Assembly (NCBI GenBank): GCA_011773845.1
Contig: WVWV01000125.1
Span: 33,425-68,361 of the forward strand
Length of the DNA stretch: 34,937 bases
Source of the DNA: Lysobacterales bacterium
GTDB taxonomy: Bacteria > Pseudomonadota > Gammaproteobacteria > Xanthomonadales > SZUA-36
Direction: 5' to 3'
The notes beneath the pieces were generated by a model. It ran no database searches, was not told the DNA's origin, and was given only the letters and a program-made list of their open reading frames with translations. Within the stretch, counting starts at the first letter, position 1; every line of letters begins with the position of its first letter. This document shows positions 1-34,937 of the stretch, one piece after another. The position numbers and the translations under genes were made by a program.

Positions 1-46
1 CTCCAAGTTGCTCGCGCGCGGAAATTGCCCGGCGGGCGGGGGGGGG

Positions 47-1621
47 TTATGCGGGAAATGAACTCAGGATGCCGGCATAACGCGGATGGTCACGGATGCT
101 GTCCAGGTCGGAGTCGTGTTCCAGCCATTCGCGACTGATGTTGCCGACTTTGATCAGGCAGTTCTCGAGGCACTCGACGGCGCGATCCGACTGTCCCTCG
201 AGGGCGTAGAAACAGGCCGCGTTGTACTGGATGATGGAATCCAGCGGCGCATTGCGAACCGAGGTTTCCATCCACTGCTCCGCTTCCTCGCGCTCACCGA
301 GGCGCAACAGCGCAAACGCGCCGAGGTTCAGGGCACGGTTGTCGTCGGGGTTGACGTCCAGCACCGCGCGAATGCGCTCGATGCCCTGGCGGGTGACCTC
401 GATGGCCTTGTCCTCCCGGCCCAGGCTGACGTGCAACTGGGCCTGGAGCACCACGCTCTGGTAGTCGTCCGGACGCACCTTGGAAGCATGCTGGAACAGC
501 CTAAGAGCGCGTTCCAGATCGCCCTCGTGCACCTTTGCGCGACCGAAGAAATACCAGGCTTCGTAGTTCTTCGCATCCAGCTCGATGGCCTTTTCGAACT
601 CCTGTTCCGCCTCAGCATACTCGTGGCTCATGCAGTGCGCGATGCCGGCTGAAACATGCGATTCGGCCAGATTCGGCTCCAGTTCCAGTGCCTTGGCGCT
701 GGTCAGCCGGGCCTGGTCGCGATTGACTTCGTTGGCGTTGAAGTACATGTATTCGAAACCATAGGTGTAGGCCAGCCCGGCCCAGGCCCGCCCGAAACCC
801 GGATCGACCTCGATGGCGCGGTTGAACATCTGCCGTGCGTAGACGTTGTCCTGCATGCTGTGGCGGCCGAAATAACTGAGCCCGCGGAGGAAAAAGTCGT
901 AGGCCCGCGGATCCACCGCCTTGCGGGTGAAGGTATGCTCGCGCTTGAGCGTGACGCTGAGCGAGTTGGCGACCAGGTCGGCGATCTCCTCCTGAATTTC
1001 GAAAATGTCTTCCAGCTTGCGATCGAACTGGCGTGACCACAGGTGGTAGCCGTCGGCTGTCTTGACCAACTGGACCGTGATGCGCAGGCGATCGCCGGCC
1101 TTGCGCACGCCGCCCTCCAGGACGGTCTGCACCTTCAGTTTGCGCCCGATTTCCGTGATGTCGGCTTGTTTGCTGCCAAACTGAAACGACGCCATGCGGG
1201 AGGCCACCCGCAGGTTGGCCACCTTGCACAGGGCATTGAGGATCTCTTCCGCGATGCCCTCGCAGAAGTAAGCCTGGTCCTGTTGTTCACTCATGTCGCC
1301 GAACGGCAGAACCGCAATGGAAGGGGCAGGGTCTTCTGCTGTGTCCTCAGGGTTGTGAGCGCGCGCCGGCGCGGCCGAATCCCTCCGAATTCCCTCGGGC
1401 GTGACCTCGTACGCCCAGGCCAGCACCAATGCGATCGGGAAGCCGAGCCCGATGATGACGATCAGCAGCGAGAGCGCCCACGGAGGCAGGGTCAGGGCCT
1501 CGAACGTGACCTCGCCGACCTGCATGACGATCCACGCCACGATGACGTACGCGATGGCTACCCTGATGACTTTGCGGTCGCGGAGCTGCAACCAGAAATC
1601 CTTCATGCTATGTCCGTTCAT
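47..1621 (-). CDS. Membrane-anchored TolB-like / TPR repeat protein
   Basis: A 524-residue protein. Near the N-terminus are two hydrophobic segments (about residues 18-38 and 46-70). A TolB-N-like alpha/beta domain follows (about 100-225, starting at SIAVLPFGDMS and including the VLEGGVRK and YHLWSRQFDR blocks), then a C-terminal half of TPR-like helix pairs (about 240-515; A-G-Y-F type repeats such as AWYFFGRAKVHEGD). The TolB-like plus TPR arrangement is usually found behind a DNA-binding or adenylate-cyclase domain; here it sits behind a membrane anchor only, so a scaffold or signalling role is inferred, not shown. The first ATG (1621) has no clear ribosome site. The in-frame ATG at 1606 has GGA six bases upstream and is a plausible true start. 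It is divergent from the nucleotidyltransferase gene. Confidence 0.75.
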   Translation of the reverse strand: MNGHSMKDFWLQLRDRKVIRVAIAYVIVAWIVMQVGEVTFEALTLPPWALSLLIVIIGLGFPIALVLAWAYEVTPEGIRRDSAAPARAHNPEDTAEDPAPSIAVLPFGDMSEQQDQAYFCEGIAEEILNALCKVANLRVASRMASFQFGSKQADITEIGRKLKVQTVLEGGVRKAGDRLRITVQLVKTADGYHLWSRQFDRKLEDIFEIQEEIADLVANSLSVTLKREHTFTRKAVDPRAYDFFLRGLSYFGRHSMQDNVYARQMFNRAIEVDPGFGRAWAGLAYTYGFEYMYFNANEVNRDQARLTSAKALELEPNLAESHVSAGIAHCMSHEYAEAEQEFEKAIELDAKNYEAWYFFGRAKVHEGDLERALRLFQHASKVRPDDYQSVVLQAQLHVSLGREDKAIEVTRQGIERIRAVLDVNPDDNRALNLGAFALLRLGEREEAEQWMETSVRNAPLDSIIQYNAACFYALEGQSDRAVECLENCLIKVGNISREWLEHDSDLDSIRDHPRYAGILSSFPA

Positions 1622-1682
1622 GGGTCGAATGGCGGGCGCGCCAAAACCGCCGCCTGAACGTGCATAATAAGCAGGTCGCGAT

Positions 1683-2774
1683 GTGCTGTCAGTCGCCTAT
1701 AGCACTGCAATTGATCCAGATCCTCACATGAATCCTGCGGACCATCATAAACAAACCGCCATGCAGCGACATGAGTCAAAAGACCCATTAGCACACGCGC
1801 CCCCTTCCGGTGTGGAAGCGGGCGCCGCCTACCCCCACCGCCTGGATGCCGTGGTGCTGGCGGGCACCCACCGCAATCCGCGGCGGCTGATCGAGGGCCG
1901 CAACAAGGCGTTCCTGGAAATCGACGACCGGCCGCTGGTGCGGCACGTGGTCGATGCGCTACTCGCGGCTCGGACCATCGGGGAAATTTTCGTGGTCGGC
2001 CCGGTTGCGCAGCTGGGCCTGGCGCTGCGCGGGGTGCCCTCGCGGGTGCGCATGGTGCAGCAGGAGGGCAAGATGCTGACGAACACCTGGGCCGGCATCT
2101 ATGCCGCCGAGGGGCGTCGCCGGCAGCAGGGTGTCACCGGGGTCCGTGACCGGCCGCTGCTGATCATCTCGAGTGACCTGCCACTGATCTCGCCGCGGGC
2201 CGTGGACGATTTCGTGGTGCGGTGCGCGGCAGAGGACCGTGCCGCCCGGGAACCCTTCGCGATGATGGTCGGGGTGGTGGACGAACCGGGGGTGAAGCCT
2301 TTTTATCCCGGCGACGGCAAGGAGGGTATCGTCCGGCCCTTCGTGGAACTGAACTTCGGCCGCCTGCGCCTGGCCAATATCTACGTGGCCCGACCCCGAC
2401 ACCTGTCGCACCAGGAATTCCTGCAAACCGGTTTCTCCTACCGCAAGGCCAAGGATTGGCGCAACGTGCTCTCGCTGGCCATGAGCCTGTTCCGGCAGCC
2501 CGGCGGATGGCAGGCGGCCTGGCTGACCCTGCGCCTGCAACTGACGCTGTGGTCGCGACGCTGCAATCGCAGACTCTATGCATGGTTGCGCGAGGGCAAC
2601 ACGCGCGAGCGTATCGAGCGTGGCACCGGGGTGGTTCTGGGTGGCCGAATTCGCATCGTGACCACGCCCTTCGGCGGCTTCAGCCTGGACGTGGATGATC
2701 CGGAGGATTACCGCGTGCTGCAGGCGCGTTTCGACGACTGGATTGCCATTCACGACGCCACGCCGCCGCGCTGA
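1683..2774 (+). CDS. MobA-like nucleotidyltransferase family protein
   Basis: A protein of up to 363 residues with the nucleotidyltransferase (GT-A/Rossmann-like) fold of MobA, MocA and sugar-phosphate nucleotidylyltransferases. The N-terminal signature begins near residue 56 (AVVLAGTHRNPRR) with a conserved-type lysine at about residue 75 (NKAFLEI), and a metal-site type aspartate lies in IISSDLPLISP. The C-terminal third (PGGWQAAWLTLRLQL onward) is not part of a standard MobA domain, and LDVDDPEDY resembles the nucleotidyltransferase end motif. Substrate unknown. The longest frame starts at GTG 1683; in-frame ATGs at 1728 and 1761 are alternatives, because the first 50 residues look poorly conserved and low complexity. 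Convergent with dctM across a hairpin. Confidence 0.7.
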   Translation: MLSVAYSTAIDPDPHMNPADHHKQTAMQRHESKDPLAHAPPSGVEAGAAYPHRLDAVVLAGTHRNPRRLIEGRNKAFLEIDDRPLVRHVVDALLAARTIGEIFVVGPVAQLGLALRGVPSRVRMVQQEGKMLTNTWAGIYAAEGRRRQQGVTGVRDRPLLIISSDLPLISPRAVDDFVVRCAAEDRAAREPFAMMVGVVDEPGVKPFYPGDGKEGIVRPFVELNFGRLRLANIYVARPRHLSHQEFLQTGFSYRKAKDWRNVLSLAMSLFRQPGGWQAAWLTLRLQLTLWSRRCNRRLYAWLREGNTRERIERGTGVVLGGRIRIVTTPFGGFSLDVDDPEDYRVLQARFDDWIAIHDATPPR

Positions 2775-2786
2775 TCCGGCGGGACC

Positions 2787-2804
2787 GGGCCGGAAATCCG
2801 GCCC
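2787..2804. terminator. Hairpin between convergent genes
   Basis: A perfect 7-bp inverted repeat (GGGCCGG / CCGGCCC) with a four-base AAAT loop lies between the stop codons of the nucleotidyltransferase gene and dctM. The right arm touches the dctM stop codon. It could terminate transcripts from both sides. There is no U-tract on either strand, so it is not a canonical intrinsic terminator. Confidence 0.45.
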
Positions 2805-4066
2805 TAGCGCCCCGCGATCAGCGCCAGGGAGAGCTGCGGCCAGAAGGCGATGATTCCCACCGAGATCAGCAGGAACAGGAACCACGGCAGGGTGGCCACG
2901 TACAGGCGGGTGATGGAGCGCTCGAAGCGGTAGCTGGCGATGAACAGGTTCAGCCCGACGGGCGGCGTGATGTAGCCGAGCTGCATGGTGGCCAGGAACA
3001 CGATGCCCAGATGCACCGGGTCGATGCCGAACTGCGTGGCGATCGGCAGAATCAGCGGCACCACCAGCACGATGGCCGAGAAGATGTCGAGCACCGCACC
3101 CAGGATCAGCAGGAACACCAGCAGCAACACCATGAAACCGAATGGGCTGGCGACGTAGCCGCTGATCCAGCCCAGCAGCTTCTGCGGCACGCCCGCGTCG
3201 ATCATGTAATTGGTCGAGGCCAGCGACACGCCGAGAATGATCAGGATGCCGCCCACCAGCACCATGGACTCCCGCATGATGCGCGGAATTTCCCGCCAGG
3301 CGACCTCCTTGAGGATCAGGACGTCAATCACCAGCACGTAGAGCGCGGTCACCGCGGCCGCTTCCGAAATCGCAAAATAGCCGCTGTAGATGCCGCCCAG
3401 AACGACGATCGGGAGCGGGATCTCCCAGGCTGCCGCGCGGGTCGCCGCGGCGACCTCGGCCCAGGAGAAATCACCGATCGGCACCCGGATGGCGCGATTC
3501 TTCCACACGCTGTAGGCGGACAGCACCAGGAGCATCAGGAAGCCGGGCAGAATGCCGGCCAGGAACAGGTCCTCGATGGAGATTTCGGCAACCACGCCGT
3601 ACAGGATCAGCGGCAGGGACGGCGCGAACAGAAGCCCCAGGCTGCCGGCCGAGGTGACCAGGCCAAGGTTGAACCGTTCCGGATAGCCTGCCTCATTGAG
3701 GGCGGGAAACAGCAAGGCGCCCAGCGCGATGATGGTGACCCCGGAGGCGCCGGTGAAGGCAGTAAAGAACGCACAGGCGACCAGCGAGACGATGGCGAGC
3801 CCGGCCGGCATCCAGCCGAGCAGGGCGCGGGTCAGGCGCACCAGGCGGTGCGGAGCGTTGCTTTCGCTCAGCAGGTAGCCGGCGAAGGTGAACAGCGGGA
3901 TGGCGAGCAGGATGGGCATCTCGGCGATGCCGAAAAACTCGATGGCGATGACCTGCAGATCGATGCCGGATTTCCAGAACCCCCACAGGGCGCTGGCGGC
4001 GATGATGGCGAACAGCGGTGCGCCCAGCAACGCCAGCAGGATGAGTCCCGGAGCGAGCAGCATCAT
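2804..4066 (-). CDS. dctM: TRAP transporter large permease DctM
   Basis: A 420-residue, highly hydrophobic protein with about a dozen membrane segments, matching the usual DctM size (about 425). It is the transport subunit of a tripartite ATP-independent periplasmic transporter, using an ion gradient (commonly Na+) to import organic acids in the inner membrane. Typical blocks are visible, such as IPLFTFAGYLL near residue 60, FTGASGVTIIALGALLFPAL near 110, and the C-terminal LGIVFLATMQLGYITPPVGLNLF. The ATG at 4066 overlaps the dctQ stop (ATGA), which fixes the start; the longer upstream reading merely runs antiphase through dctQ. Last gene of the T-component/dctP/dctQ/dctM operon. Substrate cannot be told from sequence. 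Confidence 0.93.
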   Translation of the reverse strand: MMLLAPGLILLALLGAPLFAIIAASALWGFWKSGIDLQVIAIEFFGIAEMPILLAIPLFTFAGYLLSESNAPHRLVRLTRALLGWMPAGLAIVSLVACAFFTAFTGASGVTIIALGALLFPALNEAGYPERFNLGLVTSAGSLGLLFAPSLPLILYGVVAEISIEDLFLAGILPGFLMLLVLSAYSVWKNRAIRVPIGDFSWAEVAAATRAAAWEIPLPIVVLGGIYSGYFAISEAAAVTALYVLVIDVLILKEVAWREIPRIMRESMVLVGGILIILGVSLASTNYMIDAGVPQKLLGWISGYVASPFGFMVLLLVFLLILGAVLDIFSAIVLVVPLILPIATQFGIDPVHLGIVFLATMQLGYITPPVGLNLFIASYRFERSITRLYVATLPWFLFLLISVGIIAFWPQLSLALIAGR

Positions 4067-4572
4067 GCCACCCCCTCCTGGCGCCACATGCCCGCCGCGC
4101 CGCGTGCCGCAAAAATGGCGTAGCGCAGCGCGATCAGGGCGAAACCCACCGGCAGGATCAGCTGTGGGATCCAGGCCGGCACCGCGCCCAGCAGGGTATC
4201 GCCGAACGCGATCGAGTCGCGCACGAACACCATGCTGTACCAGGCAATCAGGCCACACATTCCGGCCGTGAATCCGTGGATCGCCAGCTTTGTCCAGGCC
4301 AGCGCGGCCGGGGGCAAAAAGCGGTCCAGCACGTTGATCGAGATATGCTTGTCGGTGCGGCTGGCGGCCACCGCGCCGGCCACGGCCAGCCACAGAACCA
4401 GCAGGCGCAGGGCCTCGTCGATCCAGAAAAAGCCCACGTCGAAGACATTGCGCAGCAGAATCTGGCCGCCCGCCAGCAGGATCATTGCACCCAGCAGCAG
4501 CACGAGGAAACCGTCTTCGAGCGCCTTGCTGGCCCGGTCGAGCCAGCCCAGCATGGCCAGCAGCTGCCTCAT
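4063..4572 (-). CDS. dctQ: TRAP transporter small permease DctQ
   Basis: A 169-residue membrane protein with four predicted hydrophobic segments, the standard layout for the small TRAP subunit that scaffolds the large permease. The N-terminal amphipathic stretch with KALEDGFLVLLLGAM leading into membrane helix 1, and the DEALRLLVLWLAVAGA block in helix 2, are family-like. Its ATG (4570-4572) overlaps the dctP stop (4569-4571), and its stop overlaps the dctM start, so the three genes are translationally coupled. Confidence 0.9.
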   Translation of the reverse strand: MRQLLAMLGWLDRASKALEDGFLVLLLGAMILLAGGQILLRNVFDVGFFWIDEALRLLVLWLAVAGAVAASRTDKHISINVLDRFLPPAALAWTKLAIHGFTAGMCGLIAWYSMVFVRDSIAFGDTLLGAVPAWIPQLILPVGFALIALRYAIFAARGAAGMWRQEGVA

Positions 4573-5597
4573 TGGCCGAGCTGGGCGCGGTAGTCGGCCA
4601 GCAGATCCAGCATTTCCCGCATGAGGCCGGAATCCACGGCGCCCTGGCGGACCTGCTCCCGGTTGGAGGCGAACACCACCTCGCGCCAGCGCGCGACCTC
4701 CTCGCGGTCAGGCTCGATCAGCTGCAGCCCGCTGCCCTGCAACGCTCGCAGGGACGATTCGTTGTCCGCGTTGCTCTTGCCGTCCAGGCTCGAATAAATG
4801 CGTTCCATGACCTCCCGCACCAGCGCCTGGTCCGCGGGCGAGAGGCGGGAAAACGGACGGCGGTCGATCAGCAGCGTGCCGTACACATAGGCCAGCGGCA
4901 GGTTGGAGATGTACCTGAGCTTGGTGTGCCACTGCAGCACCAGCGCTCCCACGGGCGAGATGCTGGCGCTGTCCAGCAGGCCGGTCTGCAGGCCGGTGAG
5001 CACATCGGTCAGGGGCATGGTCACCGGCGAGATCCCGAGCGACTTGAATGCGGCGTAGGCCACGGTGTCGCCTTCCTGCACCCAGGTCTTCTCACCCTCC
5101 ATGTCCGCCAGCGTGCGTACCGGCTCCTGCGACATCAGGTAACCGAACCCGGCTCCGGTAAATCCGAAATTGACGAAGCCCCGGTCCTCCAGCCGTTGGC
5201 GGATTTTCGGGTCCAGGTGCGCGCGTACGTACATCACCTCGTTGAAGTTGTTGAACACCATGGGCATGGAATACAGCTGCGCGGAGGGGTCGAAATGGTG
5301 AATCGTGCCGGACGTGAACGTGCCGCCATGCACCTGGCCGATGCGCATTTTGCGGCGCACCTGGTTGTCGTTGCCCTGCACGCCGCCACCATAGAACTTG
5401 AAACTCACCCGGCCCTCGCTGCGTTGCTCGATCTCCCCGGCCCCGGCGCGCATGGCCACCATCCAGTCGGAGCCCTCCGGCGCCAGGGTGGCAATCTTGA
5501 GTTCCTGGGCTGCCAGGGGGCCCGCCTGCCAGGCGGCGGCCGCCAGCAGCATCAGCAACATTCTCGGGGACGTTCGCAACATTCTTCTCCTGCCCAT
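4569..5597 (-). CDS. dctP: TRAP transporter substrate-binding protein DctP
   Basis: A 342-residue periplasmic solute-binding protein of the DctP family. An N-terminal signal peptide (basic GRRRMLRTSPR, hydrophobic LLMLLAAAAW, likely cleavage near LAAQ-EL about residue 31) precedes LKIATLAPEGSDW, a typical DctP opening. The body contains the family blocks YGGGVQGNDNQVRRKMRIGQVHGG (shown here as YGGGVQGND plus the following RRKMR) and PLTDVLTGLQTGLLDSASISP, the region that shapes the carboxylate pocket. Its ATG overlaps the stop of the upstream T-component gene by one base (TGATG). The ligand is probably an organic anion, but this is inference from family only. Confidence 0.92.
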   Translation of the reverse strand: MGRRRMLRTSPRMLLMLLAAAAWQAGPLAAQELKIATLAPEGSDWMVAMRAGAGEIEQRSEGRVSFKFYGGGVQGNDNQVRRKMRIGQVHGGTFTSGTIHHFDPSAQLYSMPMVFNNFNEVMYVRAHLDPKIRQRLEDRGFVNFGFTGAGFGYLMSQEPVRTLADMEGEKTWVQEGDTVAYAAFKSLGISPVTMPLTDVLTGLQTGLLDSASISPVGALVLQWHTKLRYISNLPLAYVYGTLLIDRRPFSRLSPADQALVREVMERIYSSLDGKSNADNESSLRALQGSGLQLIEPDREEVARWREVVFASNREQVRQGAVDSGLMREMLDLLADYRAQLGQ

Positions 5598-6460
5598 CAG
5601 AAATAGTCGTCGGCGGATTCCAGCAGTTCCATGGCGCTGCGTTGCGCCAGGGTGTTGAACAGGGTGAGCCCCGGACGGCGCGGGTCCGCCGCCAGTACCT
5701 CCTCCAGCAAACGGTCGTGCAGTTCGCGATCGTACAGCCCGCGGGCATAGTAGCGGGCGAAATCGACCTTGATGCCCAGGTCTGCGTCTCCGGACAACTC
5801 GATGGCCCGTTCGTAATGCGCGCGACCCAGATCGAACTTTCCACCCAGCGCCGGTGGCCGCAGCGTATTCATGATGCCGAGGTAATGCTCCACCTTGCTG
5901 GGCTGGTACTCGGCATCGAGGGCTCGCACCCGCAGCAGCGCGGCCTCCGCCTGGGGCAGGTCTGCCAGCGCCGCCCAGTCATCGCGATGGGCCTGGATGT
6001 ATGCCAGCCAGGACAGGCCCAGGGTGAACATCGCAGGGGCATCGCGCGGGCCCAGCGTGGCCAGCTGCGAGGTGTACGCATCGTAGTTCAGGTCCCAGAG
6101 CCCGCAGCCCCGGTCATTGCTGGCGCAGATGGCCTGCTGGGCATAGTTCAGCGAACGCGCGGTCAGGCGCTTGGCGCGCGCCGGGTCGTCCACGAAAATG
6201 ATGCCGTAGGCCGCGTAGAGCTCGGCCGCCGCGCGCAGCATGCTGACGTTGTCCTTGGAGCCCTCCACGAAACTGTCTACCATCAACAGGTAGGCGGGAG
6301 CGCCGTCGCGTACTGTCTCCGGGTCATCCTGGTTGAGGATTGCGGCATTCAGGTTATCGGCCAGGCCACTGGTGGCCGTGGTGAGCAACGACGCACAGCC
6401 GGTCAGGGCTGAAATCACCAGCGCTGCCAGAATCCCGTGCACTGCTTTCCGCATGTTCAT
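5597..6460 (-). CDS. TRAP-associated T-component lipoprotein (TatT family)
   Basis: A 287-residue protein. It begins with a lipoprotein signal (MNMRKAVHG, hydrophobic ILAALVISAL, lipobox LTGC with Cys at residue 22), followed by an all-helical TPR-like body. Sequence character and position directly upstream of dctP match the T component (TatT, PF16811 type) known from Treponema Tp0956, a trimeric protein that binds the DctP subunit in the periplasm. The ATG at 6460 is chosen because the signal peptide begins there; an upstream in-frame ATG at 6544 would put 28 unsuitable residues before it. First gene of the TRAP operon, about 38 bases downstream of a good -10 element. Confidence 0.85.
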   Translation of the reverse strand: MNMRKAVHGILAALVISALTGCASLLTTATSGLADNLNAAILNQDDPETVRDGAPAYLLMVDSFVEGSKDNVSMLRAAAELYAAYGIIFVDDPARAKRLTARSLNYAQQAICASNDRGCGLWDLNYDAYTSQLATLGPRDAPAMFTLGLSWLAYIQAHRDDWAALADLPQAEAALLRVRALDAEYQPSKVEHYLGIMNTLRPPALGGKFDLGRAHYERAIELSGDADLGIKVDFARYYARGLYDRELHDRLLEEVLAADPRRPGLTLFNTLAQRSAMELLESADDYF

Positions 6461-6485
6461 CTTGCCCTGGCGAGTCCTGCTGGCG

Positions 6486-6514
6486 GTCACAAGGCGAATT
6501 ATAGCCTGTACAAT
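6486..6514 (+). promoter_or_regulatory. Candidate sigma-70-type promoter for gcdH
   Basis: GTCACA (6486-6491, four of six matches to the -35 consensus) and TACAAT (6509-6514) are separated by 17 bases and lie about 78 bases upstream of the gcdH start. Overlaps the divergent TRAP -10 element, so the two transcription units may compete or share a regulator. Confidence 0.45.
6498..6503 (-). promoter_or_regulatory. Candidate -10 element for the TRAP operon
   Basis: A perfect TATAAT on the minus strand, 37 bases before the ATG of the T-component gene. No good -35 box is seen at 16-18 bases, so activator dependence or a weak -35 is possible. It is interleaved with the opposite-strand gcdH promoter. 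Confidence 0.45.
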
Positions 6515-6591
6515 TGCGCCACATTGTCTCGCCAGGGCCGCCACGCGGCCTGCCGGCGGGCCGCGAACTCCGTCAAGCTCAAGGGTGCGTG

Positions 6592-7755
6592 ATGAAGAGA
6601 CTGAATGCGCTGGACCTGTTCGACATCCGCTCGCAATTGTCCGATGAGGAAGCCATGGTGCAGGACACCGTGGGCCGGTTCGTGGACGAGAAAGTCGTCC
6701 CCATCATCGCCGAGTGTTTCGAGCATTCGCGGTTTCCCGCTGAACTGGTACCGGACATCGCCGGGCTCGGGCTGCTGGGCAGCTCCCTGCAGGGCTACGA
6801 TTGCGCCGGGCTGAACAGCGCGTGCTATGGCCTGATCTGTCAGGAACTGGAACGCGGCGACAGCGGCCTGCGCAGCTTCGTATCCGTGCAGAGCAGTCTG
6901 GTGATGTATCCGATCCACAGCTACGGGTCCGAGGAACAGAAGCAGCGTTGGTTGCCTGCGCTGGCGCGGGGCGAGGCCATCGGGTGTTTCGGTCTGACCG
7001 AACCCCACGGCGGTTCCGATCCGGCCAACATGAAAACGCATGCCCGGCGCGATGGCGACGACTGGATCCTCAACGGCGCCAAGATGTGGATCACCAACGG
7101 CACCATCGCCGACGTGGCGGTGGTGTGGGCCATGACCGAGGAGGGCGTGCGTGGCTTCCTGGTCGAGCAGGGCACACCCGGTTTCGAAGCGCCGGAGATC
7201 GAGCACAAGTTCTCGTTGCGGGCCTCCATCACCTCCTCCCTGTTCCTGGACAATGTGCGCGTGCCGGAGGAGCACGTGTTGCCCGGCGTGGTGGGCCTGA
7301 AAGGCCCGCTCAGCTGCCTGACCCAGGCGCGTTACGGCATCACCTGGGGTGCGATCGGCGCCGCGCAGGACTGTCTCGCCTCGTTGCTGGATTACACCGA
7401 GAGCCGCGAACTCTTCGGACGGCCCCTGAACCACAATCAGGCCATCCAGATCCGCCTGGCGGACGGGGCGCGCCGCATCACGGCCGCGCAACTGATGAGC
7501 CTGCACCTCGCCCGGCTCAAGGATGCCGGCCAGCTGCACCCGACGCAGGTCTCGCTGGCCAAGTGGAACAATGTGCGCATGGCGCTGGATATTGCCCGCG
7601 ACTGCCGGGACATGCTGGGGGGCAGCGGCATCAGCGTGGAGTATCCGCCAGTGCGGCACATGCTGAACCTGGAGAGCGTGATCACCTACGAGGGGACCGA
7701 GACCATTCACCAGCTGGTGGTGGGCAAGGAGTTGACCGGCGTCAACGCCTTGTGA
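6592..7755 (+). CDS. gcdH: Glutaryl-CoA dehydrogenase (acyl-CoA dehydrogenase family)
   Basis: A 387-residue FAD-dependent acyl-CoA dehydrogenase most like glutaryl-CoA dehydrogenase, which converts glutaryl-CoA to crotonyl-CoA and CO2 in lysine/tryptophan breakdown, passing electrons to ETF. Visible motifs: SVQSSLVMYPI near residue 105, CFGLTEPHGGSDP (FAD/substrate region near 140), GAKMWITNG near 165, RELFGRPL near 265, MLGGSGI near 344, and YEGTETIHQL with the catalytic base Glu367. Length matches the family (about 395). The ATG at 6592 has AAGGG six bases upstream. Upstream in-frame codons are not protein-like. No CoA-transferase or ETF gene is nearby. Confidence 0.9.
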   Translation: MKRLNALDLFDIRSQLSDEEAMVQDTVGRFVDEKVVPIIAECFEHSRFPAELVPDIAGLGLLGSSLQGYDCAGLNSACYGLICQELERGDSGLRSFVSVQSSLVMYPIHSYGSEEQKQRWLPALARGEAIGCFGLTEPHGGSDPANMKTHARRDGDDWILNGAKMWITNGTIADVAVVWAMTEEGVRGFLVEQGTPGFEAPEIEHKFSLRASITSSLFLDNVRVPEEHVLPGVVGLKGPLSCLTQARYGITWGAIGAAQDCLASLLDYTESRELFGRPLNHNQAIQIRLADGARRITAAQLMSLHLARLKDAGQLHPTQVSLAKWNNVRMALDIARDCRDMLGGSGISVEYPPVRHMLNLESVITYEGTETIHQLVVGKELTGVNAL

Positions 7756-7804
7756 CCCGCCGTTGCTGCCGAGCCACCGAAACGCGACGCAACTGGGGAG
7801 CACC

Positions 7805-9271
7805 ATGATCAGCACGAGCCGCACAATCACCGCCGCCGCAATCCTCCTCGCACTCGTCTGCGCGGCGCTTCCCGACCTGGCGTGGGCCGCCGCCCCGCCG
7901 GTACCCGACCTGACCGGCCACTGGGCTGCCCTCACGGCGCTGGCGGTGTTCGTACTCGCCTATGTTCTCGTCATCGGCGAGGAGACGATCCACCTGCGCA
8001 AATCCAAACCGGTCATCGTTGCCGCGGGCGTCATCTGGGTGCTGGTGGCGCTGACCTACGCTTCGCTGGGCGACACCGAGACGGCGGAACAGGCGCTGGA
8101 GCATGACCTGCTCGAGTTCGTCGAGCTGTTCCTGTTCCTGCTGGCCGCCATGACCTACATCAACACCATGGAAGAGCGTGGCGTGTTCGACGTGCTGAGG
8201 GCATGGCTGGTCACGCGGAATTTCTCGCTGCGGCAGATTTTCTGGATCACCGGCGCCATCTCGTTCGTGCTTTCGCCGATCGCGGACAACCTCACCACGG
8301 CCTTGCTGATGGCGACCGTGGTGGTCGCGGTTGGCGGCCGCAACCTGCGGTTTGTCGGCATCGCCTGCGTCAACATCGTGGTGGCCGCCAACGCGGGCGG
8401 GGCTTTCAGCCCGTTCGGTGACATCACCACCCTGATGGTATGGCAGGCGGAGCGCGTGGAGTTCCAGGAGTTCTTCGTGCTGTTCGTGCCCTCCCTGGTC
8501 AACTGGCTGGTGACCGCGGCGATCCTCAACTTCGCGGTTGGCAGCGAGGATCCCGAGGCAGTGAGCGACGAGGCGCGGCTGCAGTATGGAGCGCTGGTGG
8601 TGATTGTCCTGTTCCTGCTGACCATCGCCATGGCGGTGCTGTCCCACAACCTGCTGCACCTGCCGCCGGTAATCGGCATGATGACGGGGCTCGGCTTGCT
8701 GAAGCTGTTCGGCTACTACCTGCAGCGTCGCGATCAACGGGCTCTCGAGGCCACCCGGGTGATCGACGGGTCCGCGCTCGGCATTGCGGCCAGCCACTCC
8801 GGGAGCGCGGAGTCGAATGCCAAGTTCTACAACATCTACAACAACCTCAAACGGGCCGAGTGGGACACGCTGATGTTCTTCTACGGCGTGATCCTGTGCG
8901 TGGGAGGGCTTGGCGCGTTCGGCTACCTGGCGGTCGGTTCCCAATTCATGTATGCCGACCTCGGGCCCACCGTGGCCAATATCATCGTGGGGTTCGCCTC
9001 GGCCATCGTGGACAACATCCCGGTGATGTTCGCGGTGCTGGAAATGGATCCGGACATGGGACATGGCCAGTGGCTGCTGGTCACCCTCACCGCCGGCGTG
9101 GGGGGGTCAATGCTCTCGATCGGGTCCGCGGCGGGCGTGGCCGTGATGGGGCAGGCGCGCGGCATCTATACCTTTTTCTCGCACCTGAAATGGTCGTGGG
9201 CCATCGCGCTCGGCTATTTCGCCAGCATCTGGACGCACTTTCTGGTCAACGCCGAGACCTTCGCGCGTTAG
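7805..9271 (+). CDS. nhaD: NhaD-type Na+/H+ antiporter
   Basis: A 488-residue polytopic membrane protein of the ArsB/NhaD superfamily that exchanges cytoplasmic Na+ (or Li+) for protons. An N-terminal signal-like segment (about 1-27) and 11-13 hydrophobic segments are visible. NhaD-like blocks include FLFLLAAMTYINTMEERGVF near 115, SPIADNLTTALLMATVVVAVGG near 160-180 (written here in two parts), AANAGGAFSPFGDITTLM near 200, and DNIPVMFAVLEMDPDM near 405. GGAG four bases before ATG 7805 supports the start. It lies 49 bases after gcdH and may be co-transcribed. Its presence fits a marine or saline lifestyle and a Na+ cycle shared with TRAP and Rnf (inference). Confidence 0.92.
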   Translation: MISTSRTITAAAILLALVCAALPDLAWAAAPPVPDLTGHWAALTALAVFVLAYVLVIGEETIHLRKSKPVIVAAGVIWVLVALTYASLGDTETAEQALEHDLLEFVELFLFLLAAMTYINTMEERGVFDVLRAWLVTRNFSLRQIFWITGAISFVLSPIADNLTTALLMATVVVAVGGRNLRFVGIACVNIVVAANAGGAFSPFGDITTLMVWQAERVEFQEFFVLFVPSLVNWLVTAAILNFAVGSEDPEAVSDEARLQYGALVVIVLFLLTIAMAVLSHNLLHLPPVIGMMTGLGLLKLFGYYLQRRDQRALEATRVIDGSALGIAASHSGSAESNAKFYNIYNNLKRAEWDTLMFFYGVILCVGGLGAFGYLAVGSQFMYADLGPTVANIIVGFASAIVDNIPVMFAVLEMDPDMGHGQWLLVTLTAGVGGSMLSIGSAAGVAVMGQARGIYTFFSHLKWSWAIALGYFASIWTHFLVNAETFAR

Positions 9272-9275
9272 CGCG

Positions 9276-9298
9276 ACGGACCGGCGATTTCAGTCCGT
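9276..9298. terminator. Hairpin between convergent nhaD and kinase-like gene
   Basis: ACGGAC (9276-9281) pairs with GTCCGT (9293-9298) around an 11-base loop that contains the stop region of the leftward gene. No U-tract. A weak candidate for a two-way terminator. Confidence 0.25.
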
Positions 9299-9931
9299 TC
9301 CGGTCAGCGCCCGCCACTGCTCGAGGCAGCGCAGGTCCCGGTGCGACTTTTTACGCAGGCCGGTGCGATAGGCGAGGGCCAGGAAGGGATTGGGCGGATG
9401 CTCGTGCTGGGGCATCAGGTTGAAATCATGCAGCACCGGCAACCATTGGCCGCCCACCTGTCGCGCCAGCACATTCTTGTAATAGAGGTCGAGGTCGTGA
9501 AGCCCGGCCTTGGCGGCCAGTCGCACGATCTGCTCGCCGGCCCGCAACACCGAGACCGGTAATCCCTTGTGCTGTTTCGCCAGCTCCGGCAGCGGAACGC
9601 CGTCGATGAATTCCTGCATGAAGCACAGTGAGTGCTGGCCATCGTGGCCGATGACGCGTATGGGTCGCGCGGTGAATGACACCAGTTCGGGTATTTTCCT
9701 GAGCGCCCGGTTGCGCGACATCTCGAAGACCGCGATGTTCACGTTGTACTTCTTGCGATAACGCGCAATGAATTGGGGGCGGTACACCTTGAGTGCGACC
9801 ACCTCGCCACCCTGGCGGGCCTTGAAGGTAATCGAGCGCCGCCCGCTGCCGATCACCTCCAGCACCTCGAGGCCGGCCGGCAGGCGAAGCCCACCGACTT
9901 CCTGCGCGGCTTGTTCGATGGTTGGCGGCAT
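9290..9931 (-). CDS. Small protein-kinase-fold protein (LPS/Kdo kinase-like)
   Basis: A 213-residue protein with a compact kinase fold. A glycine-rich loop (GSGRRSITFKA, residues 28-38) is followed by the nucleotide-binding lysine (VALKVY, Lys48), a catalytic-loop motif HDLDLYYKN (residues 145-153; Asp148 as base, Asn153), and a DFG equivalent HDFNLM (Asp169). This pattern is that of lipopolysaccharide-core and YrbL-type kinases rather than of full Ser/Thr kinases, and the C-lobe is short. Substrate unknown; phosphorylation of an LPS sugar is a reasonable guess only. The ATG at 9931 is chosen because upstream in-frame sequence is not protein-like. A strong hairpin separates it from the upstream leftward gene. 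Confidence 0.65.
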   Translation of the reverse strand: MPPTIEQAAQEVGGLRLPAGLEVLEVIGSGRRSITFKARQGGEVVALKVYRPQFIARYRKKYNVNIAVFEMSRNRALRKIPELVSFTARPIRVIGHDGQHSLCFMQEFIDGVPLPELAKQHKGLPVSVLRAGEQIVRLAAKAGLHDLDLYYKNVLARQVGGQWLPVLHDFNLMPQHEHPPNPFLALAYRTGLRKKSHRDLRCLEQWRALTGTD

Positions 9932-10022
9932 GGCTATCGCCCCCGCTTCCTGGGTGTCATTGCAGCAAGCATAAAAGAGCCCGGACTTCCGGGCCAGCGC
10001 TGCCCGCGAGTGCAGGGCCGTG

Positions 10023-10061
10023 TTTGCGATCGGGACGGCGCACGGCCGCCCCGATCGCAAA
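10023..10061. terminator. Strong palindromic hairpin downstream of a secreted-protein gene
   Basis: Perfect 12-base arms TTTGCGATCGGG (10023-10034) and CCCGATCGCAAA (10050-10061) are extended by one mismatch and four more pairs (CGGC/GCCG) around a five-base loop. It lies 15 bases past the stop of the leftward secreted-protein gene and 92 bases before the start of the kinase-like gene. Likely a terminator or mRNA-stabilising structure for the first gene. No U-run follows on either strand, so the mechanism is not certain. Confidence 0.55.
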
Positions 10062-10075
10062 GCGGGTCACCTGGA

Positions 10076-10600
10076 CTATTCGCCCACCTTGACCATGATA
10101 TGTGCGTAAGGCGTGCCGGCCCACATGACGTAGACCGGGTCATTCGGGTCGGTCGACAGGCCTTCCAGCATGGCGTTGTCCGGCACCAGGATCATCAGGT
10201 GCGGCCCCTCCTTGACATGGTCCTCGGCATGGACGGGGTCCGGGTGGTAGGGGTCGGAATTACTGACGCCCGCGGCGTTGCCCTCGCCGGCCAGCATGTA
10301 GGACACGGCGATCTGGCTGGCGCTGAAATCCTCCCGGGCCATGAAAGCCTGGATCAGGGCATCCCAGTCCGCGGGGTTGCACATGGCGCCCATGCCGGGG
10401 GTTTCCGGGTAACAGGTATAGCCATTGCTGCCTTCCTTCAGTACCTCGCCATCGGCGCTCTTGAAGGTGGCGTTGTCGGTGATGAATGCGGGCGCGGCCC
10501 GCGCCGCGTCGGCCATGACGTCCTCATGGCCTTCGGCCAGGCAGTTGGCGGCCAGCGCCAGGGTCGCGCCACAGAGTAACACGCGTCGTAGTGCAGTCAT
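10076..10600 (-). CDS. Secreted protein of unknown function
   Basis: A 174-residue protein not recognised. It starts with a signal peptide (MTALRRVLLCGATLALAANCLAEG; likely cleavage near residue 22). The mature part is acidic, with a Cys pair region (YTCYPETPGMGAMCNP, near residues 63-77) that could form a disulfide. Its C-terminal half contains AVSYMLAGEGNAAGVSN, a His/Asp-rich stretch (DPYHPDPVHAEDHVKEGPH) and ends VMWAGTPYAHIMVKVGE. The His-rich stretch could bind metal (speculative). The start is firm: AAGGAG lies nine bases before the ATG at 10600. A stand-alone gene, divergent from the sulfotransferase-like gene and followed by a strong hairpin. Confidence 0.75.
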   Translation of the reverse strand: MTALRRVLLCGATLALAANCLAEGHEDVMADAARAAPAFITDNATFKSADGEVLKEGSNGYTCYPETPGMGAMCNPADWDALIQAFMAREDFSASQIAVSYMLAGEGNAAGVSNSDPYHPDPVHAEDHVKEGPHLMILVPDNAMLEGLSTDPNDPVYVMWAGTPYAHIMVKVGE

Positions 10601-10837
10601 GCAAGTCTCCTTTCGGGGTGATTTCCCGCCGAGCATAGCCGAGCGCTGGTCAAGTTGCGAGGGGGCTGCGCGAGCGCCGGTATTGTCCGCCGTTCCCCGC
10701 CTGGAGGAACGTTCGATGCCGCTGGTTCGGAGAAACGGTCGCGGCGGCTCAAGATCAGAACGGAATCCGGGGAGCGTTGTGTTACAGTTCCCGCGAGCAA
10801 TGCCACCGGGGTCCCAGCCTGACCGGCTGACGCCATC

Positions 10838-11467
10838 GTGAATGTCTTCGTTTTGAGCACTGGCCGCTGCGGGTCGACCACGTTCGAGCGCGCGTGCAGC
10901 CACATCACGAATTACACCGCCGGCCACGAGTCCCGGGCCGGCGCGCTCGGCGCGGAACGCTTCCGGTACCCGGAGCGGCACATCGAGTCCGACAACCGCC
11001 TGTCCTGGGTGCTCGGCAGGCTCGACCGCGCATACGGCGACCGGGCCTTCTACGTGCACCTGACGCGCGAGGAGGGGCTGGTTGCTCGCAGCTGGGCGCG
11101 GCGCGCACACGCCGGCATCATGAGTGCTTACCGTCATGCCATCCTGTGGCACTGTCCGCCGCAGGCCCAGGCGATGGACGTGGCGCGGGATTACGTGGAC
11201 ACCGTTGGCGAGAACATTCGCCTGTTTCTGCGCGACAAGCGCAACCGGATGGATTTTCGCCTCGAGTACGCCCGCGAGGACTTCACCGAGTTCTGGCGGC
11301 GGATCGGCGCGGAGGGCGATCTGCAGGCGGCCCTGGCGGAATTCGACGTGACCCACAATGCCGGCTGGGATCGGCGTCCGGCGGCGCCGCCCGGGTTGGC
11401 GCGGCGCCTGGGTGGCAAGCTGTATCGTCTCGCGCGTAAACTGCCGGTGTTCATCCGCAACGCCTGA
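10838..11467 (+). CDS. Sulfotransferase-like P-loop protein
   Basis: A 209-residue protein whose N-terminus LSTGRCGSTTF (residues 6-16) matches the 5'-phosphosulfate-binding loop of PAPS-dependent sulfotransferases. The later block SDNRLSWVLGRL, followed by a strand and LTREEGLVARSW (near residues 60-85), fits the 3'-phosphate-binding region. It would transfer a sulfuryl group from PAPS to an unknown acceptor in the cytoplasm. It is short compared with most sulfotransferases (250-350). The GTG start at 10838 is chosen because the P-loop must lie near the N-terminus; no ATG precedes it in a useful position. Sixteen bases before the lytic transglycosylase gene, so likely co-transcribed. Confidence 0.65.
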   Translation: MNVFVLSTGRCGSTTFERACSHITNYTAGHESRAGALGAERFRYPERHIESDNRLSWVLGRLDRAYGDRAFYVHLTREEGLVARSWARRAHAGIMSAYRHAILWHCPPQAQAMDVARDYVDTVGENIRLFLRDKRNRMDFRLEYAREDFTEFWRRIGAEGDLQAALAEFDVTHNAGWDRRPAAPPGLARRLGGKLYRLARKLPVFIRNA

Positions 11468-11483
11468 GGCACAGACAGGACCC

Positions 11484-13100
11484 ATGTCGAGCAGCTTCCC
11501 CAGAACCACCCCGCTGTTGTCCATCCTGCCCGCCCTGTGGCTGGCCGTCGCTTGCGGCGAGGGCGCCGGGGAGCCCCCGGCGATCGGCTCCGGCGAAACC
11601 GCCACGGAGTCGTCTGGGGCGATCACGCCAGAGGGTTTGCCGGTCGACCTGGAGGCGGTGGAAGCGTCGGCAGGCCATCCGGCAGAGCTGATGCCGGATG
11701 GTGCGGACCCGGGCCTTACGGAGGGCCGTGAGCGCGTGAACACGCCGTGGACGGGCGATTTCGACGGCATGGTGGAGCGCCGCTTCCTGCGCGTGCTGAC
11801 CGTCTATCGACCCGGTGGCTATTATCTCGATGCCGGCCAGGAGCGGGGCGTGACATACGAACTCGCCCGGCAGTTCGAGGAATTCATCAATCAGCGTCTC
11901 AACCGCGGGCACCTGCGCGTGCACGTGGTGCTGTTGCCGCTGCCGCGGGACCAGCTGCTGCCGGCGCTCATCGAGGGCTACGGCGACCTGATCTCCGCGG
12001 GCCTGCGCATCACGCCGGAGCTGGAAGCCCGTGTCGATTTCGGCATGCCCCTCAACAACCGGCCGATCAGCGAGGTGCTGGTGACGGGACCGTCGGCGCC
12101 CGAGATTACGCGCCTCGAGGACCTGGCAGGCGTGAAGGTGCAGGTGCGGGCGAGCAGCAGTTATCGGCGCAGCCTCGAGCGCCTCAACCAGCGGCTGGCG
12201 GAGGCGGGGCGGGCGCAGGTCCGGATAGCGCATGCGCCGGAGGTCCTGGAGGACATCGACCTGATGGAAATGGTCGATGCCGGACTGTTTCCGGCCACCT
12301 TTGCCCTGGACTGGGAGGCGCGCTTCTGGGCGGGCCAGTTCACCGGGCTCACGGTGAGGGAGGAAGTGGCCCTGCAGGAAGGCCTGGACATCGCATGGGC
12401 GATGCGCGAGGACAGCCCGCTGTTGCTGGCCGAGGTCAATGCGTTCACCCGCGAGCACCGCCAGGGAACCCTGATCGGCAACGTCATCCTCAACCGCTAC
12501 CTCAAGAGCGACCAGTGGCTGAAATCGGCGGTGCAGGGAGCGGATTACGAGCGCTACCAGTCATTGCGCGACCTTTTTCTGCAGTACGGCGGGCAGTATG
12601 AAATGGATCATCTGTTGCTGCTGGCGCAGGGTTACCAGGAATCCCGCCTGGACCAGGACAAGCGCAGTCCCGCCGGGGCGGTGGGGGTCATGCAGTTGCT
12701 GCCCAGCACGGCCTCGGACCGCAACGTCGGCATCCCCGACATCCACCAACTGGAGCCCAATATCCACGCGGGGGTCAAGTACATGAGTTTCCTGCGGGCG
12801 CGTTATTTCAACGACCCCGACATGAGCGAGCTGAACAAGACACTGTTTGCGCTGGCGGCATACAATGCGGGCCCTGCCCGCGTCGCACGCCTGCGGGTGG
12901 AAGCGGCCGAACGGGGCCTGGACCCGGACCGCTGGTTCAATCAGGTCGAGGTGGTGGCCGCGCAACGGATCGGGCGCGAGACGGTGCAGTACGTCAGCAG
13001 TATCTTCAAATACTTCGTGGCTTACCGGGAACTGGAGAGCCGCATGTCGGACCAGGCGGAGATCAAGGGCCGGGCGTCGGACGGCACGGCGGGGGGGTGA
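11484..13100 (+). CDS. mltF: MltF-type membrane-bound lytic murein transglycosylase
   Basis: A 538-residue two-domain envelope protein. After an N-terminal export signal (probable lipoprotein, Cys24 in AVACGEG, lipobox imperfect) comes a Gly/Ala/Glu-rich linker to about residue 85. A type-3 solute-binding-like domain follows (about 95-320, LRVLTVYRPGGYYLDAG, ending with MREDSPLLLAEVNAF), then an SLT lysozyme-like domain (about 360-490) with catalytic Glu386 in GYQESRLDQ, followed by GAVGVMQLLPSTA and the AAYNAGPARV motif. Such proteins cleave peptidoglycan with 1,6-anhydro product formation at the outer membrane. Start at ATG 11484 (AGGA upstream); a longer frame reading into the previous gene is rejected. 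Confidence 0.9.
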   Translation: MSSSFPRTTPLLSILPALWLAVACGEGAGEPPAIGSGETATESSGAITPEGLPVDLEAVEASAGHPAELMPDGADPGLTEGRERVNTPWTGDFDGMVERRFLRVLTVYRPGGYYLDAGQERGVTYELARQFEEFINQRLNRGHLRVHVVLLPLPRDQLLPALIEGYGDLISAGLRITPELEARVDFGMPLNNRPISEVLVTGPSAPEITRLEDLAGVKVQVRASSSYRRSLERLNQRLAEAGRAQVRIAHAPEVLEDIDLMEMVDAGLFPATFALDWEARFWAGQFTGLTVREEVALQEGLDIAWAMREDSPLLLAEVNAFTREHRQGTLIGNVILNRYLKSDQWLKSAVQGADYERYQSLRDLFLQYGGQYEMDHLLLLAQGYQESRLDQDKRSPAGAVGVMQLLPSTASDRNVGIPDIHQLEPNIHAGVKYMSFLRARYFNDPDMSELNKTLFALAAYNAGPARVARLRVEAAERGLDPDRWFNQVEVVAAQRIGRETVQYVSSIFKYFVAYRELESRMSDQAEIKGRASDGTAGG

Positions 13101-13124
13101 TCGCGCTGCGGCCTGTCGCGGCAG

Positions 13125-13439
13125 CTATTCTTCCGGGGCCAGCGTCACTTGCAGGCCGTCGTGTTCGGGCTCCAGGGTCAGCTGGCAGCTGAGCCGCGAG
13201 TTGGGCGCCCGGTGGTCCAGGAAATCCAGCAGGTCCTGTTCGTCATAGTCCGCCTCGGGAAAGCGGTCGAACCAATCCTGCTCGAGGAACACATGGCAGG
13301 TGGCACAGGAACACATGCCGCCGCAGATGGCCGCCACGCCCCAGTCGTATTCCCGCAGCACCTCCATCAGTCGGTCGCCGGCGTTCGCCTGCACTTCATG
13401 ACGGGCCCCGCCGAGGTCCGTTACGCCGATCCGTATCAA
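13125..13439 (-). CDS. [2Fe-2S] ferredoxin (adrenodoxin/putidaredoxin type)
   Basis: A 104-residue soluble ferredoxin with the vertebrate/putidaredoxin-type cluster motif C39-x5-C45-x2-C48 and a fourth cysteine in RLSCQL near residue 86. An extra cysteine (Cys43) lies inside the loop. It passes single electrons from a flavoprotein reductase to an oxygenase or P450-type partner, or serves in Fe-S assembly. It starts with TTG overlapping the reductase stop (TTGA), with GGAG at ideal distance, so start and coupling to the reductase gene are well supported. No partner oxygenase is within the window. Confidence 0.88.
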   Translation of the reverse strand: MIRIGVTDLGGARHEVQANAGDRLMEVLREYDWGVAAICGGMCSCATCHVFLEQDWFDRFPEADYDEQDLLDFLDHRAPNSRLSCQLTLEPEHDGLQVTLAPEE

Positions 13440-14650
13440 AGCAACTCCTTCAGCCTGGCGCCCGGCCGGTCGAGGCGGTCCAGGGCAAGCGGTTTAGCGA
13501 GGCCGATCAACCTGCGGCCCGCCATGTAGTCCTGGGGGCTGTTGATGCATTGCACGGCATGCAGACGCTCGCCTCCCACGCTGAGCAGGCAGAGGGAGTC
13601 CGGTTGCCCGGTGTCCAGGCTCACCAGCTCATCGTCCGGCCGCGGCAGGCCCGCCATCTGGAAGCGGTAATGATACTGCTCCGACCAGAACCAGGGAACC
13701 TCGGTGTACGGCTGCGGCCGCCCGGCGATGCTGGCGGCGGCCGCCTTGCCCTGCGAGACGGCATTCTGAACCGATTCCAGCACCTGCCGGCCCGGCAGCA
13801 GTGGGTGCAGAGTCTCCGCGACGTCGCCGGCGGCATAAATGCCGTCAATGCTGGTGCGGCCATGCGTGTCGACGTGAACGCCGCGGCCGCATTCGATGCC
13901 GCTGCCCTCCAGCCATTCCAGGTCCGGGCGAACACCGACGGCCACCAGCAGCAGGTCCGTTGCAATGCGGCGGCCGTCGTCGAGGCTGACGGATTCGACC
14001 CGGCGGTCGCCGTGGGCTGCGCTCAGGCACTCCTGCAGGTGGAATGCAACCCCGCGTTGTTCGTGGCGGGCCTGAAGGAAGTTGCTGACCGGCTCGAGCA
14101 CGGAGCGTTGCATGACGCGCGGCTGGGACTCGATGATATTGACCCGGCACTGTCGCGAGCGGGCCGAGGCGGCCACCTCCATGCCGATGAAGCCGCCCCC
14201 GACGATGGTCAGCGCGGCGCCGGGTTGCAGCTGTGCCGCCAGGGCTTGCGCCTCATCCAGCGTTCGCAGGTAACACACGCCTTCGAGTTCGGCGCCCGGG
14301 AAGCGCAGGCGGTTCGGCCGGGCTCCGGTGCAGATGACCAGCGCGTCGTAATCCAGGGTGGTGCCGTCATCGAGCAGCACGTGGCGATGGGCCGGGTTCA
14401 GTTGCGTGGCCATGCGGTCCCGCAGCAGCCGCAGATCGTGCTCGGCATAGAATTCGGCGTGCCTGAGCAGGCACCGCGCGGGCTCCCATTCGCCGGTCAG
14501 GATTTGCTTGGACAGGGGTGGGCGCTGGTAAGGCAGGTGGGGTTCCCGGCCAACCAGCGTGATGGCACCGGCACATTCCAGCTGGCGCAATGATACCGCG
14601 GTTTGCAGTCCGGCCTGACCGCTGCCGATGATGACGACGTTCTCGCCCAT
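13436..14650 (-). CDS. NAD(P)H-ferredoxin reductase (putidaredoxin-reductase type)
   Basis: A 404-residue FAD-dependent reductase. The N-terminal FAD-binding site VVIIGSGQAGLQTA (residues 4-17) is followed by YQRPPLSKQ near 43, a second dinucleotide fold LTIVGGGFIGMEVA near 147-160 for NAD(P)H, and the FAD-binding IYAAGDVAE near 270. A C-terminal domain with WFWSEQYHYRFQMAG (near 320) is characteristic of ferredoxin reductases serving [2Fe-2S] ferredoxins of oxygenase systems. It forms a coupled pair with the following ferredoxin gene (4-base overlap). The ATG at 14650 is preceded by GGCGGA and begins directly at the Rossmann fold; upstream in-frame sequence is not conserved-looking. It lies 198 bases after the ferredoxin-NADP+ reductase gene, probably a separate transcript. 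Confidence 0.9.
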   Translation of the reverse strand: MGENVVIIGSGQAGLQTAVSLRQLECAGAITLVGREPHLPYQRPPLSKQILTGEWEPARCLLRHAEFYAEHDLRLLRDRMATQLNPAHRHVLLDDGTTLDYDALVICTGARPNRLRFPGAELEGVCYLRTLDEAQALAAQLQPGAALTIVGGGFIGMEVAASARSRQCRVNIIESQPRVMQRSVLEPVSNFLQARHEQRGVAFHLQECLSAAHGDRRVESVSLDDGRRIATDLLLVAVGVRPDLEWLEGSGIECGRGVHVDTHGRTSIDGIYAAGDVAETLHPLLPGRQVLESVQNAVSQGKAAAASIAGRPQPYTEVPWFWSEQYHYRFQMAGLPRPDDELVSLDTGQPDSLCLLSVGGERLHAVQCINSPQDYMAGRRLIGLAKPLALDRLDRPGARLKELL

Positions 14651-14698
14651 GTCCGCCCGACCCGGGAAACACGCAGAAAATAGCATATTCGCCCGGCA

Positions 14699-14720
14699 AT
14701 GGGCTTGGTTCGGAGCCCAT
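14699..14720. other. Inverted repeat upstream of ferredoxin reductase gene
   Basis: Perfect 7-bp arms ATGGGCT / AGCCCAT with an 8-base spacer, 49 bases upstream of the reductase start on the leftward strand. Could be an operator or RNA hairpin. Confidence 0.3.
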
Positions 14721-14792
14721 GCCACAGCATGCAGGGCGTGTTGGGGCGCTCCGGGTGGCGGGCGGTTCGTGCGTTCCCGCTCGGATTGCAGT

Positions 14793-14811
14793 AGGGGCTT
14801 ACGGTGCCCCT
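14793..14811. terminator. Hairpin downstream of fpr
   Basis: AGGGGC / GCCCCT arms (6 bp) with a 7-base loop, 38 bases beyond the fpr stop. Position suits the end of the long rnf operon. There is no U-tract, so only a weak call. Confidence 0.3.
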
Positions 14812-14848
14812 CGGTCCCGGCCCGCCATTCCGGCGTTGCGGATTCGCC

Positions 14849-15709
14849 TCAGTACAGCAGTTCGACCCACCGGCCCTCGTTGCGCAGCGCGGCCTTCTTC
14901 TCTTCCCAGACGGCCTTGCCGTACAGATCGCCGAACAGGCGGTCGAGCTCATCGCGTATGCGTCGCTGTCCGGCGACGTAGACATAGGTGTGGTCGTCGT
15001 CCAGCATGTCCCGGATTTCCCCGATGCGGTCCTCGATGGCGTAATCCCAGGCGATCGGGTCGGCCCAGTTCGGCCGCGGGCTGAGCGCCTTGAACGCCTC
15101 GAAGGTCTCCTCGTCGTAGTAATTGCTGAAGTCGTCGCGCCGGTCGTTCATGTACAGCAGCTCGAGGCCCGTATGCGCGCCATAGAGCAGGCGGACCTTG
15201 CCCTGCCAGTCGCGGACGTCCCGGTAGATGTGCTTGACCAGCGCACGGAAGGGGGCGATGCCGGTGCCGAGGCCGATCAGCAACAGGTTGGCGGTACGGT
15301 CGTCAGGCACCTTGAAGGGCATGCCGAAGGGCCCGGTGATCGTCACCCTGTCGCCGGTTTTGCGGTCACACAGGTAATTCGAATTGACCCCCACGTATTC
15401 TTCCCCGCTGTAATCGTCGAGGTAACTGCAACGGCGCACGACGATCGTGATCTCGGGCCTGCCGTCCTGGCTGGGGGACGGCAGGTCGGCGACCGTGTAG
15501 AGCCGATGGTGGATCGGGTGCCCGAATTCCTCGGCACCTTCGACCAGCACCCCGATGCTCTGGCCGATCTCGAAATTGAAATCGTGCTCGTCCACGGCCA
15601 TCACCAGTTCGCGGACCTCGACGTCCGCCCCGTCTTCGGTGAGCGCCTCGGTGCTGAGTACCGTGGCCGTATACCGTGGTTCTGTCGGATAGTCCTGCAG
15701 ACGCATCAT
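14849..15709 (-). CDS. fpr: Ferredoxin-NADP+ reductase, plant-like type
   Basis: A 286-residue flavoprotein of the FNR family that exchanges electrons between ferredoxin and NADP(H). The FAD-binding block HHRLYTVADLP lies near residue 70, GDRVTITGPFG near 120, and the NADP-binding loop LIGLGTGIAPFRA near 145. A later strand HTYVYVAGQ precedes the C-terminal WVELLY, whose terminal Tyr would stack on FAD. The C-terminal ending and the loop before it resemble plastid-type FNRs more than the Escherichia Fpr type. AAGGAG is eight bases before ATG 15709, fixing the start. It follows the small Cys-rich gene by 22 bases and is the last gene of the rnf/nifJ operon, so it probably ties the same ferredoxin pool to NADPH. 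Confidence 0.85.
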   Translation of the reverse strand: MMRLQDYPTEPRYTATVLSTEALTEDGADVEVRELVMAVDEHDFNFEIGQSIGVLVEGAEEFGHPIHHRLYTVADLPSPSQDGRPEITIVVRRCSYLDDYSGEEYVGVNSNYLCDRKTGDRVTITGPFGMPFKVPDDRTANLLLIGLGTGIAPFRALVKHIYRDVRDWQGKVRLLYGAHTGLELLYMNDRRDDFSNYYDEETFEAFKALSPRPNWADPIAWDYAIEDRIGEIRDMLDDDHTYVYVAGQRRIRDELDRLFGDLYGKAVWEEKKAALRNEGRWVELLY

Positions 15710-15731
15710 GCTACACACTCCTTGAAGCCAT

Positions 15732-15923
15732 TCAGTCCGGGCGGGCCGGTCGCCCTTCCACGGCGGCCCTGAGCCCCCCGCAACCGCCTGCGCAATCGGA
15801 TTGGCCAGCGGGTTCCTCGCAGTCCGTGGGCCGCCGCTTTCCGCCGCGCTCGACGGACGTGCCCAACACCGCCAGCACGGCGATGAAGGCCGTCGCGAAC
15901 ACCAGCTGGAGCAGGACGCTCAT
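15732..15923 (-). CDS. Small Cys-rich single-span membrane protein (NqrM-like?)
   Basis: A 63-residue protein directly after rnfA, with its ATG (15921-15923) overlapping the rnfA stop (ATGA). One hydrophobic helix (residues 3-22) is followed by a basic turn (ERGGKRR) and a cluster Cys35-x8-Cys44-x3-Cys48, ending CGGL and a disordered tail. The layout, one membrane helix then a Cys-rich cytoplasmic tail, resembles NqrM, the factor needed to install the intramembrane iron centre of Na+-NQR. RnfA and RnfE hold the homologous centre. Function as an Rnf cluster-assembly factor is inference; direct homology to NqrM is not established. A FeoB-associated Cys-rich type is the main alternative. Confidence 0.65.
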   Translation of the reverse strand: MSVLLQLVFATAFIAVLAVLGTSVERGGKRRPTDCEEPAGQSDCAGGCGGLRAAVEGRPARPD

Positions 15924-16501
15924 CGCCCCAGCCCCGCGAAACCCATGAAGCCCATCGACAGGATGCCGGCCACGATCAGCGCGGCGGCCGTGCCCTTGAC
16001 CAGCTCGGGCACATTCGCGAGGTCCAGCTTTTCGCGCACCCCGGCCATGAGGACCAGCGCCAGGGCGAAACCGGCGCCGGCGCCCAGGGCGTAGACCAGG
16101 CACTGGATGAAGTCGTAGCCGCGGTTGGTCTGGAACAGCGCCAGCCCGAGGATCGCGCAGTTGGTCGTGATCAGCGGCAGGAAGATGCCCAGCGCCCGGA
16201 AGGTGGGCGGGCTGAGTTTTTTCATCAGCATCTCGACCAGTTGCACGGTGGACGAGATGACCAGAATGTAGGAAATGATCCGCAGATACGGAGCGCCGAC
16301 CGCTTCCAGCAGGATGTTGATCAGGTAGGCGCACACCGACGCCACCAGCATCACGAAACTCGCCGCTCCGCCCATCCGCACCGCGGTGTCCAGCTTGGCG
16401 GAAACGCCGAGGAACGGGCAGATGCCCAGGAAATAGGCCAGCACGAAGTTGTTGATCAGGGCCGAGTTCAGGAAGATGGACCAGACCGACGCATCATTCA
16501 T
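15920..16501 (-). CDS. rnfA: Rnf complex membrane subunit RnfA
   Basis: A 193-residue six-helix membrane protein, standard RnfA/NqrE size. With RnfE it forms an inverted-topology pair that holds an intramembrane iron-sulfur centre. The half-membrane cysteines are visible in FLGICPFLGVSAKLD (near residue 28) and ITTNCAILGLAL (near 115). The ATG at 16501 overlaps the rnfE stop (ATGA). Its own stop overlaps the small Cys-rich gene. Confidence 0.95.
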   Translation of the reverse strand: MNDASVWSIFLNSALINNFVLAYFLGICPFLGVSAKLDTAVRMGGAASFVMLVASVCAYLINILLEAVGAPYLRIISYILVISSTVQLVEMLMKKLSPPTFRALGIFLPLITTNCAILGLALFQTNRGYDFIQCLVYALGAGAGFALALVLMAGVREKLDLANVPELVKGTAAALIVAGILSMGFMGFAGLGR

Positions 16502-17139
16502 GACGCCACCTCCTCGGCCCGGCCGGCGGCCTCCGCCTCACGTTTCTTCAGCCAGTTCACCAGCAGCAGCCAGACGGCCATGGCCAGGAAGCCGCCGCTC
16601 GGCAGCACCATGATGGTCCAGGCCTGGAAGCCGTCCGGGAACAGCCCGACGCCGAACAGCGTGCCGCTGCCGAGGATCTCCCGCACGATGCCGATGAAAA
16701 ACAGCGCGCCGGTAAAGCCCGCACCCATGCCCAGCGCATCCAGGATCGCCCGGCCCGGGTGGTGCTTGGAGGCGAATGCCTCAGAGCGGCCGAGGATGAG
16801 GCAATTCACCACGATCAGGGCGATGAAGGCGCCCAACGCGCGATGCAGTTCGATGCTGATCGCCATGATGGCGTAGTCCACGCAGGTCACGAAGGTGGCG
16901 ATGATGCAGATGTAACTGACGATCCGCGCCTCGCGCGGGATGAAATGGCGCAGCAGCGACACGGACAGGCCCGCCATCACCAGCACGAAAGTGGTTGCGA
17001 GCCCCATGGCCAGTGCGTTGATCGCGGTGTTGGACACGGCCAGCGCCGGGCACATGCCGAGCACCTGCACGAACACCGGGTTGTCCCGCCACAGGCCCTT
17101 GACGAACTCGTCGGTGGGGGTGACCGGCTTGATCGCCAC
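16498..17139 (-). CDS. rnfE: Rnf complex membrane subunit RnfE
   Basis: A 213-residue six-helix membrane subunit homologous to NqrD and paired with RnfA. The conserved cysteines lie in QVLGMCPALAVSN (near residue 30) and IVVNCLILGRSEA (near 112). It starts with GTG directly abutting the rnfG stop (TAAGTG), and GGGGAGG inside the end of rnfG is its ribosome site. The basic C-terminal tail (WLKKREAEAAGRAEEVAS) is typical of the family. Confidence 0.94.
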   Translation of the reverse strand: MAIKPVTPTDEFVKGLWRDNPVFVQVLGMCPALAVSNTAINALAMGLATTFVLVMAGLSVSLLRHFIPREARIVSYICIIATFVTCVDYAIMAISIELHRALGAFIALIVVNCLILGRSEAFASKHHPGRAILDALGMGAGFTGALFFIGIVREILGSGTLFGVGLFPDGFQAWTIMVLPSGGFLAMAVWLLLVNWLKKREAEAAGRAEEVAS

Positions 17140-17832
17140 TTATGAATCCTCCCCGTCCGACACCGGCGTCAACGACAATGCGTCGCGCTCCAGCACCGGT
17201 ATCCAGAGGTTGGCGCTCGCGTTCAGGATGTCGCCGATCGCCACCGAGGTGATGGTGGCGCCGGTGATGCCATCGAGTTGCCAGGGCTCGGTTTTTGCAC
17301 CCTCCTTGACCGTGACGATCGGGTTGGCCAGCGCCGTGCCATCCGCGTTCAGGCTCGCGTCCAGTGCTTCGAAGTTGGCGAGGAAGTGCGGTTCGATCTC
17401 GATCTTGTCGCCGAGTCCGGGCGTTTCCTTGCTGTCCAGCACCTTGAAGCCGACGATCGCATCGATCTCGAACGAGTAGGAGTAGAGCACGCGGATGTTG
17501 TCCTGGTAGCCCATGCCCTGGGCGGTGATCACCGCGCCGGTCAGCGCGCCGCTTGCGTCGTAACCGAGGAACACGGGCAACGCCGGCACCCCGGAGGTTG
17601 GCACCAGGCGCCCGGCAGCGTCCATGCCCACGGACACGGTCGTGTGTGCCGCGGGCAGGACCTCGGCTACCGCCCGGGCCAGGAAACGCGCCTGGTTGGC
17701 GGCGATGCGGTCCGCGGTGGCGACGAACACCGTCACGATCAACAGCGCGCACAGCGCGCCGATGCCGACGATGGAGCGGTACATTTTCCATGCCGGCGTG
17801 CGCTCGAACTGGACGGGGGCCGGGCCGTTCAT
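17140..17832 (-). CDS. rnfG: Rnf complex FMN-carrying subunit RnfG
   Basis: A 230-residue subunit with one N-terminal membrane helix (about 20-40) and a periplasmic FMN-binding domain. The flavinylation motif DGITGAT (D-x-x-[ST]-G-A-T) ends at about Thr193, the expected site of covalent FMN attachment by ApbE. The domain also shows FLGYDASGALTGAVITAQGMGYQD (here quoted as FLGYDASG and AQGMGYQD) and ETPGLGDKI, characteristic of RnfG/NqrC. The ATG at 17832 overlaps the rnfD stop (ATGA). The longer upstream reading is in the wrong frame for rnfD and is rejected. Confidence 0.94.
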   Translation of the reverse strand: MNGPAPVQFERTPAWKMYRSIVGIGALCALLIVTVFVATADRIAANQARFLARAVAEVLPAAHTTVSVGMDAAGRLVPTSGVPALPVFLGYDASGALTGAVITAQGMGYQDNIRVLYSYSFEIDAIVGFKVLDSKETPGLGDKIEIEPHFLANFEALDASLNADGTALANPIVTVKEGAKTEPWQLDGITGATITSVAIGDILNASANLWIPVLERDALSLTPVSDGEDS

Positions 17833-18848
17833 TGCACGCCCCTGCCGGTGCCGTACACCCGCGGCTGGATGAGGTTGTCGATGTGCGGCGAGACCGCGTT
17901 GGCCAGCAGGATGGCGTACATCACGCCCTCGGGCATACCGCCCCAGAAGCGGATGACCACCACCAGCACGCCGATGAGCACGCCATACAGCCAGCAACCC
18001 GGGTTGGTGATGGGTGATGCGACCATGTCGGTCGCCATGAACACCGCGCCCAGCATCAGGCCGCCGGAGAACAGCATGAACAGGGGGCCCGGATACGTGG
18101 CCGGATCGATCTGCTGGAAGATCCAGGTCATCACCGCCACGGCCATGAAGATCGAGACCGGTATGCGCCAGTTCATGAAGTTGCGCACCACCAGGTACAG
18201 CCCGCCCAGTAGGATCAGGACTCCGCAGGTCTCACCCACGGAGCCGGTGGTCAGCCCGGCCATCAATTCCGGGGTCTCGGCGAAGAGGGCCTCGAACTTC
18301 ATCCGGGCCAGCGGGGTCGCCGCGGTGGCCGCGTCGTAGGCGGGCTCGGCAAACGGCATGGCCAGCACGGAAGTCGGGACCTGCTCGAAACGGTTCTCGA
18401 GGAACGGGTATTGCCAGTGGGTCATGGCCTGCGGAAACGCGGCCTGCAGAAAGGCCCGCCCGACCAGCGCGGGATTGAAGGCGTTGCTGCCCAGGCCGCC
18501 GAACAGGAACTTGCCGATGCCCACGCCGAACACGCCGCCGACCGCGACCATCCACAGCGGCAGGCCGGGCGGCAGCGTCAGGCCGTAGAGCAGGCCGGTG
18601 ATCGCCACCGACCAGTCGCCGACCGTGCTGGGCGCCCCGGTGGCCTTGCACAGCAGGTGCTCGGTCAGGATGCAGGAGATGGTGGCCGTTGCCAGCACCA
18701 GCGCCGCGCCGATGCCAAATGCGTAAATGGCGAACACGGTCACCGGCAGCAGCGCCAGGAACACGTTGCGCATGATGACGTCGACGCTCGCGCCGTCGGT
18801 GATGTGCGGCGAGGAGCCGATCTCGAGATATTTCTTCAATTCGGCCAT
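17829..18848 (-). CDS. rnfD: Rnf complex membrane subunit RnfD
   Basis: A 339-residue membrane subunit (NqrB-like) with about ten hydrophobic segments. The covalent FMN site is visible as DAATAATPLARM, with Thr178 as the acceptor (the same motif class as RnfG, with Ala for Gly). FGGLGSNAFNPALVGRAFL and MLGAVFMATDMVASPIT are other family blocks. The ATG at 18848 overlaps the rnfC stop by one base (TGATG). MAELKKYLEIGSSPHI is a typical RnfD N-terminus, which rules out the longer reading. Confidence 0.94.
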   Translation of the reverse strand: MAELKKYLEIGSSPHITDGASVDVIMRNVFLALLPVTVFAIYAFGIGAALVLATATISCILTEHLLCKATGAPSTVGDWSVAITGLLYGLTLPPGLPLWMVAVGGVFGVGIGKFLFGGLGSNAFNPALVGRAFLQAAFPQAMTHWQYPFLENRFEQVPTSVLAMPFAEPAYDAATAATPLARMKFEALFAETPELMAGLTTGSVGETCGVLILLGGLYLVVRNFMNWRIPVSIFMAVAVMTWIFQQIDPATYPGPLFMLFSGGLMLGAVFMATDMVASPITNPGCWLYGVLIGVLVVVIRFWGGMPEGVMYAILLANAVSPHIDNLIQPRVYGTGRGVQ

Positions 18849-20191
18849 CACGCGGCGCTCAGCTTGCGGACCATCTTCTTGGCGAGGCGGAAGTACTGCA
18901 CCAGCGGAATGTGCGACGGGCAGACGTAGGAGCAGGCGCCGCACTCGAAGCAGTCCATCAGGTGGTACTCCTCCGCCATGCGCTCGTATTCCTCAACCTT
19001 GGCCAGCAGGCCGAGCTGGGAGGGGTTGAGAAAGATCGGGCAGGCCTCCACGCAACGCGCGCAGTGGATGCAGGGGTAGACCTTTCGGTGCCCGGTGGCC
19101 TCGCCGGTTTCCGCCGTCGTAAACGCGATGATGCCCGAGGTGCCCTTGGTGATCGGGATATCGAGGTTCGAGACCGACGGACCCATCATCGGGCCGCCCA
19201 TGAACACGCGCGAGATGTTGTCCGCCGCGCCGCAGGCCTCCAGTGCGAACCGCACGGGCGTGCCAATGGGGATGCGGTAATTGCCCCGCTTCGCCACGCC
19301 CGGCCCGCCAATCGTGATGACGCGCTCCTGTATGCCGCGCCCGCGCGGCAGGAGACGGCCGATCTCGGCGGTGGTGGCCACGTTGCAGCAGATCGCGTTG
19401 ATGTCCGCCGGCAGGCCGCCGGAGGGCACCTCGCGGCCGAGCAGCGCGCTGAAGACCATCTTCTCTGCGCCTTGCGGGTACTTGACGGGGGAGACCCGCA
19501 CGGTGACCGGCAGGTCTCCCGGGCAGCCCTGGCGCAACCGGTCCGCGGCATCCGGCTTGTTGGCCTCGATGGCGATGATCACCTCGCGGGTGCCGGTGGC
19601 CTTCAGCAGGTAGCGGATGCCCATGAAGATGTCGTCCGTCTGCTCGAGCATCACGCGGTGGTCGGTGGTCAGGTAGGGCTCGCACTCGACGCCGTTGATG
19701 AACAGCGTGTCGAGCTGCTTGCCTTCCGGCGGCTTCAGCTTGACGTGCGTGGGAAACGCCGCGCCGCCCAGCCCGACGATGCCGGCCCGCTGGATCGCCT
19801 GGACGATTTCATCGGGCGTGGCCGTATCCAGCGGGCAGGGCTCGCCGTCGTCCACCTCCTGCGTGGAGGCGGGAAACGGTTCGATGAATACGCTCGGGAT
19901 CATGTGGCCGGCAATGCTCGGCGCCAGCGTGATGCGCCGAACCATGCCCGAGGCTGGCGCGTGCATGGCAACCGATACGAAGCCGTCCGCCTCCGCAATG
20001 GTTTCCCCGCGGATCACTTCCTGGCCCTCGCGCACCACGGGCCTGGCCGGCTTGCCGAGGTGCTGGCTCAACGGCACGATCAGGACGGGCGCAAAGGGGA
20101 ACTGGCGGATCGGCAGGTGCGCCGTGTCGTCCTTGTTTTCCGGTGGATGCACCCCGTGCCGGAAGGTATTTTTACGCGCGAAATGCAGCAT
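18848..20191 (-). CDS. rnfC: Rnf complex NADH-linked Fe-S subunit RnfC
   Basis: A 447-residue peripheral subunit that carries the NAD(H) site with FMN, plus two [4Fe-4S] clusters. Seen: HGVHPPENKDDTA at the N-terminus, GLGGAAFPTHVKL near 150 and INGVECEPYL near 168 (Complex-I 51-kDa-like nucleotide/FMN region), GGPMMG near 330, then ferredoxin-type motifs C374-x2-C-x2-C-x3-CP and C414-x2-C-x2-C-x3-CP. Length is close to the compact clostridial/Bacteroidetes form, without the long Ala-rich tail of enterobacterial RsxC. The ATG at 20191 follows GAGGCGG. It lies 33 bases after nifJ, so is likely co-transcribed with it. Confidence 0.94.
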   Translation of the reverse strand: MLHFARKNTFRHGVHPPENKDDTAHLPIRQFPFAPVLIVPLSQHLGKPARPVVREGQEVIRGETIAEADGFVSVAMHAPASGMVRRITLAPSIAGHMIPSVFIEPFPASTQEVDDGEPCPLDTATPDEIVQAIQRAGIVGLGGAAFPTHVKLKPPEGKQLDTLFINGVECEPYLTTDHRVMLEQTDDIFMGIRYLLKATGTREVIIAIEANKPDAADRLRQGCPGDLPVTVRVSPVKYPQGAEKMVFSALLGREVPSGGLPADINAICCNVATTAEIGRLLPRGRGIQERVITIGGPGVAKRGNYRIPIGTPVRFALEACGAADNISRVFMGGPMMGPSVSNLDIPITKGTSGIIAFTTAETGEATGHRKVYPCIHCARCVEACPIFLNPSQLGLLAKVEEYERMAEEYHLMDCFECGACSYVCPSHIPLVQYFRLAKKMVRKLSAA

Positions 20192-20224
20192 GCCGCCTCG
20201 GTCGCCCTGGTTACGGGCCCTCCG

Positions 20225-23200
20225 TCAGTTGTACTTCTGTCCCCGCTTGATCCACTTTCCGATGTCCTTTGCGCTGCGGTCGCGCGGCAGGCCGGGGTGG
20301 ATGATCTCCGCGGTGCATTTCTCCGCGGCCTTGACCAGATCGCGGTAGGGCCCGCCGTCGGGGTTCTTGATGATCGCCTTCTTGTCGGCGTTGTACTCGA
20401 AGATGTTCGGATTGATCAGGATGCACTCGTCACATTCCGTGCAGTCCTCGGTGTCGATCCACGGCGCCATGTACTCGCCCGCGGCCGCAGCCGGGGCGGG
20501 TGCTGGCGTCTCCACCACCGCCAACTTCGGTTTTTCCGCGGGCGCCGGCGCCGCCACCGCCCCGGTTTCCAGCAGCGCCCCCACGTCCAGGGCCGGGCTG
20601 CCGCCGACCAGGCCCATGAGGCCGGAGGCGATCTTCTGCACCACTTCCTGGCGGATGCGGGATTCGATCTGCGAGGCATCGCTCACCGCCTCATCCGCTG
20701 CCATGCCGGCAAGATCGCGCAGCATTCTCCAGAAGGCGCGACGGTCCTCGGCCGAGCGAATCATGGGCGCGGCGACCAGCAGGCGACTGAGTTGTTGCCT
20801 GGCGTCCAGCGACCACACATAGGGCACCTTGCCCTCGCGCTCGTCCTCGTCCATTTCGAGGTATTCGCTTACCAGCACCATGTCCTGGTGCCATGCGTCG
20901 CGCGGAATCTTTCGAAAGTGCTTGCGGAAGCGCGTTTCGGTGACCGCGAAATCGACGAAGGTCGTGGGCAGGTCCATTTCCTTCTCGCGGCCCTGTTCGA
21001 CGTAGCTGATTTTCGCCACTGGCCAGTCGAGGTCTGGCGCCGGGTTGCCGTCCAGGTCGATACACTCGGCCACCGTCTCGCCCCGATCGGGATCGTAGCG
21101 CATCAGCGGGTAGGCGCGGGACTCGACCGCCAGCCTGGACTGGTGGTGCGACATGTCGTCGCCGATACCGTGTTCGGGCTGGCAGGAGGAATAGAGGTTG
21201 AAGAGCGCTGGGCGCCGCGACATCAGGCCCTGGACGAAGCCCTCGATCATGTGGTTGGCGTGCGCCATGGTCGACTGCATGTAGTAGGTGGTCCGGTGCG
21301 CGATGGCGATCAGGCCCATTTCCTTGCGCACCTCTTCCTTGCCCTTGATGGCCTTGCCGAATTGCGCCATGTCGGAAATCTGGCCGAAGAAGCCGGACGT
21401 GCAGGCCTGGCCGCCGGTGTTGGAATACACCTGCGTGTCCACCACCAGCACCTTGATCGGCTTGCCGGACATCATGGCCCGCGAGAGGTTCTGGAAGCCG
21501 ATGTCGTACATCGCACCGTCGCCGCCCACGGCCACCACCGGCGGACACAGGTTGAATTCGTCACTCGAGAAATCTTCCCAGCCGAAGTACTGGTAGGCCT
21601 CGGCGAAGCCCTGCGGGTCGAAGCGGTCCTTGAGCAGTTCCTCGGCGATGCGCAGCGTCTTGAAGCCGTCCGCCATCTTCGCCATGTGCCCCTCGAACAC
21701 GCCCATGGCCATGGACGCCGGATCCTGGAACAGGTGGTTCGCCCACGGGAAGGGGTAGGGGTTGTACGGGTAGGTGCTGCCCCACACGGAGGTGCAGCCG
21801 GTGGCGTTGAGGATGCCCATGCTGGACCGGCCCTTGCCGGTCGTGCCGTTCTCGTAACGCCATTTCAGGTCGTTCAGCTTTGCCACGATGTCGGTGACGT
21901 ATTGCAGCCACTCGCGGTCGATGGGCTCCGCCTCATGGGCTCGCTCCATCCGCTCGGCCAGCGTGGCCAGGGTCAGTTCGCCATCGCTGTCGTCACCCAG
22001 CGCGGCCTGCATCTCGGCCGCGTCGCCGATGTCGATCTCGCCGACCAGCTTCATCTGTACGTGATGCTTGAGCTTCCTGACCAGCTCGTCGATGCGCGCG
22101 ACGTGCTTCGCCACGCGCGGTTGCATGAGCGACTCGACGGTCGCGATGAACAGGTGCACGACGGTTTTCTCACCGCATCCCAGGCAGGAGCCGTCGCCGC
22201 TCGCGAACGGCAGGTAGGCGTTCTTGTTGAGCAGGATGGTTTCCAGCGCCCCGATGCCTTCCTCCAGGTTGTCCACGCGGATGTATTTCTCCGGCGTGTT
22301 TGGCAGGTCGAGCCAGAACTCCCAGTTCCGGCGCAGGTCCGCGACGGATTCGCGGGTCTGGGTGACCGCGCGCAGCGCATCGTCGTTACAGACTTCCACG
22401 CACTCCATGCAGCCCTTGCAGGTGTAGGGGTTGACGGTGATGCTCAGCAGCCCGCCGCTGCCCGCCTGCTTCTTCTCAGGGTTGGTGAAGTAGGGGCGGC
22501 ACAGGGCGAACTGGAAGCTGCCCAGTTCTTCCCGAAAGCCCTGGAACTCCTCCGTCAGCGCCTGCTTCGCGTCCGCCTCGTAGCCATCGATGGTTTGCCC
22601 GATGGCCTGTTCGATCATCTCCGACACGGCATCGGTTTCCGCCGCGGCAGTGAGCAGCTTGCGCAGCTTGCCTTCCATCTGACGCGTGGCGCGCGGCAGG
22701 TGCTCGACCGGCTTGCCGCGTTTCCTGAGGCGCTGGACCACCGTATCCAGCACCTGCCCAACCTCGTTGACCAGGCCGGGAATGGCCGTATCCGGGCATA
22801 CCGTGTAACAGTCGCCGCACCCGGTGCAGTTCTCGGGGATGAATTCGGGATGTTCGAAGCGGATGCCGGTCATGTCGCGGAAATGCGAGGAAACCGCCGG
22901 CATCAGGCTCATGCTCATGAACGGGTCGGCGGGGATGTTCTCGCCCTGGCCGGAGGCGTACATGCTGCCGGTTTGCGACCAGAAGCGGTGGATGTCGGAC
23001 GACGGCATCGACGATTGCGGTTCGCGCTTGACCATGATCGGGATGGGCAGCTGGGCGGCGGCGGCATCCCTCGCCTCGCCGATCGGCTTTTCGCTCACCT
23101 CGATGATCTCGTCGAAGCCGCGCCGGACCACGCGCATGTTGTCGTCGACCACGCGCTGGCCCTTGGAACCGAACTTGTGCTGCAGCTGGTCCTTGATGGC

Positions 23201-25180
23201 GTCGAGCAGGGTTTCTTCGGTCAGTCCGTGCTTGTCGAGCAGCGGCGAGGCCGCGAAGAAGGCGCCCTGGAAGGCGATACCCTGCATGCGGAGCTGCAGC
23301 TCGGGGTCGGTCGCCTCGTCCCGGGCGATGCGAAAGGCATCGAGGTAGAACACCCGGATGTCGTTGTCGACGATCTCCTTGCGGTAGCGGTGCGGTATCG
23401 CGCTCCAGAACTCTTCCTCGCTGGCGGCATCGCTCTGCATCACCAGCACGCCGCCCTGCTTCAGGCCGGCCAGCGCATTGGTGTGCTGGAACACGTTCGG
23501 GTCCGGTGACAGCACGACGTCCACGTAGAAGTATTCGCAATTCACGCGGATGGGCTCGGGCGCCGCGGACAGGTAGTAACTGGTCGGCTGACCCTTCTTC
23601 TCCGAGCCGTACTTCGGATTGGCCTTGATGTGGTAGCCGAGCAGGTCGAACAGCGTCATCGCCAGGTTCTTGCCGGTGGTGATGGCGCCCCAGCCGCCGA
23701 CGGAGTGGAAGCGCACGGTGATGCTGTCCTTGGGCATCAGGTTCGGGTTCTCGCTGCCGCGCAGCGCCAGGTCGGCGACCTCCGGGTAGGCATCGAGCAC
23801 CGACTGGTTATAGATCTCCTGCTTGGGCGTCATCATGCCCTTGCGCACGAAATCGATGGACAGATAGAACATGCGCTTTTGTTTGCCGTCCGGCAGCATG
23901 TTCTCGATGGCGGCGACCACCCCCTCGGGCTGCAGGTCGCGACTGCCGAGGCCGAACGATCCGGAATAGAATTCCGGCATGTCCTGCAACGAGGCGTAGC
24001 TGGCCAGGTCGGGGTGCGCCTTGCCATTACCCCTGCGCCCGTTCTCCAGGCACTTGCCCAGCGTGGCGCGAATCTCGCGCATCAACGGCAGATCCGCCGC
24101 CAGTGGCTGATCGGTGCGCTCCAGCACCGCCACGCCCTTTTTGCCCTGTAGCGCCTGGCTGAGCAGGTCGCCGGGAAACGGCCGGAACATCACCAGGTTG
24201 ACCACGCCGACCTTGATGCCGCGCTCCTCGCGCAGCCAGTCGGCGACCGCCTCGGCGGTGGGGATCAGGCTGCCCTGGCCGACGATCAGGTAATCGGCAT
24301 CGTCCGCGCGGTGGGTCATCACGCGCCGGTAATCGCGGCCCGTCAGCGCGCCGAACTCCGCCATGGCCTGGTCCGCCAGGTCCTTGAGGTGATCGAAGAA
24401 ATACGGCCGTTGCGCGGCCACGCTTTGCATGTAGGAATCCTGGTTCTGCACCGGGCCGGCCAGCACCGGGTCGTCGACCGTCCACAGTTCCGGGATGCGG
24501 CGGCGCCGTTCGCCATAGATGATTCGTTGCGCGGGGGTCGGCGTATCGATGATGTCCTCGGGCCGGCCAAGATACTCGGCGATCAGTTCGCGTTCGGGGA
24601 GCAGCAGGGACTCGATCAGGTGCGTGGTGAGGAAGCCGTCCTGGGCGACGACGCCCGGCGTCAGCGCCAGCTCGGCGATGCGGTGGGCGATGATGTTGAG
24701 GTCCGCGACGTGCTGCGCGTTCTTGGCGAAGACCTGGAAGAAGCCCGTGTCGTCGACGCAGTGGTAGTCGTCGTGGCCCGCGTGCACGTTCAGGGACGCC
24801 TTGGTCATGGCCCGGCAGCCGATGTTCAGCACATAGGTGAGGCGCTTGCCCACCGCCGCGTAGAGATTCTCGTGCATGTAGGCGATGCCCTGGCCGGACG
24901 AGAAGTTGGCCGCCCGCAGGCCGGTCATGGCCATGCCCGCCGTCACCGCGGCGGCGGCGTGCTCGCCCTCGGGCTCGATGAAGATCAGCGGCCGCCCGGA
25001 GACGTTGATGTGCCCCGCCGCGGCGGCCTCGGCCCAGTACTCGCCCATCTGGGTCGAGGGCGTGATCGGGTAGGCGCCGGCGGCGTCGGTGGATTCGCGC
25101 TCGCACATGATGACGGCGGTGTTGCCGTCCATCGCCGCGCGCGTACCGGGGTACCTGAACCTGTCTTGCTGCTTCTTCAT
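20225..25180 (-). CDS. nifJ: Oversized pyruvate:ferredoxin (flavodoxin) oxidoreductase with extra C-terminal ferredoxin-like domain
   Basis: A 1651-residue single-chain 2-oxoacid:ferredoxin oxidoreductase (usual length about 1170-1200) that interconverts pyruvate plus CoA with acetyl-CoA, CO2 and reduced ferredoxin. Order: N-terminal domain (YPGTRAAMDGNTA, YPITPST near 38); domain II to about 420; gamma domain (FHSVGGWGAITTGKN) and EKR segment (SEKKGQPTSYYL); ferredoxin motifs C785-C795 and C921-C931; proximal-cluster CLGC (999, 1002), GCTS Cys1129 and SSCQPEHG Cys1333; TPP-binding GGDGAMYDIG near 1219 with YSNTGGQ. Compared with family spacing, about 125 residues separate the two ferredoxin motifs and about 127 separate Cys1002 from Cys1129. 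After an Ala/Pro linker (about 1520-1565) a single-cluster ferredoxin-like domain is added (C1580, C1583, C1586, C1622). ATG 25180 begins 16 bases past rnfB. Substrate could be another 2-oxoacid. Confidence 0.9.
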   Translation of the reverse strand: MKKQQDRFRYPGTRAAMDGNTAVIMCERESTDAAGAYPITPSTQMGEYWAEAAAAGHINVSGRPLIFIEPEGEHAAAAVTAGMAMTGLRAANFSSGQGIAYMHENLYAAVGKRLTYVLNIGCRAMTKASLNVHAGHDDYHCVDDTGFFQVFAKNAQHVADLNIIAHRIAELALTPGVVAQDGFLTTHLIESLLLPERELIAEYLGRPEDIIDTPTPAQRIIYGERRRRIPELWTVDDPVLAGPVQNQDSYMQSVAAQRPYFFDHLKDLADQAMAEFGALTGRDYRRVMTHRADDADYLIVGQGSLIPTAEAVADWLREERGIKVGVVNLVMFRPFPGDLLSQALQGKKGVAVLERTDQPLAADLPLMREIRATLGKCLENGRRGNGKAHPDLASYASLQDMPEFYSGSFGLGSRDLQPEGVVAAIENMLPDGKQKRMFYLSIDFVRKGMMTPKQEIYNQSVLDAYPEVADLALRGSENPNLMPKDSITVRFHSVGGWGAITTGKNLAMTLFDLLGYHIKANPKYGSEKKGQPTSYYLSAAPEPIRVNCEYFYVDVVLSPDPNVFQHTNALAGLKQGGVLVMQSDAASEEEFWSAIPHRYRKEIVDNDIRVFYLDAFRIARDEATDPELQLRMQGIAFQGAFFAASPLLDKHGLTEETLLDAIKDQLQHKFGSKGQRVVDDNMRVVRRGFDEIIEVSEKPIGEARDAAAAQLPIPIMVKREPQSSMPSSDIHRFWSQTGSMYASGQGENIPADPFMSMSLMPAVSSHFRDMTGIRFEHPEFIPENCTGCGDCYTVCPDTAIPGLVNEVGQVLDTVVQRLRKRGKPVEHLPRATRQMEGKLRKLLTAAAETDAVSEMIEQAIGQTIDGYEADAKQALTEEFQGFREELGSFQFALCRPYFTNPEKKQAGSGGLLSITVNPYTCKGCMECVEVCNDDALRAVTQTRESVADLRRNWEFWLDLPNTPEKYIRVDNLEEGIGALETILLNKNAYLPFASGDGSCLGCGEKTVVHLFIATVESLMQPRVAKHVARIDELVRKLKHHVQMKLVGEIDIGDAAEMQAALGDDSDGELTLATLAERMERAHEAEPIDREWLQYVTDIVAKLNDLKWRYENGTTGKGRSSMGILNATGCTSVWGSTYPYNPYPFPWANHLFQDPASMAMGVFEGHMAKMADGFKTLRIAEELLKDRFDPQGFAEAYQYFGWEDFSSDEFNLCPPVVAVGGDGAMYDIGFQNLSRAMMSGKPIKVLVVDTQVYSNTGGQACTSGFFGQISDMAQFGKAIKGKEEVRKEMGLIAIAHRTTYYMQSTMAHANHMIEGFVQGLMSRRPALFNLYSSCQPEHGIGDDMSHHQSRLAVESRAYPLMRYDPDRGETVAECIDLDGNPAPDLDWPVAKISYVEQGREKEMDLPTTFVDFAVTETRFRKHFRKIPRDAWHQDMVLVSEYLEMDEDEREGKVPYVWSLDARQQLSRLLVAAPMIRSAEDRRAFWRMLRDLAGMAADEAVSDASQIESRIRQEVVQKIASGLMGLVGGSPALDVGALLETGAVAAPAPAEKPKLAVVETPAPAPAAAAGEYMAPWIDTEDCTECDECILINPNIFEYNADKKAIIKNPDGGPYRDLVKAAEKCTAEIIHPGLPRDRSAKDIGKWIKRGQKYN

Positions 25181-25196
25181 GACCTGGTCTGTCCGT

Positions 25197-26054
25197 CTAG
25201 GTATTGATCGCTTGCCGTGAACCCTGCCGCAGGACCCGCCGTGCCGCACGGCCGGTCACCGGGCCTTCCTTCTCATCCCACCAGATGATCGCGCCGGTGG
25301 GGCAGCGCTCGATGGCCGCTCGCACATCGTGGTTCCGGCCGTAATCGACGACCGGCAGGTTGTTGACCATGGTGACGGCGCCGGGGGCGTCCGCCGCGCA
25401 TCGCGCGCAGGCGTCGCAACCGACCTCGCAGTCCTCGAGCACCTTTTCGCCCTTTTCCAGGTTCTTGCAGGCCACCCACAGGCGGTGGCTGACCGGGTGC
25501 AGCGAGAACAGGTCCTTGGGGCAGGCGTCCACGCAGTCGCCGCAGGCCGTGCACCGGTCCTCGACGACCACGGGCAGGCCGTGCTCGTTCATGTAGATGG
25601 CATCGAGATCGCAGACCGCTTCGCAGTCGCCCAGCCCCAGGCAGCCCCAGAAACAGGCCTTGCCGCCGCCCGCCACCAGTTCGGCGGCACGGCAGGAGGG
25701 CAGGCCCTCGTAGTGGGCGCGGTTCCTGGCCGTGTTCGTGCCGCCGGCGCAGGCCAGCCGGGCCACCACTTTCTCCTCCGCGCCCGCGTCGACGCCGAGG
25801 AACTCGGCCACCTGTTCGCGCTCGTCCTCCGACATGACGGTGCACTTCCCGGGCAAGACCTCACCCGCAACCAGCGCCTCGGAAAGCCCGAGGCATCCGG
25901 GATAGCCGCAGGCGCCACAGTTGGTGCCCGGCAGCATCTGCTGTACCGCGTCGATGCGCGGATCCTCGTCCACGTGCAGGAAGCGGTGCGCCACCACCAG
26001 CAGCGTGGCAAAGACAAAGCACAGCGATGCCAGTGTCAGTACTGCTATCGACAT
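25197..26054 (-). CDS. rnfB: Rnf complex polyferredoxin subunit RnfB, long form
   Basis: A 285-residue RnfB: N-terminal membrane helix (residues 3-22), then an Fe-S domain C46-x2-C49-x4-C54-x16-C71. A conserved Cys-containing linker follows (C102, C121), then a two-cluster ferredoxin domain (C134, C138, C144, C148 and C168, C171, C174, C178). A second ferredoxin-like domain retains only C213, C216, C219 and C251. It accepts electrons from ferredoxin and passes them to the rest of Rnf. The length and KACFWGCLGLGDC block match the long clostridial/Bacteroidetes form, not the roughly 190-residue enterobacterial one. The start at 26054 has GAGG just upstream. First gene after the 144-base gap from the HdrA-like gene, and followed by nifJ instead of rnfC. 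Confidence 0.93.
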   Translation of the reverse strand: MSIAVLTLASLCFVFATLLVVAHRFLHVDEDPRIDAVQQMLPGTNCGACGYPGCLGLSEALVAGEVLPGKCTVMSEDEREQVAEFLGVDAGAEEKVVARLACAGGTNTARNRAHYEGLPSCRAAELVAGGGKACFWGCLGLGDCEAVCDLDAIYMNEHGLPVVVEDRCTACGDCVDACPKDLFSLHPVSHRLWVACKNLEKGEKVLEDCEVGCDACARCAADAPGAVTMVNNLPVVDYGRNHDVRAAIERCPTGAIIWWDEKEGPVTGRAARRVLRQGSRQAINT

Positions 26055-26198
26055 CCCCTCACTGCCGCTCCAAAGGTCGCTTCAATTCTAGTTCCGGCTC
26101 GCCCGCACCCACATCAGGGAAACCCCCTAGTGCGCGCGAATTCAGCCAGTTAGCGTGTGTTCCGGTGGCTTTGGCGATTTCCGCTGAGAGCGATCCGA

Positions 26199-27572
26199 CT
26201 AGCGGTCGATGAGCGCGTAGAGCAGCTGTTCGATCTGCTGGCGCATGTCGTCGGGCGGCATTCCGGTGGGTTTTGCGGCGCTTGCCTCCGCCGGCGCCTC
26301 GGTGCCTTCCGGCTGCAACAACCGGGGATCGATCAGCGCGGTGGCGGACGTCGCGGCCAGCTGCGCCGCGCTCAGGCTGTCGCGGATATTTTTCGGGCCA
26401 CTGGCGCAGCCTGCGACGAACACGCCGGGCCTCGAGGTTTCCACGGCGTTGCCGTCCCCGGCCAGGATGTAACCCCCGGGGTCGAGGTCCACGCCCGCCA
26501 CCGCCGCGAGCTCGGCCAGGCCCTCGGGTGGCTCCACGTCATTGCACATGACCACCATGTCGTAGCTCGCGCGCACGAAGCGGTGCGCGGAGAGGTCCTC
26601 GTAGGACACCTCGAGCACGTTCTCTTCGCCCGGGTCGACCTTGAACAGCGCGCCCCAGTGCACCTCGATGCCGGATTCGCTGGCCAGCTCCCGCATCTTC
26701 TCCTGCTCCTCGCCCGGCGAGGCCAGGATCAGCACCGCCACGATCTCGACGTCCTGCGCGAGGAGTTGCCGGACCTGGCTCGCCACGATGTACAGCGCGA
26801 AATGGGAGGGGTTGTCGAGGACCAGCAAGACGGACTCCGGATACGCCTCGTCGGAGGGCTTGGAGGCAAAGCCTCCGGTAGGTCCCGGCGATTCGAGCAG
26901 GCGCTGCATTTCGGCGGAGCTGACCACATCCGGATGCGCTCCGTAGCCGACATCGGCGAAGCGTGCCGGGTCTTCCGTGCGGAACCCGGGTGCCAGGATC
27001 ACCGCACCCACCTGGCGCTCATGGACGGTCTCCAGCGGCAGGTTGAAGAAGATGGCATGGTCGTCGCACACCTCGACACACTGCTGGCAGGGCAGGTAAT
27101 TCGGCGGCGTGTTGAGGCAGCTTTCGATGTCGATGACCCATGCGGGCGGCATGGTATCCGACATCGGGGTGTAGATCGCCTTGCGAAACGTCAGGCCGGC
27201 ATCGTATTCGTTCGGGCGCACCACCGGGCAGACCGTATGGCAATTCTTGCAGCGCGTACAGTCGTCGGTGACGAACCGCTGCCGCTCGCGGATGGCCACG
27301 CTGAAATGGCCCGGGCGGCCTTCGAGCCGCTCCAGGCCAGCCAGGGTGATGATCTCGATGTTCTCATTGTTCTCCAGCATCTCCATGAGCGGCGTGCGCA
27401 TGCCTTCCGAACGCTCTCCGATGCCCGCGGGGTCGAACAGGGTCGCGGCCAGCCGGCCGCCCACCACCGGGCCCCGCTCGACCACGATGGCCCGCGCGCC
27501 GGCGTCGGCGCATGCCTTGGCGGCGTGCAGTCCGGCCATGCCGGAGCCGACGATCAGTACCGAGTCCGTCAT
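26199..27572 (-). CDS. HdrA-like FAD and [4Fe-4S] protein
   Basis: A 457-residue soluble flavoprotein. It starts with an FAD-binding fold (VLIVGSGMAGLHAA, residues 5-18; ERGPVVGGRLA near 34), followed by two ferredoxin motifs, C105-x2-C108-x2-C111-x3-C115-P and C152-x9-C162-x2-C165-x3-C169. NEYDAGLTFRKAIYTP between them is highly typical of HdrA of heterodisulfide reductases. The C-terminal part has the second FAD segment (RPGVFVAGCASGPKNIRDSL, 20 residues). HdrA-type proteins bifurcate or relay electrons between ferredoxin, NAD(P)H and thiol/quinone couples; HdrB and HdrC are absent here. Its start overlaps the korC stop (ATGA), so it is part of the kor operon and probably an electron-transfer partner of the 2-oxoacid oxidoreductase (inference). 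Confidence 0.85.
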   Translation of the reverse strand: MTDSVLIVGSGMAGLHAAKACADAGARAIVVERGPVVGGRLAATLFDPAGIGERSEGMRTPLMEMLENNENIEIITLAGLERLEGRPGHFSVAIRERQRFVTDDCTRCKNCHTVCPVVRPNEYDAGLTFRKAIYTPMSDTMPPAWVIDIESCLNTPPNYLPCQQCVEVCDDHAIFFNLPLETVHERQVGAVILAPGFRTEDPARFADVGYGAHPDVVSSAEMQRLLESPGPTGGFASKPSDEAYPESVLLVLDNPSHFALYIVASQVRQLLAQDVEIVAVLILASPGEEQEKMRELASESGIEVHWGALFKVDPGEENVLEVSYEDLSAHRFVRASYDMVVMCNDVEPPEGLAELAAVAGVDLDPGGYILAGDGNAVETSRPGVFVAGCASGPKNIRDSLSAAQLAATSATALIDPRLLQPEGTEAPAEASAAKPTGMPPDDMRQQIEQLLYALIDR

Positions 27573-28150
27573 GGCAGCTCGCCGGTCTCCGCGAACCGGA
27601 TGCCGGCATCCAGGGCGCGGATGTTGAGCTCGACGATCTTGGGCTTCATGTTGTTGCGAATCGCCTCCACCATCGCTTCGCGGCTGACCACCCCGGTGCT
27701 GCCGATCAGGCAGCCCAGGATCACGACGTTCCTGGCCATGCGGTTGCCCACCGCGTCGGCGATTTTCGTGGCCGGAATCCGGATGATGTTCTCCTCGTCA
27801 TCGGCCGCCTTGACGAGTTGGCTGTCCACGATCAGCAGACCCCCCGGGCGGAGCCTGGGGCGGAACTTCGAATACGCTTCCGGGAACAGGACCGCCAGCA
27901 CGTCGGCCTCGGTCACGAACGGGTAGTCGACCGGCTCCTCCGAAATCACCACGTCGGACCGGGCGGCACCGCCCCGGGCCTCGGGACCATAGACCTGCGT
28001 GCAGACCGCCTCCTTGCCGTCGTACAGCGAGGCGGCCACGCCGAGCAGCTTGCTGGCGAGGACGATGCCCTGTCCCCCCACGCCGCCGATGCGGATTTGC
28101 CAGGTGGATGCGGTGCCGTTTCTTGCTGCGCCTGCGGTCGCTGCGTTCAT
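27569..28150 (-). CDS. korC: 2-oxoacid:ferredoxin oxidoreductase gamma subunit (KorC)
   Basis: A 193-residue gamma subunit of a four-subunit 2-oxoacid:ferredoxin oxidoreductase. WQIRIGGVGGQGIVLASKLL near residue 17 and QVYGPEARGGAARSDVVIS near 52 are the family signature (CoA-binding region). The ATG at 28150 overlaps the korB stop (ATGA), while the longer reading in this frame through korB is not coding. The C-terminus overlaps the HdrA-like gene. Confidence 0.92.
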   Translation of the reverse strand: MNAATAGAARNGTASTWQIRIGGVGGQGIVLASKLLGVAASLYDGKEAVCTQVYGPEARGGAARSDVVISEEPVDYPFVTEADVLAVLFPEAYSKFRPRLRPGGLLIVDSQLVKAADDEENIIRIPATKIADAVGNRMARNVVILGCLIGSTGVVSREAMVEAIRNNMKPKIVELNIRALDAGIRFAETGELP

Positions 28151-28986
28151 CGCTTGTGGGCCTGGAAGATCTTGCGTTCGATGTCGACGAAATTGCCGAC
28201 CACGATGGGCTTGGTCTCGTCCACCAGGTCGATGTCGAAATCCTCGATGTTGGCGGCACCGTTTTCGATCCGGCAGCGTTCGCGGTAAATCTCGACCTCG
28301 TGCAGGCCGTCGCCGATCTTGTTGGACTTGCCGAAACTGGTCGGGCACGGCGCCAGCACCTCGATGAAGCAGAAACCCTTCTTCTGCATGGCGCGCAGCA
28401 CCGCGTCCTGGAACTCGCGCACGTGCAGGATGGTCCAGCGCGCCACGAACACCGCGCCGGTCGCCTTGGCGAGGTAGGGCAGGTTGAAGGGGGCTTCCAC
28501 GGCGCCCTCCGGCGCGGTGGTGCCCCGGGCACCGATCGGGGTGGTCGGCCCGACTTGCCCACCGGTCATGCCGTAGTTGAAATTGTTGATGCAGATGACC
28601 GTCAGGTCGACGTTGCGCCGCGCCGCGTGGATCAGGTGGTTGCCGCCGATGGCCGACAGGTCGCCGTCGCCGGATATCACGGTCACCTTGAGTTCCGGCC
28701 GGTGCACGGCGATGCCGAGCGCGAAGGGCAGGGCGCGACCGTGGGTGGAATGGTAGGAATCCACGTTCACGTAGCCGGCCGCTCGCCCGCTGCAGCCAAT
28801 GCCGGAAACGCAAACGTGGTTGTCTTCAGGAATTCCGGAGGCCGCGATGGCGTGTGCGTAACCGTGAATCACCGTCCCGATACCGCAGCCCGGACAGAGG
28901 ATGTGGGGCAGCCGGTCCGCACGCAGGAGGTGATCGATCGGGTGTTCGTTCGCTGCGGTTTTCAGCGTGATGTCGATGGCGCTCAT
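28147..28986 (-). CDS. korB: 2-oxoacid:ferredoxin oxidoreductase beta subunit (KorB)
   Basis: A 279-residue TPP-binding subunit. Cluster ligands are LCPGCGIG (Cys31, Cys34), Cys in SGIGCSGR, and Cys in VLAPCPTSFGK. The TPP-Mg site is SGDGDLSAIGGNHL near residue 100 with NNFNYGMTGGQ. This matches KorB/OorB of 2-oxoglutarate:ferredoxin oxidoreductases, which convert 2-oxoglutarate, CoA and oxidised ferredoxin to succinyl-CoA and CO2. The ATG at 28986 overlaps the korA stop. Substrate assignment (2-oxoglutarate rather than pyruvate or branched-chain oxoacids) rests on overall likeness only. Confidence 0.92.
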   Translation of the reverse strand: MSAIDITLKTAANEHPIDHLLRADRLPHILCPGCGIGTVIHGYAHAIAASGIPEDNHVCVSGIGCSGRAAGYVNVDSYHSTHGRALPFALGIAVHRPELKVTVISGDGDLSAIGGNHLIHAARRNVDLTVICINNFNYGMTGGQVGPTTPIGARGTTAPEGAVEAPFNLPYLAKATGAVFVARWTILHVREFQDAVLRAMQKKGFCFIEVLAPCPTSFGKSNKIGDGLHEVEIYRERCRIENGAANIEDFDIDLVDETKPIVVGNFVDIERKIFQAHKR

Positions 28987-30188
28987 GATCGTATCAGCTC
29001 CAGAATCTCGTCCGGCTTGGGCATCGAGCCGCCGGCGTGGTTGAGGCGCCGAACCGGCAGATTCGTGAGCCGCTCGACTTCGCGCCGCAACTGCCCGAGG
29101 TTGATTTCCGGAACGACAAACCGCTGCACCTTGCCGGCTTCGACCAGTCGGCGAATGCGTCCTTCGGGAAATGGCCAGACCGTGATCAGCCGCAACAGGC
29201 CGCACTTGATGCCTGCGGCGCGCGCCTCGCGCACCGCGCGTCGCGCCGAGCGCGCCGTGCAGCCGAAGGAAACCACCACGACCTCGGCGTCGTCCAGTTC
29301 GAATTCCTCATAGCGTTCGATGGCGCTCGCATTCAGGCGGATCTTGTCCACCAGGCGGTTGACGAGCTGGTGGTGGGTGTCCGGAGACATGGCCGGATAG
29401 CCTTTCTCGTCGTGGGTCAGACCGGTCATATGCACTTTGTAGCCCTCACCCGCATGCGCTATCGGTGGCACCAGGTCGTCATCCGCCGCATAGCCCAGGA
29501 AGCGTTTTGCGCCCGGGGAAAAGTCCGGTTTCTTGCGGGGCACGTGCGGGATTTCGCTGGCTTCGGGGATGATGACCCGCTCGGTCATGTGCCCCACGAT
29601 CTCGTCCATGAGGATGAAGACCGGGACACGGTACCTGTCGGCCGCGTTGAAGGCTTCCACGGTCAGGTCGAAACATTCCTGTGGCGAGGCCGGGCAATAG
29701 GCGATGATGCCGTAGTCGCCGTGCGAGCCCCAGCGGGCCTGCAGGATGTCGGATTGCCCGACCATGGTCGGCAATCCCGTTGAGGGTGACGCGCGCTGCA
29801 CGTTCGCCACCACGCAGGGCACCTCCATCATCGCCGCCAGGCCCACGTTTTCCATCATCAGGCTGAAGCCCGGGCCGGAGGTGGCGGTCAGGCTGCGCGC
29901 GCCGGCCGCGGATGCGCCGATGATGGCGGCCATGCTCGCCAGCTCATCCTCCATCTGCACGAAGCTCGCGCCGACTTCCGGCATGCGGGTGGCGAGGTGC
30001 TCGGCGATCTCGGTGGATGGCGTGATCGGGTAGCCGGCGAAAAAATCCAGCCCCGCCGCCAGCGCGCCCTCGGCGCAGGCGTGGTCGCCCAGCATGAAAT
30101 GGACGCCGGTGCGCACGCGCGGTTGAGTGCGCCGGGCCTCGTCATCGATTCTGGCCGGTGGGCGGTCGGCGCTCAGCGTCTCAACCAT
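28983..30188 (-). CDS. korA: 2-oxoacid:ferredoxin oxidoreductase alpha subunit (KorA)
   Basis: A 401-residue alpha subunit. FMLGDHACAEGALAAGLDF (near residue 32) and FAGYPITPSTEIAEHL near 50 form the pyrimidine side of the TPP site. TATSGPGFSLMMENVGLA near 103 and STGLPTMVGQSD near 137 are characteristic of KorA/OorA. The C-terminal domain contains VVVSFGCTARSARRAV and LITVWPFPE. The ATG at 30188 overlaps the korD stop, with GGAAG nine bases upstream; a GTG at 30194 would be the alternative start. Forms the catalytic heterodimer with KorB. Confidence 0.93.
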   Translation of the reverse strand: MVETLSADRPPARIDDEARRTQPRVRTGVHFMLGDHACAEGALAAGLDFFAGYPITPSTEIAEHLATRMPEVGASFVQMEDELASMAAIIGASAAGARSLTATSGPGFSLMMENVGLAAMMEVPCVVANVQRASPSTGLPTMVGQSDILQARWGSHGDYGIIAYCPASPQECFDLTVEAFNAADRYRVPVFILMDEIVGHMTERVIIPEASEIPHVPRKKPDFSPGAKRFLGYAADDDLVPPIAHAGEGYKVHMTGLTHDEKGYPAMSPDTHHQLVNRLVDKIRLNASAIERYEEFELDDAEVVVVSFGCTARSARRAVREARAAGIKCGLLRLITVWPFPEGRIRRLVEAGKVQRFVVPEINLGQLRREVERLTNLPVRRLNHAGGSMPKPDEILELIRS

Positions 30189-30468
30189 GGTCACTGACTT
30201 CCAGGGTAAAGATCGCCAGTTCCGGGCAGATCAGGTCGCAGAACCGGCAATGCACGCAAGAGGTTTCCTTGCCCTCGGCGACCGTCGGGTACCGGTAACC
30301 CCGCGCGTTGATGTCTTCCGTGTAGACCAGCACGTCCGTGGGGCAGTAGTTGATGCACAAACCGCATTCCTTGCAGCGCTCGGCGATGACATGGACCTCG
30401 CCTCGCGGCACCTGCGCCATGTGCAGGTCCATCGGCTGTCGGGCGATTTTTTCGCGGGACTCGTTCAA
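30181..30468 (-). CDS. korD: 2[4Fe-4S] ferredoxin subunit KorD
   Basis: A 95-residue ferredoxin with two full cluster motifs (CKECGLCINYCP near residue 32 and CVHCRFCDLICP near 71), the delta subunit that carries electrons out of KorAB. The start is TTG at 30468, supported by GAGG six bases upstream; ATGs at codons 13 and 17 are alternatives if TTG is not used. First gene of the kor operon, preceded by the AT-rich region shared with apbE. Confidence 0.87.
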   Translation of the reverse strand: MNESREKIARQPMDLHMAQVPRGEVHVIAERCKECGLCINYCPTDVLVYTEDINARGYRYPTVAEGKETSCVHCRFCDLICPELAIFTLEVSDHG

Positions 30469-30502
30469 CGGTACCCTCGGATGACGGTGGCATGCCCCGG
30501 GC

Positions 30503-30558
30503 GCGAAGCGTCGTCAGCGTTTTGTCTTGTGCCTCTGCTGGTTCTGGTAACGCTTCGC
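30503..30558. repeat. 9-bp inverted repeat upstream of kor operon
   Basis: GCGAAGCGT (30503-30511) and ACGCTTCGC (30550-30558) are perfect inverse copies separated by 38 bases, about 35 bases upstream of the korD start. Could be an operator pair or a leader-RNA stem. Confidence 0.4.
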
Positions 30559-30559
30559 A

Positions 30560-30711
30560 GGCTTGCCTCGGGTTGTATCACCATGTGAGAAAAATCGGAT
30601 TTGCATGGAATAATAGCCCTTTTCACGGACCATTCCACGGATATTGATGCACTTAATTGCCATAAATCAATTGGCGAAAAAAAATGTCTTCAACTCAAGG
30701 GATTACATAGG
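30560..30711. promoter_or_regulatory. AT-rich divergent control region between kor and apbE
   Basis: A clearly AT-rich stretch in a G+C-rich window. It contains an ATTGAT (30643-30648) / ATCAAT (30666-30671) inverted repeat with 17-base spacer, a nested AATTG/CAATT pair, and an eight-base A-tract (30676-30683). TATTAT on the minus strand (complement of AATAAT near 30609-30616) is a possible -10 for kor. No convincing -35 partner is seen on either strand. Confidence 0.45.
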
Positions 30712-31773
30712 GTGAATCCGCCCCTGATACGCCACTGGAGCCTGCCCGGGGGGCTTTTCGCGGCGCTTCTCGCGATGGCCGTGGCCGGATGCCGCGGGGA
30801 GTTGGAGCACGCCTCGGACATGTATGCCTTCGGCACCATCGTGGAGGTGAGGCTGTGGGGCGCAGAGCCGGAGCGCGCCCAGCGCGCCATGGCCGACCTG
30901 CAACAGATGTTCCAGCGCATGCACCGGGACTGGCACGCCTGGGAAGCGGGCCGGTTGACGGACCTCAACAAGGCTTTCGCCGAAGGCCGCTCCGTCGAAG
31001 CGCCTGCGGACATCGTTGAAATGGTGCGGCGCTCCCGCCATTACGAAAGTCTCACGGAGGGCCGGTTCAACCCGGCCATCGGGGGGTTGATCGCCTTGTG
31101 GGGCTTTCACACCTCGACATTCCCGGTCACCGGCCCGCCCCCTAGCCGGGCGCAGGTCGAAGCTTTGCTGGCCGGTCGGCCCTCCAGCCTGGACATCAGC
31201 GTGAGCGGATTGCAGGTGCATTCATCCAACCCGCACGTGCAACTGGACTTCGGTGGCATCGCCAAGGGTTTTGCGGTGGACCTCGCCATCGGACATTTGC
31301 GCGAGCTCGGCATCGAAAACGCCATCGTCAACGCGGGCGGCGACCTGCGTGCGATGGGTGACCATGGAGATCGGCCCTGGCGCGTGGCCATCCGCCAGCC
31401 CGGTGGCGGCGTCATCGGGGCGGTGGAGGTGGTGGGCGATGAATCGCTGTTCACTTCGGGCAACTATGAGCGCTTTCGTGCGCAGGGGGCAAGCCGCTAC
31501 CCGCACATCCTCGATCCGCGTACGGGCTGGCCGGCAGAAGACCTGGCGTCGGTCACCGTGATTACCTCCGAGGGTACGCTTGCGGATGTGGCAGCCACCG
31601 CGTTGATCGTCGCCGGCCCGGATGACTGGCCGGAGGTGGCGCGGGCCCTCGCACTGGACCAGGTGCTGGTGATCGATGCGGCCGGCACGGTGCATCTGAC
31701 CCCGGCCATGGCGGAGCGGGTCCGATTCGTGGAGGATGTCGAGCGCCGCATCATCGACCTGCCAGGGGTGTAA
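30712..31773 (+). CDS. apbE: FAD:protein FMN transferase ApbE
   Basis: A 353-residue lipoprotein (signal with lipobox AVAGC, Cys27) of the ApbE family, which attaches FMN through a phosphodiester bond to Thr in the D-x-x-[ST]-G-A-T motif of RnfD, RnfG, NqrB and NqrC in the periplasm. Family blocks: MYAFGTIVEV near 38, FNPAIGGL near 120, DFGGIAKGFAVDLA near 180, NAGGDLRAMGDH near 208, HILDPRTGWPA near 265, and GTLADVAATALIV near 288. The GTG at 30712 is chosen because AAGGGA lies nine bases upstream and the signal peptide starts there; the longer frame lacks a signal. It diverges from the kor operon, and its substrates are likely the RnfD and RnfG encoded 12-14 kb away. Confidence 0.93.
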   Translation: MNPPLIRHWSLPGGLFAALLAMAVAGCRGELEHASDMYAFGTIVEVRLWGAEPERAQRAMADLQQMFQRMHRDWHAWEAGRLTDLNKAFAEGRSVEAPADIVEMVRRSRHYESLTEGRFNPAIGGLIALWGFHTSTFPVTGPPPSRAQVEALLAGRPSSLDISVSGLQVHSSNPHVQLDFGGIAKGFAVDLAIGHLRELGIENAIVNAGGDLRAMGDHGDRPWRVAIRQPGGGVIGAVEVVGDESLFTSGNYERFRAQGASRYPHILDPRTGWPAEDLASVTVITSEGTLADVAATALIVAGPDDWPEVARALALDQVLVIDAAGTVHLTPAMAERVRFVEDVERRIIDLPGV

Positions 31774-31783
31774 GCCGGATCAT

Positions 31784-31798
31784 CCCGGCCATGCCGGG
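31784..31798 (+). terminator. Short hairpin after apbE
   Basis: CCCGGC-CAT-GCCGGG, a perfect 6-bp stem with a three-base loop, begins ten bases past the apbE stop. No U-tract. A weak terminator candidate. Confidence 0.35.
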
Positions 31799-31909
31799 GG
31801 CGCACAGTCCAAGGCCGCGAGACGCGGCGGCGGGCTGCGTCGATGCGGCGCGCACGGTACGCGCCGAATCCATTACAATCAGGGTGCCGGGGCCGTTTTG
31901 GAGTCGGAG

Positions 31910-32776
31910 ATGGGAGAGTTCTGGAACCGGGCGCTGATCAGTTTCCAGGACGGTGCCAGCCTGACGGTGGGCCTGCTCGTGTCCGCCGTTGTGGTGCTGC
32001 TGCTCGGCCTCGGCATCAGCGCCTGGGTGGCCCGCTTGGTCGGCAAGCGAATGCTGCGGTGGAAGCTGACGCCGGACACCGCCTTCGTCCTGCAGCGGGT
32101 GACCTTCGTGGCGCTGGTCATCATTACCGTGATGACCGCGTTGAGCCTTTTGAAAGTCCCCATCACGGCGTTCACCTTCATGTCCGGCGCGATCGCGATC
32201 GGCGTGGGGTTCGGGGCGCAGAACATCATCAACAACTTCATCTCGGGTTGGATTCTGATGTCCGAGCGTCCGGTGCGGATCGGCGATTTCATAGAGATCG
32301 ACGGCTCCATGGGCACCGTGGAACGGGTCGGCAACCGCTCCACCCAGATTCGACGGGTCGACGGCGTGCACATCATGGTGCCCAACAGCGTTTTGATCGA
32401 GCGCACCCTGGTCAACTGGACCCTGGTCGACCCCAACGTGCGCACCAGCCTCTCGGTGGGGGTGGCCTATGGCTCGCCGGTGCGGCAGGTGGAGCAACTC
32501 TTCAGGCGGGCGGTGGAGGAGCATCCCCAGATCCTGCGAACCCCGGAGCCGGTCGTGCTGTTCAACGATTTCGGCGACAGTGCGCTCGTTTTCGAGGCGT
32601 TTTTCTGGTGCAGTGTCACCGGCGAGCGGGAGTTACGCCGGGTGCGAAGCGATCTGCGCTACCGTATCGACGAACTGTTCCGTGAGCACGGCATCACCAT
32701 CGCGTTCCCGCAGCGCGACCTGCACCTCAAGACCACCGTGCCCATTGACGTGAGGATACCGCCCGATGGCCGCTGA
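31910..32776 (+). CDS. Small-conductance mechanosensitive channel, MscS family
   Basis: A 288-residue inner-membrane protein with three membrane helices (about 18-40, 60-80 and 85-115). The pore-lining helix carries AIAIGVGFGAQNIINNFISG (near 93-112), the MscS signature. The beta domain (RPVRIGDFIEIDGSMGTVERV) and the alpha/beta C-terminal domain follow. It acts as a turgor-release valve at hypo-osmotic shock. GGAG is upstream of ATG 31910; a TTG a few codons earlier is a less likely start. TACAAT at 31874 is a possible -10. Overlaps zntB by 11 bases. Confidence 0.92.
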   Translation: MGEFWNRALISFQDGASLTVGLLVSAVVVLLLGLGISAWVARLVGKRMLRWKLTPDTAFVLQRVTFVALVIITVMTALSLLKVPITAFTFMSGAIAIGVGFGAQNIINNFISGWILMSERPVRIGDFIEIDGSMGTVERVGNRSTQIRRVDGVHIMVPNSVLIERTLVNWTLVDPNVRTSLSVGVAYGSPVRQVEQLFRRAVEEHPQILRTPEPVVLFNDFGDSALVFEAFFWCSVTGERELRRVRSDLRYRIDELFREHGITIAFPQRDLHLKTTVPIDVRIPPDGR

Positions 32777-33761
32777 GACCGCCGAGAGCATCCGAAACGA
32801 ATCCCTGTTGCATGCCTTCGTGCTGGACGGCCGTGGCGGGGGTGCGCCACTCGACTGGGCGGGGGTGCGCGCCTGGACCGCCGGTGATTCCCGGGTCTGG
32901 TGCGACCTGAATTACGCATCCGCGGAAACGCGGCGCTGGGTCCAATCCCTTGCCGACCTTCCGGAAGCTGCCCGCAACGCCATGCTCGAGATCGACACCC
33001 GGCCGGGCAGCTTCGAATACTCCGAGGGCCTGCTGGTCATCCTGCGCGCGGTCAACCTGAACGAGGGCGCCCGTCCGGAAGACATGATCTCGCTGCGCAT
33101 CTGGATTGACGAGCACCGCATCCTGACCTTCCGGCGCTGGCCGCTGCAGTCGATCCAGGCGATGGTCGCGCACCTGCGGGACGGCGAAGGCCCGTGCAAT
33201 ACCGGCCAGTTACTCAGTGACCTCATCGGCGAATTGTCGGAACGCATTGCCCAGGTCGATGATCAGCTCAACCTGCGTCTGTCCGACCTCGAGAGGACGG
33301 CCGATCAGCTCGAGAAGCTGGTGGTGGAATCGACCCTCGGCGACCTGCGTCGCAGCTCCGCGCAATTGCGCCGCTACCTGGGTCCGCAGCGCGAGGCGTT
33401 GCAGCGTTTGCAGAAGTACGACGGCCCGCTGCTGACCGACCGCGACCGCCAGGATATACACCTGCACACGGACAAGATCATCCAGTGCCTGGAGGATATC
33501 GACCTGATTCGGGAGCAGGTGATGGCTTACCAGGACGAACTGTTCAACCGGCTGGCAATGGAGCAGAACTCGCGCGTGTACGTGCTGTCGATCGTGGCCG
33601 CCATCTTCCTGCCGCTGACCTTCGTCACCGGCCTGCTCGGCATGAACGTGGGGGGCATCCCCTGGTCCGCCTCGCCGCTCGGGTTTGCGGCCATTGTCGG
33701 CCTGTCGGTCGTCATCGCCGTCGCCTTGTTGCTGGCGTTCAGGCGCAAGCGCTGGTTGTAG
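32766..33761 (+). CDS. zntB: ZntB/CorA-family metal ion transporter
   Basis: A 331-residue CorA-superfamily protein: a large N-terminal cytoplasmic alpha/beta plus long-helix domain, then two C-terminal membrane helices (about 270-292 and 303-325). The selectivity motif GMN (residues 292-294) is followed by VGGIPW, as in ZntB rather than CorA (which has GMNF-MPE). It forms a pentamer and moves Zn2+ or another divalent ion across the inner membrane. Starts inside the end of the MscS gene with GAGGATA upstream, so the two are translationally linked. Confidence 0.88.
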   Translation: MAAETAESIRNESLLHAFVLDGRGGGAPLDWAGVRAWTAGDSRVWCDLNYASAETRRWVQSLADLPEAARNAMLEIDTRPGSFEYSEGLLVILRAVNLNEGARPEDMISLRIWIDEHRILTFRRWPLQSIQAMVAHLRDGEGPCNTGQLLSDLIGELSERIAQVDDQLNLRLSDLERTADQLEKLVVESTLGDLRRSSAQLRRYLGPQREALQRLQKYDGPLLTDRDRQDIHLHTDKIIQCLEDIDLIREQVMAYQDELFNRLAMEQNSRVYVLSIVAAIFLPLTFVTGLLGMNVGGIPWSASPLGFAAIVGLSVVIAVALLLAFRRKRWL

Positions 33762-33776
33762 CGCTTGGCGCGGCGG

Positions 33777-34382
33777 TCAGTGCCCGGACGCCTGGTCGGG
33801 GCGCTGCACGACGTGGATGCGAATGCCATCCGGGTCGTGGACCACCAGCTCGATCTCGCTGCCGTCGGATGATGCCATCGGGTGCACCAGTATCCGGGCG
33901 CCGAGTTCCTGCAGGCGGGCGTAGACGGTCTCGATGTCGCTGGTGCGTACGGCCATCATGGCCTCGCCCGAGGCCAGCAGCGCGTCGCCCGGGCGCGTCA
34001 TTACAGGCGGCGCGGGGTTGCCGACCTGGATCAGGCCAATGCCCGCGCCCTCGCGTCGCTTGCCTTCGATGACATGGCTGCTGGCGAGGACCGCGAAGCG
34101 CACCGTCTGGTCCCCCTCGAGACCCATCAGGGTCTTGACCGCAGCACGTTCGATCACCCGATCCATCCGCACCTCGTAGCCCAGCGCGTAGGTGTAGAAG
34201 CGCTTGGAGGCCTCGAGATCGCGCACCAGCAGCGTCATGCGGCTGAGGACGCTGACCGGCCCTTGCGGGTCCCCGTCCGCCTGCGCCACGGCGCCCGCCG
34301 GCGCCAGGCAGAGAACGATGGTGAGCGCGCTGACGCACGCCGCAGCGCGAGGCACCCGCGACGGTCCACGCGGTACGCTCAT
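33777..34382 (-). CDS. Secreted VOC-fold (glyoxalase-like) protein
   Basis: A 201-residue protein with an N-terminal signal peptide (basic start, AACVSALTIVLCLAPAGAVA, cleavage near residue 35) and one vicinal-oxygen-chelate domain. SRMTLLVRDLEASKRFYTYAL opens the first beta-alpha module (quoted in part: LVRDLEASKRFY), and IELVVHDPDGIRIHVVQ closes the second. The usual first metal ligand (His after the first strand) is replaced, so metal binding is uncertain. Function unknown; export makes ordinary methylglyoxal detoxification unlikely. Start overlaps the stop of the CapA-like gene (ATGA). Confidence 0.75.
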   Translation of the reverse strand: MSVPRGPSRVPRAAACVSALTIVLCLAPAGAVAQADGDPQGPVSVLSRMTLLVRDLEASKRFYTYALGYEVRMDRVIERAAVKTLMGLEGDQTVRFAVLASSHVIEGKRREGAGIGLIQVGNPAPPVMTRPGDALLASGEAMMAVRTSDIETVYARLQELGARILVHPMASSDGSEIELVVHDPDGIRIHVVQRPDQASGH

Positions 34383-34937
34383 GCCGGCAGTGGCGCCGGG
34401 CGGGGCGCGACCTTCATGCGAGCGGACCCCGTGATGGAGATGTGCGTGTCGAAGACGCTGCTCTCACGGTCGAGCCTGGCTGCCAGCCAGGCGGCCTCGG
34501 CCGCTGTGGCGCGCTCCAGCCGGAAGCGCCGGATGCGCATTGGGACCAGCTCGAGGCCGGCCAGTGCGCCATTGCCGCGGTCGAACTCGGGCAGGTACAT
34601 CAATGTCAGGCCCGGCCGATACGACTCGTGCCCGCCGATGCCCTCGTAGTCATTGAGGAAGTCGCCGCAGCCGTAGATGATGAGCTGCCCGCGGTAGATT
34701 TCCAGGCCCAGGGGATGGTGGGAGGAATGGCCGTGCACCACGTGCACCCCGGCCACGTCGATGCAGCGATGTGCGAAGTCGCGATGGGCGACGGGGACGC
34801 GATAACCCCAGTTGCCGCCCCAATGCAGCGACAGCACCACCAGGTCGCCCGGCCGGCGCGCCGCGGCGATGCGCTCCGCCAATACGTCGGCCGCAGCGGG
34901 TCCCGGTTCGATCAGGTGGATGCCCGCCAGCCCGGGG
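34379..34937 (-). CDS. CapA-family metallophosphatase-like protein, N-terminus cut off
   Basis: The frame is open to the window end, so only the C-terminal 186 or so residues are visible. GDLVVLSLHWGGNWGYRVP, HGHSSHHPLGLEIYRG and IIYGCGDFLNDY are the conserved metal-site blocks of the PGA-cap / CapA metallophosphatase family (poly-gamma-glutamate capsule and related envelope functions). The true start lies beyond 34937. Translationally coupled to the VOC-fold gene. Substrate unknown. Confidence 0.8.
   Translation of the reverse strand, partial: PGLAGIHLIEPGPAAADVLAERIAAARRPGDLVVLSLHWGGNWGYRVPVAHRDFAHRCIDVAGVHVVHGHSSHHPLGLEIYRGQLIIYGCGDFLNDYEGIGGHESYRPGLTLMYLPEFDRGNGALAGLELVPMRIRRFRLERATAAEAAWLAARLDRESSVFDTHISITGSARMKVAPRPAPLPA

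Follow-up and report, generated by a model that had tools for sequence, protein, structure and literature searches.

Genes at the Locus

The window, i.e., the whole stretch of 34,937 nucleotides that was analyzed, belongs to a gammaproteobacterial genome of 2.7 Mb that is about 90% complete. Its minus strand carries, in one direction, rnfB–nifJ–rnfC–D–G–E–A; behind rnfA lie a small ORF for a Cys-rich membrane protein and the gene of an FNR-type flavoprotein. The features are as follows:

25197..26054, minus strand: rnfB, 285 aa; N-terminal helix, FeS domain, 2x[4Fe-4S] domain and a last domain
20225..25180, minus strand: nifJ, long 2-oxoacid (pyruvate):ferredoxin oxidoreductase, 1651 aa
22421..22795, minus strand: NifJ stretch 796-920, between the two domain-V [4Fe-4S] motifs
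21797..22174, minus strand: NifJ stretch 1003-1128, between the proximal-cluster cysteines
20462..20614, minus strand: NifJ linker, residues 1523-1573, Ala/Pro-rich, predicted to be disordered
20228..20461, minus strand: NifJ C-terminal tethered ferredoxin domain (the arm), with Cys 1580, 1583, 1586 and 1622
18848..20191, minus strand: rnfC, 447 aa; Complex1_51K/SLBB and 2x[4Fe-4S]
17829..18848, minus strand: rnfD
17140..17832, minus strand: rnfG; FMN_bind domain, with a TGATIT flavinylation-type motif visible in the sequence
16498..17139, minus strand: rnfE
15920..16501, minus strand: rnfA
15732..15923, minus strand: small ORF, 63 aa; its start overlaps the rnfA stop
about 14849..15709, minus strand: FNR-family flavoprotein (PetH/BoxA-like)

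The gene calls confirmed the original prediction that nifJ lies between rnfB and rnfC on a single strand, with 16 nt between RnfB and NifJ and 33 nt between NifJ and RnfC. Two details had to be corrected. First, the lower boundary had been set at 15732; rnfA stops at 15920, and it is the small ORF that ends at 15732. Second, the cluster had been described as rnfB-nifJ-rnfCDGEA alone, which missed the FNR gene and the small ORF, both of which belong to the conserved cluster.

All six Rnf subunits (A, B, C, D, G and E) are encoded together at the locus. RnfA, RnfB, RnfC, RnfD and RnfE passed their NCBIfam subfamily cut-offs, while RnfG remained under its own (81.5 vs. 102 bits), yet possesses the FMN_bind domain. 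The Complex1_51K domain of RnfC is the FMN/NADH module and is accompanied by the two [4Fe-4S] clusters.

Directly upstream of rnfB, after a gap of 144 nt, a group of Kor-type 2-oxoacid:acceptor oxidoreductase genes (alpha, beta and gamma), followed by a gene for an HdrA-like FAD/Fe-S protein, occupies positions 30194-26199 (minus strand). In relatives, Kor-type genes were found in either orientation or were missing. Since their orientation and presence vary, the Kor genes were dropped as a candidate part of the module. Divergent from them, at 30601-31773 (plus strand), lies a gene for an ApbE-type FAD:protein FMN transferase that scored under the curated cut-off; ApbE-type enzymes are the kind that flavinylates RnfG and RnfD. 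Directly after the FNR gene, positions 14650-13436 (minus strand) encode a protein resembling FAD-dependent ferredoxin--NAD(+) reductases (dioxygenase reductase family).

The host genome also holds a separate Rnf (contig C16), an Nqr (C25) and a pyruvate dehydrogenase (PDH; C42, 1469 bits). Thus, the module is a specialized addition and not the sole pyruvate or ferredoxin route of this bacterium.

Conservation of the Gene Order

Scanning a single genome of each bacterial or archaeal species yielded at least 591 stretches coding for NifJ relatives. The best 80 of these (at least 591) and loci from related genomes formed the locus set, to which all counts in this section refer; some loci are near-duplicates (one contig was reached twice), and the counts are slightly too high. 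Linkage to rnfC was counted only for loci with at least 900 nt downstream of nifJ. In this set, rnfC was located directly 3' of nifJ on the same strand in 83 of 84 loci. Its recurrence in these homologues shows that the order is not due to chance. The rnfB gene directly preceded nifJ in 52 of 85 loci of the set, and in 21 of the 22 others with at least 6.5 kb downstream it was found behind the FNR gene. The latter is the Bacteroidota order, nifJ-rnfCDGEA-(ORF)-FNR-rnfB, with rnfB relocated behind the FNR gene. The FNR gene followed rnfA in 52/62 loci of the same set. The median gaps among the loci were 18 nt between RnfB and NifJ and 14 nt between NifJ and RnfC.

The hosts belong to at least eight phyla as labelled, i.e., Gammaproteobacteria, Bacteroidota, Calditrichota, Myxococcota, Planctomycetota, Verrucomicrobiota, Acidobacteriota and Hydrogenedentota. 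Conserved rnfB-nifJ-rnfC synteny in relatives, the lack of which had been named as speaking against the original prediction, was thus clearly present. The closest named relatives among the matches listed are labelled Woeseiaceae, with a NifJ about 81% identical. The module order was also observed in cultured isolates, among them the Bacteroidota Flagellimonas lutimaris, Polaribacter sp. Hel1_85 and Marivirga sericea and one Planctomycetota isolate, Rubripirellula obstinata. Because these show the identical order, an artefact of assembly or binning was ruled out.

Variants of the order were found as well. In clade B of the long NifJs (full-length identity of 44-50%), the order is korAB-X-rnfB-nifJ-rnfCDGEA, and an FNR gene is missing. 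A third NifJ-like protein of only about 25% identity occupies the same slot in Calditrichota (rnfB-nifJ-rnfCDGEA). Locus L083 encodes a NifJ that is not adjoined by Rnf genes, and an RnfC of 64% identity is encoded on another contig of that genome. In locus L097, which is just below the 900-nt limit and outside the 84, the FNR gene immediately follows nifJ, and the RnfC of that genome is only 48% identical. An acidobacterial locus (L107, 5396-9364) reads nifJ-rnfC-rnfD-rnfG-FNR, with rnfE and rnfA absent between rnfG and the FNR gene.

A description of nifJ inside an rnf operon was not found in the literature searched, although an earlier mention is possible. The papers on Caldithrix (rnfBCDGEA) and Melioribacter (rnfCDGEAB) give the rnf genes without nifJ.

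A Long NifJ with a Tethered Ferredoxin Domain

With 1651 aa as compared to about 1200 for a usual PFOR, NifJ contains about 420 extra residues. It is a single chain with POR_N, PFOR_II, POR, Fer4 and TPP domains, in which the catalytic residues T40, E73, R123 and N1254 are conserved and the twelve cluster cysteines are kept. Its score in TIGR02176 was 417 bits, with the equivalog cut-off at 911. NifJ is hence no canonical PFOR; judged by its domains and catalytic residues, it would work as one, though outside that equivalog.

The structure model of NifJ, spanning residues 452-1651 (pLDDT 75, pTM 0.76), predicted two helical insertions relative to canonical PFOR. The first, within residues 796-920, comprises four helices; the second, within 1003-1128, contains a helix of 45 residues. 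The linker was predicted to be disordered (block pLDDT of about 30-50). Across homologues it is 32-78 residues long and rich in Ala and Pro. Beyond this linker, the arm was folded in the model, and its cysteines 1580, 1583, 1586 and 1622 were invariant in 94 sequences. When the arm alone was used as the phmmer query, ferredoxin I of D. africanus and ferredoxin II of D. gigas were the top matches (E about 6e-5). Ferredoxin I of D. africanus also appeared in the Foldseek list for the NifJ model with a TM score of 0.85, a list printed without the aligned region. In D. africanus, this ferredoxin is a partner of PFOR.

The presence of the arm was compared with linkage to Rnf for long NifJs that were complete and had 400 nt or more of downstream sequence. 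The arm was present in 95/96 Rnf-linked long NifJs. Eight were scored as unlinked: three of them carried the arm (L060, L083 and L097; L060 is located at a contig end), and five did not. The five armless proteins are all the adequately flanked members of one Planctomycetota clade of long NifJs (L257-L263; 35-41% identical), with neither RnfB nor RnfC adjoining. Since 95 of 96 linked proteins have the arm and five unlinked Planctomycetota proteins lack it, the arm accompanies Rnf linkage, a contrast that rests mainly on this one unlinked clade.

The clade C NifJs of Calditrichota (L186 and L187) are Rnf-linked and have no fused arm. Just upstream of rnfB, these loci encode a beta-like protein that ends in a ferredoxin domain (L186, 1-2059; L187, 3776-6151). 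Apparently, the arm is carried on a separate subunit in Calditrichota.

Parallel Divergence of NifJ and Its Neighbours

The pairwise identities of NifJ correlated with those of RnfC (r of 0.886), RnfB (0.885) and FNR (0.916) in Mantel tests, and none of 999 permutations matched these correlations. As a shared species history also yields correlated identities, the correlations speak for joint inheritance and not for contact. The RnfC tree set the module apart from canonical Rnf, to which the second Rnf of the host belongs, with a support of 0.90, and the canonical RnfC of the host is 36% identical to the RnfC of the module. The RnfD tree agreed weakly with this split (0.27).

RnfB, FNR and the Small ORF

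The last domain of the module RnfB keeps one of two canonical clusters. One cluster of the C. tetanomorphum RnfB was kept in none of the 84 NifJ-linked RnfBs. Among further Bacteroidota RnfBs, 10 of 22 were without it too, and NifJ was not found in the examined contexts of these cluster-lacking proteins. Thus, the loss is not specific, and the idea that it compensates for the NifJ arm was rejected. RnfB has a flexible ferredoxin-like domain, which published structures show with poor resolution (PMC12174285).

The FNR protein belongs to the ferredoxin-NADP+ reductase sequence family (E of 3e-34), and its nearest solved relatives are ferredoxin-NADP reductases. Among the residues for the 2'-phosphate of NADP, the Ser is kept, while the Lys/Arg and the Tyr were not aligned. 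The protein was also considered as an ancestor of NqrF, and this was rejected as BoxA and PetH score better than NqrF.

The small ORF encodes one hydrophobic helix followed by cysteines. Most relatives have counterparts of 45-77 aa with a CxxCxC...C tail. A Pfam search gave no match to the small ORF at any useful score; its clade B counterpart weakly resembles FeoB_associated. Assignment as NqrM (DUF539) was dropped for want of a Pfam match, the likeness being one of layout only. Possibly, the small ORF encodes a maturation factor like NqrM.

Proposed Mechanism and Alternatives

The original prediction that NifJ is dedicated to Rnf and might hand over electrons to RnfB without free ferredoxin was upheld in part. 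It gained strong, though indirect, support from the synteny in at least eight phyla, the divergence in parallel with RnfC, RnfB and FNR, the invariant ferredoxin domain fused by a disordered linker and the armless unlinked clade of long NifJs. Taken together, we consider it fairly probable that the module is a conserved pyruvate-oxidizing ion pump, i.e., an Rnf with its own PFOR, whose tethered ferredoxin would feed RnfB.

In this mechanism, NifJ would use CoA to oxidize pyruvate or a closely related 2-oxoacid. The electrons would pass via the three internal [4Fe-4S] clusters of NifJ to the C-terminal ferredoxin domain, which may swing on its linker of 32-78 residues and deliver them to RnfB in place of a soluble ferredoxin. 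Their path from RnfB would lead via RnfA/E, RnfG, RnfD and RnfC to NAD+, and Na+ or H+ would be exported in parallel. A probable side exit from the same ferredoxin to NAD(P)+ would be the FNR-type protein. The arm could equally well dock on FNR instead. PFORs are usually oxygen-sensitive, and several module hosts come from genera known to be aerobic, which counts against a pyruvate-driven pump.

A stronger form of the proposal, to which we give slightly less than an even chance, is that PFOR and Rnf form a stable supercomplex whose tethered ferredoxin takes the place of the diffusible carrier. Oxidation of the 2-oxoacid would then itself pump ions as a step of respiration (a pyruvate:NAD+ ion pump), and such pumps would be widespread among bacteria, aerobes included. 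Ordinarily, a diffusible ferredoxin connects PFOR with Rnf, and most discussion of Rnf concerns anaerobes and diazotrophs. If true, respiration would have an uncharacterized entry point in the fixed PFOR-Rnf unit with its tethered ferredoxin, and pyruvate a second route of oxidation, conserving energy that PDH wastes, even in genera known as aerobes. This variant of Rnf and PFOR is easy to test, and its linked and unlinked relatives offer a natural system for testing how electrons enter Rnf.

The direction of flow is not fixed by sequence, and both Rnf and PFOR are known to be reversible. NADH and the ion gradient might therefore drive electrons via Rnf and RnfB to the NifJ arm, with NifJ acting as a pyruvate synthase for CO2 fixation or anaplerosis. 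PDH already covers the oxidative direction, and a Kor-type 2-oxoacid oxidoreductase adjoins the module in the window and in several relatives, both in favour of the reverse mode. However, many hosts are from genera known to be heterotrophic, and the host genome already has a separate Rnf; we regard the reverse mode as a less likely possibility.

Clustering for co-regulation only, with NifJ reducing a common pool of soluble ferredoxin that Rnf then uses, would match how PFOR and Rnf are known to operate in fermenters (e.g., PMC12174285). The fusion of the ferredoxin, an order that hardly varies across at least eight phyla and the armless unlinked clade argue against it and make this explanation rather doubtful.

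If the arm served FNR, the main product would be NADPH from pyruvate, and Rnf would balance NADH against reduced ferredoxin. This would agree with the position of the FNR gene after rnfA in most loci, with the divergence of FNR, which parallels that of NifJ best, and with its solved relatives. However, in the divergent clade B the arm and Rnf occur without FNR, and the motif for the 2'-phosphate of NADP is kept only in part within the aligned region; an arm dedicated to FNR seems quite improbable. Finally, a supply of electrons to nitrogenase by NifJ and Rnf, as their names and established classical roles would suggest, was largely refuted and is hardly credible, since no NifH above the cut-off was detected in the host genome (about 90% complete) and many hosts come from genera without known nitrogen fixers.

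Comparison with Known Systems

The module has all six subunits in common with the Rnf complexes of C. tetanomorphum (7zc6) and A. woodii (9eri). Its RnfB is of the long type, with 9eri and 7zc6 as the best PDB matches, but lacks one [4Fe-4S] cluster as compared to 7zc6. It differs from the Rnf complex further by nifJ after rnfB or before rnfC and by the FNR gene and the small Cys-rich ORF after rnfA. With the homomeric PFORs of D. africanus (1b0p) and M. thermoacetica (6cin), NifJ shares the domain order, the TPP-site residues and three [4Fe-4S] clusters; in contrast to these, it bears the roughly 420 additional residues, the two helical insertions and the tethered ferredoxin domain, and it scores under the NCBIfam cut-off.

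The CDGEA core with a nearby FNR-family protein and a small TM/Cys protein resembles nqrABCDEF-nqrM of Na+-NQR (NqrABCDEF with NqrM). Unlike Na+-NQR, the module retains RnfB, and its FNR lacks the [2Fe-2S] domain of NqrF and is nearer to PetH/BoxA. Rnf1 of A. vinelandii with RnfH likewise combines Rnf with an extra cytoplasmic subunit (PMC12174285). RnfH has no redox cofactor (PMC12174285), whereas the extra protein of the module is a redox enzyme.
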